NCBI RefSeq assembly: GCF_001650195.1 | Contig: NZ_LXYR01000032.1 | Coordinates: 1 to 58,620, forward strand | Source: Phormidesmis priestleyi BC1401 | GTDB taxonomy: Bacteria; Cyanobacteriota; Cyanobacteriia; Leptolyngbyales; Leptolyngbyaceae | Direction: 5' to 3' | DNA length: 58,620 nucleotides | Part shown: piece after piece, positions 1 through 58,620 of the stretch | How positions within the stretch are numbered: position 1 is the first letter of the stretch | Layout: every line of letters starts with the position of its first letter | Made by a program: the position numbers and the translations under genes | Notes under the pieces: model-generated | The model's database searches: none | What the model was told of the DNA's origin: nothing | Seen by the model: only the letters and a program-made list of their open reading frames with translations

Positions 1-222
1 CAACGTCACCAAAAACGTCACTTGCGGTTTGCGAAAATGCCCACTTTGGTCAGTAGGCTCTGTACAATGACTTCCATCGCTATTCATCCGGTGCTTGGTT
101 GATACTGGCACCCTGTCCGATGGATAGCTTTCCTGTCAAAAATTGTCCGGACTATTGTTGAACTAACGACACAAAATTCAAACAACAGTTCAAAAGAAAA
201 TGAAATTAAATCGCCTGATAAT

Positions 223-434
223 ATGCTGAAAAAGATAGAAAAGATGGAGAGAAAAACTCAACACGAACACGCTGAAGCGTCTGTGAGAAGGATGGCGCAG
301 AGAACACAAAAAGAAAGCGGTTGGACAAGATTGAATCTGCGCTAGAAACGAGAACGAAAGAAGAAATTCAGCGATCCGAGGAGAGAGCCATAAGGATATT
401 TGACGAATTGAAAGCAAAAAGAAAGAGAGATTAA
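223..434 (+). pseudogene. frameshifted remnant of a charged coiled-coil-like protein
   Basis: From the ATG at 223 one frame encodes 40 highly charged residues and stops at 343-345. The segment from about 270 to 434 in a second frame encodes a similar Lys/Glu/Arg-rich helix that ends at TAA 432-434, with no start codon of its own. Both frames have the composition of coding DNA for a coiled coil, which suggests one small gene broken by a frameshift near 300-330. The open frame on the opposite strand over the same region looks like a shadow. The family is not recognised. The remaining bases of 1-548 show nothing I can name. Confidence 0.25.
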
Positions 435-548
435 GGTTTGGGTCAGCTTTGTGGCAAGAAAAAGACACCTCTGCCATTTTACAGGCGATCGCTCAGTCCT
501 ATTTGCAGTCTAAAGTTATACTCTAGTCACTGAATACTACTGTTTGCA

Positions 549-986
549 ATGACTCCAGACTCCCCCGTTGACCGTCAACGAGAACATCAAGCCAACGAAC
601 GAACCTTTCTTGCCTGGGTCAGAACCTCGATCGCGCTGATTGGGTTTGGGTTTGCGATCGCCCGCTTTGGCATCTTTCTGCGCCAACTGGAGCTAACCCT
701 GACTCAACAAGAACCCCAGGCTCGCTCCTTCTTCAGTTCTGAGCATCTTGGCGTTAGTTTAGTGGTGTTTGGGGTTGTGACGATCGCCCTAGCCGCGTGG
801 CGATACAATCAGGTGTTTTGGCAAATTGAGCGCGGCAACTATCGTCCTGATCGTTCGATCGTGTGGCTGATGACGGCTGTTGTGATGGTTTTAGGATTGC
901 TTAGTATTCCGCTACTGCTTTCACGCAGTCGTCTGCCCAGTGTTCCTGCTGCGCCCATTAAACCTCAGTCTAGGCAGCCGTTTTGA
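549..986 (+). CDS. DUF202 (YidH-type) membrane protein
   Basis: This 145-aa protein opens with the DUF202 signature: a charged N-terminus, then ANERTFLAWVRTSIALIGFG at about residues 16-34. Three predicted membrane segments lie at about 27-45, 66-87 and 105-125, separated by short Arg-rich loops, which is the usual DUF202 layout. The family is a small inner-membrane protein of unknown role. The C-terminal 20 residues are Pro/Arg-rich and probably cytoplasmic or disordered. It appears monocistronic: it is followed by a decayed reading frame and faces a convergent membrane-protein gene. Family assignment is firm; function is unknown. Confidence 0.85.
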   Translation: MTPDSPVDRQREHQANERTFLAWVRTSIALIGFGFAIARFGIFLRQLELTLTQQEPQARSFFSSEHLGVSLVVFGVVTIALAAWRYNQVFWQIERGNYRPDRSIVWLMTAVVMVLGLLSIPLLLSRSRLPSVPAAPIKPQSRQPF

Positions 987-1242
987 CACTCATCAGAAAA
1001 TTGTCTATCGTGCCAGACTCCCTTTCTCAAAGTGTTCGGTTGCAACCCTGATTGATGATTTGCATATCACCGATGCAGCAGAGGCAGGGCAAGCTCTTTA
1101 AAGCAATGAGCAATGGAAAGAGCAATTGCAGCAGCTTCCGATCGACTGTATCTTGGGGCTTGGGTATACTCCTTCTGTCTTGATGTCTACCTGTGCCTTG
1201 ATCGAACAGGGTCAGCATAAACTAGGTGAGAGGCAAGATTGA
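979..1242 (+). pseudogene. decayed reading frame with one in-frame stop
   Basis: One frame is open from inside the end of the DUF202 gene to TGA 1240-1242 except for a single TAA at 1099-1101. Its translation has normal protein composition on both sides of the stop (VATLIDDLHITDAAEAGQAL before it, EQWKEQLQQLPIDCILGLGY after it). There is no convincing start codon. It looks like the 3' part of a gene that lost its beginning and acquired a nonsense codon. The family is not recognised. Confidence 0.25.
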
Positions 1243-1722
1243 GCTTCTCCGTCTGAACTCGGAGAGGTGACGTTTGACGAACCAGACCACAAGGGGCGGA
1301 ATCAGCACCCACTGAAAGAGCGGCAGCAGTCCAGTCCCCAAGAATGGAAGGGTTGGCATCAGGTCAGCATATTTCCATTGACTAAATATCTTAGTAGCTA
1401 GAGCTTCAAAGATGACTGTAATGACGACGCCTACTAGGATAAAGCTGCTGACTTGCCAGTATTTAAGGTTATGAAACCATTGCCGTGATTTTGAGATCAC
1501 CGCAACCGCCCAAAAAGCAGCGATCGAGATTCCAACGTCCCCAACGGTCGCGAGAGTACAGTTTCTGATCATATCGAAGCAAGAAGAATCAGATGGAATC
1601 TGATAAAACGGCATTTGCTGCATTTCCCAGAAGAAATTCAACAGAAATGAGAATATACCAATGTTCCACTCCGGCAAATTCAGCCAACGAAAGGAGCGAA
1701 TGACGCTTGTATTGTGTGTCAT
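1222..1722 (-). CDS. small integral membrane protein, unknown family
   Basis: The ATG at 1722 gives about 166 aa; a TTG at 1749 would extend the frame into the end of isiB. Hydrophobic segments are clear: a first one around IGIFSFLLNFFWEM, a second around VGISIAAFWAVAVI, a third around SSFILVGVVITVIFEA and a fourth around LFQWVLIPPLVVWFV, followed by a basic tail. It lies directly downstream of flavodoxin on the same strand, with only a few bases or a short overlap between them, so co-transcription is likely. I do not recognise the family and assign no function. Confidence 0.6.
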   Translation of the reverse strand: MTHNTSVIRSFRWLNLPEWNIGIFSFLLNFFWEMQQMPFYQIPSDSSCFDMIRNCTLATVGDVGISIAAFWAVAVISKSRQWFHNLKYWQVSSFILVGVVITVIFEALATKIFSQWKYADLMPTLPFLGTGLLPLFQWVLIPPLVVWFVKRHLSEFRRRSSILPLT

Positions 1723-1738
1723 ATAACAACTGATTGAG

Positions 1739-2251
1739 TCATACACCAAACGCTGGTTTCAGTTCAGCAACCCAAGTTTTGATCCGCTCCTCGGTCAGTT
1801 CAGATTGATTATCTTCATCCAGAGCGAGACCCACAAATTTACCATCCCGAACGGCTCTAGACTCATTAAAGTCGTAACCATCAGTAGACCAATACCCCAC
1901 CGTTGTACCACCCTGTTCAGAAATTTTCTCTTCCAAGATGCCGATCGCGTCTTGAAAACTATCGGCATAGCCTACCTGATCACCGATCCCAAAATAGGCG
2001 ACTTTCTTGCCCGTGAAATCAACGTTATCTAGCTCATCGTAGAAGCTGTCCCAATCGTCCTGAAGCTGACCGACATTCCAGGTTGGACACCCAACAATGA
2101 TATTGTTATAGTTCTCGAAGTCACTGAGTTCAAATTTCGCAACATCATACAACGTCACAGCTTCTTCACCACCAAACTCCTTTTGAATTAGTTCTGCTTC
2201 AGTTTGGGTATTCCCGGTTTGAGTTCCATAAAATAAGCCAATCTTAGACAT
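1739..2251 (-). CDS. isiB: flavodoxin
   Basis: This 170-aa long-chain flavodoxin carries FMN low-potential electrons and replaces ferredoxin at photosystem I under iron limitation. The phosphate-binding loop GTQTGNTQTEAE is at residues 9-20. The FMN aromatic loops are visible as CPTWNVGQLQDDW (about 55-67) and GDQVGYADSFQDA (about 90-102). The long insertion typical of cyanobacterial IsiB is present, and the length matches the family. It is followed by a small membrane protein on the same strand. The 100-bp upstream gap before merR should hold its promoter; I could not identify a clear Fur box. Confidence 0.95.
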   Translation of the reverse strand: MSKIGLFYGTQTGNTQTEAELIQKEFGGEEAVTLYDVAKFELSDFENYNNIIVGCPTWNVGQLQDDWDSFYDELDNVDFTGKKVAYFGIGDQVGYADSFQDAIGILEEKISEQGGTTVGYWSTDGYDFNESRAVRDGKFVGLALDEDNQSELTEERIKTWVAELKPAFGV

Positions 2252-2354
2252 ATTTCACTCCTTTAAACTTATTAGTGGTCAATGGCTAACGATTCGTAAT
2301 TCGCGCAACTTTGAAGGAACCGATGAATCCTATGATCTTTTGAGTTCTCTAAGA

Positions 2355-2768
2355 TCAAACCTGCTCAATGATTGGACAAATGGTTGCCGCCGAGTTTTGG
2401 GGCAAAATAGCTTCTCCAGCCAGAAGTCTTCCTAACTCCCGTCTGAGAATTTGGAGTTCCTGAATTTGTCGATCGACCTCTATAAGCTTGTTTCTCAGAC
2501 TTTCTTGAACGCGATCACACGGCAAATCACCTTGGTCGTGAATCTCTAAAAACTCTCGAATTTCTAACAAGCTCAATCCTAATTTTTGAGCGCGTTTAAT
2601 AAAGTTTAAGCGGGCGAACACATCAGCGCTAAACAATCTAAATCCGCCCTCCGTCCTGCCCATCGTTTTGAGTAAGCCTAGTTCCTCATAATAGCGAATC
2701 GTTTTGATCGGAATCCCACTTTCTTTGGCAACGGAACCAATCAGTTTTGTCTCTTCTTGAACAACCAT
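2355..2768 (-). CDS. MerR-family metal-responsive regulator (probably copper)
   Basis: About 137 aa from ATG 2768; a GTG at 2777 directly abuts the stop codon of the cupredoxin gene. The N-terminal winged helix reads IGSVAKESGIPIKTIRYYEELGLL, the classic MerR recognition motif, followed by the RLNFIKRAQKLGLSLLEIREFL helices. Metal-binding cysteines are plausible in LPCDRV near the middle and ATICPIIEQ at the C-terminus. It is the last gene of the chaperone-ATPase-cupredoxin operon. MerR-type promoters with the same dyad lie in front of that operon and in front of the DUF305 gene, so it probably controls both and itself. Copper as inducer is inferred from the neighbours. Confidence 0.85.
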   Translation of the reverse strand: MVVQEETKLIGSVAKESGIPIKTIRYYEELGLLKTMGRTEGGFRLFSADVFARLNFIKRAQKLGLSLLEIREFLEIHDQGDLPCDRVQESLRNKLIEVDRQIQELQILRRELGRLLAGEAILPQNSAATICPIIEQV

Positions 2769-2777
2769 CTTGATCAC

Positions 2778-3272
2778 CTACTCTGCTTTCACAACTCCCC
2801 GAAACATATTCATGCCACAGGTAAAGGGATAGTCACCCGGTTTCTCTGGCGTAAACTCGATCGACGTAATCTGATTCATGGCTAAGTCAGCCGCAATGTG
2901 GAAATCTGGAAACAAAACTTTCTCTAAGCAGCTACTGGAATCTTTGCGAAAAAAGTTTAGCTGCACAGGTTGACCTGCTTTGACCACCACTTGACTCGGC
3001 TCATAGCCCCCATCCACATCGATCGTGAGGGTCTGAACGCCTTGCTCAACGGTGGATCGCTGTGCCTTTGGTTTGCCGAGAAACCACCAAAGTTCCAATC
3101 CAATCAGAGCGATTCCCCCAACTGCAACTCCAGCTTTGACGGCGATCGGTTGCTCAATGCGCTGAAATTCATTCGGTGTAGAACGCTCCATTGGCATTTG
3201 TGCAGACGCGGATGCAGCGCCCAGCAACAAACTCAGACCTACTAAACGTCCTAAAATTTTGCGTCGGTTCAT
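2778..3272 (-). CDS. membrane-anchored cupredoxin-domain protein
   Basis: This 164-aa protein has an N-terminal Tat-like or Sec signal (NRRKILGRLVGLSLLLGAASASA), a second hydrophobic segment around residues 45-67 that may anchor it, and a C-terminal cupredoxin-like beta domain. The domain contains the copper-site pattern SSSCLEKVLFPDF, followed by PGDYPFTCGMNMFRGVV. These Cys and Met residues are candidate copper ligands. It sits between copA and merR on one strand, 18 bp after copA. A periplasmic or lumenal copper acceptor or donor for the ATPase is the natural inference. Confidence 0.75.
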   Translation of the reverse strand: MNRRKILGRLVGLSLLLGAASASAQMPMERSTPNEFQRIEQPIAVKAGVAVGGIALIGLELWWFLGKPKAQRSTVEQGVQTLTIDVDGGYEPSQVVVKAGQPVQLNFFRKDSSSCLEKVLFPDFHIAADLAMNQITSIEFTPEKPGDYPFTCGMNMFRGVVKAE

Positions 3273-3290
3273 GGTGTTGTCCCTTCCTGA

Positions 3291-5543
3291 TTAGGTCAGT
3301 GTTTTAGGCTGAAAGTTGCGTAAGCGCAGAGCATTGGTGACGACTGAAATAGAACTCAGTGCCATTGCACCGCCAGCAATCATCGGACTGAGCAACCAGC
3401 CAAAGAATGGAAATAAAATCCCCGCCGCGATCGGAATCCCAACAATGTTGTAAATGAATGCGAAGAAGAGATTTTGACGGATGTTTCTCATCGTAGCGCG
3501 ACTGAGCTGAATGGCAGTGACAATGCTTTGAAGATCGCCAGAGATTAACGTAATGTCACTCGCTGCGATCGCCACATCAGTTCCCGTCCCGATCGCGATC
3601 CCAACCTGCGCCTGAGCTAAAGCGGGTGCATCATTGATGCCATCCCCCACCATTGCCACAATTTTTCCTTCTTTTTGAAGGGCGGCAATTTGAGCGACTT
3701 TTTGGTCGGGGCGAACTTCAGCAATTACACGACTAATCCCCACTTCACGGGCGATCGCGTCTGCAGTTTGCTGATTATCTCCAGTCAGCATGATCACGTC
3801 TAGACCGAGTTTCTTCAGCGATCGGACTGCCTGAACCGAGGAAGGTTTCAGCGCATCGGCAATCCCCATTAATCCCTCAAGTTTGCCGTCGACTGCAATC
3901 CAGACGGCGGTTTTACCCGATGCTTCTAACTGACTTTTTTGCTCTCGCAATGCCTGAGAGTCGATTCTAAGTTCTTCCATCCAGCGCTGAGTGCCGATTT
4001 GGACGACTTGATTAGACATTGTGCCCTCAACGCCACTGCCAGCAACTGCTTCAAAGTTCTGCACGTCTCCTAACGCCACTTCTTGAGACTGAGCATAGCG
4101 AACTACCGCTTCCGCTAACGGATGTTCCGAGTTTCGCTCAACCGATGCCGCTAATCTCAGGAGTTTCAATTCGCTTTGATTCGCAGTACCGTTTACCGTT
4201 AGAAAGTCTGTTACGGTTGGTTTTCCTTGCGTTAACGTTCCCGTTTTATCTAGCACGATCGTTTGGATTTGATGCGCCAATTCTAAACTGTCTGCCCCTT
4301 TGATCAAGATTCCGTTTTCGGCTCCCTTTCCAGTACCCACCATAATCGAGGTTGGAGTGGCTAATCCCAATGCACACGGACAGGCGATAATTAGCACGCC
4401 AACGGTTGTAATCAGAGCCAGAGTTAGATTTCCGAGGGCGAGAAACCAGATCACAAAAGTGGCGATCGCGACCCCAATGACAACAGGCACAAACCAACCA
4501 GTGACGCGATCGGCTAACCGCTGAATCGGTGCTTTTGATCCTTGAGCTTGCTGCACGAGTTGAACAATCTGTGCCAGTAGGGTGTCTTTTCCAACTCGGG
4601 TCGCCCGAAACTTAAAGCTACCTGTCTTATTGATTGTTGCCCCGATCACTTCATCTCCAGCTTGCTTTTTAACGGGCATACTTTCGCCAGTCACCATCGA
4701 CTCATCAAGCGTCGAAGATCCGTCCACCACTTCGCCATCAACGGGAATCTTTTCGCCCGGACGCACGACCACGACATCCCCAATCTGCACATCCTGAATC
4801 GGGACTTCCAGTTCTCGCCCATTGCGAATAATGCGAGCATCTCGTGCCTGCAAGCCAATCAATTTGCGAATCGCATCCGAGGTTTGCCCCTTGGCGCGAT
4901 TCTCAAACAATCGACCCAGCAAAATTAGCGTAATGATTACCGAGGACGCTTCGTAGTAAACCTCCGGTGTCAAGCCTTGGGTAGTGAAGAAACGCGGGAA
5001 AACAGTTGCAAAGATCGAGTAGAAGTAAGCAGACCCGGTTCCGATCGCCACCAATGTATCCATCGAAGCTGCGCGGCGCTTAAGGGCTTTCCACGCATTC
5101 TTAAAGAAGTCTCCTCCACACCAAAACAGCACCGGAGTTGCCAGCACGAGTTGAATCCAAGGATTGTCAAGCCCTCGAATCAACGGTAAATTCAGCATGG
5201 CAGACATTGCGCCCACCACAATCAAAGCACTCAAAGCGCCGCCAACGATCACCTTGCGTTTGAGTTGACGCGACTCGGCTGCCCGCATCGATTTTTCAGC
5301 ATCATCCTCGCCCGTCACCATCGTTTGTTCTTGCAGCGAGAATGCAGAATATCCCGCTTCGCTGACGGCATCCTGAATCGTGTCCAGGTCGGTCTTACGA
5401 GGGTCGTAGGTGACAGTTGCTTGTTCAATGCCAAAATTAACGTTACTTTCGCTAACTCCAGGAACAGTGCGAATCGCGTCTTCAATGCTGTTTGCGCACG
5501 AAGCGCAGCTCATGCCCCGCAGCTTGAGCGTTACAGTTTCCAT
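3291..5543 (-). CDS. copA: copper-translocating P1B-type ATPase
   Basis: This 750-aa protein pumps Cu(I) across a membrane using ATP. An N-terminal heavy-metal-associated domain has GMSCASC at residues 10-16. The membrane Cu site CPC is at 388-390 ([13 protein letters not shown]), the phosphorylated Asp is in DKTGTLT at about 432, and the hinge [10 protein letters not shown] lies near the C-terminal third. The last helices carry the P1B-1 signatures IYN and MALSS, which favour Cu(I) over Zn or Cd. It is preceded by an Atx1-like chaperone and followed by cupredoxin and merR genes. Whether it corresponds to the thylakoid PacS/CtaA type or to a plasma-membrane exporter cannot be told from sequence. 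The metal-inducible operon favours detoxification. Confidence 0.93.
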
Positions 5544-5581
5544 GTTTAAACTCCTTTAGCTTTGCTTGAAAAAGCACCTCG

Positions 5582-5779
5582 TCACGAAGCGACGGTATAT
5601 CCAGCCGCCGTAATCGCGTCTTTGATTGCCGTTTCAGACTGCTGAGTTTCGATGTTCACAAGCTTGGTTTTGGGGTCAGCTTCGACTTTGGCAGTGGTAT
5701 CGATCGCTTTCACCGCTTCAGTGATCGTGGTGACGCAAGCAGAACACGCCATATTGGGAACCGTGAGTTGAAGTGTCAT
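5582..5779 (-). CDS. Atx1/CopZ-like copper chaperone (HMA domain)
   Basis: This 65-aa single HMA domain carries the copper-binding loop MACSACVTT (residues 10-18). It delivers Cu(I) to the N-terminal HMA domain of the downstream ATPase in this family. Size and ferredoxin-like alternation of strands and helices match cyanobacterial scAtx1. It is the first gene of the chaperone-copA-cupredoxin-merR operon; the MerR-type promoter is 40-70 bp upstream. Confidence 0.9.
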   Translation of the reverse strand: MTLQLTVPNMACSACVTTITEAVKAIDTTAKVEADPKTKLVNIETQQSETAIKDAITAAGYTVAS

Positions 5780-5819
5780 GATGGTTAAAGAAAAACAATT
5801 GGATGTAAAACTTACTTCT

Positions 5820-5851
5820 ATCTTGATCTCTCCAGCCCACTAGAGAGTCAA
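5820..5851 (-). promoter_or_regulatory. MerR-type promoter/operator of the copper operon
   Basis: Read on the minus strand, TTGACT (5846-5851) and CAAGAT (5820-5825) are separated by 20 bp instead of 17. The spacer region holds the dyad CTCTCTAGT-GG-GCTGGAGAG at 5828-5847. An over-long spacer with a central dyad is the hallmark of MerR-activated promoters. A near-identical element drives the divergent DUF305 gene. Confidence 0.75.
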
Positions 5852-5894
5852 GCGATTTTGTGAAAATCATCCTTAGGTGTGAGTGAGACCGACC

Positions 5895-5940
5895 AAAAAA
5901 GACTGCCCGATCGAGGCTGTTAAGCAGATAAACCGGGCAG
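5895..5940 (-). terminator. orphan intrinsic terminator, minus strand
   Basis: CTGCCCG (5903-5909) pairs with CGGGCAG (5934-5940). On the minus strand the stem is followed by TCTTTTTT. The loop is long (24 nt). No gene on the minus strand ends here; the nearest upstream minus-strand sequence, 5941-6115, holds no convincing ORF. Confidence 0.45.
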
Positions 5941-6115
5941 CATCTGTCTTCAACGCCCAAGATCTTGCCTGTCATTTCGCTGGTCTAAATTTTGCTTTTT
6001 CAGATGAATCTAAATCTCATCCTGATCTCAGTTTCTATGAAATACTAAGCAGTTGCGCCAGATAGGGCATTTCTGTCTTGTACTTCATCGTCTCCAACCA
6101 AGTTGAGCGATAGAG

Positions 6116-6147
6116 TTGACTCTCCAGTGAACCGGAGAGTGCAGAAT
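6116..6147 (+). promoter_or_regulatory. MerR-type promoter/operator of the DUF305 gene
   Basis: TTGACT (6116-6121) and CAGAAT (6142-6147) are separated by 20 bp. The dyad CTCTCCAGT-GA-ACCGGAGAG lies at 6120-6139. It matches the operator of the copper operon in dyad, spacing and -35 box, so both are probably activated by the MerR protein encoded at 2355-2768. Confidence 0.75.
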
Positions 6148-6174
6148 TGAAACGCTGTTGTGATTGAACTTTAG

Positions 6175-6891
6175 ATGACACTACAAATGATGCAAAAACG
6201 TGCTTTGAGTGGCTTTTGGACAGTAGCGTGGATGACGATCGCCACCTCTGGAGGAGTGTTAACCGCCTGTTCAAATGCTTCTCAACCTTCGGTTCAAGCG
6301 TCCCCAAGCCCTGCGGCGACTGACACAGGTTTCATGAAGGGAATGGATCACAGCACCATGGATCACAGCAGCATAGGCAGCATGAGCATGGATCTGGGTC
6401 CTGCCGATGCCGACTTTGATTTACGATTCATGGATGCCATGACTTCGCACCACCAGGGAGCCGTGATGATGGCAAAAGAAGCCAAGCAAAAGTCAAAGCG
6501 CCCAGAAATCAAAAATTTAGCATCCGACATCATCAAAGCTCAAGATCAAGAAATTGCTCAGATGAAGCAGTGGCGAACCGCCTGGTATCCCAAAGCAGAA
6601 AGCACCCCAATGGCGTATAACTCCAAAATGGGAAAAACGATGCCAATGCTGTCTGACCAAATGAACGGCGTGATGATGAACAGGGATCTCGGTGCCGCCG
6701 ATGATCAGTTCGATTTACGCTTTATCAATGCGATGATTCCGCACCACGAAAGCGCAGTGGTGATGGCAACCGATGTGTTGAGCAAAACAAAGCGTCCAGA
6801 GGTCAAGAAACTAGCTGAAGACATTGTTTCATCCCAGCAGGCAGAAATTGCTCAGATGAAGCAGCGGCGCAAAGCCTGGTATAACCAGTAA
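6175..6891 (+). CDS. tandem DUF305 copper-binding lipoprotein (CopM-like)
   Basis: This 238-aa protein has an N-terminal signal with a lipobox (VLTAC), a Met/His-rich linker (GMDHSTMDHSSIGSMSMD), then two homologous DUF305 units at about residues 75-140 and 165-238. Each unit has FDLRF-[IM]-[ND]-AM, a HH pair and EIAQMKQ-x-R-x-AWY. DUF305 proteins such as Synechocystis CopM bind copper extracytoplasmically. It is transcribed away from the copper operon from a matching MerR-type promoter. ATGs at 6187 and 6190 are alternative starts. Periplasmic copper sequestration is the likely role. Confidence 0.85.
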   Translation: MTLQMMQKRALSGFWTVAWMTIATSGGVLTACSNASQPSVQASPSPAATDTGFMKGMDHSTMDHSSIGSMSMDLGPADADFDLRFMDAMTSHHQGAVMMAKEAKQKSKRPEIKNLASDIIKAQDQEIAQMKQWRTAWYPKAESTPMAYNSKMGKTMPMLSDQMNGVMMNRDLGAADDQFDLRFINAMIPHHESAVVMATDVLSKTKRPEVKKLAEDIVSSQQAEIAQMKQRRKAWYNQ

Positions 6892-6925
6892 CTCAACTCT
6901 CGCAGTTCTAAAGCAACCTTTTTAG

Positions 6926-7171
6926 AATTGCGGTGATGAGTTTCAAGGAGGGAGCCAAGCGGCTCAGTCTGCGGGATCAATTCAGATAGATGCCGAAACC
7001 GCCAAGCGAATAGGGCTAAAGATCGAACCCGTGACTCGCCAGCGATTAGCCTTTGGCGTGAAAGCCACGGGACAGATCGAATCTTTGCCCAACCAGCCAG
7101 TAGAAGTCACGACTCCGGTCGGCGGAACTGTGTTGCAGTTGTTGGTGAAGCCAGGAGAACGGGTGAAACGG
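6926..7171 (+). pseudogene. internal fragment of an RND efflux periplasmic adaptor (CusB/CzcB type)
   Basis: From 6926 one frame reads through the conserved adaptor segment IDAETAKRIGLKIEPV, ATGQIESLPNQPVEVT and PVGGTVLQLLVKPGERVKR, the first beta-barrel and biotinyl-lipoyl half of CusB/CzcB proteins. There is no start codon and a TAG lies immediately upstream. Similarity stops at the KRG position (7171), where the sequence switches to an oppositely oriented response-regulator fragment. The rest of the adaptor and any RND pump are absent from the window. Confidence 0.75.
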
Positions 7172-7394
7172 GCAACTGATAACCTCGTCGATCGCAGAGG
7201 CGTTGACATAAGCGGATTCCATCCAGCTTGGGCAGCATGATATCGAGAAATAACAAGTCATAGCTGAAGGCTTCTAGTAAGTTCCACCCGGCTAACTCAT
7301 CTGCCGCAGGTTCGACCAAAGAATGCTGATCGGTCAAGGCTTCAGTAACAGCATCCGCGATGCGATCGTCATCTTCAACAAACAAAATTCTCAC
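7166..7394 (-). pseudogene. N-terminal fragment of an OmpR-type response regulator
   Basis: From GTG 7394 the receiver domain begins normally (RILFVEDDDRIADAVTEAL), includes the phospho-acceptor region DLLFLDIMLPKLDG, and continues to RGYQLPV. It then runs into the antisense of the adaptor fragment and loses similarity. The rest of the receiver and the whole DNA-binding domain are missing. Given the neighbours it was probably a CopR/RppA-like metal regulator, which is an inference. Confidence 0.75.
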
Positions 7395-7420
7395 GACAGT
7401 GGGATAAAACGGCTATGGAG

Positions 7421-7501
7421 TTTGGGCATTGGGGTCACGCCTTGAGTTGGATGCAGGCTGGGATCTTACTGATCCCAAAAAGCCCCCATCAAATGCCCAA
7501 G
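7421..7501. repeat. imperfect inverted repeat with nested hairpin
   Basis: TTGGGCATTGGGG near 7422-7434 is mirrored by CCCCATCAAATGCCCAA near 7485-7500. Inside lies TGGGATC-TTACT-GATCCCA (about 7460-7477). It lies between the response-regulator remnant and the tRNA terminator. It may be a leftover element or a terminator. Confidence 0.35.
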
Positions 7502-7577
7502 ATTACCCAAATTTGTCCTAGATTGCTCCACCTCTTGCGTCCAGACCAATGCTTTTTGCGTTCGCCCCAAAAACGCA

Positions 7578-7602
7578 AAGACCCGCTACTAGAGCGGGTC
7601 TT
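7578..7602 (-). terminator. intrinsic terminator of tRNA-Pro
   Basis: AAGACCCGCT (7578-7587) pairs perfectly with AGCGGGTCTT (7593-7602) around a 5-nt loop. On the minus strand the stem is followed by TTGCGTTTTT. It lies 9 nt beyond the tRNA 3' end. Confidence 0.8.
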
Positions 7603-7610
7603 GCCTACGA

Positions 7611-7684
7611 TCGGAGCGACAGGATTTGAACCTGCGACCCCTACTACCCCAAAGTAGTGCGCTACCAAGCTGCGCTACGCCCCG
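7611..7684 (-). tRNA. tRNA-Pro (anticodon GGG)
   Basis: The acceptor stem CGGGGCG/CGCTCCG pairs with one G-U, with discriminator A at 7611. The anticodon stem CTACT/AGTAG closes a 7-nt loop TTGGGGT, giving anticodon GGG. The T arm contains GGTTCAAATCC. CCA is not encoded. It reads CCC and CCU proline codons. Confidence 0.95.
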
Positions 7685-7731
7685 ATGTCGCTTAACAAGC
7701 ATAGCATAGGGGATTGCATCCAACCAAGCGG

Positions 7732-8097
7732 TCAAAAAACTTGAAGCGTCTGAAGAGCGGGTAAGAGGTGAGCAACGGCTGAGGCAGACCAAAACCCTTC
7801 ACCTCGGCGACCTGTGAGGAGAATTAATCGAAGACTGTAGGCGTGGGGATAGCCTTCAACTTCTAGCCAGAGGAGAGCGCTTTCGGCTTCGCAGGCGATC
7901 GTTTCTTCATCCATCAGTTCAGTGGTCATTTGCTGCATCGTGCGGCTGAGTTGTTCGAGCAGCCGGGAAAAGTCTTGTAGTTCGAGTTCGGTGAGTTCGA
8001 TCGCCCAGTGGTCTCCGCCGAGGAGTCCTTTAAATTCGGGGGCTTCGGCATCCCAGCCAACACGCCAATCGCTGCCGCTTTTTAATAACCGTCCCAT
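7732..8097 (-). CDS. DUF1818 family protein
   Basis: This 121-aa protein matches the cyanobacterial DUF1818 family in length and pattern: MGRLLKSGSDWRVGWD at the start, a central acidic/hydrophobic helix, and WLEVEGYPHAYSLRLIL followed by a GRRGEGFW turn. No signal or membrane segment is seen. The function is unknown. It lies 5 bp downstream of a secreted-protein gene on the same strand, so the two are probably co-transcribed. Confidence 0.8.
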   Translation of the reverse strand: MGRLLKSGSDWRVGWDAEAPEFKGLLGGDHWAIELTELELQDFSRLLEQLSRTMQQMTTELMDEETIACEAESALLWLEVEGYPHAYSLRLILLTGRRGEGFWSASAVAHLLPALQTLQVF

Positions 8098-8102
8098 TAT
8101 AG

Positions 8103-8648
8103 TTAGGGCTTGAGGAGTTGAGCACCGCTGGGTTGAATCGGGCGATCGGGGATGGTTGGAGGGAGTTGAGGGCGGGAAACGGGGGCTGTGGGCTGATCAG
8201 AAGTAGGGCTGAAAAGGTTTACGAGGGTTTGAACGAGAGTGTTGCGCTGTTTGAGGGTGAGGCGGTTAACGACGGCACGATCGCGGTCTAAGGGATTTTT
8301 TCTCAGGTTGTTTGAGCCAGGATAGTCGGAGTCGATGATGGGTTCGTTGATGCCCAGATAGTCGCCTAGTGTCATTTTCCAGTCAAGGCGGTAGTTGATG
8401 GGGCGACCTTTGACATATTGGTGATAGCGAATCATGCGGCTGACAAGGGTGTTGTTAGGGTCAACTTTTTTAGTTTCACGGTTGACGTATTGATTTTCTA
8501 GGGGCAGGTCGGGGATCTTCTCATAGACTTGCTTCCAGGCATCTTGGGGTCTAATAGCTTGGGCAATGGCTGGGGTGAACTGGAAGAAGGCAGTGCTAAG
8601 GATGAGGGCAGCGATCGTGAGGGTGGTTTGCTGAATGGGGCGCTTCAT
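8103..8648 (-). CDS. secreted protein of unknown function
   Basis: The ATG at 8648 (MKRPIQQTT) starts a clear Sec signal peptide ending near FTPAIAQA; an in-frame ATG at 8681 would put extra residues before it and is less likely. The mature part is about 155 aa and contains NRETKKVDPNNTLVSRMIRYHQYVK and a LGDYLGINEPIIDSDYPG segment. The C-terminus is Pro-rich and low-complexity. The pattern resembles conserved cyanobacterial secreted proteins without assigned function. Confidence 0.65.
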   Translation of the reverse strand: MKRPIQQTTLTIAALILSTAFFQFTPAIAQAIRPQDAWKQVYEKIPDLPLENQYVNRETKKVDPNNTLVSRMIRYHQYVKGRPINYRLDWKMTLGDYLGINEPIIDSDYPGSNNLRKNPLDRDRAVVNRLTLKQRNTLVQTLVNLFSPTSDQPTAPVSRPQLPPTIPDRPIQPSGAQLLKP

Positions 8649-8835
8649 AAGATTGCTCAACTCTCTAACTTCATCCTTCATCCTTAGTACTTTATCTTAT
8701 AGACCTATTTGAGGATTATTTTGTGGCTTATTCGTCTTATATGAGACCACCGATGAGACTTAGAGTGAGTCTTATACGAGACAGATGCGACGAGTAATGG
8801 TCTTCTGCAGTGTGCGTATCGTCGGAACCAATATC

Positions 8836-8981
8836 AGGTGATGTGCAACTAATTTACCCTCATCCCAACCCTTCTCCCTAGGGAGAAGGGCTTTCAGATT
8901 CTTTCTAGTTCCCTCTCCTTGGGGAGAGGGCTAGGGTGAGGGCTGTATTCTCAAGCATTTGAGAGAAGTTGCACATCGCCT
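8836..8981. mobile_element. MITE-like palindromic element, about 146 bp
   Basis: Terminal inverted repeats AGGTGATGTGCAACT (left) and AGTTGCACATCGCCT (right) match at 14 of 15 positions. The hexamer AATATC flanks both sides (8830-8835 and 8982-8987) as a possible target duplication. Inside are two nested palindromes, CCCTTCTCCCTAGGGAGAAGGG and CCCTCTCCTTGGGGAGAGGG, within a larger CCCTCA...TGAGGG pairing. It carries no coding capacity. It adjoins the reading frame of a RelN-like antitoxin remnant. Confidence 0.65.
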
Positions 8982-9122
8982 AATATCGTCTTCTAACAGC
9001 ACAATGACTCGAACTCTATCGTGTTTATATTCAAGCAGAGGACGATCGAGCGTGAGTTGTCTGTTGCGGTCGATCGTGCCCGTGACTCCAAGAAATTAGC
9101 GAGATTGATCCAGGGGTTCCAT
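8982..9122 (-). pseudogene. RelN-family antitoxin remnant
   Basis: One frame encodes LGVTGTIDRNRQLTLDRPLL, then RVRVIVLLEDD, the diagnostic N-terminal half of small RelN-type antitoxins of cyanobacteria. An in-frame ATG at 9122 is followed by a TAA at codon 9, and the C-terminal half is replaced at about 8987 by the MITE-like element. No RelE-type toxin gene is adjacent. The gene cannot give a normal product. Confidence 0.55.
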
Positions 9123-9159
9123 TCGCGTCTGTTTCCGATGCTTCGGGTTCTGATTAAAA

Positions 9160-9519
9160 TTATTTCACGTCTTCGGAAACTCCTTCGAGAAAGGCGATGA
9201 AGCCTTTGCCCCAAGGGTTTTGTTCTGCAAAGTGTTCTCCAACTTTGAGGGCTGCTTTTTTGCCGCCGTTGTAAAGTCGTTTGAGGCTCATGAGATCTTG
9301 CCATTGCGGAAGTTGCTTGGCTTTGATCTCGGTGAATTCTGCATCAATGATTCTGAGTGCTTGTTGCTCGTTTTCTACGAACGTGTATTTTTGCTCTAAG
9401 GTGCGAATGACTTGCACGATCGCGTTGAGGGCTGTGTCGCTTTCTGACTGAGTAGGATTCACAATCATGTCCCCTTCGACGTTTCCGGCTGCACCGTGGA
9501 CTGAGCCGTGAAAGTTCAT
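9160..9519 (-). CDS. small protein with N-terminal GNVEGD tag
   Basis: This 119-aa protein begins MNFHGSVHGAAGNVEGDMIV, then has a helical middle (NAIVQVIRTLEQKYTFVENE, ALRIIDAEFTEIKAK) and a C-terminal segment with KAALKVGEHFAEQNPWGKGF. Cyanobacterial accessory proteins of this type often occur near STAND/NACHT genes; the exact family is not one I can name. The opening closely resembles the end of the NACHT protein at 10364-12757 (FNFYAPAYGVTGNIEGDLNV). An adaptor or effector role with that ATPase is a hypothesis. The other frame overlapping its 3' half is a shadow. Confidence 0.6.
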   Translation of the reverse strand: MNFHGSVHGAAGNVEGDMIVNPTQSESDTALNAIVQVIRTLEQKYTFVENEQQALRIIDAEFTEIKAKQLPQWQDLMSLKRLYNGGKKAALKVGEHFAEQNPWGKGFIAFLEGVSEDVK

Positions 9520-9552
9520 CTAAATTTTGGATTGGTTAGACATGAGTGTGAC

Positions 9553-9789
9553 TTATGAGTTAGGGGTTGACTGAACGGATATAACTTTTTGCAGATGATT
9601 AGCAGCGATCGTCAAAAGTGCTTGGGTAGTGCCATCGGGATTGACGAATTCAACTTCAAAGGTTTGACCGTTGGGATAGGCGTGAACGATCGCGCCTCGA
9701 TCGCCTTGCTTTAACCCGTGTTCTGGCAGGTTATGACTTAGGGCAACAACATCTAATTCCTGAATGGGTGTATCGAGTTGATAGGTCAT
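9553..9789 (-). CDS. DUF4926 domain protein
   Basis: This 78-aa protein fits DUF4926: LDVVALSHNLPEHGLKQGDRGAIVHAYPNG followed by FEVEFVNPDGTTQALLTI. These small beta-rich proteins are commonly found in toxin-antitoxin-like pairs in cyanobacteria. Here it sits between HicA and the GNVEGD-tagged protein, all on one strand. No obvious cognate partner is adjacent. Confidence 0.75.
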   Translation of the reverse strand: MTYQLDTPIQELDVVALSHNLPEHGLKQGDRGAIVHAYPNGQTFEVEFVNPDGTTQALLTIAANHLQKVISVQSTPNS

Positions 9790-9798
9790 GGCGATCGC

Positions 9799-10041
9799 TC
9801 ACACTTGATTGTAAGCGTTTAGAAACTCTTCCCTTGAAACAGTGATCTGTGTGCAGATTGCTCTCAATGTTCCACTCTTAATTCGGGTTTGGTTGGGCAT
9901 GACGAGTGGTGTTTCTGTACCATCTTCATTTTCTCGTGTCATGACAATGTGTTCTCGTTCACGGACGATCTGGAAGCCCATTGACTCAAAGGTTTTGATG
10001 ACTCGATTCTTAGGAGCATCAACTGGAAACTTGCTCATCAA
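9799..10041 (-). CDS. hicA: HicA-family mRNA interferase toxin
   Basis: This 80-aa double-stranded-RNA-binding-fold toxin has the HicA pattern: KNRVIKTFESMGFQIVRERE followed by the catalytic His in EHIVMTR, and a late IKSGTLRAICTQITVSREEF helix. HicA cleaves mRNA when not held by HicB. Its start overlaps the hicB stop by 4 bp (ATGA type), so the pair is translationally coupled, antitoxin first. Confidence 0.85.
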   Translation of the reverse strand: MMSKFPVDAPKNRVIKTFESMGFQIVREREHIVMTRENEDGTETPLVMPNQTRIKSGTLRAICTQITVSREEFLNAYNQV

Positions 10042-10259
10042 ACCGCGATCGCTGCTTCGTCAATAAACACTTCGACGGGTGATGTGTCTTCTAAGTTTTC
10101 TTTGCCGAAGACTTCGATATAGGTGGCGATCGCTGACTTTACATCGGATAGGGCTGCTTCGTAGGTGTCACCTTGTCCGACGATCGCTCCGACGATGCCG
10201 ATCGGGTAAGCGACGTATCCATCGGGATGTTTCTCGATAATGATTTTGAACTGCTTCAT
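10038..10259 (-). CDS. hicB: HicB-family antitoxin
   Basis: This 73-aa protein is a short HicB made of the RNase H-like partial fold only: FKIIIEKHPDGYVAYPIG, GAIVGQGDTYEAALSDVKSA and a C-terminal FIDEAAIAV. There is no C-terminal DNA-binding domain, as in many cyanobacterial HicB proteins. It precedes hicA with a 4-bp overlap. Confidence 0.85.
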   Translation of the reverse strand: MKQFKIIIEKHPDGYVAYPIGIVGAIVGQGDTYEAALSDVKSAIATYIEVFGKENLEDTSPVEVFIDEAAIAV

Positions 10260-10363
10260 TGATTTTCAGGATTAGCAGAGTGAATTCTGTGTTCAGTGTA
10301 TCGCAGTTAAATCAGGTTGTTCGGTTACAGAATGTTTGTGGGGTTGACGATCGAGCGATCGTG

Positions 10364-12757
10364 TCACGGGTCTACTGGATCAGAGGTTGACGCTGGCGGT
10401 TGAACGTTCAAATCCCCTTCGATGTTGCCTGTGACTCCATAAGCTGGAGCATAGAAATTAAAGATATTTTGAGCGATCGCTTGTTCCGACTGTTGATCGC
10501 TTGTCTTTGCTCCTGTAGGGGCGATCGTTCTCTCTATCGAAGTCACGGGTTCTGCATTGTAGCGTTTGCAGCGATTTTGGATCGCGATTAGAGTGTCGAT
10601 ATTTTCGTAATCGAAACCCTCATAGTTCAGGCATTGCTTAAGTTCAGAGATATCAGCTTCTGAACCAGTTTCGTGTAGCCAATCAATCGCATTCACACTC
10701 GCCTCACAATTTTCATCTTCAAGGATTTTAAATGATGGTGGAATTGCTCTATGTTCGCCAATTTTTTTCAACGAACTAGCTGCTCTGTCACGCACACGCG
10801 AGTCCTCATCTTTGAGCAATTCAGCTAATGGTAGGATTGCTGTATCTGAACCAATTTCTCCTAACGTATGTGCTGCAACTTCACGCATATAGGAGTTCTC
10901 ATCTTCAAGGAGTTCAACTAATAGCAAAACTGCTATGTCTGTACCAATTTTACCAAGCGCAAAAGCCGTTTCCCAACGCACACTAAAATCTTCATCTCTA
11001 AGAAGTTCAACTAATAGTGGAATCACTGCATCTGTACCGATCTCACCAAGTGCAAGAACTACATTCTTGCAAACATCTACCTTTCCGTCTTTGAGAAGTT
11101 TAATTAATGATTGAATAACCGCCTCTGAACCGATCTTTCCCAACGCGAAAGCCGCACTTTCACGAACATCAACATCCTCATCTTTAAAAAGATTGATCAA
11201 TGGTGGAATGGCTGCTTCTGAACCAGCTTCACCTAGCCCATCAGCCGCTTTCCAACGCACAAAGGAGTCTTCATCTTCAAGAAGTTCAATTAACGACTGA
11301 ATGACAGAATCTGAACCAATTTCACCTAGTGCAAAAGCTGCCTTCCCACGTATAAAAGAGTCTTCATCTTTAAGACACTCAATCAATGCTGGAATGGCTG
11401 CCTTGGATCGCCCCACACCCAACAAATGAATCTTGAACATCTGCGGAAGATTCAACGATCGCACCATCTCGATCGTCTGCTCCTGCCATTCTGGTTTCAC
11501 CTTCCCCGCCAACCTTGCGCCCAGTTGCCAATCGACCTCTAACGCCGATCTCACCACTCGCAGCGCCTCTTGTTCATCCTCCACCAGTTCCAGCATCAGC
11601 GCAAAGGGTTCCGTCCATTTCAGATAGTTGAGGTAGTCCCATTTCAGACAATCATTATTCAGTTGTGGTAATTGTCTTAATAACTGTTCCGCTGCGTAAT
11701 ACTCCTGAAACAGTTGATGGTGAAATTCGATTTTGTTTGGCTCCGATGCCACTTGTAACAAATGATATTTGAGCAAGTCTTTAAGCCATCGTTTCGCTTT
11801 CGTAGCAGGGTCAGTTTCTCCCCGTTGCCGTAGCCATTTCTCTAGCCAGTCTTCTGCTGTTCTGCGGTCTATTTGCAACACAAACTCGGTTGGCTGATCT
11901 CCAAAACGCATCATGCAGCCTGCCAAATGCTGCAAAAGCTCATTCTTAAACTCATAAAATCCCTCAGAAACCACGATCGTTCCTTCAGCTTTGTGAATCG
12001 TGTCGTAGTCCTGAATAAACTTCCGCCGAAATAACTCTCCACGATTTTGAGGAACAGGCTGATCAGGGCGATACACTTCACACAGCATCGTCAACATCAA
12101 TGGCGTTTCTGCAAGATCTCGCAAGCGATCGCCCATCGCTTTCAACAGTGCCTTTGCGTGACCTGGCAAACGCATCTCAACAAACCGCCGCATCTGAGGC
12201 TCAGTCAACGACACCATTTCTAGCTTGTGTTCGATCGCAATACTTGTGCCCAATTCCCGTGAGGTAAATACCATCGGCACCTGTTCATAGTCGGCTCGAA
12301 AACTCTCGACTTCACAGATTGCTGTTGGCACTTCGTTCAGCCCATCTAGCAACACCAAAATCCGCCCCTCAAACAGCAAATCTTCAATCAAGTCTTGCTT
12401 CAGCCGGAGTTTGTTCCGTCGAAATGTTGCTTCTAATAAATCCAGCACCGATTTATGATTCGACCCGTCCAATTCCCGCAACTCCACCAACACCGGAATT
12501 AGTAGACCTGGATTGGTCAGTGCCGCCTGTGCCTCTTCCCACAGCAACCGCTTTAGCGCTGTTGATTTGCCTGATCCTGGCTTGCCCACCAGCAACACTT
12601 GCGGCGACTTTTGATGTTGTGCTATGGACTGCCGTAACCCTGCCAATACCTCAAATTGTTTCGGTTCATCCTTGAGATCGTCACTCTTCACACCATTCTG
12701 GACGGGTGGACAAGATTGCACCTTCAACGGCAATTGTGCAGTAGTCGGCGTGTACAA
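10364..12757 (-). CDS. NACHT ATPase with HEAT repeats, 5' end split by a MITE
   Basis: The open frame from TTG 12757 encodes 797 aa. The NACHT domain has Walker A GKPGSGKST (58-66) and Walker B RILVLLDGLNEVP (131-143). Winged-helix-like segments follow, then eight 31-aa HEAT/PBS-lyase repeats at about 455-702 of the type IPxLIELLxDEDSxVRxKAA. The tail ends FNFYAPAYGVTGNIEGD plus a Pro-rich end. STAND/NACHT proteins of this type act as conflict or antiphage sensors. Conserved codons (LYLQTILDRATKDSRELYTP) lie upstream of the TTG, and the true start ATG (12931) is separated from them by a 93-bp palindromic insertion with a stop codon. The intact protein would be 824 aa. Expression now would need the internal TTG, so it may be inactive. 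Confidence 0.8.
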   Translation of the reverse strand: MYTPTTAQLPLKVQSCPPVQNGVKSDDLKDEPKQFEVLAGLRQSIAQHQKSPQVLLVGKPGSGKSTALKRLLWEEAQAALTNPGLLIPVLVELRELDGSNHKSVLDLLEATFRRNKLRLKQDLIEDLLFEGRILVLLDGLNEVPTAICEVESFRADYEQVPMVFTSRELGTSIAIEHKLEMVSLTEPQMRRFVEMRLPGHAKALLKAMGDRLRDLAETPLMLTMLCEVYRPDQPVPQNRGELFRRKFIQDYDTIHKAEGTIVVSEGFYEFKNELLQHLAGCMMRFGDQPTEFVLQIDRRTAEDWLEKWLRQRGETDPATKAKRWLKDLLKYHLLQVASEPNKIEFHHQLFQEYYAAEQLLRQLPQLNNDCLKWDYLNYLKWTEPFALMLELVEDEQEALRVVRSALEVDWQLGARLAGKVKPEWQEQTIEMVRSLNLPQMFKIHLLGVGRSKAAIPALIECLKDEDSFIRGKAAFALGEIGSDSVIQSLIELLEDEDSFVRWKAADGLGEAGSEAAIPPLINLFKDEDVDVRESAAFALGKIGSEAVIQSLIKLLKDGKVDVCKNVVLALGEIGTDAVIPLLVELLRDEDFSVRWETAFALGKIGTDIAVLLLVELLEDENSYMREVAAHTLGEIGSDTAILPLAELLKDEDSRVRDRAASSLKKIGEHRAIPPSFKILEDENCEASVNAIDWLHETGSEADISELKQCLNYEGFDYENIDTLIAIQNRCKRYNAEPVTSIERTIAPTGAKTSDQQSEQAIAQNIFNFYAPAYGVTGNIEGDLNVQPPASTSDPVDP

Positions 12758-12800
12758 CTCCCGGCTATCCTTGGTTGCGCGATCAAGGATAGTTTGTAAA

Positions 12801-12895
12801 TATAGCTACCGCCACATAGGTTAGGACAGGGACATTTTTGGCAGCACGCGAAGCACACTACCAAAAATGTCCTAAGCAAAGTGGCGATGGCTATA
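12801..12895. mobile_element. 93-bp palindromic MITE inserted in the NACHT gene
   Basis: The outer 27 bp of 12801-12827 and 12869-12895 are inverted repeats matching at 22 positions. An inner palindrome built on GACATTTTTGG/CCAAAAATGTC continues the hairpin. TA is duplicated at both ends (12801-12802 and 12894-12895), as in Tc1/IS630-type insertions. Removing 93 bp restores an uninterrupted NACHT reading frame across the junction. Confidence 0.85.
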
Positions 12896-12931
12896 CAACC
12901 GAAAAAAATCAGGCGGCAAATCGAGGCTCAT
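12894..12931 (-). pseudogene. detached 5' end of the NACHT gene
   Basis: ATG 12931 begins MSLDLPPDFFRLY, which then enters the MITE and reaches a TAG within eight codons. Joined to the codons on the other side of the element it gives DFFRLYLQTILDRA, a natural NACHT N-terminus. Just upstream, GAGCGAT-N6-ATCGCTC (about 12953-12972) forms a small hairpin of unknown role. Confidence 0.7.
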
Positions 12932-13040
12932 AGGACAAAAAGCATTTGACTTTGAGCGATCGTCAAATCGCTCTCCCCATCCTAATCAATCCGCTAGAGC
13001 ATTCAGTGATTTTGTCTGCTTTGGTAATAAACACAACCCT

Positions 13041-16000
13041 CTAAGCAGGATTGGCTTGCCCCAACTGCGTCAAGAAGCGCATCGCTTTTGCAATATAGCT
13101 GGCACAGTCATAAGGCGACGATTCGTAAAACGCTCGCCACGCCGATCCTTTGTGTTCATCGTAGCGATCGGACAAGTCTGGAAATTTGTCTAACCAGGCT
13201 AATCGGACTGCGTGACCAATTAACACATCTAACACGATCGACTCTTCAATTTTGAAATCAGGATTGCGTTGCGCGATCGTGGCTAATTCCATCATCGCTT
13301 CTATATTCACCTGACGATATTCTGGCGCTTGAATTTTGTTTAATAAGTGTTCAATTTTGAGTGCAAAGTTTTTCTCTCCAGCAGTCATTTCCATGATCAG
13401 TCGTTCGCTATCAAGGCGGTTGCGGCGTTCTAATTTGTCGCCAATTACCAACCCTTCGCAGTGATTTAGAAGTTGCCATACGCTCGGATAAAAATCTTTC
13501 GGGACACGATTCAACGATCCGTCTAGCTGACGTTTGCGCCACCAATCCTGATTCGCAGGTTCGACTTCGGTTTGCTCATCTAACAAGACGACCCATTCGA
13601 TGCCCCGATCGGGCAATTTTACCCGAAGTGATTCTTGCTTAAACAACGCCTGATTGAGATCAGCATATCCCACTAGAATCTGTCGCAGTCGAGTCTTAAT
13701 CTCAAACGGACTGAGTTGCATCAAGTATTCATAGGCTTCGTCTTGAGTGAGCTTTAATTCTTGCGCGAGTTCGGTAGTGATCAGCAAGATTAGATAGCCG
13801 ACTCGCAGAGTTAGTAATCCTTGAAAGAGGTCTGGCTCGCTTTTGATTAGCAAACTCAGATAGATGATAATTTCTTGAGTGAGAACCCGATCGCGAATAT
13901 CTTCTCGACAAAAATGATGAATCTTTTCAAGCACTTCGATGTAGGGCAACGGCTGCATAATCAGCGAATCTTCACTGTATGCCCGTCCAACCGAAATCTG
14001 TTTTTGTCGCACCAAAATGTCGGTGACGGCATCCGATAACCCGACATCAACTTTGTCTAGTAAGCCTGCTGCCCGTCGCACAATTCCCCAATAGGGACCT
14101 GACGCATCGCCCTTACTGGCTTTGGCGTAGACTTCGTTGACTAAATCTGTGAGGGCGATCGCAGGCTGCGATTTGGTCAAACGAGTATCAAAATCTAATC
14201 CTTCGAGACGAACGAGTGTACTCAATATCTCAATCTGTTCGTAGAGATTATGAGACTCGCGCAAGTTCGATATCAGAGCATTAACATCAGTTTCATACTC
14301 CAGCTTAAATTCTTGCGAAGTGCTCAACGGGTCGTTTGTTTCGGGGTGATAAACTAGATGATAGTTTGGCAGCGTCATGTCAACCACAGACGAGGGCGGA
14401 AACTCAAAATCGTGGAGCGAGTCAATGCGTTCGGTTCCAGCAGTGAGGGCAAGCTGATTGAGGCGACCTAGCTGCACCGGAATATCACCACAGCGACCTT
14501 CTTGTAGGTCTTGCACGAGATTGATCAGCGCCTCTCGTCCTAGTTCCAGCATCTCATTTGTGAGCAGCAGCGTCATAGTGGGTTTGCCCAAATCTTGCCA
14601 GTGGCGATGGGTGTAGGCAAGTTCGCTTTTGATATTGGAGACGAGAAAGTGATAGTCGAGGGTGACATAAAAACGTCCTGGCTCTAGAAAAGATGGCAGA
14701 AACACGATCGTTTCTCCACAGATTTTAAACACTCTCGAAGTCGTCAAACTTCGCATTCGGCGCATCGGGCGACCCGTTAAATTGAGTTTGTCGCTGCGTC
14801 CAACCTGAGCATAGGCGGCGGCTAAGTCTCGCGCATAGCGAACCTGAATCGGCTCGACTTGTTTAAGCGTTTGAGTTGTGATGTTGTTGGCAGCTAGTTT
14901 GGACTGTAACTCTTCGTCTTCTGCCAAGAGCGCAATTTGAACCGTTGCCTTGCGTTTTTGACCAATGCGGAGGTGACAGCCGATCGGGTCAACATCTCCA
15001 ACTGCCAACAGTCCCTCATTCATCATTTGCGCGAGAAGATAGAGACTCTGTGCCCACACGAGCGGAATGTTTTCATTGGGCAACCGAGTTTGACTAGAAG
15101 GATTTGCCTTTTCTTGCTCGATCGCGTCTTCAGGAACGTAGTACAACTCTGGCAGCAAGTCTAAGCCGTCTCGTTTGACAACCAGTTGAGCAAGTTTATC
15201 GAGATAGTTTTGTGCCTGTGGGCGATCGCCGCGAAACAATCCATCTAATGCTAAATAGGTAAAGAACAGCGACCATTCGCACTCGATATGTTCAAATTGC
15301 TTGAGTTCCCACGGCTCATAGTGGAGTCGGCTACCGTCTTCTAAAACGGTTTGGTGTCCGTCTCGCAGAAAGCGTTTGCAGCCATAGCGACCTTGCAGCA
15401 GATTGACAATTTTGGTGCGCGTACGATCGACGAGTTGCACATCTTCAACCGCAAACGCCGGAAAGCTAATCACGCTCAATAGAGCAGCATCGACTTCTTT
15501 AGAGCTAGACTCTCTGGGCAATAAGGATTCGAGCGTGGTGCGACATCGAGCAATCTCATCGGGCAACACATGAATCACCGATGCCTGACTGCCATGCACA
15601 CCAAATAAATTTAGCCCGTTTAGCGCTTCGAGTGCCGCCTTTGCCATCCCAACCGAACTGGCATTTAGTTCAGGGTTGCCGTGATTGATTTTGTTGCCTC
15701 GCTCCCAGATGCCATAATCGGGCGTGCGATAGGTTCTGCCGATGTAGTAGACGAGATTTTGAATAAAACTCACTTCATCAATGGTGAAGACGATCGAGAG
15801 TCCTGATGCGGTCATTTGCGCCAACATCAATAGAAAAATTGAGGTCGCGTCAAGCTGCAAATGTCCCCATTCGTCGTCGCCGACTACGGTGCTTCCAGTG
15901 TCAGTGTCATATTTGGCATGAAGGGCATCGAGAGGGGCTTGATTAGCTTTGAATTTCTCAACTTTTTCGGCTTGTCGCATCATCGAGAACAGCAAGCCGC

Positions 16001-16268
16001 GCATCAATTTAACAACGCTGTGTTCTAGCTCGTAGGTGCGTCCCCGATCGTCATCCAGCTTACGATAGGCGAGTCCCAATCCCCACACGGCGAGAATGCT
16101 GTAGACGTTATCGCGCACCCACGCGTCGGTGTAGTCGCCATGAGCGTTAACCGCCGTGCTGGCGGGCAACAGTCCAGAAATTGCATTCTGACGACTGAGA
16201 ATGACGGCACGCACCTGTTCGTAGTAGTGATCTAACCGGGCTGCTAAATCAACGGGTTTGACTGCCAT
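13041..16268 (-). CDS. GH15/phosphorylase-kinase alpha-like protein
   Basis: About 1075 aa from ATG 16268 (MAVKPVDLAARLDHYYEQ); the frame is open 34 codons further but that segment is Ser/Arg-rich and unlike the family. The N-terminal half resembles the glucoamylase-like (alpha/alpha)6 domain shared by GH15 enzymes and phosphorylase b kinase alpha/beta subunits: AVNAHGDYTDAWVRDNVYSI, DDEWGHLQLDATSIFLLM, YGIWERGNKINHGNPELNAS and HIECEWSLFFTYLALD. The C-terminal half is helical with no clear motif. The glutamates in DEWGH and ECEW are candidates for catalysis. No membrane or signal segment is present. The substrate is unknown; a glycogen-related role is an inference. Confidence 0.8.
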   Translation of the reverse strand: MAVKPVDLAARLDHYYEQVRAVILSRQNAISGLLPASTAVNAHGDYTDAWVRDNVYSILAVWGLGLAYRKLDDDRGRTYELEHSVVKLMRGLLFSMMRQAEKVEKFKANQAPLDALHAKYDTDTGSTVVGDDEWGHLQLDATSIFLLMLAQMTASGLSIVFTIDEVSFIQNLVYYIGRTYRTPDYGIWERGNKINHGNPELNASSVGMAKAALEALNGLNLFGVHGSQASVIHVLPDEIARCRTTLESLLPRESSSKEVDAALLSVISFPAFAVEDVQLVDRTRTKIVNLLQGRYGCKRFLRDGHQTVLEDGSRLHYEPWELKQFEHIECEWSLFFTYLALDGLFRGDRPQAQNYLDKLAQLVVKRDGLDLLPELYYVPEDAIEQEKANPSSQTRLPNENIPLVWAQSLYLLAQMMNEGLLAVGDVDPIGCHLRIGQKRKATVQIALLAEDEELQSKLAANNITTQTLKQVEPIQVRYARDLAAAYAQVGRSDKLNLTGRPMRRMRSLTTSRVFKICGETIVFLPSFLEPGRFYVTLDYHFLVSNIKSELAYTHRHWQDLGKPTMTLLLTNEMLELGREALINLVQDLQEGRCGDIPVQLGRLNQLALTAGTERIDSLHDFEFPPSSVVDMTLPNYHLVYHPETNDPLSTSQEFKLEYETDVNALISNLRESHNLYEQIEILSTLVRLEGLDFDTRLTKSQPAIALTDLVNEVYAKASKGDASGPYWGIVRRAAGLLDKVDVGLSDAVTDILVRQKQISVGRAYSEDSLIMQPLPYIEVLEKIHHFCREDIRDRVLTQEIIIYLSLLIKSEPDLFQGLLTLRVGYLILLITTELAQELKLTQDEAYEYLMQLSPFEIKTRLRQILVGYADLNQALFKQESLRVKLPDRGIEWVVLLDEQTEVEPANQDWWRKRQLDGSLNRVPKDFYPSVWQLLNHCEGLVIGDKLERRNRLDSERLIMEMTAGEKNFALKIEHLLNKIQAPEYRQVNIEAMMELATIAQRNPDFKIEESIVLDVLIGHAVRLAWLDKFPDLSDRYDEHKGSAWRAFYESSPYDCASYIAKAMRFLTQLGQANPA

Positions 16269-16379
16269 ACCGCCCTCGCGTGAAAGAATTGAGCAAGTCT
16301 TAATTTTAAGCCTTTGTGGGGATGATGGATGGCTCGATCGAGAACCTGAGTTCTTACAACACTTAAGCAAGGCAAGATT

Positions 16380-17801
16380 TCAAGAATAGCCCAACGGTTT
16401 TGCTGATAATCCCATTACCGATCGATAGTGAAGTTCCATTTGTGCCACTGATGGAGCTTGGCGTTTCGGATTCCATTGACTTTGATCGAATAGTGATTGT
16501 CTTAGTTCGTCAACATTGACGTTACAAACTTCGTTATCTGAAACGACCGCTCTGCCATTCACCCAGACATGAGAAATAGCGTTGACTGGACGACCTAAAA
16601 TCAGAAGCCCGATCGGGTCAGTGCGCGGCAACAGCGATAAGTTCATCAAGTCAACCATGATTAAATCGGCTTTTTTGCCCACCGTCAGCGAACCAAGTTG
16701 ATCTCCTAAATTCAAGCCCGTTGCACCGCCCAAGGAAGCCATCTCGATCGCGTGTCGCGGCGTGATCCAATTTTGATAATCGGGATCAGTGGTGTTATGC
16801 AAAATCGAGCCGATTTTAATCGCTTCTAGCAGGTCTTGAGAATCATTGCTCGCCGAGCCATCACACCCAAACGAGACATTCACGCCCGCCTGACGATATT
16901 TGAGAACCGGGGCAATGCCACTTCCCAGCCGCAGATTGCTGAGAGGATTGTGAACCACCGTTGATTTTGTCGCCGCCATGATTTCGATGTCGGCATCGTC
17001 GAGCCAGACACAGTGCGCTAACGAAGTCCGATCGCCCAAAAATCCAATCTGTTTGAGATGCTCAACCGCGCTACAGCCATATTTTTCTTGGGCGAGAATC
17101 TGCTGCGCTTTCGTTTCGAGCAGGTGAGCGTGACGACAGAGATGGTAGCGATCGCTCAACTCAACACATCCCTCAAACAAAGCATCCGAACAGAGTTGAA
17201 TTCCAGTTGGCGCGACGAGAATATTCACCCCTTCATCCGGGCGATGATAGTGAGTAACGGCTTCTTGGACTAACGCCAGAGTTGCCGCCGTCGATCGCAC
17301 ATACTCATCGTGTTCCCGGTTAGCTCCCCCACTTGGAAGACCTGTCGATAACGCCTGATCTTGAATCAGAGGAGCCACAAATGCCCGAATTCCGACCTGA
17401 CGATAGGCGCGAACCGCCGCCTCGATCGTCTCTAATTCTTGACCAGGGATCAATACCAAATGATCCACAACGCTTGTTCCGCCAGAGAGCAGCGTTTCGA
17501 CAGCCGTTCCGATCGCGCTCAGGTAAGCTTTCTCTGGGTCGAGCGGTGTAAAGTCATAGAGTTCTGCAATCCACAACTCTAGCGGGACGGGCGGAATCAT
17601 GCCGCGTTGCCACATCTCAGAAGAGTGTGTGTGAGCATTGACAAATCCTGGCAGAAGAAGTTTATTACGTCCGTCAATCAAAGTGCCAATGGGATCTAGA
17701 TTCGGTGCGACCGCCGCAATGTGATCATCCACAATCTGCACATCGACCATCTCATAGGCTCGATCGCTAGGAATTAAAATGTTCTGAATAGTAAAACTCA
17801 T
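16380..17801 (-). CDS. amidohydrolase (TrzA/MtaD-type deaminase family)
   Basis: About 473 aa from ATG 17801 (MSFTIQNILIPS). The metal-dependent amidohydrolase motifs are in order: PGFVNAHTHSSEMWQRG with the HxH pair, CRHAHLLET, LAHCVWLDD, and SFGCDGSASNDSQDLLEAIK with the metal/catalytic Asp. This subgroup deaminates or dechlorinates N-heterocycles (guanine, cytosine, S-adenosylhomocysteine and similar). The exact substrate cannot be read from sequence. It lies 110 bp downstream of nothing obvious and is followed closely by the GH15-like gene on the same strand. Confidence 0.8.
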   Translation of the reverse strand: MSFTIQNILIPSDRAYEMVDVQIVDDHIAAVAPNLDPIGTLIDGRNKLLLPGFVNAHTHSSEMWQRGMIPPVPLELWIAELYDFTPLDPEKAYLSAIGTAVETLLSGGTSVVDHLVLIPGQELETIEAAVRAYRQVGIRAFVAPLIQDQALSTGLPSGGANREHDEYVRSTAATLALVQEAVTHYHRPDEGVNILVAPTGIQLCSDALFEGCVELSDRYHLCRHAHLLETKAQQILAQEKYGCSAVEHLKQIGFLGDRTSLAHCVWLDDADIEIMAATKSTVVHNPLSNLRLGSGIAPVLKYRQAGVNVSFGCDGSASNDSQDLLEAIKIGSILHNTTDPDYQNWITPRHAIEMASLGGATGLNLGDQLGSLTVGKKADLIMVDLMNLSLLPRTDPIGLLILGRPVNAISHVWVNGRAVVSDNEVCNVNVDELRQSLFDQSQWNPKRQAPSVAQMELHYRSVMGLSAKPLGYS

Positions 17802-17977
17802 GAGCAGAGGCAATAAGTAATAGATAGGCTATTAGATGTAGCGGATTACTCGATCGTCAAACTGTTACATTCGCTACAAAACCGATGACGCTATCCGAAC
17901 GAAAAGATTACGCTGACGGCGATCGTCGATTAAGCACGCTAATCTAATTGAAAAATCTGACTCCATTACCGCTTTGA

Positions 17978-19015
<1,038 letters not shown>

Positions 19016-19032
19016 GAAAGATAAGGGATGAG

Positions 19033-19061
19033 GGATGAATTGATCAGGATTCAATTGATCC
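19033..19061 (+). terminator. hairpin after gap
   Basis: GGATGAATTGA pairs with TCAATTGATCC (10 of 11) just downstream of the gap stop codon. There is no strong T-run after it (CCCGTCCTT), so it may only attenuate. Confidence 0.35.
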
Positions 19062-19117
19062 CCCGTCCTTCAAATTAAGACCAACGAACCACTAGATTTA
19101 CTACTATTGAGAGGTCG

Positions 19118-19134
19118 ATTCAATAAAACTGAAT
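19118..19134 (+). promoter_or_regulatory. putative ArsR operator overlapping the arsR start
   Basis: ATTCA-N7-TGAAT (ATTCAATAAAACTGAAT) is a perfect dyad. Its last bases include the first two of the arsR start codon (19133). The AT-rich TTCA...TGAA dyad resembles ArsR/SmtB sites. Autorepression is inferred. Confidence 0.5.
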
Positions 19135-19462
19135 GCAAAAGACTACTTCACTTCCATCAACTTTAATTATTTTGGGGTTTCATGCACTTTCTGACCCTTT
19201 GCGGGTGCAAGTCGTTGATCTGCTGCGAGAGCAAGAACTTTGTGTGTGTGATCTCTGCGGAGTTTTGGAGGTGACGCAATCTAAATTATCTTTTCACCTC
19301 AAAACTCTAAAGGAAGCCCAGCTAGTTAAGGCTCGGCAAGAAGGGCGTTGGATCTACTACAGCTTGAATTTGTCCCAGTTTGTAGTTCTAGAGCAGTATC
19401 TCGCAGAACTGCGTCGCTTTAGCCCAATCCTACCGCCCCGAATCTGCAAAGACGAGGAATAA
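19133..19462 (+). CDS. arsR: ArsR-family arsenite-responsive repressor
   Basis: This 109-aa winged-helix repressor has ELCVCDLCGVLEVTQSKLSF, the alpha-3 metal loop CVCDLC plus recognition helix typical of As(III)/Sb(III)-sensing ArsR, and the wing KARQEGRWIYYSL. It dissociates from DNA on binding arsenite. It lies between gap and acr3; dyads before both arsR and acr3 are likely targets. Length and motif order are canonical. Confidence 0.92.
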   Translation: MQKTTSLPSTLIILGFHALSDPLRVQVVDLLREQELCVCDLCGVLEVTQSKLSFHLKTLKEAQLVKARQEGRWIYYSLNLSQFVVLEQYLAELRRFSPILPPRICKDEE

Positions 19463-19511
19463 TTCATCACCTTTAATTGAAGAGTCTTAAAACAACTCTC
19501 TAGAATTTGAC

Positions 19512-19539
19512 TTGACAAATCAATTTTTCTTGAAATAAT
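19512..19539 (+). promoter_or_regulatory. acr3 promoter with embedded ArsR-like dyad
   Basis: TTGACA (19512-19517) and AATAAT (19534-19539) are spaced 16 bp apart. The dyad ATCAA-N6-TTGAA (19519-19534) fills the spacer, so bound repressor would block RNA polymerase. TSS would be about 40 nt before the acr3 start. Confidence 0.6.
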
Positions 19540-19586
19540 GAGGATGTGAACTCTTCATTTATGGGAACGTGATCCCTAAGTTTTGA

Positions 19587-20669
19587 ATGAGACAATCCGT
19601 TTCCCAAACAAAACCTCTTTCTAAGCAACTGTCTTTTCTCGATCGCTACCTAACCCTCTGGATTTTTCTAGCAATGGCGATCGGGGTTGGCATTGGCTAT
19701 TTTTTTCCTAGTGTCGATGTTGTGATCAATCAGTTTCAGGTCGGCACAACCAATATTCCAATCGCGATTGGCTTAATTTTGATGATGTATCCACCTCTCG
19801 CAAAGGTGCGATACGAGGAATTAGGCGATGTGTTTCGCAACGGCAAAATTTTGGGCATATCACTGCTTCAAAATTGGGTGATTGGACCGATTTTGATGTT
19901 TGCGCTGGCGATCGTCTTTTTGCGCGACTACCCAGACTACATGGTGGGCTTGATTTTAATTGGGCTGGCGCGATGTATCGCAATGGTTGTCGTCTGGAGC
20001 GATTTAGCAAAAGGCAACACCGAGTACACTGCTGGACTGGTGGCGTTTAACAGCATCTTTCAAGTCATTTTCTACAGTCCCTATGCCTGGTTTTTCATCT
20101 CAGTCTTGCCGCCGCTATTTGGCTTGCAGGGCAGCACCGTTAACATCAGCATTGCAGAGATTGCTAAGAGCGTATTCATTTACTTGGGCATTCCCTTTAT
20201 CGCCGGATTCTTTACCCGATACTTTTTAGTGAAAGCGATGGGTAGACGCTGGTATCACGAAGAGTTTGTGCCTAGAATTAGTCCGATCACGCTGATTGCG
20301 TTGCTGTTTACGATCGTCGTAATGTTCAGCCTTAAAGGAAGTTTGATTGTACAAATTCCTTTAGATGTAGTTCGCATTGCGATTCCGCTATTGATCTACT
20401 TTGTGATTATGTTTTTCACGAGTTTCTACATGGCGTGGAAAATTAAAGCGGACTACTCGAAAGCGGCAAGTGTAGCATTTACCGCCGCAGGCAACAATTT
20501 TGAACTCGCGATCGCCGTTGCCGTTGCTGTGTTTGGCATCAATTCTGGTGCGGCGTTTGCAGCCGTGATTGGTCCGCTCGTAGAAGTGCCCGTGTTAATT
20601 GGTTTGGTAAACGTCTCATTTTGGTTTCAGCGCCGATTTTTTGTGTCTTCTCAACCCAATGCCCGTTAG
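19587..20669 (+). CDS. acr3: ACR3-family arsenite efflux permease
   Basis: This 360-aa permease with about ten membrane segments expels As(III) through the plasma membrane. Family marks include [17 protein letters not shown], the essential Cys in [12 protein letters not shown], and [18 protein letters not shown]. It starts at ATG 19587 shortly after an ArsR-controlled promoter. The following phosphatase gene begins 16 bp after its stop, so they are co-transcribed. Confidence 0.95.
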
Positions 20670-20685
20670 TCTAAACAAAAGCGTC

Positions 20686-21147
20686 ATGACACAGCCATTT
20701 ATTCAACCGATCGCACAAAACGTCTGGTGGGTAATTCCCGGCAAACTGGCAGGAGTGCGAAAGCCAACATCCGAGGAATTGAATGAGCTACAGACTGCAG
20801 GGATAGGCGCGATCGTATCCGTGATGGATGATCCGTCTAATCTCGATGTCTACAAATACGCGGACATTCCTCATCTTTGGCTACCTATTAAAGGCGGCAC
20901 AGCACCAACCCAGGAACAAATTCAGGAGTTACAAGACTTTGTAAATCATCAAAACCAGCTTGGCAATGCTGTAGCCATTCACTGCACGAGTGGACGGCGA
21001 CGAACAGGAACGATGCTGGCAGCTTATTTAATCAATTCTGGTTCGTCCTATAACCAAGCGATGCAGACGATACAAAATGCGAATCCTGATGTTGACCTGC
21101 GCGAGGCTCAAACAACCTTCCTGCAAGCCTTAGCAGGATTGAAATAA
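20686..21147 (+). CDS. CX5R phosphatase in ars operon, possible arsenate reductase
   Basis: 153 aa from ATG 20686 (MTQPFIQPIAQNVWWVIPGK); the frame extends back into acr3 but this start fits. It has the dual-specificity phosphatase layout: a variable N-terminal beta strand pair, GIGAIVSVMDD, IPHLWLPIKGGTAPT as general-acid region, and the P-loop VAIHCTSGRRRTGTMLAAYL (Cys-X5-Arg). The reaction could be dephosphorylation of a protein or small molecule. Because it occupies the place where arsC usually stands between acr3 and arsH, thiol-based arsenate reduction is a hypothesis. No extra resolving cysteine is visible beyond the P-loop. Confidence 0.8.
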   Translation: MTQPFIQPIAQNVWWVIPGKLAGVRKPTSEELNELQTAGIGAIVSVMDDPSNLDVYKYADIPHLWLPIKGGTAPTQEQIQELQDFVNHQNQLGNAVAIHCTSGRRRTGTMLAAYLINSGSSYNQAMQTIQNANPDVDLREAQTTFLQALAGLK

Positions 21148-21192
21148 TAAATTCGCCGCTGTTTAAGTAAGCCCGATCGAGTTTGCAAATCT

Positions 21193-21828
21193 ATGAGCAA
21201 ATTTGATCATCCTCCCAGAATTCTATTTTTATATGGCTCTCTCAGAGAGCGTTCATATAGCCGTCTTGCTGCCGAAGAAGCTGCTCGAATTATTCAGGAA
21301 TTTGGGGCAGAGGTGAGATTTTTTGATCCGCGTGAGCTACCAATTTATGGCAGCGTGCCTGACACCCATCCCAAAGTGCAAGAGTTACGCGAGTTAAGTC
21401 AATGGTCAGAAGGGCAGGTTTGGTCTAGCCCAGAGATGCACGGCAATATTACTGGCATTATGAAAAACCAAATTGATTGGATTCCTCTAACCATTGGAGC
21501 CGTTCGCCCGACTCAAGGTAGAACATTAGCGGTTATGCAAGTCTCTGGAGGTTCCCAGTCCTTCAATGCAGTCAATACCCTGCGGTTGCTCGGTCGCTGG
21601 ATGCGGATGTTTACGATTCCTAATCAGTCTTCGATCGCCAAAGCCTATCAAGAATTTAACGAAGACGGCACGCTAAAAGACTCGCCTTATCGCGATCGTA
21701 TGATTGACGTAATGGAAGAACTCTACAAGTTCACAACGCTCTTGAGAGAGCAAGTAGATTACTTAACCGATCGCCACAGCGAACGCAAGGACAAAGCAGC
21801 AAAGCAGTTTATGATCAAAAATAGCTAA
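21193..21828 (+). CDS. arsH: ArsH NADPH-dependent FMN oxidoreductase
   Basis: This 211-aa flavoprotein of the NADPH:FMN reductase fold has [20 protein letters not shown] as phosphate loop, [20 protein letters not shown], and [20 protein letters not shown]. ArsH oxidises trivalent organoarsenicals and reduces quinones or iron. It is 45 bp after the phosphatase and closes the arsenic cluster. Length and motifs match cyanobacterial ArsH. Confidence 0.93.
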
Positions 21829-22164
21829 ATGAATGAGGCAACCATCATGACCTTCATCACAACCGGATACAAACACATTGAACTCAACGAGAACAATGTG
21901 CCGATCGTGGCAGGAACAACCATGAAGGTCGTTGAGCTAGTGACCTCACACCTTGTCTACGGCTGGAGTCCTGAAGAATTGCATTTTCAGTATCCCCACG
22001 TTGCTTTGAGCAAAATCTATTCAGCATTGGCTTACTACTGGGATCACAAAGCGGACATTGACGCAGATATGCAGCGACGGCTAGAGTTTGCAGAGCGATC
22101 GTGTCAAGAAGCAGATCCTTCTCCGATCGTTGCAAAGCTTCAAGCGAAAAGGCTGTTGCCGTGA
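21829..22164 (+). CDS. DUF433 antitoxin-like protein
   Basis: 111 aa; an internal ATG at 21847 preceded by GAGG may be the real start. It shows the DUF433 helix-turn-helix pattern: GYKHIELNENNVPIVAGTTM, VVELVTSHLVYGWSPEELHF, and LSKIYSALAYYWDHKADIDA. DUF433 proteins are antitoxins for DUF5615 PIN-like nucleases. Its stop (TGA 22162-22164) overlaps a GTG (22161) that would start the partner gene. Confidence 0.8.
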   Translation: MNEATIMTFITTGYKHIELNENNVPIVAGTTMKVVELVTSHLVYGWSPEELHFQYPHVALSKIYSALAYYWDHKADIDADMQRRLEFAERSCQEADPSPIVAKLQAKRLLP

Positions 22165-22508
22165 CGATCACTTTGTAAATGGATGACAACGTTCCCCGCC
22201 AGATCACGGTCGGGTTGAGGCTACGAGAGGTGGATGTCCTTTGTATCCAAGAAGACGGTCGGAAGGGGATTCCTGATCCGCTTGTTTTAGATCGAGCGAA
22301 CGAACTTCAGAGAGTCTTGTTCACTAGAGATGATGATTTTTTAGCGATTGTTAAGCAGCTTCAGCAAAAAGAATCGAGTTTTTCAGGAGTCATTTATGCT
22401 CCTCAACAGCTTGTCAGCATCGGTGATTGCGTCAGAGATCTAGAACTCATTGCAAAGACTTGCGATTTGGAGGATTTCACAAGCCACGTTCAATATTTGC
22501 CACTTTAG
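22161..22508 (+). CDS. DUF5615 PIN-like toxin with premature stop
   Basis: From GTG 22161, overlapping the DUF433 stop as GTGA, the frame reads V-T-I-T-L, then TAA (22176-22178), then ATG GAT GAC AAC (MDDNVPRQITVGLRLREVDV). Family members normally read M-x-I-x-L-Y-M-D-x-x-V-P, so TAA probably replaced a Tyr codon. The remaining 109 aa from ATG 22179 contain PIN-like acidic residues in MDDN and LFTRDDDFLAI. Because ATG directly follows TAA, re-initiation could still make a protein lacking six residues of the first strand. Confidence 0.7.
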
Positions 22509-22535
22509 GAGCAATCTACGAGATTACGTCTCACA

Positions 22536-24866
22536 TCAAAAATCAACGTCGTCATCGTCTATCACAGAATCAGGAAATCGGGATTTGAGGGCTGGAATCA
22601 CAGGACACGGCTTCCGATCGTCTAAGTTTTCCGATTTATTCCAGCTAAACGGCGCTCGTTTGGCGGCTGACATCCACAGCAAGCGTTTGGCTCTCGTCAT
22701 CGCCACGTAAAGCAAGCGAAACTCCTCAGCAGTCTTGAGATAGTCTGCTCGTTTCCAAGCGGTCTCGATATCGGGAATCACTGTATCGTGCACGATCGCT
22801 CGAATCTGAGCGCGCGCCACTTCTGACAGAGTGAAGTCTCCCAAAAACTTCGCTTGAGGCGGCACATAAAGGCTTCCAGGAATCATATTTTCGTGCAGAA
22901 ACGGAATAAAAACCGTGTCCCAGTCCAATCCTTTAGCTTTGTGCATCGTGATCACCGTCAGTTGGTTGGGACGGGTGTAGCGATCGTCATCTTCTGCTTC
23001 AACAGGTTCAAATCGCTCCGAACTAACAATCTCACTCAACGTTTCTAGCATTGCCCCTAGCGAGTTCTCAGTCGTTTGCTGCATGATTCGTTCTGACAGC
23101 TTATTTGCCGTTGCCAATTCGGTTTGATCGTAGTCCAGCGTGTAGGCGAGAAACGAGATTAACTGATAGAGCGGCAGTTCTAATCGAGCGCGGAGCAGAC
23201 TGACGCAATAGTGACTCGCCTCTTTTACTTGAGCAGATTGGGGCGGGTCAAGGGGTGCCGGATACAAAAACTGTTCGGGAAAGGTCACGAGCGCGTTGAG
23301 ATCTTGATTGGGAATTAATCGTCGTCCGACTAACGCTAAAAGAGCGGCTTTGAGATTGTCGGGAGAATGGGGACGATCGAGAAACTGCAACAGCGACAAT
23401 ATCTCTGCGGGAATGTGAGATTGACGATCGCGTTGTCCGACTTCAAACACGTCGAGATTATCGCCGTGCCAGCGTTTTAATTCTCGTGCGACAAATCGCC
23501 CTTGCTCATTGGTACGAACTAAAACCGCCGCTTGAGCATCGGGATTATCAGCAAATAAAGCGAGCGATCGCTGCCCAATCAATTCGACAGTTTTATAGAC
23601 ATCTTCTGGCGTATAAATTTCTAAACCTAGCCCGATCGGGACTGGATTTGCATCGGCTTGAGGATCGTCAAATGCGACGGGATGAATCGCTTGAGGACGA
23701 AACGGCGTAGCAGAAAATTGGGTTGTGGAATCGGCGATGAGTTCGATCGCTTCATCGTGACCATCAGCGACTCGGCTGTAATTGCGATTGACCCAAGACA
23801 AAACAAAGTTTGCTGCATCGATAATCACCTGACTGCTGCGACCTGCTTGATTCATTTCTGCCAGTCGATCGTCGTGGCTGCACTCTTGGCAAAATTGACG
23901 AAAGAACACCGGATCAGCCGGGGTAAACGTTGAGTTAATCGCCTGGTTGGGATCGCCGACTCGAACCAGATTTTGCTGATTTTCAGAGTCACTCGGATTG
24001 GTTGCTAACAGTTCTAACAGCTTGGTTTGCAGTGGGCTGGAATCTTGAGCCTCATCTTCAAACACGGCAAAGACTTGAGTTTGCCAACGCTCTCTAACAC
24101 TCAGATTTTCAAGCACCCGCAATGCGCCTAAAATCATCTCGTCATAGTCGATCGAGTTCCTCGACTTTAGCTGAAGCTGATATTGCTCATAAAGTCCGGC
24201 GGCGATCGTCAAAATCGAGTCGTCAGCGAGTTGATTGCTGCGATCGCGCAACGCTTGCGGCATCAACCCCGAACTTTTTGCCTCCCGAATCACCGTATCT
24301 GCCAAAGCGGGCAAGACTTCAGTTCGCAAAACGGCTTGACGACGCAGCCGCTCGGTTTCTTCACCGTCAAACTGCTGCCCTTCTAATAGCTGCTGATAAA
24401 GCGACGGATTCAGCCCAATCCACTGCTCGACGCTGTTGCGAATCAAGCGATGACTTTGATTTGGCGTAATCAGCACACTCTCAGGATTCAACCCCGATAG
24501 CTCTGGATAGCTGCGCGCGATCGACCACGCCAACCCGTGCAGCGTATGCACCACAAACCCACCTTGAGGCAGTGCCAGCGTTTTGAGATACTCCCGAATT
24601 TTTGATTTGATATTGGCGGCTGCCGATCGGGTAAAGGTGACAACGACTAACTGCCGCCGAGCGTGAAGCTGATAACGCGCGATCGCCAACGCTGCCGCGA
24701 CTGCCATGCCCGTTGACTTGCCTGATCCCGGCACTGCGGAAACTGCCAATCGTCCGCCTTGCCAGTCAGCAATTTCTTGCTGCCCCGGACGCAAACCGTC
24801 ACGCAGCCGTTTGAGCAGTGGCTCTCGTGAAGGAGGAGAATTTGAGGGCGATCGGTCAACCAGCAT
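22536..24866 (-). CDS. UvrD/PcrA-like superfamily 1 DNA helicase
   Basis: About 776 aa from ATG 24866 (MLVDRSPSNSPPS). SF1 motifs are in order: RPGQQEIADWQGGRLAVSAV-PGSGKS (Q motif and Walker A), VVVTFTRSAAANIKSKI (Ia), VFEDEAQDSSPLQTKLLEL (II), LVRVGDPNQAINSTF (III), QAAVLVRTNEQGRFVARELK (IV), VITMHKAKGLDWDTVFIPFL (V) and LLYVAMTRAKRLLW (VI). It unwinds DNA in repair or related processes. It converges with the DUF5615 gene and follows a decayed helicase gene. Its C-terminus is acidic. Confidence 0.9.
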   Translation of the reverse strand: MLVDRSPSNSPPSREPLLKRLRDGLRPGQQEIADWQGGRLAVSAVPGSGKSTGMAVAAALAIARYQLHARRQLVVVTFTRSAAANIKSKIREYLKTLALPQGGFVVHTLHGLAWSIARSYPELSGLNPESVLITPNQSHRLIRNSVEQWIGLNPSLYQQLLEGQQFDGEETERLRRQAVLRTEVLPALADTVIREAKSSGLMPQALRDRSNQLADDSILTIAAGLYEQYQLQLKSRNSIDYDEMILGALRVLENLSVRERWQTQVFAVFEDEAQDSSPLQTKLLELLATNPSDSENQQNLVRVGDPNQAINSTFTPADPVFFRQFCQECSHDDRLAEMNQAGRSSQVIIDAANFVLSWVNRNYSRVADGHDEAIELIADSTTQFSATPFRPQAIHPVAFDDPQADANPVPIGLGLEIYTPEDVYKTVELIGQRSLALFADNPDAQAAVLVRTNEQGRFVARELKRWHGDNLDVFEVGQRDRQSHIPAEILSLLQFLDRPHSPDNLKAALLALVGRRLIPNQDLNALVTFPEQFLYPAPLDPPQSAQVKEASHYCVSLLRARLELPLYQLISFLAYTLDYDQTELATANKLSERIMQQTTENSLGAMLETLSEIVSSERFEPVEAEDDDRYTRPNQLTVITMHKAKGLDWDTVFIPFLHENMIPGSLYVPPQAKFLGDFTLSEVARAQIRAIVHDTVIPDIETAWKRADYLKTAEEFRLLYVAMTRAKRLLWMSAAKRAPFSWNKSENLDDRKPCPVIPALKSRFPDSVIDDDDVDF

Positions 24867-24915
24867 AATCAAAAGCCGCAAAGTGAGTCGAGTATAATGA
24901 CATTCTGACAGCAAT

Positions 24916-26391
24916 TTAATTAGACTTTCTGCATAAATACTCCCTCACCTGGTATTCTAAAAACTTCCGTCCTTTGTCATCTTGAGCATAGTGAGTTTTA
25001 ATAAAACTACGCGTTCGTCGTACCATATACAGCTTCATTAAATCTCGCCAATCATCAGCGTGATCACTAAACTCAAATGCTCGTAGCGATCATATTAGCA
25101 CCTGATGCTTCCGCCTGAATGCCGCTTCGCCTCCTAGCTCATACAGAAGTTGTTCTGGACGAATGCCTAAATCTTTATCTTCAGGAATAAATAACCGTAG
25201 CTGTGCTGATAAGTCTAAATAGGTTTTGTTATGGGGCGTTGCGGTTAGCAAAATGCATTTGCTTTCGTTAATCGCAATGTATTCTTGAATGGCTCGATAG
25301 CGTTTTCCATCTGTGTTGCGGAGGTTATGGCTTTCGTCGATCAACACGACTCGATAGTGCCGCAAGTTAGGTAACTCGATTTGAACACGACTCATCGAAA
25401 TTACTTCAGCAATCAGCCGATATTCCCGCACATAATCGCACCACACAGAGACGAGATTTTTGGGGCAGATGACCAACGTTTCTAACCACAAATCTTCCTA
25501 TAGAATTCGTGCCAGCGCAGAACCCACCATCGTTTTACCCAATCCGACGACATCGCCAATCAACACGCCGCCGTGTTTGTTGACGTGCTGGGCAGCGATC
25601 TTCACAGCGGCACTTTGAAAGTCAAACAAGCGATCGCGAAACTCTTTTGGCACTCGATACTCAGACAACCCGATTCGCGCTTCTTGCGACAAGTGATAAG
25701 CGATCTTTAGATAAATGTGATAGGGCGAAATCAATGCCTCCCGCGCCCAGCTTTCATCGATCAGTTGCGCGAGTTCTTTAGGAATATCAAGACAAAAGCG
25801 ATCGCTCCAAAGTCCGTCAAACCAGCGTTCTAATTTATTCGTCGCATCATGATCTAAAACATCGACGTTCAACTCTCCCTGATGGTGCAACCCAGAAAGC
25901 GTTAAGTTGCTGCTGCCAAGAAACCCGATCGTCGGTAAATTGGGGTTATTTTGGTAAATCAAATACAGCTTGGCGTGAAGTGAGTGTCGCAGATAGAGCT
26001 TGACGACAAATTTTCCTGCCTTGAGCTGATGGGCAAGTCGCTGCAAACCCGCTTCATCTTCGTTGGTCGGTGCTCCGATCGTCAGTTGCTCTCGAAACTC
26101 TTGCGCGGCTTGTTTCTTTAATCGAATTGCTTCACGCTGATCGATGTCTCATTCTGAGCCAGTCAGCGAAAGCGCACTTTCAAGCTGTTGACGCGGCATC
26201 TTTTGCATTCCCACAATCAGCCGACAGCAGCCTTGATCTCCGCCTGGAAGCTGCTCAATTAGGCGATCGAGTTGCTGCCAGCCTCGCAGATTAAAGTAAT
26301 TCACACAGAAGTCTGCTCGTTTTGCAGCTTGCAGCGTTTCTCTCAAAACGGGCAACAACTTTAAGTCAATGTTGTCAAAAATTCGTGGCAC
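24916..26391 (-). pseudogene. PLD-nuclease/SNF2-type helicase with three in-frame stops
   Basis: One frame from about 26391 to 24916 encodes a PLD-like domain (HAKLYLIYQNN...TIGFLGSSNLTLSGL) followed by a helicase N-lobe: GGVLIGDVVGLGKTMVGSAL (Walker A), LETLVICPKNLVSVW, VVLIDESHNLRN (DEAH-like) and CILLTATPHNK. Stops interrupt it at 26149-26151 (TGA), 25498-25500 (TAG) and 25090-25092 (TGA), yet the frame never shifts and similarity continues through each stop, ending with the segment DHADDWRDLMKLYMVRRTRS. The second RecA lobe is missing. Such PLD-helicases often belong to restriction or defence loci. Confidence 0.8.
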
Positions 26392-26523
26392 GATGAATCT
26401 TGGCTAGACACTGCACTTCAACCTACAGCACTCTCACGCTTTTGCTTAAGTTTCTCCCGACCTTTTCAAACTAGACTCAAAAAACGATAGACTCTTTCTC
26501 TCGACCTTCATCGCTGATCACTC

Positions 26524-26943
26524 ATGTCTTCCCAAGTTTCCAGTCTGACGATCCAAACTGCACAAGAGCTTCTCAGACAATTTATTTGTCTCGATCGAGA
26601 GCCTTCCAGTCCCGAATTGGATTACGCCACCGTTCGAGAAGCGTTGTTCTTAATGGTTGATCGCTCTGACTATCAAATCTTTGGAATCTGCGCAGATAAC
26701 GCTAGCAAAGGGCAGCAAGCACTTCACAGCTACTTAGCAGCATTGCAGCGCGATGAACGTCCTGAAGTTCAGGCAACCACCGACGACGCAGTGTATATCA
26801 AATACAATCCTAAAACGGGACTGTGCAGAGCAGAACCCTATACCGGAAACCATCGAGGCGTGTTGGTTTCCTGCCAGTCTGCTTATGACGACGACATCAA
26901 CGAGACCTTTGGACATTTACCGATCGACCTGTTTGAGGGTTAG
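26524..26943 (+). CDS. DUF1824 family protein
   Basis: This 139-aa cyanobacterial protein reads TAQELLRQFICLDREPSS, REALFLMVDRSDYQIFGICA, and YIKYNPKTGLCRAEPYTGNHRGVLVS ending INETFGHLPIDLFEG. It is soluble with no signal. The function is unknown. It converges with proC, with 4 bp between stop codons. Confidence 0.85.
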   Translation: MSSQVSSLTIQTAQELLRQFICLDREPSSPELDYATVREALFLMVDRSDYQIFGICADNASKGQQALHSYLAALQRDERPEVQATTDDAVYIKYNPKTGLCRAEPYTGNHRGVLVSCQSAYDDDINETFGHLPIDLFEG

Positions 26944-26947
26944 ATCT

Positions 26948-27781
26948 TCAGGATTTCTGTCCCAACTCTCTCGATCGCATCCATGCCGCTTTTACGGCTT
27001 CAATCACTGCCGATCGAAAGCCCGCTTTTTCTAACACCGCGATCCCCGCGATCGTCGTCCCTCCCGGACTGGTAACGCGATCTTTGAGTTCGCCAGGGTG
27101 AATGCCTTCTTCTTGCAGCAGTTGAGCCGTTCCGCGCACGGTTTGCAGGGCAAGTTTGAGCGCGATCGCTCTTGGCAACCCTGCCGCAACTCCGCCATCT
27201 GCTAACGCTTCGACCATCAATGCCACATAGCCAGGACCCGACCCCGACAATCCGGTTACAGCGTCCATCATCGACTCTGGCACATCCACCACGTCGCCAA
27301 CAGTTCCTAAAATGCGTCGGGCAAGATCTAGGTGATCAGCCTGAACGTGTTGACCAGCCGCGATCGCCGTGATGCCTGCCCCGACTGCTGCGGGAGTGTT
27401 GGGCATCGCCCGAATCACAGGCTGTCCTGGAAACGCTGATTCCAAAACACTCAGGGGCGTTCCTGCCAAAATCGAGATCACTAAAGCTGACGGGCTACGA
27501 TCGCAATCCGATAAACCCGCCGCGACTTGTTCAAAAGCTTGAGGCTTGATCGCGAGAAAGAGAACCTCGATCGCGCGCGCAGCGACCTGATTGTCCCCCG
27601 TGACCTGTACTCCGTACTGCTGCGCTAAAAACTCTTGCCGTTTAGCCTGTGGCTCACTCACCACCATGTCGCCAGGCAAATAAACCTGCCCAACGACAAG
27701 ACGGGACAACAGGGCTTCCCCCATCATCCCGCCGCCAATCATTCCAAATTTAGTAGACAAGGTGAGTCCCCAAAAAATCAA
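26948..27781 (-). CDS. proC: pyrroline-5-carboxylate reductase
   Basis: 277 aa; last step of proline synthesis, reducing P5C with NAD(P)H. It has the Rossmann loop FGMIGGGMMGEALLSRL, LAIKPQAFEQV, RAMPNTPAAVGAGITAI, and the C-terminal GSGPGYVALMVEALADGGVAAGL with VTSPGGTTIAGI. Both candidate starts (27781, 27760) are TTG; the second gives the usual S-T-K-F-G start. It lies downstream of sepF on the same strand, as in other cyanobacteria. Confidence 0.93.
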   Translation of the reverse strand: MIFWGLTLSTKFGMIGGGMMGEALLSRLVVGQVYLPGDMVVSEPQAKRQEFLAQQYGVQVTGDNQVAARAIEVLFLAIKPQAFEQVAAGLSDCDRSPSALVISILAGTPLSVLESAFPGQPVIRAMPNTPAAVGAGITAIAAGQHVQADHLDLARRILGTVGDVVDVPESMMDAVTGLSGSGPGYVALMVEALADGGVAAGLPRAIALKLALQTVRGTAQLLQEEGIHPGELKDRVTSPGGTTIAGIAVLEKAGFRSAVIEAVKAAWMRSRELGQKS

Positions 27782-27850
27782 GTTTCAGTCAGGCATCGGG
27801 TATCAGGTGCAATCATTTACAGCATCATCCTGACTCCTGATCCTTAGCCT

Positions 27851-28462
27851 CTATTGGGCTGCTCTGACTGACTCGGTTGCCCATGCAGGAGTCGGGGCTG
27901 CGGGACGTGCGGGACGCACAGGTTGAGGTTGTGGCACTTCATGAATGACACCCGTTTGAGTGCTAACTTGAACACAGCTAGGCGTGAAGAGGAAGATGCT
28001 TTCGCCAATGCGCTCTTGATGACCATCAATCGCGTAGGTGCCACCCGCCACAAAATCAACTGCTCTTTGCGCTTGGTCAGGGTCCATGATCGTCAGGTTT
28101 AACACGACTGACTTACGCTCACGCAAGGCTTGAATGGCTTGGGGCATTTCTTCAAAAGTGCGGGGTTCCATCACCACGACTTCTGAGATACCATTAGCGG
28201 CTCCGGGCATTCCAATCACGTTATTCATGCTGTTGTTCACACCTGTTGCAATAGGGGTAGTTTCGGGATTAGTGGCGACGCGATCGCGGAACCGTTGCCG
28301 ACGTGCGCGGCTTTCTTCATCAGCGATCGGAGCAGGAACCGGATTCTCTTCTTGATAGAGAGTCTGATATTCCTGTCCATCCATTTCGTCATACTCATAT
28401 TCATAATCTGCTTGTTCGTTCAAGCCGACAAAATCACGCAGTTTGCTGAAGATACTCATCAT
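27851..28462 (-). CDS. sepF: cell division protein SepF
   Basis: 203 aa (or 202 from the second Met). An amphipathic membrane-targeting N-terminus [15 protein letters not shown] is followed by an acidic linker and the SepF core: [40 protein letters not shown] and [13 protein letters not shown]. The C-terminal tail is Pro/Ala-rich. SepF links FtsZ to the membrane in cyanobacteria. Gene order pipX-pipY-(gap)-sepF-proC is conserved in the phylum. Confidence 0.93.
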
Positions 28463-28782
28463 TTAAGCTCCATTACACTTTCAAGGGAGAACATTGGAAG
28501 ACCAGATTTTAACCACTGAGGTAGCAAACGATACAGCCGGACTCAGGTTTTATTAGACGGCAGCAATGAAAGTCTGAGTTAACGCATTTACGCTTAATCG
28601 TAAGGACTAAATTTCTGATTTGCAACTCAGGAAGTCTATCACATTACTGTTGAGAATTAATGAATAAATAATATACCTCTAGGTCGCAAATTTGAAAGCC
28701 CCTATGAACTTTTTTTGCTATCTCAGTCATTATTCTATCGGCTAGTTCAACTTTTGAATCACTCGATCGTTGATTTCTACAG

Positions 28783-29207
28783 TCAGCTAACCCAGATATC
28801 CTGTAAATCTTTGCATAGAGGATTTTCTATAAAGTAGACCTCAGATGGATCGTGAGCAGAGATTCTTGATAATGTCCCCACAATGAGTAAAATCTTGCCA
28901 TGAAGCAGAGCTTTAAAGCTAGATTTTTTCAACTGTTTGATCAACACAATCAAGGTTAGTTTCAACGTTGTAGAAACCAAATTTATGACTCAACGCTGGC
29001 TTGAAAAATGGAGTGAGATAGATTCAGTTGGTTCAACCTTATTTCAATCCGCTTAAAACGTTAGTTTCATCACTTCTTGAAGTTGAGTGACCTGAACGAG
29101 CCATCTAGGTCAACTAAGATACCACCTTTTGCTACATCGAACAATTCTTTTGGCGTTAAGTTCAAAAAGTCCTACAGCCCAGCATCAGAGATATCTTTAT
29201 TGCTCAT
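28783..29207 (-). other. intergenic region with decayed coding fragments
   Basis: Within the 958-bp gap between sepF and pipY the minus strand has a 65-codon open frame (28783-28980) and a second piece (29070-29207) reading MSNKDISDAGL, a TAG, then LTPKELFDVAKGGILVDLDG. Neither is a convincing intact gene; the second looks like the end of a broken one. Near 29274-29310, GTAGGTTAGATTGAGGCATG...CCCAACACTAC resembles a common cyanobacterial dispersed repeat. The rest of 28463-29421 shows nothing I can name. Confidence 0.3.
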
Positions 29208-29421
29208 AGATGACTCACGAGTTAGTCGCAGTTGAACAATAAGTAAGCGAGTAGAGTTGAAGATAAAGTAGCTGTAGGTTAGATTGAGGCATGAAGCCCA
29301 ACACTACAAATAATTGCGCCTACCTACTTAGTTGCTGATACAACAGTGCCAGTGATTACTCACCCATCTGCATCGACTGCTAAAAGGGTTGAGGGTTAAA
29401 CCGTACCCTGATTCGCTAGAC

Positions 29422-30105
29422 TCAACGTTGCAAATCTCCATATAAAATTCGTCCGGGTCGAATCATAGTGGCTCCCGATCGGATTGCCAACAGATAATCT
29501 TCGGACATGCCCATTGAGAGTTGGTCTAAATAGAGTCCCTCTATATTCAGTTGTTGAATCTTAACCGCAAGTTCGCGAGTTTGCACAAAAAGATTGAAAA
29601 TTTCTGTAGATTCTAGACCGAGGGGCGCGATCGTCATCAACCCTCGGATGTCTAAATGCTTACAGTCACTCAACTGAGGCAGATCTGCCAATAGGTCTGC
29701 CTCAGTCCAGCCAAATTTATTGGGGTCAGGAAGCAGTTTAACCTGCAGACAGATTTGAGGTTTGTGGGGGCGATCGACGGCAAGTTGATTGAGTCGCTGC
29801 GCTAGTTTCAAGCTATCGACTGAATGAATCCACTCAAACTGCTCTAGGGCTTTCTTTGCCTTGTTTGCTTGCAGATGCCCGATCAAATGCCAGGTAACAT
29901 CGGTCAAGTCTTTAAGTTGTTCTTGTTTGACTTCGGCATCTTGAATGCGGTTTTCGCCAAAGTCTCGCACCCCGGCGGCATAAGCGATCCGCATCACCTC
30001 AGCAGACACTTGCTTAGTGACTGCCACAATGCGAACCGTGTCAGGAATAGTTTCGCGGAATCGAACGATTCGATCTTTGAGCGAGTCAGAATCAACAGCC
30101 ATCAT
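29422..30105 (-). CDS. pipY: YggS/PLPBP-family PLP-binding protein PipY
   Basis: This 227-aa alanine-racemase-fold protein binds PLP and maintains PLP and amino-acid homeostasis. The PLP lysine is in VRIVAVTKQVSAEVM. GVRDFGENRIQDAEVKQEQL, WHLIGHLQANKAKKAL, LDQLSMGMSEDYLLAIRSG and RPGRILYGD follow. Its start overlaps the end of pipX by 4 bp, the conserved cyanobacterial pipX-pipY arrangement. Confidence 0.93.
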   Translation of the reverse strand: MMAVDSDSLKDRIVRFRETIPDTVRIVAVTKQVSAEVMRIAYAAGVRDFGENRIQDAEVKQEQLKDLTDVTWHLIGHLQANKAKKALEQFEWIHSVDSLKLAQRLNQLAVDRPHKPQICLQVKLLPDPNKFGWTEADLLADLPQLSDCKHLDIRGLMTIAPLGLESTEIFNLFVQTRELAVKIQQLNIEGLYLDQLSMGMSEDYLLAIRSGATMIRPGRILYGDLQR

Positions 30106-30371
30106 TGAAACGTGCGTTTGTGAATGATCTGAAGCTGATCGTACTCCTGAGACAACCTAGTCCGACGCAGCATTCGCAGCCGATTTTCGACCAGCACTTT
30201 AGACTCGGTGCGGTTAATTGGTTCAAACTCGATGCCATCGCCGCTGTTTGAGACGATGAAAAAGAGTCGCTGGGCATAGAGAGTGCTAAATAACTCTCGC
30301 TTGTCTTCTACCGAACACACTCTGAACAGCAAACCAAATGTGGGGTGATTTAGATAGGTCTCAGTGCTCAT
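30102..30371 (-). CDS. pipX: PII-interacting coactivator PipX
   Basis: 89 aa, exactly the family length. The Tudor-like domain (YLNHPTFGLLFRVCSVEDKR, LYAQRLFFIVSN) is followed by C-terminal helices (ENRLRMLRRTRLSQEYDQL). PipX coactivates NtcA when released from PII, linking nitrogen status to transcription. It is the first gene of a coupled pair with pipY. Confidence 0.95.
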   Translation of the reverse strand: MSTETYLNHPTFGLLFRVCSVEDKRELFSTLYAQRLFFIVSNSGDGIEFEPINRTESKVLVENRLRMLRRTRLSQEYDQLQIIHKRTFQ

Positions 30372-30689
30372 TCAGAATTGGCTCAACAGGGTATCTGGAG
30401 AATAAGATTGCGATCGGGCTGAAGTGAATAACAAATTGTAATGAATATCTTCAGCTTTGTGAGTAGTAAATTCTAATTCGTTCTTATTTTGCTTTCTATG
30501 CGATGAGAGCGATGATTTTTGTAGCAGACATTACAGATTATAAATGTCACCGTGACGGTTTATAAATTCGTCTACATCTGTTATCTCTATACTTCGTGTA
30601 AAGATATCTGCAACCATTAAAAGCGCAAAACCTGGAAGTTTTACCGCCAGGTTTCGCACTTTTTGAGTTAAACGCGATCGCTCTCTAGA
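30372..30689. other. intergenic region between pipX and desA
   Basis: AT-rich 318-bp stretch. It should hold the pipX promoter on the minus strand, and it contains the desA terminator hairpin near 30623-30657. No ORF or further structure is convincing. Confidence 0.5.
30623..30657 (-). terminator. intrinsic terminator of desA
   Basis: AAACCTGG (30628-30635) pairs with CCAGGTTT (30647-30654), extended by GCG/CGC across a bulge. The minus strand continues TTTTGCGCTTTT. A T-run also follows on the plus strand, so it may work both ways. Confidence 0.65.
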
Positions 30690-31736
30690 TCACCGTTTGC
30701 TCTGATATTCCTCAAACGATTGATAGGCGTAAGTGGGGTGATAAAGATGGCACTTATCCGTAATCTGCTTCATTAGCTTCCAAGAGAAGTGATGCTCTTG
30801 CAGCGAATTTCCCCACGTCTTTTGCAGGCTGCGGTGCGCGAGTCGCAAATTATAAGACGGAATCGCCGTTGATAGATGGTGAGGAATGTGAACATTAATG
30901 TGATGGCAGAGAAACTCAACCCAAAACGGATATTCACAGTGAACGGTGCCAAATAGCTGCGCTTGAGCCGCATCCCAGTCTTCTGGCTCAGAAAAGTGAA
31001 TGTCGGGCAGCGTGTGATGCACCAGCGTAAAGGTGCTCATCCAGAAGTGATAAACCAGCCAAGGCACCAGCCAAAATTTGACAAATCCCCAAATCCCAGT
31101 CGTCGCAATTAGGGTCGGGAAGACGATCGCCGCAAACAACACGACAACCGCGATCGAGACTTTCACTTTGTCGCGATCTTTCGGCTCATATTGAGACAGA
31201 TCAAAGTGAATAATCCCCCAATGCAAAATCGAGGCTAGCCACCACAAACGACCGCGCATGTGTTCATAACCAACGCGCCGAACGGTGCCAAACTCGTCAT
31301 AGACCTCTGGGCGAAAGGGCTGCCACGCGTTATCCACATCCATTTTGTTGGTGTGGTTGTGGTGTTGGTTGTGCAAAATGCGCCAGCAGTGGAACGGGTA
31401 GATCAGCGGTGCCATAAAGATATGACCCACCAAATCATTAACCCATCTGCGCTTTGCAAACGATCGGTGCCCACAGTCGTGAGAAATCACAAAAAACCCG
31501 GTGAGGGCAGTGCCCGTAAACACCCAGGCGAAAGGAAGCAAAAACCAGGGCGATGTCTGAATTGCCCAATAGCCGAGACCCACCATCAAAACATTGACCA
31601 GCACCATCGTCCAGGCTTTTTGCATATTGCGCTGAAAGCTTTCGCGGGGCAGAGTTTTGAGAATATCTTTGAGACGGAGCTTTGAACCAGTGAGATCGAG
31701 AGCCGGATTGTGAGACTGGATGGTCGGTGCTGTCAT
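30690..31736 (-). CDS. desA: acyl-lipid delta-12 desaturase
   Basis: 348 aa from ATG 31736 ([15 protein letters not shown]); the frame upstream is open but non-homologous. The three His boxes are HDCGH, HNQHH and [45 protein letters not shown] and [21 protein letters not shown] closely match cyanobacterial DesA. It introduces the delta-12 double bond into membrane lipid acyl chains and is usually cold-induced. Four membrane spans are visible. A terminator-like hairpin lies in its leader. Confidence 0.93.
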
Positions 31737-31773
31737 GAATGGATTTTTTCCTCCGAGTAGTGTTCGGAACGCA

Positions 31774-31806
31774 CAGAAAAACCTGCCTAGCTGTGAGCAG
31801 GTCTTT
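31774..31806 (-). terminator. terminator-like hairpin 38 nt upstream of desA
   Basis: On the minus strand, AAAAGACCTGC and GCAGGTTTTT form a stem of about ten pairs with one G-U, around a 10-nt loop, and end in a T-run. It could end transcripts of the upstream DUF1574 gene or act as an attenuator or thermosensor in the desA leader. Confidence 0.5.
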
Positions 31807-31997
31807 TGCCAACGGGCTGGCTGCACGATCGCACCTCTAAGGTGGACAAGTTTTTCAAAAACTTATCGTTGGCTAGAGGCAATGCAGTGTTGTTTGTAAC
31901 AAAACCTTAATCGTTATATCACAATTCGATAACGCTCTAGCGAAAATTTATAAAGTTGAAGCGCGATCGTGAACACAATCCTTTTGATACCCAGCAA

Positions 31998-34900
31998 TCA
32001 ACGTTTTATCCAAGGAATCAGAGGATCTTTTGCAATGTGATCAGACACCGCAAACGCGCCATATCGATTTAGGTGGCTGGGGTCAGAGAAGAAGTCATTT
32101 TCCATCTTCCATTCTTCCCCCAAGTTGCGGTAAGTAAACCCCAACTCAGCAGAAGCACGTAGCATGTATTGCTGAAATGCCTGCTCATGCTCTCGGCGCA
32201 CCGAGTCAAGATACTCCCCTGACAGCGGCAGATTGATGAACACGAGAGGAATCTTTCGGGACTGAGTAAACTTTGCGAGAGAGGCGATCGCCTCAGCCTG
32301 TCCGCCCTCTAATCGAAAATCGGCATAGTCACCGTCACTGTTGCCCGCCACTCTAGAATATTTCTGATAATAGGTTGCTGGGTTGAATCGATTTGAGATC
32401 GGCAAAAAGCCATTGACATCAATTAATCCCTGTCCGTCTTGAGCGATCGTCAGATCAGCGTCGTGATCAGCACTCGGAGTTAATTTAAGCCCAGATGCGA
32501 CCTCGTGCTGAAAGAGCGTTTTGAGTGATTCTCGCTGATTATAAGTGCTAGAAAGATTTGCCAGCGACTGATTTAGCCAAGTGTTGACTGCTTGATAGCT
32601 GTCTGCCACAACAGAATTAGTGGATGAAATCGTTCCTAATGACTGAGTTAAAGAGGATTCAGGAACGGGAGTCGGAACCGCTGCGATCGCGGGCGGAGAT
32701 GGATCATTCGGGAGTTTCTTAAAGCCCTGGGAGACGGCGATCGCATTATAGGTGACATCGACGCGCCCGCTATTGAGCGCTCGTGAACCATCTGCCCAGA
32801 TGATCATTTTGGGCATTTTTTCGGCAGGTAAGATGCGGCGCACAATCAAATCAATAACCTGGGCGGTCGCTCCATTCACCCCAAAGTTAAAAACCTTTAA
32901 GCCAGAGTAGCCCTGAGTCGCCAACGCTTGCTGCAACGCAGTCGGATCGATGCCTCGCATGGCTCTAGAACTGCCCATAATCAGCACATCTGGCGCACCC
33001 GACTTCTCAACATATTGACGATAGAGAACCAGCTTTTCGTCCAGTTGACGGGCGTTGAAGGTGGGATAGGGCGATCGAGCCGCATCCACCACAGCTTTCT
33101 GCTGAAGTTGAGCAGCCGCAAGCGCTTTAGCGATCGGAGCCTCGGCGATCGAGTTCGGCGATGGGCTGCGATCGTCCGTAGAGAGAACGGTTTGCCCTGA
33201 CTGAGTAAAGCCAGACCCATTAAAGGCTTCTCCGCGACCAATACCAGGTTTTTGTAGGGACAACTGAGGCAACTTGATTTCGTCTGAGACATTAGGAGAC
33301 GGAGAAACCACTGCGATCGGAGTCGGTTTCATTGGCTCAACGGTTGGCTTGAGAAGTTGTCCTAAAATCCAATCAGACTGGACGGTGAGCAAGAGACCGA
33401 GCGTTCCCCACACAAAAGCAAGTTTTGTAGGGTGAGAAATCCCCGGTTTTGCGTCTAACGTCCGGTTACTAGAAGCTGAAACGACAAATAGCTGCGATCG
33501 AGTCAACAGTCCCTGCACCGATTCGAGCAGCCGACTGAGAGCAGCTTGCAGATCATTGGAGGTTAAGTCCGATCGGCGCGTCAGTTCACCCGATTCGGTC
33601 AGCAAGTCACCCACATATTCATCTGAAGCGGCAAATTCTGGAGTGGCGGCGGGCACTAAGCGATCGCGAACCCCAAAATCAGCTCCATAGCTCCAAGCGG
33701 GGCGCACTTGTCCGGCTCTGCGCCCATAGATTCTCACCCCTGCAACCCCTGGAATATCGAGCGGTTTGAGAAACTGAGCGACCGCTGTTCCGACCCGATT
33801 TTGAGGAGGGCACAGCGGCGCGTCTGCCATGATGTGCAGCAGATCTTCTTTTTGCCGGACTTGAATGCGAATGCCTCCAGTAGCAAGTTGGCGATCGAGA
33901 TCGGGGTTAAGCAATCGAGTTAAGAGATACGCGATCGCCGGAATGTCTCCTTTCTCTGCCAGCCAGTGAGTTGAGTCAGCCAACGCCGTATGAATAGAGG
34001 CGGGTAAATTGAGCCACTCGACCCATGCAGGGGTGTCATCTGGGGCTGTTTTGTCTCCTTGTCCTGCGGTGGCTCCATAAACCGTGGCAGACTGAATGCC
34101 CTGAGGGGCGATCGCGTTAAGCAACGGCTGGATAGCCGCGATCGCTCGTTTCTGATCAGGAGCAGGCGACCCCGTGCAGGAAACGTGAAGCGTCGTGTCC
34201 TTCAGCGTTGCAGAAGCGCGAATAGTTTCGTCACAGGTGCGATCGAGCAGCCGAGAAATTGCTTCAGCGTCTCCCCAGCGCGCCCATTCTTTGAGCATCT
34301 CATCGGGAGGAGTCAGATCTACGCGCAGCGTCCATTCGGGCTGGGGTTCTCCGTGAACTTGGCTAAAGACGATCGCGTCTTGAAAGCCTGACAACTCTAA
34401 ATCACGCAGCTTTTGCGCGATCGATTCTGCCATCAGAGACGCATCGGGGCTGTAGATAGACTCGCACATCACCCAGAGCCGCGAGTGGTCGGGCGTGCCT
34501 TGTTGCGACGGCACCATTTTTACAGTCGCCCGGACTGCGACCCCTAACGCGTTGAGAAACTCACTCAGATAACGAGCGATCGCATCCGGTCGCCCCTGTT
34601 TGGCAAGTTGAATATTGGCGATCGCCAGCGAAGAGGTTGGAGTGTCATCGGTTAGAACAGACCTGGCAACCGATGCTCCTTTTTGCAGCTTTTCTAGGTA
34701 GCGATCGAGTTGATTGAGATAAATCACGTCTGCCCACGCGGGGCGCACCTGACCCAGCGATCGCCCATAGAGCAAGACCTGATAGACTTGAGGCTGACTG
34801 TTAGGAACAAATCGCTCTAGATTTGTCTCGGCGAGAGCGCGAACGACCCGAAGCAACAGCAGCGATCGGAGTGGGCACTCCTGACCTTCGCACAAGATAT

Positions 34901-35039
34901 ACAAGTTATTACCCCGCAAGCGTACCTGCACTCGCACCTGCGGTAAGTCAATGACCTGATCAAGCCACTGAACTAGAGTCGTGGGTCTGTTTTTTACAGG
35001 TCTCGTCGAGGAGGGCGGGCGCTCAGGTACGTTCAACAT
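31998..35039 (-). CDS. DUF1574 family protein with SGNH-like C-terminal domain
   Basis: 1013 aa. The N-terminal half repeats a small module three or more times (VQVRLRGNNLYILCEGQECP...VLLYGRSLGQVRPAWADVIY; then ATVYGATAGQG, VRIYGRRAGQVRPAWSYG). A hydrophobic segment near KLAFVWGTLGLLLTVQSDW may anchor it. The C-terminal DUF1574 part resembles SGNH/GDSL folds: VLIMGSSRAMRGIDPTALQQ, KVFNFGVNGATAQVIDLIV, MIIWADGSRALNSG, ENDFFSDPSHLNRYGAFAVS. The Ser in GSSR and the D-x-x-H in SDPSH are likely catalytic-type residues. The substrate is unknown; an extracytoplasmic polysaccharide-modifying role is an inference. Confidence 0.82.
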   Translation of the reverse strand: MLNVPERPPSSTRPVKNRPTTLVQWLDQVIDLPQVRVQVRLRGNNLYILCEGQECPLRSLLLLRVVRALAETNLERFVPNSQPQVYQVLLYGRSLGQVRPAWADVIYLNQLDRYLEKLQKGASVARSVLTDDTPTSSLAIANIQLAKQGRPDAIARYLSEFLNALGVAVRATVKMVPSQQGTPDHSRLWVMCESIYSPDASLMAESIAQKLRDLELSGFQDAIVFSQVHGEPQPEWTLRVDLTPPDEMLKEWARWGDAEAISRLLDRTCDETIRASATLKDTTLHVSCTGSPAPDQKRAIAAIQPLLNAIAPQGIQSATVYGATAGQGDKTAPDDTPAWVEWLNLPASIHTALADSTHWLAEKGDIPAIAYLLTRLLNPDLDRQLATGGIRIQVRQKEDLLHIMADAPLCPPQNRVGTAVAQFLKPLDIPGVAGVRIYGRRAGQVRPAWSYGADFGVRDRLVPAATPEFAASDEYVGDLLTESGELTRRSDLTSNDLQAALSRLLESVQGLLTRSQLFVVSASSNRTLDAKPGISHPTKLAFVWGTLGLLLTVQSDWILGQLLKPTVEPMKPTPIAVVSPSPNVSDEIKLPQLSLQKPGIGRGEAFNGSGFTQSGQTVLSTDDRSPSPNSIAEAPIAKALAAAQLQQKAVVDAARSPYPTFNARQLDEKLVLYRQYVEKSGAPDVLIMGSSRAMRGIDPTALQQALATQGYSGLKVFNFGVNGATAQVIDLIVRRILPAEKMPKMIIWADGSRALNSGRVDVTYNAIAVSQGFKKLPNDPSPPAIAAVPTPVPESSLTQSLGTISSTNSVVADSYQAVNTWLNQSLANLSSTYNQRESLKTLFQHEVASGLKLTPSADHDADLTIAQDGQGLIDVNGFLPISNRFNPATYYQKYSRVAGNSDGDYADFRLEGGQAEAIASLAKFTQSRKIPLVFINLPLSGEYLDSVRREHEQAFQQYMLRASAELGFTYRNLGEEWKMENDFFSDPSHLNRYGAFAVSDHIAKDPLIPWIKR

Positions 35040-35469
35040 CAGAAGCGGAATTCCTTGTGGTGGGTCAGACGGCTCATTTTGCTCTCCGAGGTTTGCACAC
35101 TCGGCTCTACTTTTTCACACTGATTTTCGTTTTCACCGAGCTTTTCTTTGATATGGTAAGCAAAAGTTAATCAATTCACGCAACAACGAGCTAGGAATTC
35201 AGACTGTAAGTCTGTAAACTTGCTAGGCTAAACGCAATACACGAATAAACGGATAGATCTACGACGAGTTGGAGCTTTGAGAAGCAAATTGACTCCTCTA
35301 GTTTCGGTCTCTCATGATACTGTCCCAGGTTCAGATTTAAGATACGACTACTTGAGTCTTTCGTAGGCTGAAATCTTAGAGATTCTAGTCTAGAAATCAA
35401 CAATTTCAACTATTCTTTGAGAAATTGCAGCCATATCTCGCCATTTTGCCCCCTACTCAGGAAATCTTG
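35040..35469. other. divergent intergenic region
   Basis: 430 bp between the DUF1574 gene (minus) and a small plus-strand gene. It should contain both promoters. A 72-codon minus-strand frame at 35191-35409 has no convincing features. I see no repeat or RNA structure here. Confidence 0.4.
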
Positions 35470-35727
35470 ATGGAATCATCTGACCCAAAATCGCGTCCGA
35501 TCGAGTCGCAGACCCGTCTCAACTCACTAATCGATCCCGAAATTCTAGTTGGGCTAGCAGTGGTGCCTATATTGATAGGCATGGTTGGAGTTCGAGCGAT
35601 CGTCGATGGGCTACAGGAACTTGGATCGCTGAGTGAAGAGATTTTTAGAGGCGATCGATTACCTGTTTTAGACGTTTCAAATTCACAACCCCCCGAAGGT
35701 TCTCTAAGACAAACTCAGAATAATTGA
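35470..35727 (+). CDS. small single-span membrane protein
   Basis: 85 aa from ATG 35470 (MESSDPKSRPIESQTRL). It has one strong hydrophobic helix (ILVGLAVVPILIGMVGVRAIV) flanked by charged segments. It lies 69 bp upstream of ppc on the same strand and may be co-transcribed. The family is not recognised. Confidence 0.55.
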   Translation: MESSDPKSRPIESQTRLNSLIDPEILVGLAVVPILIGMVGVRAIVDGLQELGSLSEEIFRGDRLPVLDVSNSQPPEGSLRQTQNN

Positions 35728-35796
35728 ATGGTTCGCGACTATTAGAATCAAATATTTCCTCGTAAGATTGTTGAATCTCTCTGCTGGAACCGCTTT

Positions 35797-38700
35797 ATGA
35801 GTTCGACCCGTCCCTCTCCCGAAGAATCCTCTTTCGGAATCGCTACAGAAGCCAACGCAGTGCCAGATATATCATTTGACGATGGAGGGGTCATCACCTC
35901 CGACCTCTTTCTTCGCCATCGCATCAAAATTGTCGAAGACTTGTGGGAAGCGGTTTTGCGACAGGAATGCGGTCAGGAACTGGTCGATTTGCTCAATCAG
36001 TTGCGCGAGATGTGTTCGCCCGAAGGTCAGGCAACGACGTTTGCCGAGTCGGACGTGCTGCAAATCGTTGAAAAGCTCGACCTCAATGAGGCAATTCGGG
36101 CGGCTCGTGCCTTTGCGCTCTACTTTCAGTTGATCAACATCGTCGAGCAGCACTACGAGCAGCGAGATCAACAGCAGCAATATCGGGCGGCTCGTGAAGC
36201 GTTGCCTGCGCCATCTGCCGCTAAACATGACTATGGGCAGTTGCCTGAGACGACCTCTAGCCTAGAAGCCGACTTGCTCGAAAAGAGTATGCACAACAGC
36301 AATCTGCGGCGAGAAGTCGGGACGTTTCACTGGCTGTTTCCCAAGTTAAAGCGGCTCAACGTTCCGCCTCAGCAGATTCAACGGCTGCTTGATCAGTTAG
36401 ATGTCTGGCTCGTGTTTACGGCGCACCCGACTGAGATTGTCCGTCACACCATTCGCGACAAACAGCGACGCATCGCCAAGGTTTTGCGAGAACTCGATCG
36501 CGTCGAAGATAACCTCAAATCGATGGGTCTGTCATCCTCATGGGAAGCCGACTCGCTGCGAGACCAGCTTACCGAAGAAATTCGGCTCTGGTGGCGTACC
36601 GACGAACTGCACCAGTTCAAGCCCACCGTTCTCGATGAAGTCGATTACACCCTGCACTACTTTCAGGAGGTGCTGTTTGATGCGATCCCCCATCTTTATC
36701 AGCGCTTAAAACAAGGCTTGCACTCGTCCTTTCCAGGAATGCAGATGCCCCGCTATAACTTCTGTCAGTTTGGCTCGTGGGTGGGTTCCGATCGCGATGG
36801 CAACCCTTCGGTTACGCCCTATGTCACCTGGCAAACCGCCTGCTATCAGCGGCGAATGGTGCTAGAGAAGTATATTCAGTCGCTCGATCGCTTGATTGAT
36901 TTGCTGAGTCTATCGCTGCACTGGAGCGACGTATTGCCCGACTTGCTGGAATCGCTAGAGCAAGACCAGCAGCGAATGCCCGATGTGTATGATCAACTCT
37001 CTGTTCGCTATCGTCAAGAACCCTATCGCTTAAAGCTGTCCTACATTCAAAAGCGGCTGAGAAACACGCTGGCTCGCAACGAGCAGATGTATAACAGTGA
37101 TCCCCTGCCTCAAGAGATTCCTGATTATGACGAAGCGACAGTTTACTGCTCTGGCAAAAACTTTCTCGCAGAACTGCACCTGATTCAGCGCAACTTGGGT
37201 GAAACAGGGCTAACCTGCCGAGACTTGGAGCACCTGATCTGTCAAGTCGAAATCTTTGGCTTTAATCTCGCCCACCTCGACATTCGCCAAGAAAGCACGC
37301 GCCACGCCGACACGCTCAACGAGATTGCCGACTATCTCCAGGTGTTGCCCAAGCCCTATAACGAGATGTCAGAGTCCGAGAAAACAATCTGGCTGGCAAC
37401 CGAGCTTCAGACCCGCAGACCCCTGATCCCCGGTGAGTTGCCCTTCTCAGAAAAAGCGCGGGAAACGATCGCCACGTTCCGCATGATTCGCAAACTTCAG
37501 CAGGAGTTTGGACTCGACATCTGCCGCACCTATATCATCAGCATGAGCCACGAGGTCAGCGACATGCTAGAGGTCTTGCTGCTGGCAAAAGAAGCCGGAC
37601 TCTACGATCCCGCAACCGGAATCAGCACGATACAAGTGGTGCCTCTCTTTGAGACGGTAGAAGATCTGCTGAAAGCGCCTTCTGTTTTGACCGACATTTT
37701 TCAGCTTCCTTTCTATCGGGCAATGCTATCGGGAGGCTATGCCAAGAGTGAGGGAGCGGCGATCGACGCACCTCAAGATTCGTCTGCCCTTCTACACAAC
37801 GCGTCGCTGCAAGAAGTGATGTTGGGCTACTCCGACAGCAACAAAGACTCAGGCTTTCTCAGCAGTAATTGGGAAATCCATAAAGCACAACAAGCGCTGC
37901 AAACCATTGCTGACCAGCATGGAGTCGCCCTGCGGATCTTTCACGGTCGCGGCGGTTCAGTCGGTCGTGGGGGTGGTCCTGCCTATGAGGCGATCTTGGC
38001 GCAGCCCGGACGCAGTGTGAACGGACGAATCAAGATTACTGAACAAGGCGAAGTTCTAGCATCGAAGTATTCGCTTCCAGAGTTAGCGCTATACAACTTA
38101 GAAACCGTGACAACTGCGGTGATTCAGGGCAGCTTGCTGCGAACCGGGTTTGACGACATTCAGCCCTGGCACGAAATCATGGAGGAGTTAGCGGCAAAAT
38201 CGCGGACTCACTATCGGGGGTTGATTTATGAGCAGCCTGACTTTATTGATTTCTTTCATCAAGTGACTCCGATCGAGGAAATCAGTCAGCTTCAAATCAG
38301 TTCTCGCCCTGCCCGTCGCGGTGGAAAGAAAGATCTGGCAAGTCTCCGAGCGATCCCGTGGGTGTTTAGCTGGACACAAAGCCGATTTTTACTGCCGTCG
38401 TGGTATGGCGTTGGTACTGCGCTGCAAGGCTTTTTGGCAGAGCATCCTGAAGAACACTTAAAGCTACTGCGCTATTTCTATCTCAAGTGGCCCTTCTTTA
38501 AGATGGCGATCTCTAAGGTCGAAATGACGCTTTCAAAGGTCGATCTGCAAATCGCAGGTCACTACGTTCGAGAACTCACGCAACCCGAAGATCGCGAACG
38601 ATTTGAACCCGTCTATCAGCAGATCGTCAGCGAATATTATCTGACTCGCGAACTGGTGCTGACCATCACCGAGCACAAGCGCTTGTTAGATGGCGACCCC

Positions 38701-38904
38701 GAATTGCAGCGATCGGTGCAGCTTCGCAACGGCACGATCGTCCCCCTCGGATTTCTGCAAGTCTCGTTGCTCAAACGTCTGCGTCAACACAAAACGTTTG
38801 CAGCGGCTGGCGTGGTGCGATCGCGCTACAGCAAAGGCGAACTGCTGCGGGGCGCACTGCTGACGATCAATGGCATCGCTGCGGGAATGAGAAACACGGG
38901 TTGA
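35797..38904 (+). CDS. ppc: phosphoenolpyruvate carboxylase
   Basis: 1035 aa; carboxylates PEP to oxaloacetate, the anaplerotic C4 route in cyanobacteria. The signature [20 protein letters not shown] holds the catalytic His. [56 protein letters not shown] (flexible loop) and [20 protein letters not shown] are all present. The C-terminus MRNTG is the conserved terminal tetrapeptide region. Length is typical for the phylum. It is followed by a perfect 9-bp hairpin. Confidence 0.96.
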
Positions 38905-38929
38905 TTCGGTAGAGACACCCATACTAGAG

Positions 38930-38958
38930 GTCACTCCTTGCGGTTCTTGAGGAGTGAC
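38930..38958 (+). terminator. hairpin after ppc
   Basis: GTCACTCCT pairs perfectly with AGGAGTGAC around an 11-nt loop. No T-run follows. The 3' end of the convergent small gene lies inside the stem. Confidence 0.45.
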
Positions 38959-39110
38959 TGACTGCCGACGAGAAAAATTTGGTTGGTGGTGTGACCTAAG
39001 TCTGTTTGGGGTTGGGTCGGGTTGGGAAGTGTGGCGAGGTAGATTGAGGTTGCGCCAGCTACGACGGTGAGGGTGGATGCGATCGCAGATCGAAGATTGA
39101 AAGGCTTCAT
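38931..39110 (-). CDS. 59-aa secreted or membrane-anchored small protein
   Basis: ATG 39108-39110 starts MKPFNLRSAIASTLTVVAGA, a signal-peptide-like N-terminus with TSIYLATLPNP after it. The rest is polar and ends LVGSQSLLKNRKE. It is convergent to ppc and ends inside the hairpin there. The signal-like composition supports a real gene; the family is unknown. Confidence 0.5.
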   Translation of the reverse strand: MKPFNLRSAIASTLTVVAGATSIYLATLPNPTQPQTDLGHTTNQIFLVGSQSLLKNRKE

Positions 39111-39270
39111 GGTTGAATGCTGGGTTGACGACTCCTTGAGTTTGTCAAAAGCCTTATGGGGTCTGATGTTCAGCGATGTTCAGCCAATGTCCAAGATTGT
39201 TCAGGGATGTCCAGGATTGTTCGTGTATGTAGAATAGTGGATGTGCTGAAACAATTACGTGGCGGGATGA

Positions 39271-41568
39271 ATGGAGCGATCGCGGAAGCTGGCGCTAACT
39301 AATTGGACAAAAGCGAACGATGCTTTAAATCTGCACTTCGAGGGTAATAAGTCAAAGCTGGCGACGCATCTTAAAAAGAAGTCCCGAACTACGATTACGG
39401 CATTTTTTAGCCAAGAGTCTCTGAGCGAGCCTGAGTTTCGTAAGATTTGCTTTGCCTTGCGGTTGAATTGGCAAGAGGTTTCTGCGGTAGAGACACTCGC
39501 ACCAACTCAAAGTGAGAATGACCAGATTGAACAGGTACGATCGCGCTGTTGTAAAAAGATTCTCTACCAACACAGCACAATTCAACTTCTAAATCAGACT
39601 GAGATTGGTGTCGATCAGCTTTATGTTGATGTGTGGCTGCTCGATCGCTCTCCCCGCACGTTTCAGGTTTCAGAATCCACGTTGTTGAAGTCGTTTGACT
39701 TGCGGAACGATCGATTGGGGTTGGGCGATCGCGTCAAACGTAATGAAGGAATGGCAGTTGCACACGCCAACGCTAGACTGCTGATTCTCGGAAAACCGGG
39801 AGCAGGGAAAACAACGTTTCTCAAGCATTTAGCAGTAGATTGTAGCAATGACAAATTTCAGCCGAAATTGATTCCGGTGTTGATTGAGTTACGGAAGATT
39901 CGATCGATGGGATGGAATTTACTGGATGCGCTTTCGGAAGAATTAGGTGTGGACAATCAGCGAACACAAACCCTGTTAGAGCAAGGCAGACTACTGATTT
40001 TGATGGATGGATTGGATGAAGTGCCCACAAATAGCTTTCGCCGCAACGTGCAGGAACAACTTCAGAGCCTTGCTCAAGAGCCGAAGCATTCGGGCAATCG
40101 GTTCATTTTGACTTGTCGCACTCAAATTATTGAGATGATTCCACAGGGCTTTAATTCAGTAGAGGTCGCGGACTTTAACGATGAACAAGTCAAGAAGTTT
40201 GTCGAAAATTGGTTTTGTGCCAGTGGGCGCAATGAAGCGGAGATTGCTCAACACTGGCAAGCCTTCTCGGATGCAACGAAAAAGAATCCATCACTGAATG
40301 AACTGACAGTTACACCTGTGCTGTTGAGTTTGATGTGTTTAGTGTTGCAGGATGCAGGAGAGTTGCCATCTCAAACAGCTTCGCTTTATCGCAAGGGAAT
40401 TCGACTGCTGTTGGAGAAGTGGAACGATCGTAAAGATATCGCTGAATGGGAGATTGGAAAGGAAGTCTATCGGAAATTGAGCATCGATCAAAAGGAAGCA
40501 CTCTTGATCGAAATTGCGGCTCGGAAATTCGAGAATCCGGGGAACTTTGTGCTGTTTGAGCAGCAAGACTTGGCACAACAGATTGCTAACTTTCTCAAGC
40601 TTGTAGATGCACAAGAAGGGGAAGCTGTGTTGAAAGCTATTGAAGCGCAGCATGGATTGCTAGTGGAAAGAGCCGATGAATTGTGGTCGTTTTCTCATCT
40701 CACCTTTCAGGAGCATTTCACGATTCAATGGCTCACTAAACTTTCGCCTGAGCAATTAGCTGAAAAGATAGCGGACAAGCGGTGGCAGGAGATTGTTAAG
40801 CTAGCAGTTGAATCCCAGCAGCCAGCAGATCGACTGCTGCGCTTAATCAAACAAGCGATCGATCACTCCGTCTTACAGGATGCGAAATTACAAGAATTTC
40901 TTACTTGGATTCAGAGCAAAACTGAATCTACAAAAGTTGACTACAAATCGGCTGCGATTCGGGCACTCTATTTTGCTTTTACTCTTGATTTTTCTTGCAA
41001 TTTTTCTCTTGACTACGCTCTTGAATTTTCTCTTGATCATGCTCTTGAACTTACTCTTAATCATGATCTCGAATTTGCTGTCGATCTCACCCTTGCTCAT
41101 TCCCTTGCTCTCGTTAGGGTTCTCAATCATGCCCTCGGCATTGCCCCCGACTTCGAGGTTGACCCAGACCTAGATCTCTACCTTAATCGACCTCTTACTC
41201 GTGCTCACACTCGCGCATACGCCCTTGACCCTATATTGGCGAATAAACTGGAAAAACTGAGGATACAACTGTTGGAACACGTCGGTCAAGACAGTGGTTC
41301 TTTGAAACGATGGTGGAATTGTAGCAGTCATAAATGGGTAGCAGAATTGCGACAGACTATGATTGAACATCGCAACATTGGGCACGATTGGCAGTTTACT
41401 AAATTACAAGAACAGGCTCTACAGCGCTACTATGATGCCAATAGATTCCTTATTGAACTGCTTAAGAAACCTGGAGCCGTCACTGACACAGTGCGCCAAG
41501 AAATCGAAGACAATCTGCTGCTACCCATTGCTGAACTCAAGCGCCGATCGCCAGACCAGTATTCATAA
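39271..41568 (+). CDS. NACHT ATPase with octapeptide-repeat C-terminus
   Basis: 765 aa. An N-terminal HTH-like helical domain (about 1-75: SKLATHLKKKSRTTITAFFS) is followed by NACHT with Walker A GKPGAGKTT (174-182), Walker B LLILMDGLDEVP (241-252), and a winged-helix part (LTVTPVLLSLMCLVLQDAGE, LWSFSHLTFQEHFTIQWL). From about 568 to 650 the chain is a series of 8-aa units such as FSLDYALE, FSLDHALE and LTLNHDLE, from a 24-bp DNA repeat. A helical C-terminus closes it. Bacterial NACHT proteins include antiphage sensors. No separate effector is adjacent, so the N-terminal domain may be the effector or adaptor. Confidence 0.85.
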   Translation: MERSRKLALTNWTKANDALNLHFEGNKSKLATHLKKKSRTTITAFFSQESLSEPEFRKICFALRLNWQEVSAVETLAPTQSENDQIEQVRSRCCKKILYQHSTIQLLNQTEIGVDQLYVDVWLLDRSPRTFQVSESTLLKSFDLRNDRLGLGDRVKRNEGMAVAHANARLLILGKPGAGKTTFLKHLAVDCSNDKFQPKLIPVLIELRKIRSMGWNLLDALSEELGVDNQRTQTLLEQGRLLILMDGLDEVPTNSFRRNVQEQLQSLAQEPKHSGNRFILTCRTQIIEMIPQGFNSVEVADFNDEQVKKFVENWFCASGRNEAEIAQHWQAFSDATKKNPSLNELTVTPVLLSLMCLVLQDAGELPSQTASLYRKGIRLLLEKWNDRKDIAEWEIGKEVYRKLSIDQKEALLIEIAARKFENPGNFVLFEQQDLAQQIANFLKLVDAQEGEAVLKAIEAQHGLLVERADELWSFSHLTFQEHFTIQWLTKLSPEQLAEKIADKRWQEIVKLAVESQQPADRLLRLIKQAIDHSVLQDAKLQEFLTWIQSKTESTKVDYKSAAIRALYFAFTLDFSCNFSLDYALEFSLDHALELTLNHDLEFAVDLTLAHSLALVRVLNHALGIAPDFEVDPDLDLYLNRPLTRAHTRAYALDPILANKLEKLRIQLLEHVGQDSGSLKRWWNCSSHKWVAELRQTMIEHRNIGHDWQFTKLQEQALQRYYDANRFLIELLKKPGAVTDTVRQEIEDNLLLPIAELKRRSPDQYS

Positions 41569-41670
41569 CTGACAGCTTAATAGGATGTTGAAGGCGTGAG
41601 TCTATCACTCTTGCATCTCGCGATCGCTAATAACCTACTTCCAGCGATCGTCAACTCAAGAAGGCTACAG

Positions 41671-41889
41671 CGTAAGTCAATTCAGCAAAAGCGTTCTTTA
41701 GAAATGCGAAAGCGTAAGTCGATTCCGCAAAAGCGTTCCTTACAAATGCGAAAGCTTAACTCGATTCCGCAGAAGCGTTTCTTACAAGTACGAAAGCTTA
41801 ACTCGATTCCGTAAAAGCGTTCCTTACAAATGCGAAAGCTTAACTCGATTCCGCAGAAGCGTTCCTTACAAATGCGAAAGCTCAAGTAA
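41671..41889. repeat. 42-bp tandem repeat array, about 5 copies
   Basis: Units begin at about 41665, 41707, 41749, 41791 and 41833, with a partial sixth at 41875. Copies differ at a few positions each; all keep CGAAAGC and GATTCCG. The period is 14 codons: the minus strand is open right through with units LSFRICKERFCGIE, the plus strand reads KRSLQMRKLNSIPQ until a TAA in unit 4. It lies just downstream of the NACHT gene. Confidence 0.9.
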
Positions 41890-41928
41890 TTAACCAAGCA
41901 TTTCTATCGTCTCATTGCCTTGAAATTT

Positions 41929-42141
41929 TTACGGTTGCGATCGCTGAGCTAACAAGCAATCTTCAAAACTGAACGCCTCTTCATCTAGAAAAGAGGCGAT
42001 CGCCATTTCTACGACTTCCTCGATCGAGCAATCCAATTCAGCCGATTTCTCAGTTAGAGCCACTTTCACATACTCAGGCACATCCTTCAAAAATCGCTGA
42101 ACCGTCTCTGATGAAAGATGGTGTGTCGTTAGGAAATTCAT
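41929..42141 (-). CDS. small helical protein, unknown family
   Basis: 70 aa from ATG 42141 (MNFLTTHHLSSETVQRFLKD). It has a predicted helix-rich, acidic sequence (VPEYVKVALTEKSAELDCSI, EEVVEMAIASFLDEEAFSFE), similar in style to small CopG-like or DUF2811-like proteins. The frame is open further upstream but that part runs through a palindromic repeat and is not coding. Role unknown; an antitoxin-like regulator is possible. Confidence 0.5.
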   Translation of the reverse strand: MNFLTTHHLSSETVQRFLKDVPEYVKVALTEKSAELDCSIEEVVEMAIASFLDEEAFSFEDCLLAQRSQP

Positions 42142-42262
42142 CGGTTTCTCAGAATCATCCTGTGCTTGATCCATCAATGCTTGAGCTTTAAATGAGCAGT
42201 CGCAACACTTTACACGAGAAAGTCCTAATCCAGTTGCACCAGCCTCTTTGCTGCGGTTCTGT

Positions 42263-42393
42263 CCCGCCCGTGAATGGAATTCCGGGCTAGCGGTGCGAAG
42301 TCCGTTAAAACGGACTGAATCCCTCAAATCCCCTCTTCCAGTCCCTTCAGTGGACTTCGCACCGTTAGACGGTGATTAAAAATCACGGGCGGG
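42263..42393. mobile_element. MITE-like palindromic element, 131 bp
   Basis: Perfect 11-bp terminal inverted repeats CCCGCCCGTGA/TCACGGGCGGG. Inside is a 13-bp inverted pair CGGTGCGAAGTCC (42291-42303) and GGACTTCGCACCG (42352-42364), with a further hairpin AGTCCGTTAAAACGGACT. No ORF. The motif resembles dispersed palindromes common in filamentous cyanobacteria. Confidence 0.65.
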
Positions 42394-42687
42394 TGAGTGC
42401 TAGAAACGAGGGAGTTTTAATCAGATGCCAGATCTCAGCTAATCCAGATGTTTATAACACTCGCCGATACCAGCCATTCATCCGATCGCTCCCTCCCAAC
42501 GATGACTTGACACCAACCTAAAAATACCTCTACGCTAACGAGTTAAGTTGCCATCACAGTTATATCGGGCAACTGTATCCCCAGAAATCTAGCCGCCATC
42601 CAATACTGTTATCAGCAGCACTGGATGACTATTCCCCCAAGCTGTCGTAGCCAGCATGGAGACTTAGTGTGGAATTTTAGCATTCCG

Positions 42688-42732
42688 CCTAGCCATCCTG
42701 CATCGTTACATCTGCGGGGTGGCTAGGTTTTT
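42688..42732 (+). terminator. hairpin with T-run upstream of a small gene
   Basis: CCTAGCCA (42688-42695) pairs with TGGCTAGG (42720-42727), extended by TCC/GGG, followed by TTTTTGGG. It lies 36 bp before the ATG at 42769, so it is either an attenuator of that gene or the end of an unseen transcript. The rest of 42394-42687 shows nothing I can name. Confidence 0.5.
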
Positions 42733-42768
42733 GGGTTTCCTTCCCCCAACACACCGAGGAAACCCCCA

Positions 42769-43008
42769 ATGAACTACAACATCCGTCAACTGTTGCCGAT
42801 CGAGCCGACCCAAAGCGAGAACGAATCGATTCGATTTATCCTAATCGGCAGTCGCGATTGGATCACCGAGACGATTCACACCCTGCATCATCTTGGATTT
42901 GCCGAAGCTAGTTTATGGAGTCCGAACACGGAGTGTAGCGAAGCTTCCGTTCCGGTTCCCAACTCGACCGAAGCGATGGCATTGCTCAAGCGAACCCGAT
43001 CGCGATAG
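42769..43008 (+). CDS. small conserved protein, unknown function
   Basis: 79 aa: MNYNIRQLLPIEPTQSENES, then IRFILIGSRDWITETIHTLHHLGFAEASLW and a polar tail. The segment IGSRDWITETIHTLHxLGFAE looks like a conserved small cyanobacterial protein found in accessory regions, but I cannot name it. No membrane or signal segment. Confidence 0.6.
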   Translation: MNYNIRQLLPIEPTQSENESIRFILIGSRDWITETIHTLHHLGFAEASLWSPNTECSEASVPVPNSTEAMALLKRTRSR

Positions 43009-43045
43009 CAGCGTCGCACTTCAAGTCGGAGTGTTCGTTCTCAGC

Positions 43046-43230
43046 AGTCACCCGATCGCAGGCGTTTGGCACCCGATCGGGCGACTTCTGTAAGAAAACG
43101 CCTCCCTTTGGCACCCGATCGCGCGACTTCCATAAGAGAACGCCTCCGTTTGGCACTCGATCGCGCGTGTCTTCTTATCGATCGAGCACGTTTAGCAGCA
43201 AAACGCACGAGATTAGCACCCGATCGCCTT
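43046..43230. repeat. second 42-bp-period tandem array, degenerate
   Basis: Units starting at 43068, 43110 and 43152 share GGCAC(C/T)CGATCG and GTAAGA/ATAAGAGAACGCCTCC; weaker half units flank them. The period is again 42 bp, or 14 codons (plus frame APDRATSVRKRLPL, APDRATSIRERLRL). Each unit carries a GATCG core. Both strands are open over part of the array but no gene is claimed. Confidence 0.75.
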
Positions 43231-43360
43231 CCAACACCATCCGCAGTGGAATGATTTTGAAGGACATTGAAATTTAGCGGAAGTTTTAGGGGCACGATCG
43301 CTGCCTTTCGCGATGTTATCGTTGAGCGATCACTATAGAAGACTTCTTTGAGCTTTAATC

Positions 43361-43969
43361 CTATTCGCGACGCAACTCTTCGGGGATGCCGATTGCAGAA
43401 ATCCCCGCGATCGCTCTTAGGCTTTGACCTCTCAACAGTTCAATGAAACTGAGCGGACGTTTTTCAAATTGAGCGACAGACTCGATCGCAGACAGCAAAG
43501 ATCTAGCAGCATCGGTTTCAGAATAGCCGCGTCGTTGAGCGACTTGAAGGGCGCGCTCGTCGGCATCCAACTCGATGCTAGTGCTGTGGTTGTTGCGCCA
43601 AATTTGAGTGGCTGCGATCGCGCTCAGCGCACTGGCTACAGCAACACCCACAAAGTCCTGCTGCATCAGTTCTACGCCTGTGCCTAACAACCCTGCGGCA
43701 ACAAGTCCAAAATTGAGGTTGGGCTGAAACCATTTGACCGCACCCAACCAACTGACCGTCCGTAAAATGAGTAAATCTCGCTGAGATCGAGACAGACGAC
43801 TCCAAAAATCAAAATTAATGTAGATCGGACGATCGCGCATCCACGGCATTGGCAGTGGAGCATCAATCACTAATCGCTGCTCTGGCTTGCTGATCAATTT
43901 GGTCGTCATTCGTCCAGAGGCTGGCATCACATCCAGCAGGCGACGAATTTCTGGCTCTGGGTTCATCAT
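43361..43969 (-). CDS. DUF3318 family membrane-associated protein
   Basis: 202 aa. DPUF3318 pattern of cyanobacteria: EIRRLLDVMPASGRMTTKLI, PLPMPWMRDRPIYINFDFW, SRSQRDLLILRTVSWLGAVKW, then two hydrophobic stretches and ADERALQVAQRRGYSETDAA. The region DERALQVAQRRGYSE recalls metalloprotease-like helices but has no HExxH. Function unknown. Confidence 0.82.
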   Translation of the reverse strand: MMNPEPEIRRLLDVMPASGRMTTKLISKPEQRLVIDAPLPMPWMRDRPIYINFDFWSRLSRSQRDLLILRTVSWLGAVKWFQPNLNFGLVAAGLLGTGVELMQQDFVGVAVASALSAIAATQIWRNNHSTSIELDADERALQVAQRRGYSETDAARSLLSAIESVAQFEKRPLSFIELLRGQSLRAIAGISAIGIPEELRRE

Positions 43970-43992
43970 TTCCTGATTTTAAGGCACCGGGA

Positions 43993-44063
43993 ATCGATCG
44001 AGGGTAATCGGGCTAACCCTTTTGACGAAAGTCTTTAGGAAGTCTCAGTTACCCTCGATCGAT
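43993..44063. repeat. perfect 15-bp inverted repeat downstream of psaJ
   Basis: ATCGATCGAGGGTAA (43993-44007) and TTACCCTCGATCGAT (44049-44063) enclose 41 nt. On the minus strand this follows psaJ by 6 nt and probably forms the end structure of the psaFJ transcript. A smaller alternative hairpin AGGGT...ACCCTTTT lies inside. Confidence 0.7.
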
Positions 44064-44069
44064 CGATGC

Positions 44070-44198
44070 TCACTGACCCAAAAACAGCAGGTCGGGGTAA
44101 ACCGAGTTAATCAAAATAAACACGGTGAGCGTAAGACTAGTAAACAGCACCGCTAACACAGGAGCGTTAGACAAATATTTTAAGAAAGCAGATGACAT
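44070..44198 (-). CDS. psaJ: photosystem I subunit IX
   Basis: 42 aa, too short for standard ORF cut-offs: MSSAFLKYLSNAPVLAVLFT then SLTLTVFILINSVYPDLLFL. One transmembrane helix with the conserved FLKYLSxAPV start and INxxYPDLLF end. PsaJ stabilises PsaF in photosystem I. It follows psaF by about 100 bp on the same strand, the usual order. Confidence 0.95.
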   Translation of the reverse strand: MSSAFLKYLSNAPVLAVLFTSLTLTVFILINSVYPDLLFLGQ

Positions 44199-44298
44199 AT
44201 TGAAACCTCCTAAGAAAGTAATTCACGCATTTTGGGTTTTGGAGCTTGAGTCAACGGTCTCGCTAAGAACGCCACCAAATGACTCAAATACCGACTTC

Positions 44299-44799
44299 TT
44301 AGCGAGGCGAAACCGTGATTTTGGAATCATCTTCCTGAAGTTCACCCGTAAGAATCTGCTTGACAAAAGTCAAAGGCCAAAACAGAGCAGCAATGAAGCT
44401 TTGAATCGCAACAGGCACGTCGATTTGAATCTCTTTAGACTCATTGATGCCATTTTTATGAACGGTTTGCAGATAGTTGCGACCTGCCCAACCTAGCCAA
44501 CCAGCCAGATATAAAAACAGCACGCCCGGAATAATAAACTCGCCTGCATGATTGAGATGACCATCTGCAATCAGATGAGGCAAGCCGTCAACTTTGCCGC
44601 ATAACAAACCCGCATCTGCATATTTTTGAAACCGCTCTGCTGCCGTTGCGCTGACGGAATCTTTAGCGCGTTGAGCAAACGCCGCAGAATCACGGCAAGG
44701 CACGAGTAACCCAGACACGTCTGAATCAGCCGAGGCAGAAGGAGCAGCCCCAAACCAAAGGGCAAAAACGAGCATTAAAGCAAACAACTGTCGCATGGA
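44299..44799 (-). CDS. psaF: photosystem I subunit III
   Basis: 166 aa from ATG 44799 (MRQLFALMLVFALWFGAAPS); twelve further in-frame codons upstream are not part of the signal. The lumenal signal peptide ends near SASA. The mature part has LVPCRDSAAFAQRAKDSVSA, RFQKYADAGLLCGKVDGLPHL with the disulfide cysteines, and IPGVLFLYLAGWLGWAGRNYL as transmembrane helix. It docks plastocyanin or cytochrome c6 side structure of PSI. Confidence 0.95.
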   Translation of the reverse strand, partial: SMRQLFALMLVFALWFGAAPSASADSDVSGLLVPCRDSAAFAQRAKDSVSATAAERFQKYADAGLLCGKVDGLPHLIADGHLNHAGEFIIPGVLFLYLAGWLGWAGRNYLQTVHKNGINESKEIQIDVPVAIQSFIAALFWPLTFVKQILTGELQEDDSKITVSPR

Positions 44800-44960
44800 A
44801 TTGTTTCCCTTTATTAAGAAGAGTGAACAGTGCAAAAAGATGAGACTTCTTGCAGAACTGGATTCTCTAAACCGTGCAGCGTTCCAATGGTAATTAGACC
44901 TGCACAGACAGAGTTTAAGCTACTGTTGAATAGCCCATTCCTTAAAAAAATTAGCAGCAA

Positions 44961-46028
44961 ATGGCAACGGTTTTAGCAATTGAAACAAGTTGTGACGAAA
45001 CAGCCGTAGCGATCGTTAAAAATCGTCACGTCATGAGCAGCATTGTGTCGTCTCAGATTGCCATTCATCGTCAATATGGCGGCGTAGTGCCAGAGGTGGC
45101 TTCGCGTCAGCACGTCGAAACCGTCAATCAAGCGATCGCGCAATCTCTAACCGACGCGAAACTCGATTGGTCAGAAGTGGACGCGATCGCTGCCACTTGC
45201 GCTCCAGGATTGGTCGGCGCACTGTTAGTTGGGTTGACTGCCGCAAAGACGCTGGCACTCGTTCACCAAAAACCTCTAATTGGCGTTCATCATCTAGAAG
45301 GGCACATCTACGCCTCTTATTTGACTGACCCGACGCTAGAGCCGCCTTTTCTCTGTTTGCTAGTGTCGGGTGGACACACGAGTCTGATTTATGTCAAAGA
45401 ATGCGGCATCTACGAGATTTTGGGACAAACCCGCGACGATGCGGCAGGAGAAGCCTTTGATAAAGTGGCTCGACTGCTGAATTTAGGGTATCCAGGAGGT
45501 CCGATTCTCGATCGTCTCGCTGCCGAGGGCAACCCCAAAGCATTCCCACTGCCAGAAGGAAAAGTTTCGCGTCCAGAAGGCGGATTTCATCGCTATGACT
45601 CTAGCTTTAGTGGCTTAAAGACCGCTGTGCTGAGGCTGACGCAAACACTTCAGCAAGAGGGTCAACCGCTACCCGTGAATGATATTGCGGCTAGTTTTCA
45701 GGCAACCGTTGCCAAAGCGTTAACTAAACGAGCGATCGCCTGTGCTTTAGATTATGGATTGGACACGATCGTAGTGGGCGGTGGCGTAGCGGCAAACAGC
45801 GGACTTCGGCAACACCTGCAAGCAGCGGCAAGTCAGCACAATCTGCGAGTGCTGTTTCCCCCAATGAAGTTTTGCACCGACAACGCGGCAATGATTGGCT
45901 GTGCAGCAGCAGAGCATTTTGAGAAAGGGCACATCTCCCCTCTGACGCTAGGAGCGCAGTCGAGATTGCCCGTGTCAGATGTGATGACGCTTTATCGCTC
46001 TAGCGCTAACTCCCACTCTGCTAACTGA
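44961..46028 (+). CDS. tsaD: tRNA N6-adenosine threonylcarbamoyltransferase
   Basis: 355 aa; transfers threonylcarbamoyl to A37 of ANN-decoding tRNAs. The ASKHA fold starts [16 protein letters not shown]. Metal-binding His residues are in [46 protein letters not shown] and [13 protein letters not shown] are all family marks. Its last 37 bp overlap the convergent gene. Confidence 0.96.
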
Positions 46029-46570
46029 CCGTTCCAAGTCGGTTGAGCCGTTTCTCCCACCACATAGGGTCCCCAATAGCGCTGAGAGCCGTCTTGAGCA
46101 AAGGCGACCAACACATCGCCTTTTTTGAGCGTCACGGTGCGGTTTGGCAAAGATACTAACAAGCCTTTTTCGCTGCCTTCGTTGGGCGAAAAATCCCAGT
46201 GAGAGGGAGAGTCAAAGCCAGCAGGTGTCACTTCCCCAGATTTGGCATTTGTGCTTTTAGGTTGACGACTCAATAAAGCCACCCGCAGAGGATGCTCCGA
46301 TCGATTGCTCACCCGTAAGGTGCCCTGACGTGCCGCTGCCATTGCGGGATCAATTTTGTCGATCGGGGACGCAGTGCTCGAAGTCTGTCCGTTATTCTTA
46401 GCGAGTTTTGGCTCGCCTGTTTGAGACGGATCGGTTTTAATCATCGGGATCGAGTCGGGGGCTGTCACGGCGACTTCAATCTGAAATCGTCTCAGCACCA
46501 GCCATCCCCCAATCAGCAGCACTGCTGTAAATAATGCAATTTTGGTCGCAGGGTTTCCTTTTACCTTCAT
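45992..46570 (-). CDS. single-span membrane-anchored protein, unknown
   Basis: 192 aa. A short basic N-terminus precedes one transmembrane helix ([16 protein letters not shown]), then a Ser/Thr/Pro linker and a beta-rich extracytoplasmic domain ([41 protein letters not shown]). It converges with tsaD with a 37-bp overlap. No family name recognised. Confidence 0.65.
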
Positions 46571-46668
46571 TTCTTTTATCGACCCCGCATCTTCTTCTAC
46601 TCTAGTAATAGCAATCCCTGAAGCGATCGGGGAAGAAATCTTTTGGTAGTTGAGTCTTCACCCTCTGT

Positions 46669-47001
46669 ATGCAAAATACTCGCCTAAATGATCTTGTAGG
46701 AGTTGTGACGGGTCAAATCGGTCAATTGTTTCAAAATCCGTGGCGGCGCGCGTCGCTGCTGGTGATTAGTCTGCTTTTCGGCTTTTATTTGGGCACAGCC
46801 ATTTCAACCACGACGGGGCAACAGGCACAGTTAGATATTGTTGTCGCGACCATTTTAGTGGTGCTGACTGAAAGCGTTAGTCGGATTATTTATGGAGGAA
46901 GCGATCGAGTGCGGCGATCGCTTCCCGCACAAATCATCAATATGCTCAAAATCGGCATAACTTACAGCCTGTTTATCGATGCTTTGAAGTTGGGCAGCTA
47001 G
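46669..47001 (+). CDS. DUF565 / Ycf20-like membrane protein
   Basis: 110 aa with three hydrophobic helices: ASLLVISLLFGFYLGTAIS, QLDIVVATILVVLTESVSR and INMLKIGITYSLFIDAL. The N-terminus RLNDLVGVVTGQIGQLFQNPWRRASL is characteristic of Ycf20, shared with plastids. Function is uncertain; a link to photoprotection has been reported in plastids. Confidence 0.88.
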   Translation: MQNTRLNDLVGVVTGQIGQLFQNPWRRASLLVISLLFGFYLGTAISTTTGQQAQLDIVVATILVVLTESVSRIIYGGSDRVRRSLPAQIINMLKIGITYSLFIDALKLGS

Positions 47002-47151
47002 GGAAGGATTGCAGACTTTTCAAACTGATGGACTAGAAATCCTCACCTCAGTTGACAACCGTTTAAGATAATCAATGGGTACATTCTCTACTGCGCGTTT
47101 GCAAGAGATTGCCTGATAATTAGCCGAGCGTTGAGAATTGGAGACGAGAAC

Positions 47152-47343
47152 ATGGAAGTAAACTGCGCTGAAGCCTGCAAAAACGGATGCATCTTAGGCG
47201 ATGATTGTCCCAACACCGAATATAAAGAGCAAACAGCCAAATTTATTCAAGAAACTTCGCTCGACCAAATGATTGCAATGGCAGAAGAAGCCGCTCGCAA
47301 AAGGCGAACGGCTCCTCCCCAATGGATCTTGCCCGAAGACTAA
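47152..47343 (+). CDS. small cysteine-rich protein
   Basis: 63 aa from ATG 47152 (MEVNCAEACKNGCILGDDCP). Four cysteines fall in the first 20 residues (C-x3-C-x3-C-x5-C), a possible metal or Fe-S site; the rest is a charged helix (QETSLDQMIAMAEEAARKRR). Found in cyanobacteria as a conserved small protein without name. A strong terminator follows. Confidence 0.65.
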   Translation: MEVNCAEACKNGCILGDDCPNTEYKEQTAKFIQETSLDQMIAMAEEAARKRRTAPPQWILPED

Positions 47344-47365
47344 GTTCTGTTTAGATTCGCTATTC

Positions 47366-47406
47366 AAATCCCCGGCTTTGTTGAGATTGCAGAGTCGGGG
47401 ATTTTT
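47366..47406. terminator. bidirectional intrinsic terminator
   Basis: AAATCCCCG (47366-47374) pairs perfectly with CGGGGATTT (47396-47404), with T-runs on the plus side and A-runs giving Ts on the minus side. It separates two convergent genes. Confidence 0.85.
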
Positions 47407-47409
47407 ACC

Positions 47410-48120
47410 TCAGCGAGTGACCGCGATCGGCACTCCTCGAAAGGCAACTGTCTCAGGAATCTGTAAATCAATGCGGTTCAGATCTTGAGGAACACGCAGC
47501 ATCACCGTCACATCAGCCGACTCACCTGGACGCAGACCGTAAAGCGACAGAGCCTTTCCAGAAGGAGTTTGGAAATCGAGAGTTGGGTAGCGCCTATTGG
47601 TTCGGGAATTGATGGCAACGGTTTGAGCCAGATTGATATCTCCGAGTCCCTGCACTTGCTCGTTCACGCGCCGAACACGCATCTTTAGGTTCACTACATT
47701 TGAGTTATTTGCCCCGCTGACTCGATCGACCGACAGCAGTTCAATCTGTCCGGTTCCTCCATACACAGGTTCAACAAATCGACCTGGCTCCACACGTTGC
47801 GCGATCGGAGGCAGATTACCCGGAGGCGCAGACGATTGGCTAAGCGGTTTAGGCGTAGAGTTAGCTGCTGACGCAGGCGCTGGACGGTTGGTTGTCTGCT
47901 GCATTGCCTGCACTTCTCGACGTGCCCTGACTCCTTCAACCATTGCTACACCGCTAAAGAAGAATGACACGATCGAAAACAGCAAGGCTAACCCGGTTGC
48001 TGTATCGGCGACTAGATTGCCTGCGCCTTCCCTGACTCCACCAACACTTGGGCGGCTCGAACGTCGATCGATATCCCGCCCTTGAGATTTGGGACGCTCA
48101 AGGTTTCGTTCTTGCACCAT
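47410..48120 (-). CDS. single-span membrane protein with C-terminal beta domain
   Basis: 236 aa. A charged N-terminus is followed by one transmembrane helix (GLALLFSIVSFFFSGVAMVEGV), a Pro/Ala/Ser linker and a C-terminal beta sandwich-like domain (VNLKMRVRRVNEQVQGLGDI, LYGLRPGESADVTVMLRVPQ). The last part resembles DUF4352-like domains. Unknown function. Confidence 0.6.
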   Translation of the reverse strand: MVQERNLERPKSQGRDIDRRSSRPSVGGVREGAGNLVADTATGLALLFSIVSFFFSGVAMVEGVRARREVQAMQQTTNRPAPASAANSTPKPLSQSSAPPGNLPPIAQRVEPGRFVEPVYGGTGQIELLSVDRVSGANNSNVVNLKMRVRRVNEQVQGLGDINLAQTVAINSRTNRRYPTLDFQTPSGKALSLYGLRPGESADVTVMLRVPQDLNRIDLQIPETVAFRGVPIAVTR

Positions 48121-48239
48121 GATGATTACCCCGAAGTGTTGTGTTCTTCAAGGCTACGGAAAATGTTAGATTTTTTACTCCCTCTTAAGGGGAGTCACAA
48201 TAGCTTTCTCCTCCGTTTGTAGCAGACAATCTGATCGAT

Positions 48240-48434
48240 TCAGTAAACAACGTACCGAACCAATTGGGTCATTGGAAACTCACTTTTAACTCTAGAGAGC
48301 AACAGTTCCACTGGCAAAGGTTGAAACAATGTGCGGGAAAACCACTGCCTTTCTTGAAATAATTTATCAGCCGAGAACCGCATGACGTTCAGGTTTTTCA
48401 ACCTAGTTTCGGGTCTTTTTGATCGTGTCTTCAT
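48240..48434 (-). CDS. small ORF translationally coupled to the ABC exporter
   Basis: 64 aa. Its ATG (48434) overlaps the stop of the exporter gene as TAATG. The translation MKTRSKRPETRLKNLNVMRF then FSRTLFQPLPVELLLSRVK is basic and hydrophobic, with no GG-type leader or cysteines. It may be a real small partner or an accidental frame. Nothing else is seen in the 48121-48433 gap apart from CTCCCTCTTAAGGGGAG near 48178. Confidence 0.35.
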   Translation of the reverse strand: MKTRSKRPETRLKNLNVMRFSADKLFQERQWFSRTLFQPLPVELLLSRVKSEFPMTQLVRYVVY

Positions 48435-50998
48435 TACACCGACGCTTGCTGACGCTGATAGAGCGACCAATATAAACCCTTCGATCGTAGCAACTGCTCA
48501 TGAGTGCCTTTTTCAGCAATCACGCCTTTCTCCATCACGAGAATGAGATCAGCCCGTTTGAGCGGCGCAAATCGGTGAGCAATCAGAAACACGGTTTTGC
48601 TTTCCGCCAGCTTTTGCAGATTTTGCAGAACTTGCTGTTCAGTTTCGCTGTCTAGGGCACTCGTCGCTTCATCTAAAACAAGCATCGGGGCATCCGAGAG
48701 AAACAGTCGAGCCAGCGCAACTCGTTGCCGTTGTCCGCCCGACAGTGCCGTGCCGCGTTCTCCCACACTCGTTTCATAGCCGTGCGGAAGTTCGCTGATA
48801 AAATCGTGAGCGACCGCCAAACGAGCCGCTTCGACCACCTGTTCTGCACTCACATCAGGACGACCCAGACTAATATTTTCTAAAACGCTGCCGTTGAAGA
48901 GAAAATCTTCTTGCAGCACGACTGCCATTTGGCTGCGAAGTGAGTGCAGGTCAGCGCTCTTAATATCAAAGCCATCCACCAGAATGCGCCCTGACTCAGG
49001 CTGATAAAGTCGCTGCAAAAGTTTAGATAACGTACTTTTACCCGAACCACTGCGCCCGACGACACCGACCAGCATTCCCGGTTCAGAAGTAAACGAGATG
49101 CCTTTCAGCACAGGTTCTTGCTCAGGGTTGTAGCGAAAAAAGACTTGATCAAATGTGGTTTGACCCTTGAGCGGAGGCAGCACCAAACCTGATCCGGGTT
49201 CTGCTTCAGGGGCAACGTTGAGAATGTCACCAATGCGATCGACCGACAGCAGCACCTGCTGCAAGTTTTGCCAAAGCTGTACGAGGCGAAGCAGCGGACC
49301 CGTCACCCGTCCTGACAGCATTTGAAACGCGACTAGCTGACCGACGGTTAACTTTTGTTCGATTACCAGATGGGCACCAAACCACAAAATCAGTAAATAC
49401 GACAAGTTGGTGAGAAAATCACCCAAATTATTGCTGATGTTAGACGTTGTGGATGCTTTAAAGCTGGTGCGAATGTAGCGCGCAAATAACCCTTCCCAGC
49501 GATCGCGCGATGCCTTTTCTGCCGAGTGCGCCTTGACCGAGTGAATTCCTGTAATCGTCTCAACTAAAAAAGACTGACTATCGGCACTGCGGTTAAACGT
49601 CTCATTGAGCCAGTTTCGCAAAATCGGGGTCGTGGTCAACGTCAACGCCGCATAGAGCGGCAAAACTGCGAGGGCGATCCCCGTGAGCGGAACGCTGTAG
49701 AAAAACATCAACGCTAGATAAACCACCGCAAAGAAGCTATCTAGAATCACCGTGAGAGCCGTTCCGGTCAAAAATTGGCGAATGTTCTCCAACTCCTGCA
49801 CGCGTGCAACAGTATCGCCGACTCGTCGCGCCTCAAAATAAGCCAGAGGCAACCGCATCAAGTGACGAAAGAGTTGAGCCGATAGACTCAAATCCAATCG
49901 CCGCGCCGTATGTGTAAAGATAAACAGCCGCAGAATTCCGAGAACCGCCTCAAACACCGCCACCGATAGCAGCGCGATCGCCATCACATCCAAAGTGGGA
50001 ATGCTGCCCTGCACCATCACTCGATCGATGACGACCTGAGTGATCAGAGGCGTTCCCAACCCCAAAAGCTGCAAGGTAAATGACGCAAACAGCACTTCAC
50101 CCAGCAAGCCTTTATAGCGCCAAATCGCCGGAAGAAACCAGCTTAAGTTAAACCGTTCCTGTTTTTGAATTGGCTCAACTTGCCAAAGCTGCCCATCCCA
50201 GTGCTGTTGAACCGCCGATCGGTGAATCGCCTCACAGTTCATGGTTGGGTTGATCGGGTCAGCGACAATCAAGCGATCGCCGCGCACCCCATACACCACT
50301 ACCCAATGTGGCTCAACTTGAATCGATGTCCCCTGCCTCCTGTCCGATGGCTCTTGTCTCTCCCACAGGATCATTGCCGGAAAAGTGAGCAGCCGCAAGC
50401 TCTGCCAATTGGTCTCAATCCGACGAAGCTGTAGCCCCAATTTCTCAGCCGCATCGACGACATTGGTTGGACGCTGCCCGCGAAGCTGACGCTGCACCCA
50501 ATCCATCTGAGCCGGATTTTGCAAATGGTTAGACACCATCGTTAGACACGCGGCGGCGGTGTTCATTCCCGCTACAAACGGAAAGCCCTCGACAGGTCGA
50601 GCCGAGTTGTCGCTTTCTGGCTGATAGCGAGTGCGCTGAATTGCCCAAAAGCGATCGATATTAGATGAAGACAGCGATGACCAATGACTCGCCGTCCATT
50701 GCACAATTTGCACATCATTGCTGGCGGCTCGTGCCTTCCAGCCCGGTAGCTCTAGCAGATCGCCCACCCACTCACCGGGTTGCAGCAGCAGCGATCGCCC
50801 ATCGTCGGCAACAAGGCGCACCTTGCCCACCAGCACAATAATCTGCACATCGGGCGTTTCGTCTGACCAGAGCAACTCTCCAAGCTTACAGCGCCGGATT
50901 TCAGCTTTGGTCTTAAATTGGATCTGCTGTTCTGGGCTGAGGAACGACAGGGGCGGTGATTCCCAGGGCAGATTTGCAGCAATGTCATTGGTAATCAT
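48434..50998 (-). CDS. HlyB-like ABC exporter with cNMP-like and degenerate C39 domains
   Basis: 854 aa. An N-terminal cNMP-binding-like barrel (about 20-110) is followed by a C39-like domain in which the expected catalytic DCGxAC reads NTAAAC, so the Cys is absent, as in HlyB. A six-helix ABC membrane domain follows, then the ATPase with GRSGSGKSTLSKLLQRLY (Walker A), LSGGQRQRVALARLFL (signature), PMLVLDEATSALD (Walker B) and IAHRFAPL (H-loop). It exports a protein or peptide without cleaving a leader. A parvulin-type isomerase is encoded 48 bp upstream, probably for substrate folding. No HlyD-type adaptor is in the window. Confidence 0.88.
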   Translation of the reverse strand: MITNDIAANLPWESPPLSFLSPEQQIQFKTKAEIRRCKLGELLWSDETPDVQIIVLVGKVRLVADDGRSLLLQPGEWVGDLLELPGWKARAASNDVQIVQWTASHWSSLSSSNIDRFWAIQRTRYQPESDNSARPVEGFPFVAGMNTAAACLTMVSNHLQNPAQMDWVQRQLRGQRPTNVVDAAEKLGLQLRRIETNWQSLRLLTFPAMILWERQEPSDRRQGTSIQVEPHWVVVYGVRGDRLIVADPINPTMNCEAIHRSAVQQHWDGQLWQVEPIQKQERFNLSWFLPAIWRYKGLLGEVLFASFTLQLLGLGTPLITQVVIDRVMVQGSIPTLDVMAIALLSVAVFEAVLGILRLFIFTHTARRLDLSLSAQLFRHLMRLPLAYFEARRVGDTVARVQELENIRQFLTGTALTVILDSFFAVVYLALMFFYSVPLTGIALAVLPLYAALTLTTTPILRNWLNETFNRSADSQSFLVETITGIHSVKAHSAEKASRDRWEGLFARYIRTSFKASTTSNISNNLGDFLTNLSYLLILWFGAHLVIEQKLTVGQLVAFQMLSGRVTGPLLRLVQLWQNLQQVLLSVDRIGDILNVAPEAEPGSGLVLPPLKGQTTFDQVFFRYNPEQEPVLKGISFTSEPGMLVGVVGRSGSGKSTLSKLLQRLYQPESGRILVDGFDIKSADLHSLRSQMAVVLQEDFLFNGSVLENISLGRPDVSAEQVVEAARLAVAHDFISELPHGYETSVGERGTALSGGQRQRVALARLFLSDAPMLVLDEATSALDSETEQQVLQNLQKLAESKTVFLIAHRFAPLKRADLILVMEKGVIAEKGTHEQLLRSKGLYWSLYQRQQASV

Positions 50999-51045
50999 GG
51001 GGCTTTTACATCAACATTAAATGGGGTCAACTCGAATTTTGAGAC

Positions 51046-51804
51046 CTACTCTACCTGAAGCTTGACAGTCATTTTTTGAATTTTTTCTGCTAGCCAGCGC
51101 TCAAATAGCTCATTTTGCAGCGTTTGCCGCAGTTGCTGATTATCCAATGTCGCTGGAATCGTTTGCTCGACTCTAAACAACGCCCAGCGCTGCTCGACCT
51201 CGATCGGTCCCACTAAATCACCCGGTTCAGCAGAATCGATCGCCGCTCTAATCGTATCGGGCATCGTGCCGCGACTTACCGGACCCATCATGCCGTTTGA
51301 GATGCGATCGTCCGCGATCGAGTGCTCTTGCGCCAGTTCCTCAAAACTCGCCCCTTCTTGAATCTGGATTTTGAGTTCATCGGCAAGTTCTTGATTTTCG
51401 ACGATGATTCGGGAAAGGACGACGCGATCGAGGAACACTTTACGCTCAATGAAATACTCTTGCAGCTTTGCGTCTGCAATCACGCTCTTGAGTTTTTCGA
51501 CCTTAAAGTTTGAGTTGATCTGGCTATGAAAAGTCGAATAATCTGACCCGTTGCCCTTAAGCCATTCTTGAAATACCTTTGGGTCGGTTAATTGCTGCTG
51601 AAGCCGGAAGTCGATCACCGCCTGCTCAATCACCGCAGGATTGATGTCGAGATCTTCTCGCGTGGCAACTTCCTGTTCCAACACATATTGGCGTAGGATA
51701 TCGCCTAAAAATCCCTGAAGTTTTCCAGCAGTCTGAAGATATTTCAGACATTCCCCTAAGGTGATTGATTGTTCGTCAACCGTGAGAAAAGCTTTAACGT
51801 CCAT
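51046..51804 (-). CDS. parvulin-type peptidyl-prolyl isomerase
   Basis: 252 aa. A SurA-like helical N-terminus (residues 1-120) precedes a PpiC/parvulin domain: VVLSRIIVENQELADELKIQ, GASFEELAQEHSIADDRISN, GMMGPVSRGTMPDTIRAAI, GDLVGPIEVEQRWALFRVEQ. No signal peptide is present, so it should be cytoplasmic. It is transcribed with the HlyB-like exporter and may present its substrate. Confidence 0.85.
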   Translation of the reverse strand: MDVKAFLTVDEQSITLGECLKYLQTAGKLQGFLGDILRQYVLEQEVATREDLDINPAVIEQAVIDFRLQQQLTDPKVFQEWLKGNGSDYSTFHSQINSNFKVEKLKSVIADAKLQEYFIERKVFLDRVVLSRIIVENQELADELKIQIQEGASFEELAQEHSIADDRISNGMMGPVSRGTMPDTIRAAIDSAEPGDLVGPIEVEQRWALFRVEQTIPATLDNQQLRQTLQNELFERWLAEKIQKMTVKLQVE

Positions 51805-52149
51805 GAGTTTATTTGATTACCCGATATTCAAGTTTGATGTCAACGTGCCCAAGCTTACGGTATTCCTGACGACCTCTTTACGAAACGTCTCAGAGATTTA
51901 ACGGAAGCTATTGTGATTAAACTTGAAAATCGTCTGTTCCCGACTCCGCAATTTCAACTAAATAGGCTGAGATTTGACTGAGTTCTACCAATCTCTCTGA
52001 GCACATTTGCTGAACTTGCTGCGAGGTTTTAGAGTTCAATGCGTAACGCTTTGACTAAAATCGTAAATAGATCCAAACTCCGACCGGGAAACCGGAGGTT
52101 TGTGTCATGATCTTTAAGTAACTATTTGCGATCACTAGGAAAACTGGCT
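51805..52149. other. divergent intergenic region before the peroxiredoxin gene
   Basis: 345 bp. It contains a hairpin at 52074-52102 with CCGG-GAAA-CCGG tetraloop core and a CAAAC/GTTTG base, in the presumed peroxiredoxin leader. The promoters of both flanking genes should lie here. No ORF is convincing. Confidence 0.45.
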
Positions 52150-52785
52150 ATGGCTCTCCGACTAGGCGACACAGTTCCCAACTTCACTCAAGAATCTTCC
52201 GAAGGCACTATCAATTTCTATGATTGGGCTGGCGATAGTTGGGTAATTTTGTTCTCACATCCCAAAGATTTTACGCCCGTCTGCACGACTGAGCTAGGCA
52301 CTGTTGCAAAACTCAAGCCTGAGTTTGACAAGCGTAATGTCAAGGCGATCGCGCTCAGCGTCGATGATGTCACCTCGCACATGGGTTGGATCGGCGATAT
52401 CGAAGAAACCCAAAGCACTAAGCTCAATTACCCGATTTTGGCTGATCCAGACCGGAAGGTATCAGATCTATATGACATGATCCACCCCAACGCCAACAAT
52501 ACGCTGACGGTGCGATCGGTGTTTGTGATCGATCCCCAGAAGAAACTGCGTCTCACGCTCACTTACCCTGCTAGCACTGGGCGCAACTTTGATGAGATTT
52601 TGCGCGTGGTTGATTCGCTGCAACTCACCGATGATCACAGCGTTGCAACTCCGGCTAATTGGACAGACGGCGGTGACTGTGTTGTGGTACCTTCTATCTC
52701 GACTGAAGATGCCAAGCAAAAATTTCCCAAAGGCGTGACCGAACTCAAGCCTTATCTGCGGATGACTCCTCAACCCAACAAATGA
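52150..52785 (+). CDS. 1-Cys peroxiredoxin (Prx6 type)
   Basis: 211 aa from ATG 52150 (MALRLGDTVPNFTQESSEGT). The peroxidatic Cys is in SHPKDFTPVCTTELG; HPNANNTLTVRSVFVIDPQK and the long C-terminal domain DGGDCVVVPSISTEDAKQKF-PKG are Prx6 features. It reduces H2O2 and lipid hydroperoxides. A G-C hairpin followed by TTGTTCTTT ends the gene. Confidence 0.93.
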   Translation: MALRLGDTVPNFTQESSEGTINFYDWAGDSWVILFSHPKDFTPVCTTELGTVAKLKPEFDKRNVKAIALSVDDVTSHMGWIGDIEETQSTKLNYPILADPDRKVSDLYDMIHPNANNTLTVRSVFVIDPQKKLRLTLTYPASTGRNFDEILRVVDSLQLTDDHSVATPANWTDGGDCVVVPSISTEDAKQKFPKGVTELKPYLRMTPQPNK

Positions 52786-52811
52786 AGTTGGCATCTCTGA
52801 CCAACTGTCAG

Positions 52812-52840
52812 GGGCAGGCTTGAGCTTGCCCTTGTTCTTT
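52812..52840 (+). terminator. intrinsic terminator of the peroxiredoxin gene
   Basis: GGGCAGGC and GCTTGCCC form an 8-bp stem (one G-U) with a TTGA loop, followed by TTGTTCTTT. Confidence 0.75.
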
Positions 52841-53516
52841 ACAGGATTTCATCGGGGTTGACACCGAGCGATCGCAATCGTTCTTTTAGCTGCTCGACGT
52901 GCTGTTCTGCTTCTTGCCGTGCCTGAGTCTCTACTCGCAGCGCGCTGGCAAGCTCACTGGGGATCAACAATTTCTCACCCGTGTCTTCTCGATAGAAGGC
53001 AATGAGCGGTCCGTCTATCTCTAGTCGAAGCTTTAAAGGTTCGCTGCGTCCATCTGTGATGGGATCGTACTGATCTCGATGAAGCCGATAGCCTCTGAGC
53101 TTTTCTTCAATCCACTCGCCCTTGGGGTCAAATAGCCAATATTCGAGCACGCCCAACTGCTCGTATAGGGTTCGCTTAAACTCCTGGTCTTGGTTTTTCG
53201 TCCCGGCTGAGGTCATCTCAAAAATCACAGATGGAACTTGCCCTTCTTCCCAGGTTTTATAGTTGTCTCGTCCACCTGGGGCAACATCGAAAATTACCAT
53301 CACATCAGGAGCCACCCGCAGCCGTGGATAGCCTTGAGAATAGTAGAGAAACTGATTGCTCAAAACGGTTGCCTGCTGACCTGCTAGATACTGAGTGAGC
53401 ACTTCTAGCGTCACTAAGATGGCATATAAGTGAAGATACGATTCTGCCAAGGGTTCACCGTCTGAGCTTGGATAAAAAACTTCAGTCTTTTGAGAGGTCG
53501 GGGAGAGACTGGTCAT
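52839..53516 (-). CDS. Uma2-family (DUF820) restriction-fold protein
   Basis: 225 aa from ATG 53516 (MTSLSPTSQKTEVFYPSSDG); upstream in-frame codons overlap the divergent cysK leader. PD-(D/E)XK-like core: RVAPDVMVIFDV, VPSVIFEMTSAGT, LYEQLGVLEYWLFDPKGEWI. The C-terminus is a coiled coil (ETQARQEAEQHVEQLKERLR). Uma2 proteins are numerous in cyanobacteria; their targets are unclear. Confidence 0.88.
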   Translation of the reverse strand: MTSLSPTSQKTEVFYPSSDGEPLAESYLHLYAILVTLEVLTQYLAGQQATVLSNQFLYYSQGYPRLRVAPDVMVIFDVAPGGRDNYKTWEEGQVPSVIFEMTSAGTKNQDQEFKRTLYEQLGVLEYWLFDPKGEWIEEKLRGYRLHRDQYDPITDGRSEPLKLRLEIDGPLIAFYREDTGEKLLIPSELASALRVETQARQEAEQHVEQLKERLRSLGVNPDEIL

Positions 53517-53691
53517 AACGAAAGAATATGAAGTGATTTCTATCTTACTGTGACTCGATCGTCCCCTTTGCAGTGAATGGACATCTTCAACAGTGAGAAC
53601 CAAACTGCGGATGATTCCTAAACTAAAAGGCAAGATTCTAATCGCTGCTTTGAGCCAAAATCGTCATAGGGAAACATGCGGGAAATCGAAA

Positions 53692-54669
53692 ATGGATATT
53701 AAAAATGGATTTGTGGACAGCGTTGGCAACACACCATTAATTCGGATCAATAGCTTTAGTGACGAAACAGGCTGCGAGATTTTGGGGAAAGCAGAATTTC
53801 TCAATCCTGGTGGGTCGGTAAAAGATCGAGCCGCGCTCTACATCATTGAAGACGCTGAAAAGAAAGGCTTACTTAAACCAGGTGGAACCGTTGTAGAAGG
53901 CACCGCAGGCAATACAGGAATTGGACTCGCTCATATCTGCAACGCGAAGGGCTACAAATGTCTAATCATCATTCCTGAAACGCAATCACAAGAAAAAATT
54001 GATCTCCTGCGAACATTAGGAGCCGAAGTGCGAACCGTTCCGGCGGTTCCCTATAAAGATTCCAATAACTACGTCAAGTTGTCGGGCAGAATCGCAGCAG
54101 AGATGGAGAACGCAATCTGGGCAAACCAGTTTGAAAATTTAGCAAATCGCATCGCTCACTACGAAACTACAGGACCTGAAATCTGGGCACAAACTGATGG
54201 CAAGGTCGATGTCTGGGTGGCATCAACTGGGACGGGAGGCACTTACGCCGGGGTTTCGATGTTCCTCAAAGAGAAAAATCCAGCGATTAAGTGCATTCTG
54301 GCAGACCCGATGGGAAGCGGATTATATAGCTATGTCAAGACGGGTGAGATTCATTCAGAAGGTAGCTCGATCACTGAAGGCATTGGCAACAGCCGCGTTA
54401 CTGGAAATATGGAAGGTGCCCCCGTCGATGATGCGATTCGCGTAGACGATCGAGAAGCGGTTCGCGTGGTCTATCAACTGCTAGAAAAAGATGGGCTGTT
54501 TATGGGCGGCTCGGTCGGAATTAATGTGGGGGCTGCGATCGCGATCGCCAAGCAAATGGGACCAGGACATACGATCGTCACTATTCTCTGTGATGGCGGC
54601 AGCCGCTACCAATCAAAATTATTCAATCGCGACTGGTTAGCTACTAAAGGACTCTTGCCTAACTCTTAA
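53692..54669 (+). CDS. cysK: cysteine synthase (O-acetylserine sulfhydrylase)
   Basis: 325 aa from ATG 53692 (MDIKNGFVDSVGNTPLIRIN). The PLP lysine is in NPGGSVKDRAAL; the phosphate-binding GTGGTYAGVS and substrate loop EGTAGNTGIGLA are present. It makes cysteine from O-acetylserine and sulfide. The variant with SGLYSYVKTGEIHSEGSSITEGIG is the longer cyanobacterial form. Divergent from the Uma2 gene. Confidence 0.92.
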   Translation: MDIKNGFVDSVGNTPLIRINSFSDETGCEILGKAEFLNPGGSVKDRAALYIIEDAEKKGLLKPGGTVVEGTAGNTGIGLAHICNAKGYKCLIIIPETQSQEKIDLLRTLGAEVRTVPAVPYKDSNNYVKLSGRIAAEMENAIWANQFENLANRIAHYETTGPEIWAQTDGKVDVWVASTGTGGTYAGVSMFLKEKNPAIKCILADPMGSGLYSYVKTGEIHSEGSSITEGIGNSRVTGNMEGAPVDDAIRVDDREAVRVVYQLLEKDGLFMGGSVGINVGAAIAIAKQMGPGHTIVTILCDGGSRYQSKLFNRDWLATKGLLPNS

Positions 54670-54692
54670 GCGGAATCTGTCAGAATAGAGCG

Positions 54693-55022
54693 ATGGAACC
54701 TACAGCGCCATCCTCCGCTACAGAATCTATTGTTGTGTCTAGGTGTGTGCAAATTTGTCAAAGCAAGTCTTGCCGCAAGTTAGGAGCTGCTGGAGTCTTA
54801 GCTGCGTTTCAGTTACAGCCCGTCGTCAACGTAGAGGTGACGGGCTGCGGTTGTTTTGGACAGTGTGGCAATGGTCCGATCGTAGTCGTTTCACCTGACC
54901 AGGTTTGGTATTGCGGAGTCCAAGCGGATGAAGTTGGATCGATCGTCGATCGACACCTCAAAAATGGACAGCCCGTTAAAGCAATGCTCTATCCCAAATT
55001 TCACCCCGCCCTCCATCGTTAA
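54693..55022 (+). CDS. thioredoxin-like [2Fe-2S] ferredoxin
   Basis: 109 aa. Thioredoxin-like fold with cluster cysteines in VQICQSKSCRKLGA and VEVTGCGCFGQCGNGPIVVV (C-x4-C and C-x-C-x3-C region). It carries electrons or acts in sulfur/Fe-S handling. It lies 23 bp after cysK and overlaps the end of the convergent ygfZ-like gene by 4 bp. Confidence 0.87.
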   Translation: MEPTAPSSATESIVVSRCVQICQSKSCRKLGAAGVLAAFQLQPVVNVEVTGCGCFGQCGNGPIVVVSPDQVWYCGVQADEVGSIVDRHLKNGQPVKAMLYPKFHPALHR

Positions 55023-56002
55023 GATTGCTTTTCGCGGGTCAAAAATGGCAGCTCCAGCAATTCGGTTTGGTTGCCGCTAATTTGAACCGATAGCCCTGCG
55101 CCTCCTGCTTTCGTTCGCACATAGGCAAGTCCGATCGCGCCCGCCTCGGTCTCCACAACACTCGTAAGTTTGCCGACTTTCTCTTCTCCAACGGTGACGA
55201 TCGCACCCGCTTCTACCGGAGCCTTCAATTTGACACCCCAGAGTTGCTGTTTGACTCCGTTATAAGTGTCTAGACGCGCGATCGTTTCTTGCCCGATATA
55301 GCAGCCTTTGTTAAACGAGACGGTGTTCCACAACCCTGCTTCTAAGGGATTGTAATCATCTGTCAATTCATGACCAGGCATCGGGCGACCTTGCTCAATG
55401 CGGAGTTGCTCCCAGGCGCGATCGCTCATTGTCACGGCTCCCGCTTCAATCAAAGATTTCTGCAATGCAGATGAATGATCGACTTGCGTAATCAAAATGT
55501 AGCCTTCTGTAGCTAGCCCACTGCCCACGGCAACTCGCACGTCTTGTCCTGCTAAATTTATCAAGCGATGACTCGCGTAAGGTTGACCGATTATCTCTGC
55601 TGCACCCAGCTTTTCTAACAACCCGTGACTCCCAGAACCAACTAAGCTGAAAGTCGCGGTTTGGGGAGTGACATCTACTAACTTCACGTTGTCGGCAAAG
55701 AAAATGTAGCGATCGAGAAACGTCATTAATTTCTCAGTCAAATTTGGCGATACCAGCAGCAAAACTGAATCTTCTAAAAGGTAAGCGCTTGCCAGGTCGA
55801 TCGTTCGTGCAGTCGAGGTGACAAACACCGTGTCGCACCCTTCACCCGGCTTGCGAATCTTGAAATCATTGGTGCTTTGGTTGTGTAAAAATCGAATCCG
55901 ATCAGCGTCAGAGACTTCGATGCGTCCCCAATGAGAGCGATCGTAGAGCGCCACACCTGACTTTGCGGCTTCTAAGGCTGTGGTGTCATTCTCGAAGTTC
56001 AT
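55019..56002 (-). CDS. ygfZ: YgfZ/GcvT folate-binding Fe-S protein
   Basis: 327 aa. The tetrahydrofolate-binding GcvT-like fold contains FLHNQSTNDFK, and the YgfZ signature KGCYIGQETIAR with its conserved Cys is clear. YgfZ proteins help Fe-S cluster assembly or repair of particular enzymes. It overlaps the upstream gene (55999-56493) by 4 bp and converges on a [2Fe-2S] ferredoxin gene. Confidence 0.9.
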   Translation of the reverse strand: MNFENDTTALEAAKSGVALYDRSHWGRIEVSDADRIRFLHNQSTNDFKIRKPGEGCDTVFVTSTARTIDLASAYLLEDSVLLLVSPNLTEKLMTFLDRYIFFADNVKLVDVTPQTATFSLVGSGSHGLLEKLGAAEIIGQPYASHRLINLAGQDVRVAVGSGLATEGYILITQVDHSSALQKSLIEAGAVTMSDRAWEQLRIEQGRPMPGHELTDDYNPLEAGLWNTVSFNKGCYIGQETIARLDTYNGVKQQLWGVKLKAPVEAGAIVTVGEEKVGKLTSVVETEAGAIGLAYVRTKAGGAGLSVQISGNQTELLELPFLTREKQS

Positions 56003-56493
56003 TCTGATTTACTCGGCAGGGTTGCAAATATCTGTTCGACTCGCTGTTTCGTCTTATCGTCGAGCTGATTCCAGTCTACATCGCCTGTTTCGTCAATCAG
56101 GTTCATATCGACTTCCACAGGCTGCAATTCGTCGTCTTGCTGGCTAAAACAGATTTTGTAGCACAGTTCCCACAGGTCAACCACGACTTGCTGATTGCCT
56201 TGCTCTAAGCACAGTTCATAGCCCGGATGAGGAGACGGCAACTGAGACAAGGTTTGCTGAATTTCGGCAGCTTGGTCGGGGGGTGCGGTTTTAAGCTGTT
56301 CTTGCAGTTGCGTCACGGTTACTTTAACGTCTTCTGGTGTATCGTCAGCCCAGATAGGAACCTCTCGATAAGCGCCTTTCCATGAAGATTGGTCTAGCTG
56401 CTTGCGAAGATTATCAACCACTCGAATAAATGTAGGCTGCATCAACAGTTCCGCTCGCTGCCATGCCTCAATATTTGCAAATTTAGGTTTCAT
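55999..56493 (-). CDS. conserved cyanobacterial hypothetical protein
   Basis: 164 aa from ATG 56493 (MKPKFANIEAWQRAELLMQP); five more in-frame codons lie upstream. It is soluble and acidic: FIRVVDNLRKQLDQSSWKGA, WELCYKICFSQ, PVEVDMNLIDETGDVDWNQLD. It overlaps ygfZ by 4 bp (coupled) and follows another hypothetical by about 20 bp. No known domain recognised. Confidence 0.7.
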   Translation of the reverse strand: MKPKFANIEAWQRAELLMQPTFIRVVDNLRKQLDQSSWKGAYREVPIWADDTPEDVKVTVTQLQEQLKTAPPDQAAEIQQTLSQLPSPHPGYELCLEQGNQQVVVDLWELCYKICFSQQDDELQPVEVDMNLIDETGDVDWNQLDDKTKQRVEQIFATLPSKSE

Positions 56494-56514
56494 AACACCA
56501 CCATGCACTCCTTC

Positions 56515-57189
56515 CTATCTTTGCATTTGAGGTCCTGCCCAAACGCTATTAGTCACCTGTCCATAAGTTCGTGGTTGATCACTCACCGCTTCTAGGGTTT
56601 CGTTCTCCATGTCCACGCTCCAAAGTTTCCAAGGAGTCTCACCCAAGTTGCCAGCTCGGAATAGAACCCGATCGCTACGCTCCTCACTCCAACCCAATAA
56701 AATTGCGTTGCTATATTCGATTTCGCTAGGCGCAATGGTGCTAGAACGATTTGATACGCGATCCCAAATTAGCGCATAGTCCGAAGCGATATCAGAACAG
56801 AAGATAGACTCAAATTCTCGTGCGAGAAGACGATCGCCCGTAGATGACCACGAAATAGGAATCACGATCGAGATAGTCCCCGCCAAGTCAGCGCTATTGC
56901 TAATAAACGGATTCTCGGCAAACGGCGAAGTTGCTGCGATCGCTTGTAAATCTCCTGTCTGTAAGTTCTCTAAAAACAAAACACTACTGACGCGGCTTTG
57001 ATAAAACTCTGACTCCACCTGCACCTGCACCCGGCTATAGGCTTTATAGTGACCATCAAGTGAAGTCAAGGCATGACTGCGATAGTAATGCTTGCTCGGT
57101 GTGCCATCTGATAGGGTCGCCATCACCCAACCCCAAGGAATCGGATGGGGGCTGTTGAGCGGATCGAGTTGAACCGATTGAGAAGTCAT
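56515..57189 (-). CDS. conserved cyanobacterial hypothetical protein
   Basis: 224 aa. Soluble, beta-rich (SRVQVQVESEFYQSRVSSVL, ISIVIPISWSSTGDRLLARE, YALIWDRVSNRSSTIAP, PWKLWSVDMENETLEAVS). The repeated W-S/D patterns suggest a partial beta-propeller such as WD40/TolB type. First gene of a three-gene unit ending with ygfZ. Confidence 0.7.
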   Translation of the reverse strand: MTSQSVQLDPLNSPHPIPWGWVMATLSDGTPSKHYYRSHALTSLDGHYKAYSRVQVQVESEFYQSRVSSVLFLENLQTGDLQAIAATSPFAENPFISNSADLAGTISIVIPISWSSTGDRLLAREFESIFCSDIASDYALIWDRVSNRSSTIAPSEIEYSNAILLGWSEERSDRVLFRAGNLGETPWKLWSVDMENETLEAVSDQPRTYGQVTNSVWAGPQMQR

Positions 57190-57404
57190 AGAAGTACCCC
57201 ACTTCTAGAAGCAGTCTGTGGCGAATAGCCTCACATTATGGCTGCAAATACAATCTCAGCAAGGTTGGTTTACAAGAATTCTTAAAGCAATTCTGCTGTA
57301 TTAGGAAGTTACTCAGCGTCAGTAAAAAGCAAAACTGCCACAAGACAGATTTTGGCTACAATAACCCCTACTAATAATTAGAGACCGTCTTCGGCAGCAA
57401 CCTC

Positions 57405-58427
57405 ATGAAAATCGTCTTCTTTGGAACTCCTCACTTTGCTGTCCCAACCCTGGAGGCTCTACTTGCAGCTTCAGGATTTGAGGTGGTAGCAGTGGTGACT
57501 CAGCCAGACAAACGGCGAGGACGCGGAAACGAGTTGTCTCCGTCTGCGGTGAAATCGGCGGCAGTGACCCATCAAATTCAGGTTTGGCAACCTAAGAGCG
57601 TTAAGAAAGATGCCGAGACTTTGGAGAAACTTAAAGCGGCTGAGGCAGACGTGTTTGTAGTAGTCGCTTATGGACAAATTCTCTCTCAGACAATCCTAGA
57701 GGTGCCCAAGTTTGGCTGTGTGAATGTTCATGGTTCATTGTTGCCTCACTATCGAGGGGCTGCGCCGATCCAATGGTGCCTTTATCATGGCGAGACTGAG
57801 ACGGGCATCACAACCATGTTAATGGATGCAGGGATGGACACGGGCGCGATGTTGCTGAAGTCGGTACTGCCGATCGCGCTCTTCGACAACGCCCACGACT
57901 TATCGGCAAAACTATCGCCTCTAGGCGCAAATTTACTGATCGAGACTCTTCCAAAACTTGTAAATGATGAAATCCAGCCGCTCTCTCAAGACGAGCGTGA
58001 AGCTACCTACGCGCCTTTGATCAAAAAAGAGAACTATGAGTTGGACTGGTCACGAGGAGCGATCGAGCTTCACAACCAAATCCGAGGCTTTTATCCCAAC
58101 TGCACCACGTCCTTCAGAGGAACTATTCTCAAAATTATGGCGACTGTTCCAGTGACTTCCGCAATCAAGCTCCCTTCAGAATTTGCCTCTCTGCAGTCGG
58201 TTGAGTCGGAAGCGTCTAATCACATTGTTGGAGAAGTGGTGGCGATCATCAAAAACTTGGGAGCTGTGATTCAAACAGGTGACGGGCTTCTATTGTTACG
58301 AGAAGCTCAGCTAGCAGGTAAACGCCCTCAATCGGGCTGGGACTTCGCTAACGGTAGCCGATTAGAAGCTGGGGAAGTGCTAGGCAAGGGTGAAGAGGGA
58401 ATGGCAGCCCGTGTAGTTGCTATTTAA
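57405..58427 (+). CDS. fmt: methionyl-tRNA formyltransferase
   Basis: 340 aa; formylates initiator Met-tRNA using 10-formyl-THF. N-terminal [18 protein letters not shown], catalytic [20 protein letters not shown] with Asn/His, and [12 protein letters not shown] are intact. A C-terminal OB-like domain follows ([20 protein letters not shown]). Length is typical. Confidence 0.95.
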
Positions 58428-58495
58428 GCGAGTGCTCCTGAACTATCTGCAGCAGCAGGGTTCCAGTCCTTTAGGAATTTATTTCAAAAAGCTGC

Positions 58496-58525
58496 TTGAC
58501 ACCTTTCTCTCCGTACTGTTATATT
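58496..58525 (+). promoter_or_regulatory. sigma-70 promoter at the right edge
   Basis: TTGACA (58496-58501) and TATATT (58520-58525) are separated by 18 bp. The transcript would start near 58532 and run out of the window. A G-C-rich hairpin region follows (GCGGTGAAGGAG...CCGCC). The gene it serves is outside. Confidence 0.6.
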
Positions 58526-58620
58526 CATTAAGCGGTGAAGGAGAGCGACGCGAAAGTGAAGCGAACTTTTCCGCCAGAACCAAGACAATTGCATAGTTTG
58601 GAAGTCATAATAGCACTTAA

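Follow-up and report, generated by a model that had tools for sequence, protein, structure and literature searches.

The DNA analyzed here, referred to as the window, is a stretch of 58,620 nucleotides on a contig of a 5.55 Mb genome, which consists of 213 contigs and is 99.99% complete. Judging from the phylum of its relatives, this contig is of cyanobacterial origin. Four genes on its forward strand follow one another in the order arsR, acr3, DSP and arsH (Table 1), where DSP denotes an atypical protein of the dual-specificity phosphatase type. A sequence-only reading of the window had described this cluster as arsR-acr3-X-arsH, in which a DSP-like X with the P-loop HCTSGRRRT starts 16 bp after acr3. 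This was borne out by the ORFs, the DNA and the profile searches, the 16 bp being counted from the acr3 stop codon to the ATG of DSP; another 45 bp separate the end of DSP from arsH. The listed DSP ORF starts at a TTG at position 20641, within acr3, and the ATG at 20686 is the likelier start. The encoded protein matches the profiles PF22785 (69.2 bits, E-value 5e-19, cut-off 27), PF22784 (68.2 bits, 1e-18, cut-off 27) and DSPc PF00782 (53.4 bits, 3e-14, cut-off 33.5). No arsC was found between or beside the four genes.

Table 1. Genes and putative control elements of the arsenic locus in the window.
Feature	Position	Strand	Evidence
arsR/smtB-family repressor	19133-19462	+	HTH_5 PF01022; HTH_metalloreg NF033788 over cut-off
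Promoter-like site TTGACA-16-AATAAT (11/12), upstream of acr3	19512-19539	+	Promoter scan
Palindrome ATCAA-N6-TTGAA, overlapping the promoter-like site	19519-19534		Operator scan
acr3, As(III) efflux permease	19587-20669	+	TIGR00832, 470 bits (cut-off 282.8)
DSP, atypical, 153 aa	20686-21147	+	Pfam DSP profiles; P-loop HCTSGRRRT, one Cys
arsH, NADPH-FMN reductase	21193-21828	+	TIGR02690, 381 bits (cut-off 292)

The promoter-like site and the palindrome suggest that acr3, DSP and arsH may form a unit controlled by ArsR. The palindrome resembles the operator consensus of ArsR/SmtB repressors. The operator scan of the window gave five matches compared with 3.4 expected by chance, which is not significant. 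The promoter scan gave five compared with 4.8 expected, which does not exceed chance either, and the site that agrees at 11 of 12 positions sits where an acr3 promoter should. A GAPDH gene at 17990-19015 was considered as a partner of ArsJ and was rejected: it passes the model for type I GAPDH in general, but its score for the ArsJ-associated family (360.8) is below the cut-off of 450, and a search of the window genome for ArsJ found none. The arsH stop codon is immediately followed by a DUF433 gene and then a DUF5615 gene (21829-22508), and the two presumably are a toxin-antitoxin-type pair appended to the ars operon. On the reverse strand, at 25090-26046, a PLD-like/NgoFVII-like ORF lies end to end with an ORF containing an SNF2-related domain, and these are perhaps one protein split over two ORFs.

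The distribution of the DSP was determined with a whole-protein search, in which 12 of 292 genomes of the phylum matched the window DSP. Ten of these, the window genome included, have an identity of at least 46%, and all ten genes adjoin at least one ars gene, with arsH as the sole ars gene beside the DSP in L016 and L017. The other two genomes match at 31-33% identity and without an ars neighbor. With 10 of 292 genomes, the ars-type DSP is not common in the phylum. It occurs in 10 of the 113 genomes with acr3 or arsC compared with none of the 179 genomes with neither (Fisher p = 6e-5). Nine plasmid records also match the DSP. The five with more than 60% identity are all cyanobacterial, two of them are typed as conjugative, and the four that were inspected all carry ars clusters.

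A scan of genome contigs yielded 96 DSP relatives, and the locus statistics rest on the 80 loci that were kept, which by their titles represent 74 assemblies. Two peptide patterns served as queries; one of them spells out the P-loop, so that the scan favors this loop. By title or taxon, 78 of the 80 loci are cyanobacterial; the remaining two are in MAGs titled Gracilibacteria and SAR324, which are possibly misbinned. A gene for ArsR, Acr3, ArsC, ArsH, ArsJ or an aquaporin-like protein lies within 5 kb of the DSP in 73 of the 80 loci. The seven loci without such a neighbor are L059, L061, L112, L113, L114, L122 and L132; four of them are truncated, with the sequence ending on one side less than 1.7 kb from the DSP gene, and a second type of ArsR occurs near the DSP of L061. 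Where the gene immediately upstream of the DSP could be scored (65 loci), it encodes ArsC in 24, Acr3 in 19, ArsH in 16, an AqpS-like protein in four and PstS in two. Loci with at least 4 kb upstream and at least 2.5 kb downstream are called well-spanned, which applies to 55 of the 80, and 45 of these have Acr3 or an aquaporin-like gene within 5 kb. The DSP is retained next to ars gene sets of several kinds, which include two Acr3 types. Its membership of arsenic operons is real and conserved, and its distribution is best explained if it is a protein dedicated to them. A compact set of ArsJ-type GAPDH, acr3 and DSP, with neither ArsC nor ArsJ in the locus, was found in four loci (L115, L116, L117, L129), among them those of Leptolyngbya PCC 7375, Adonisia and an uncultured Leptolyngbya. 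Genome-wide profile searches found neither a TIGR02689 ArsC nor ArsJ in these three genomes (G313, G314, G324); a fourth (G315, with L117) has ArsC elsewhere in the genome. An MFS transporter recurs in the DSP loci (L027 7526-8695, L054, L077, L079); it received no specific NCBIfam name, and its best matches are weak and to tetracycline-efflux models.

The AlphaFold2 model of the window DSP has a mean pLDDT of 93.9 and shows the PTP/DSP fold. Among the solved structures listed, the best matches are DUSP23/VHZ (2IMG, 4ERC) and TkPTP (5Z5A) (VIA Z 21.6-21.8, 2IMG Z 21.8). VHZ and TkPTP superpose on the model with an rmsd of 1.9-2.1 over 144 residues at 27-28% identity, and further DUSPs, DUSP5 and DUSP10 among them, equal them to within one Z unit. 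In the phylogenetic tree, the 88 family rows form one clade with a support of 99/99 against ten other DSPs, with some outgroup branches being very long. The dN/dS ratios of 0.06-0.36 in eight family pairs indicate purifying selection on the family. The best explanation for these observations is that the family is a cyanobacterial, ars-operon-specific offshoot of the DSPs whose fold most resembles that of DUSP23 (VHZ) and of archaeal PTPs.

The active site of the family departs from that of other DSPs. In the window DSP, the P-loop spans residues 99-107, with H99, C100, R106 and T107, and C100 is the only cysteine of the protein. Gly70 and Gly71 are located at the site of the general-acid Asp of DSPs. 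Residues were counted in 90 family sequences, 88 of them distinct, after five of the 84 DSP matches of the 80 loci had been dropped as short or containing an in-frame stop. H99, C100, G103, R106 and T107 are present in 90/90, which is partly so by construction because of the P-loop search pattern. Position 70, which lies outside both search patterns, holds Gly in 86 and Ile in four of the 90 sequences and never Asp. At position 105, where classical P-loops have Gly, 85 sequences carry Arg, four His and one Lys. The 14 sequences found by the whole-protein search, without patterns, all have an HCX5R(S/T) loop with C100 and R106, and 13 of the 14 have Gly70 and Arg105. When aligned to the solved bacterial DSP 25xa, this region has no gaps, and the Asp of 25xa falls opposite Gly70. 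As a control, the 30 PF22785 loci listed were compared, of which ten belong to the ars family and 20 are other DSPs. Among these 20, Asp occupies position 70 in each of the 11 with HCxxGxGR and lies inside the P-loop in each of the nine others. Going by these aligned residues, the ars family is the only one among the 30 loci without an acid at either place. This supports the view that the altered active site disfavors ordinary phosphatase chemistry, with the oxyanion-binding Cys/Arg loop being kept. The family has other conserved acids, namely D48/D49 and a Glu or Asp at position 137 in 89 of the 90 sequences. For SsoPTP, TkPTP and VHZ, PMC12848742 reports backup general acids on the E-loop or Q-loop, and by analogy D48/D49 or residue 137 could take this part and enable phosphatase activity. 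In our own reading of the ungapped register, it is Leu138 that would stand at the position of VHZ Glu134; in the gapped phmmer alignment of 25xa, the register is displaced by one.

In the sequence-only reading, the DSP was thought to occupy the place of arsC. This is compatible with the window genome, in which no LMW-type arsC and no R773-type arsC over the cut-off was found, but it is not supported as a rule, since ArsC lies within 5 kb of the DSP in 32 of the 55 well-spanned loci and is absent in 23. ArsJ is found in nine of the 55 loci, ArsC and ArsJ together in one and neither in 15, and the two avoid each other in these loci (p = 0.003, 55 well-spanned loci). The DSP thus occurs alongside the one arsenate route or the other. 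In the sample of 292 genomes, where ArsC means a TIGR02689 match at an E-value of at most 1e-10 alone and not the R773 type, acr3 occurs in 95 genomes and ArsC in 80, with 66 of the latter over the cut-off. Among the acr3-positive genomes, the DSP is present in 2/33 without arsC compared with 6/62 with arsC (p = 0.71). The other 31 of the 33 genomes have no ars-type DSP either, and the lack of an arsC in a given genome is therefore weak evidence. The DSP was also found in two genomes with arsC and without acr3, and across the 292 genomes it goes with arsC (8/80 compared with 2/212, p = 0.0007). With ArsC this close to the DSP in 32 of the 55 loci and no enrichment in arsC-less acr3-positive genomes, replacement of arsC was rejected as a rule across the phylum.

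In single genomes, such a replacement could still hold. A follow-up search covered 48 genomes, comprising 34 with a DSP locus lacking ArsC and 14 picked with ArsC, and left out L083 and 26 of 76 loci. No TIGR02689 ArsC was found at an E-value of at most 1e-6 in 16 of the 34 genomes whose DSP locus lacks ArsC; three of their loci (L059, L112, L114) are also without ars neighbors, and 13 of the 16 genomes have Acr3. A profile search of G068 likewise found no TIGR02689-type ArsC. In the 18 arsC-poor genomes, formed by these 16 together with G068 and the genome of the window, R773-type ArsC never scored over the cut-off; weaker TIGR00014 matches below the cut-off occur in nine, including three with the compact set, and ArsJ occurs in seven. 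The absences are soft, as many of these genomes are MAGs. The better arsC-less cases are Leptolyngbya PCC 7375, which has its DSP on an 8.2 Mb scaffold, and the window genome. The latter bears on a separate arsC elsewhere in the genome, a point that the sequence-only reading had raised against its own proposal: profile searches found no LMW-type ArsC, no R773-type ArsC over the cut-off and no arsJ, but an Spx/MgsR-type relative of ArsC is present (TIGR01617, 110 bits; TIGR00014, 36 bits). There is also one ordinary LMW-PTP, and either protein might reduce arsenate.

In four loci, the DSP is part of a longer ORF. These are a 276-aa ORF combining a TIGR02689 ArsC with the DSP (L020), an in-frame ArsH-DSP fusion of 424 aa (L111; TIGR02690, 378 bits), and in-frame fusions to uracil phosphoribosyltransferase (L112 7593-9050) and to methylthioribulose-1-phosphate dehydratase (TIGR03328; L123 4291-5361). 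We know of no link between the latter two enzymes and arsenic metabolism. Each fusion is a single case, three of them in MAGs and L020 in a genome of about 230 contigs, and they may reflect read-through of neighbors or assembly effects. Four further loci carry two DSP copies in tandem (L080 1891-2812, L094 4829-5737, L095 7468-8450, L096 12-691). The upstream copy has the loop HCSTG[RK]HR in all four, and in the three full-length upstream copies LPIAID replaces LPxxGG, giving IleAsp for GlyGly, and D48 is His. The GRHRT and GKHRT loops of these paralogs resemble the Siw14 motif. An inositol pyrophosphatase of the Siw14/PFA-DSP type was therefore considered for the window DSP, but no such Pfam family is listed for it.

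Among known enzymes, the DSP shares the fold over nearly the whole chain and the HCX5R(S/T) loop with DUSP23/VHZ and TkPTP, and differs from them by Gly in place of the general-acid Asp, by Arg in place of the P-loop Gly and by its occurrence in ars operons. The Synechocystis-type ArsC (TIGR02689), which has the LMW-PTP fold and uses glutathione and glutaredoxin, has in common with it a Cys-based CX5R oxyanion loop, shared operons and one fusion. In contrast to this ArsC, the DSP belongs to another PTP subfamily, has only one cysteine in the window protein and has no profile match, with TIGR02689 and TIGR02691 absent among its NCBIfam matches at an E-value of at most 0.1. LMW-PTP-type arsenate reductases use further catalytic cysteines. 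The R773 type (TIGR00014/PF03960) is not among the Pfam or NCBIfam matches of the DSP. The Acr2p/Cdc25-type arsenate reductases, which have the rhodanese fold, also carry the catalytic Cys and Arg in a CX5R loop, and by analogy their use of glutathione and glutaredoxin would be expected for the DSP. Unlike these, the DSP has the DSP fold: the Cdc25/rhodanese fold is not among the structural matches listed for the model, which matches the DSP fold, and no rhodanese family is among the Pfam matches at an E-value of at most 1, a range in which HMMER filtering leaves few matches beyond about 0.1.

Arsenate reductases are a textbook example of how phosphatase-related folds gave rise to redox enzymes. 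The DSP is most likely, as we tentatively propose, a single-cysteine arsenate reductase dependent on glutathione and glutaredoxin, which would supplement ArsC and perhaps act alone in a few genomes. Arsenate would bind in the P-loop, and Cys100 would attack it as in PTP-fold arsenate reductases. Since the window DSP has one cysteine, an outside thiol would have to finish the reduction. Acr2p provides a precedent in which glutathione and then glutaredoxin do so. With a single cysteine and without the hydrolytic acid/base, the Cys-S-As(V) adduct would most likely be resolved by glutathione, with glutaredoxin doing the recycling, and the As(III) set free would be exported by Acr3 or an aquaporin-like channel. 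The DSP would work beside ArsC or ArsJ/GAPDH, and it may be the only dedicated enzyme in genomes like that of the window. As ArsC is nearby in so many well-spanned loci, a second reductase would often be redundant. For the PTP-type enzymes CD45 and Cdc25, arsenate reduction has been reported or proposed in PMC5514212 and PMC3422283, and the review PMC4284471 describes cyanobacterial arsenate reductases as glutaredoxin-dependent. With somewhat less confidence, the family can be seen as a further independent recruitment from the PTP superfamily, in which a VHZ/DUSP23-like DSP would have lost its general acid, become such a reductase and spread through cyanobacterial ars operons and plasmids, at times fused to ArsC or ArsH and in some genomes serving as the sole dedicated As(V) enzyme.

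A somewhat less likely explanation than this reductase is an arsenic-induced phosphatase that repairs phosphate metabolism or signaling under arsenate stress, with acyl phosphates, phosphoanhydrides and the ester 1-arseno-3-phosphoglycerate as candidate substrates. It would rely on D48/D49 or E137 as a backup acid, or would need none given a good leaving group. The fold and the active phosphatases VHZ and TkPTP as best relatives fit this alternative, as do PstS and As-type GAPDH among the neighbors, the conserved acids and the backup acids reported for close homologs in PMC12848742. However, the canonical acid is gone in all 90 sequences and the P-loop Gly is replaced, and ArsJ is near in a minority of the well-spanned loci. 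The loss of the acid in combination with a retained and more basic binding loop would suit a pseudophosphatase, i.e. a non-hydrolytic partner that binds arsenate or phosphate and delivers arsenate to ArsC or ArsH, or regulates them, in a complex. The fusions to both proteins point in the same direction. Pseudophosphatases commonly lose the nucleophilic Cys, but this residue is retained throughout the family, including the 14 sequences found without patterns. Moreover, ArsC is lacking from the surrounding 5 kb in 23 well-spanned loci, and the label "ArsC in locus" changes at least 22 times on the DSP tree, a count that incomplete loci inflate, while the DSP stays. We regard such a partner as an improbable explanation.

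Even less probable is a plain functional replacement that evolved where arsC was lost. It could hold in single genomes, such as the window genome and G068 without a recognized arsC or the 16 of 34 genomes without TIGR02689, but the missing anticorrelation with arsC and the frequency of ArsC in the loci count against it. The plasmid records, including the two typed as conjugative, would fit a passenger gene that has no part in arsenic metabolism and is carried along with the ars genes. This appears the least credible of the explanations, considering the several ars gene sets and two Acr3 types beside the DSP, the purifying selection and the conserved catalytic residues.

No description of a DSP in ars operons was found in searches of open-licence PMC papers. 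Passages of PMC4284471 name, as extra ars genes of cyanobacteria, those for PstS, Gap3, an MFS protein and a glyoxalase (putative), which are recurrent accessory genes of ars clusters like the DSP; a DSP is not mentioned in these passages, and "dual specific" has no occurrence in the main text. According to PMC3610870, the ars cluster of Nodularia spumigena lacks ArsC, and the table there skips nsp33530, located between the MFS gene and acr3. With its reactive Cys kept and the usual acid lost, this PTP-superfamily protein of arsenic operons is a good candidate for a new kind of enzyme acting on arsenate. If it does act in this way, a family that stems from a separate phosphatase branch, and that has shed the acid and retained the nucleophile, would reveal the steps by which a phosphatase can become an enzyme for arsenate. 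It would also matter for how cyanobacteria without a recognized arsC resist arsenic. Even with another activity, the DSP is a conserved arsenic gene under generic public labels, as its relatives are annotated only as "dual specificity protein phosphatase" (family protein) or "hypothetical protein".
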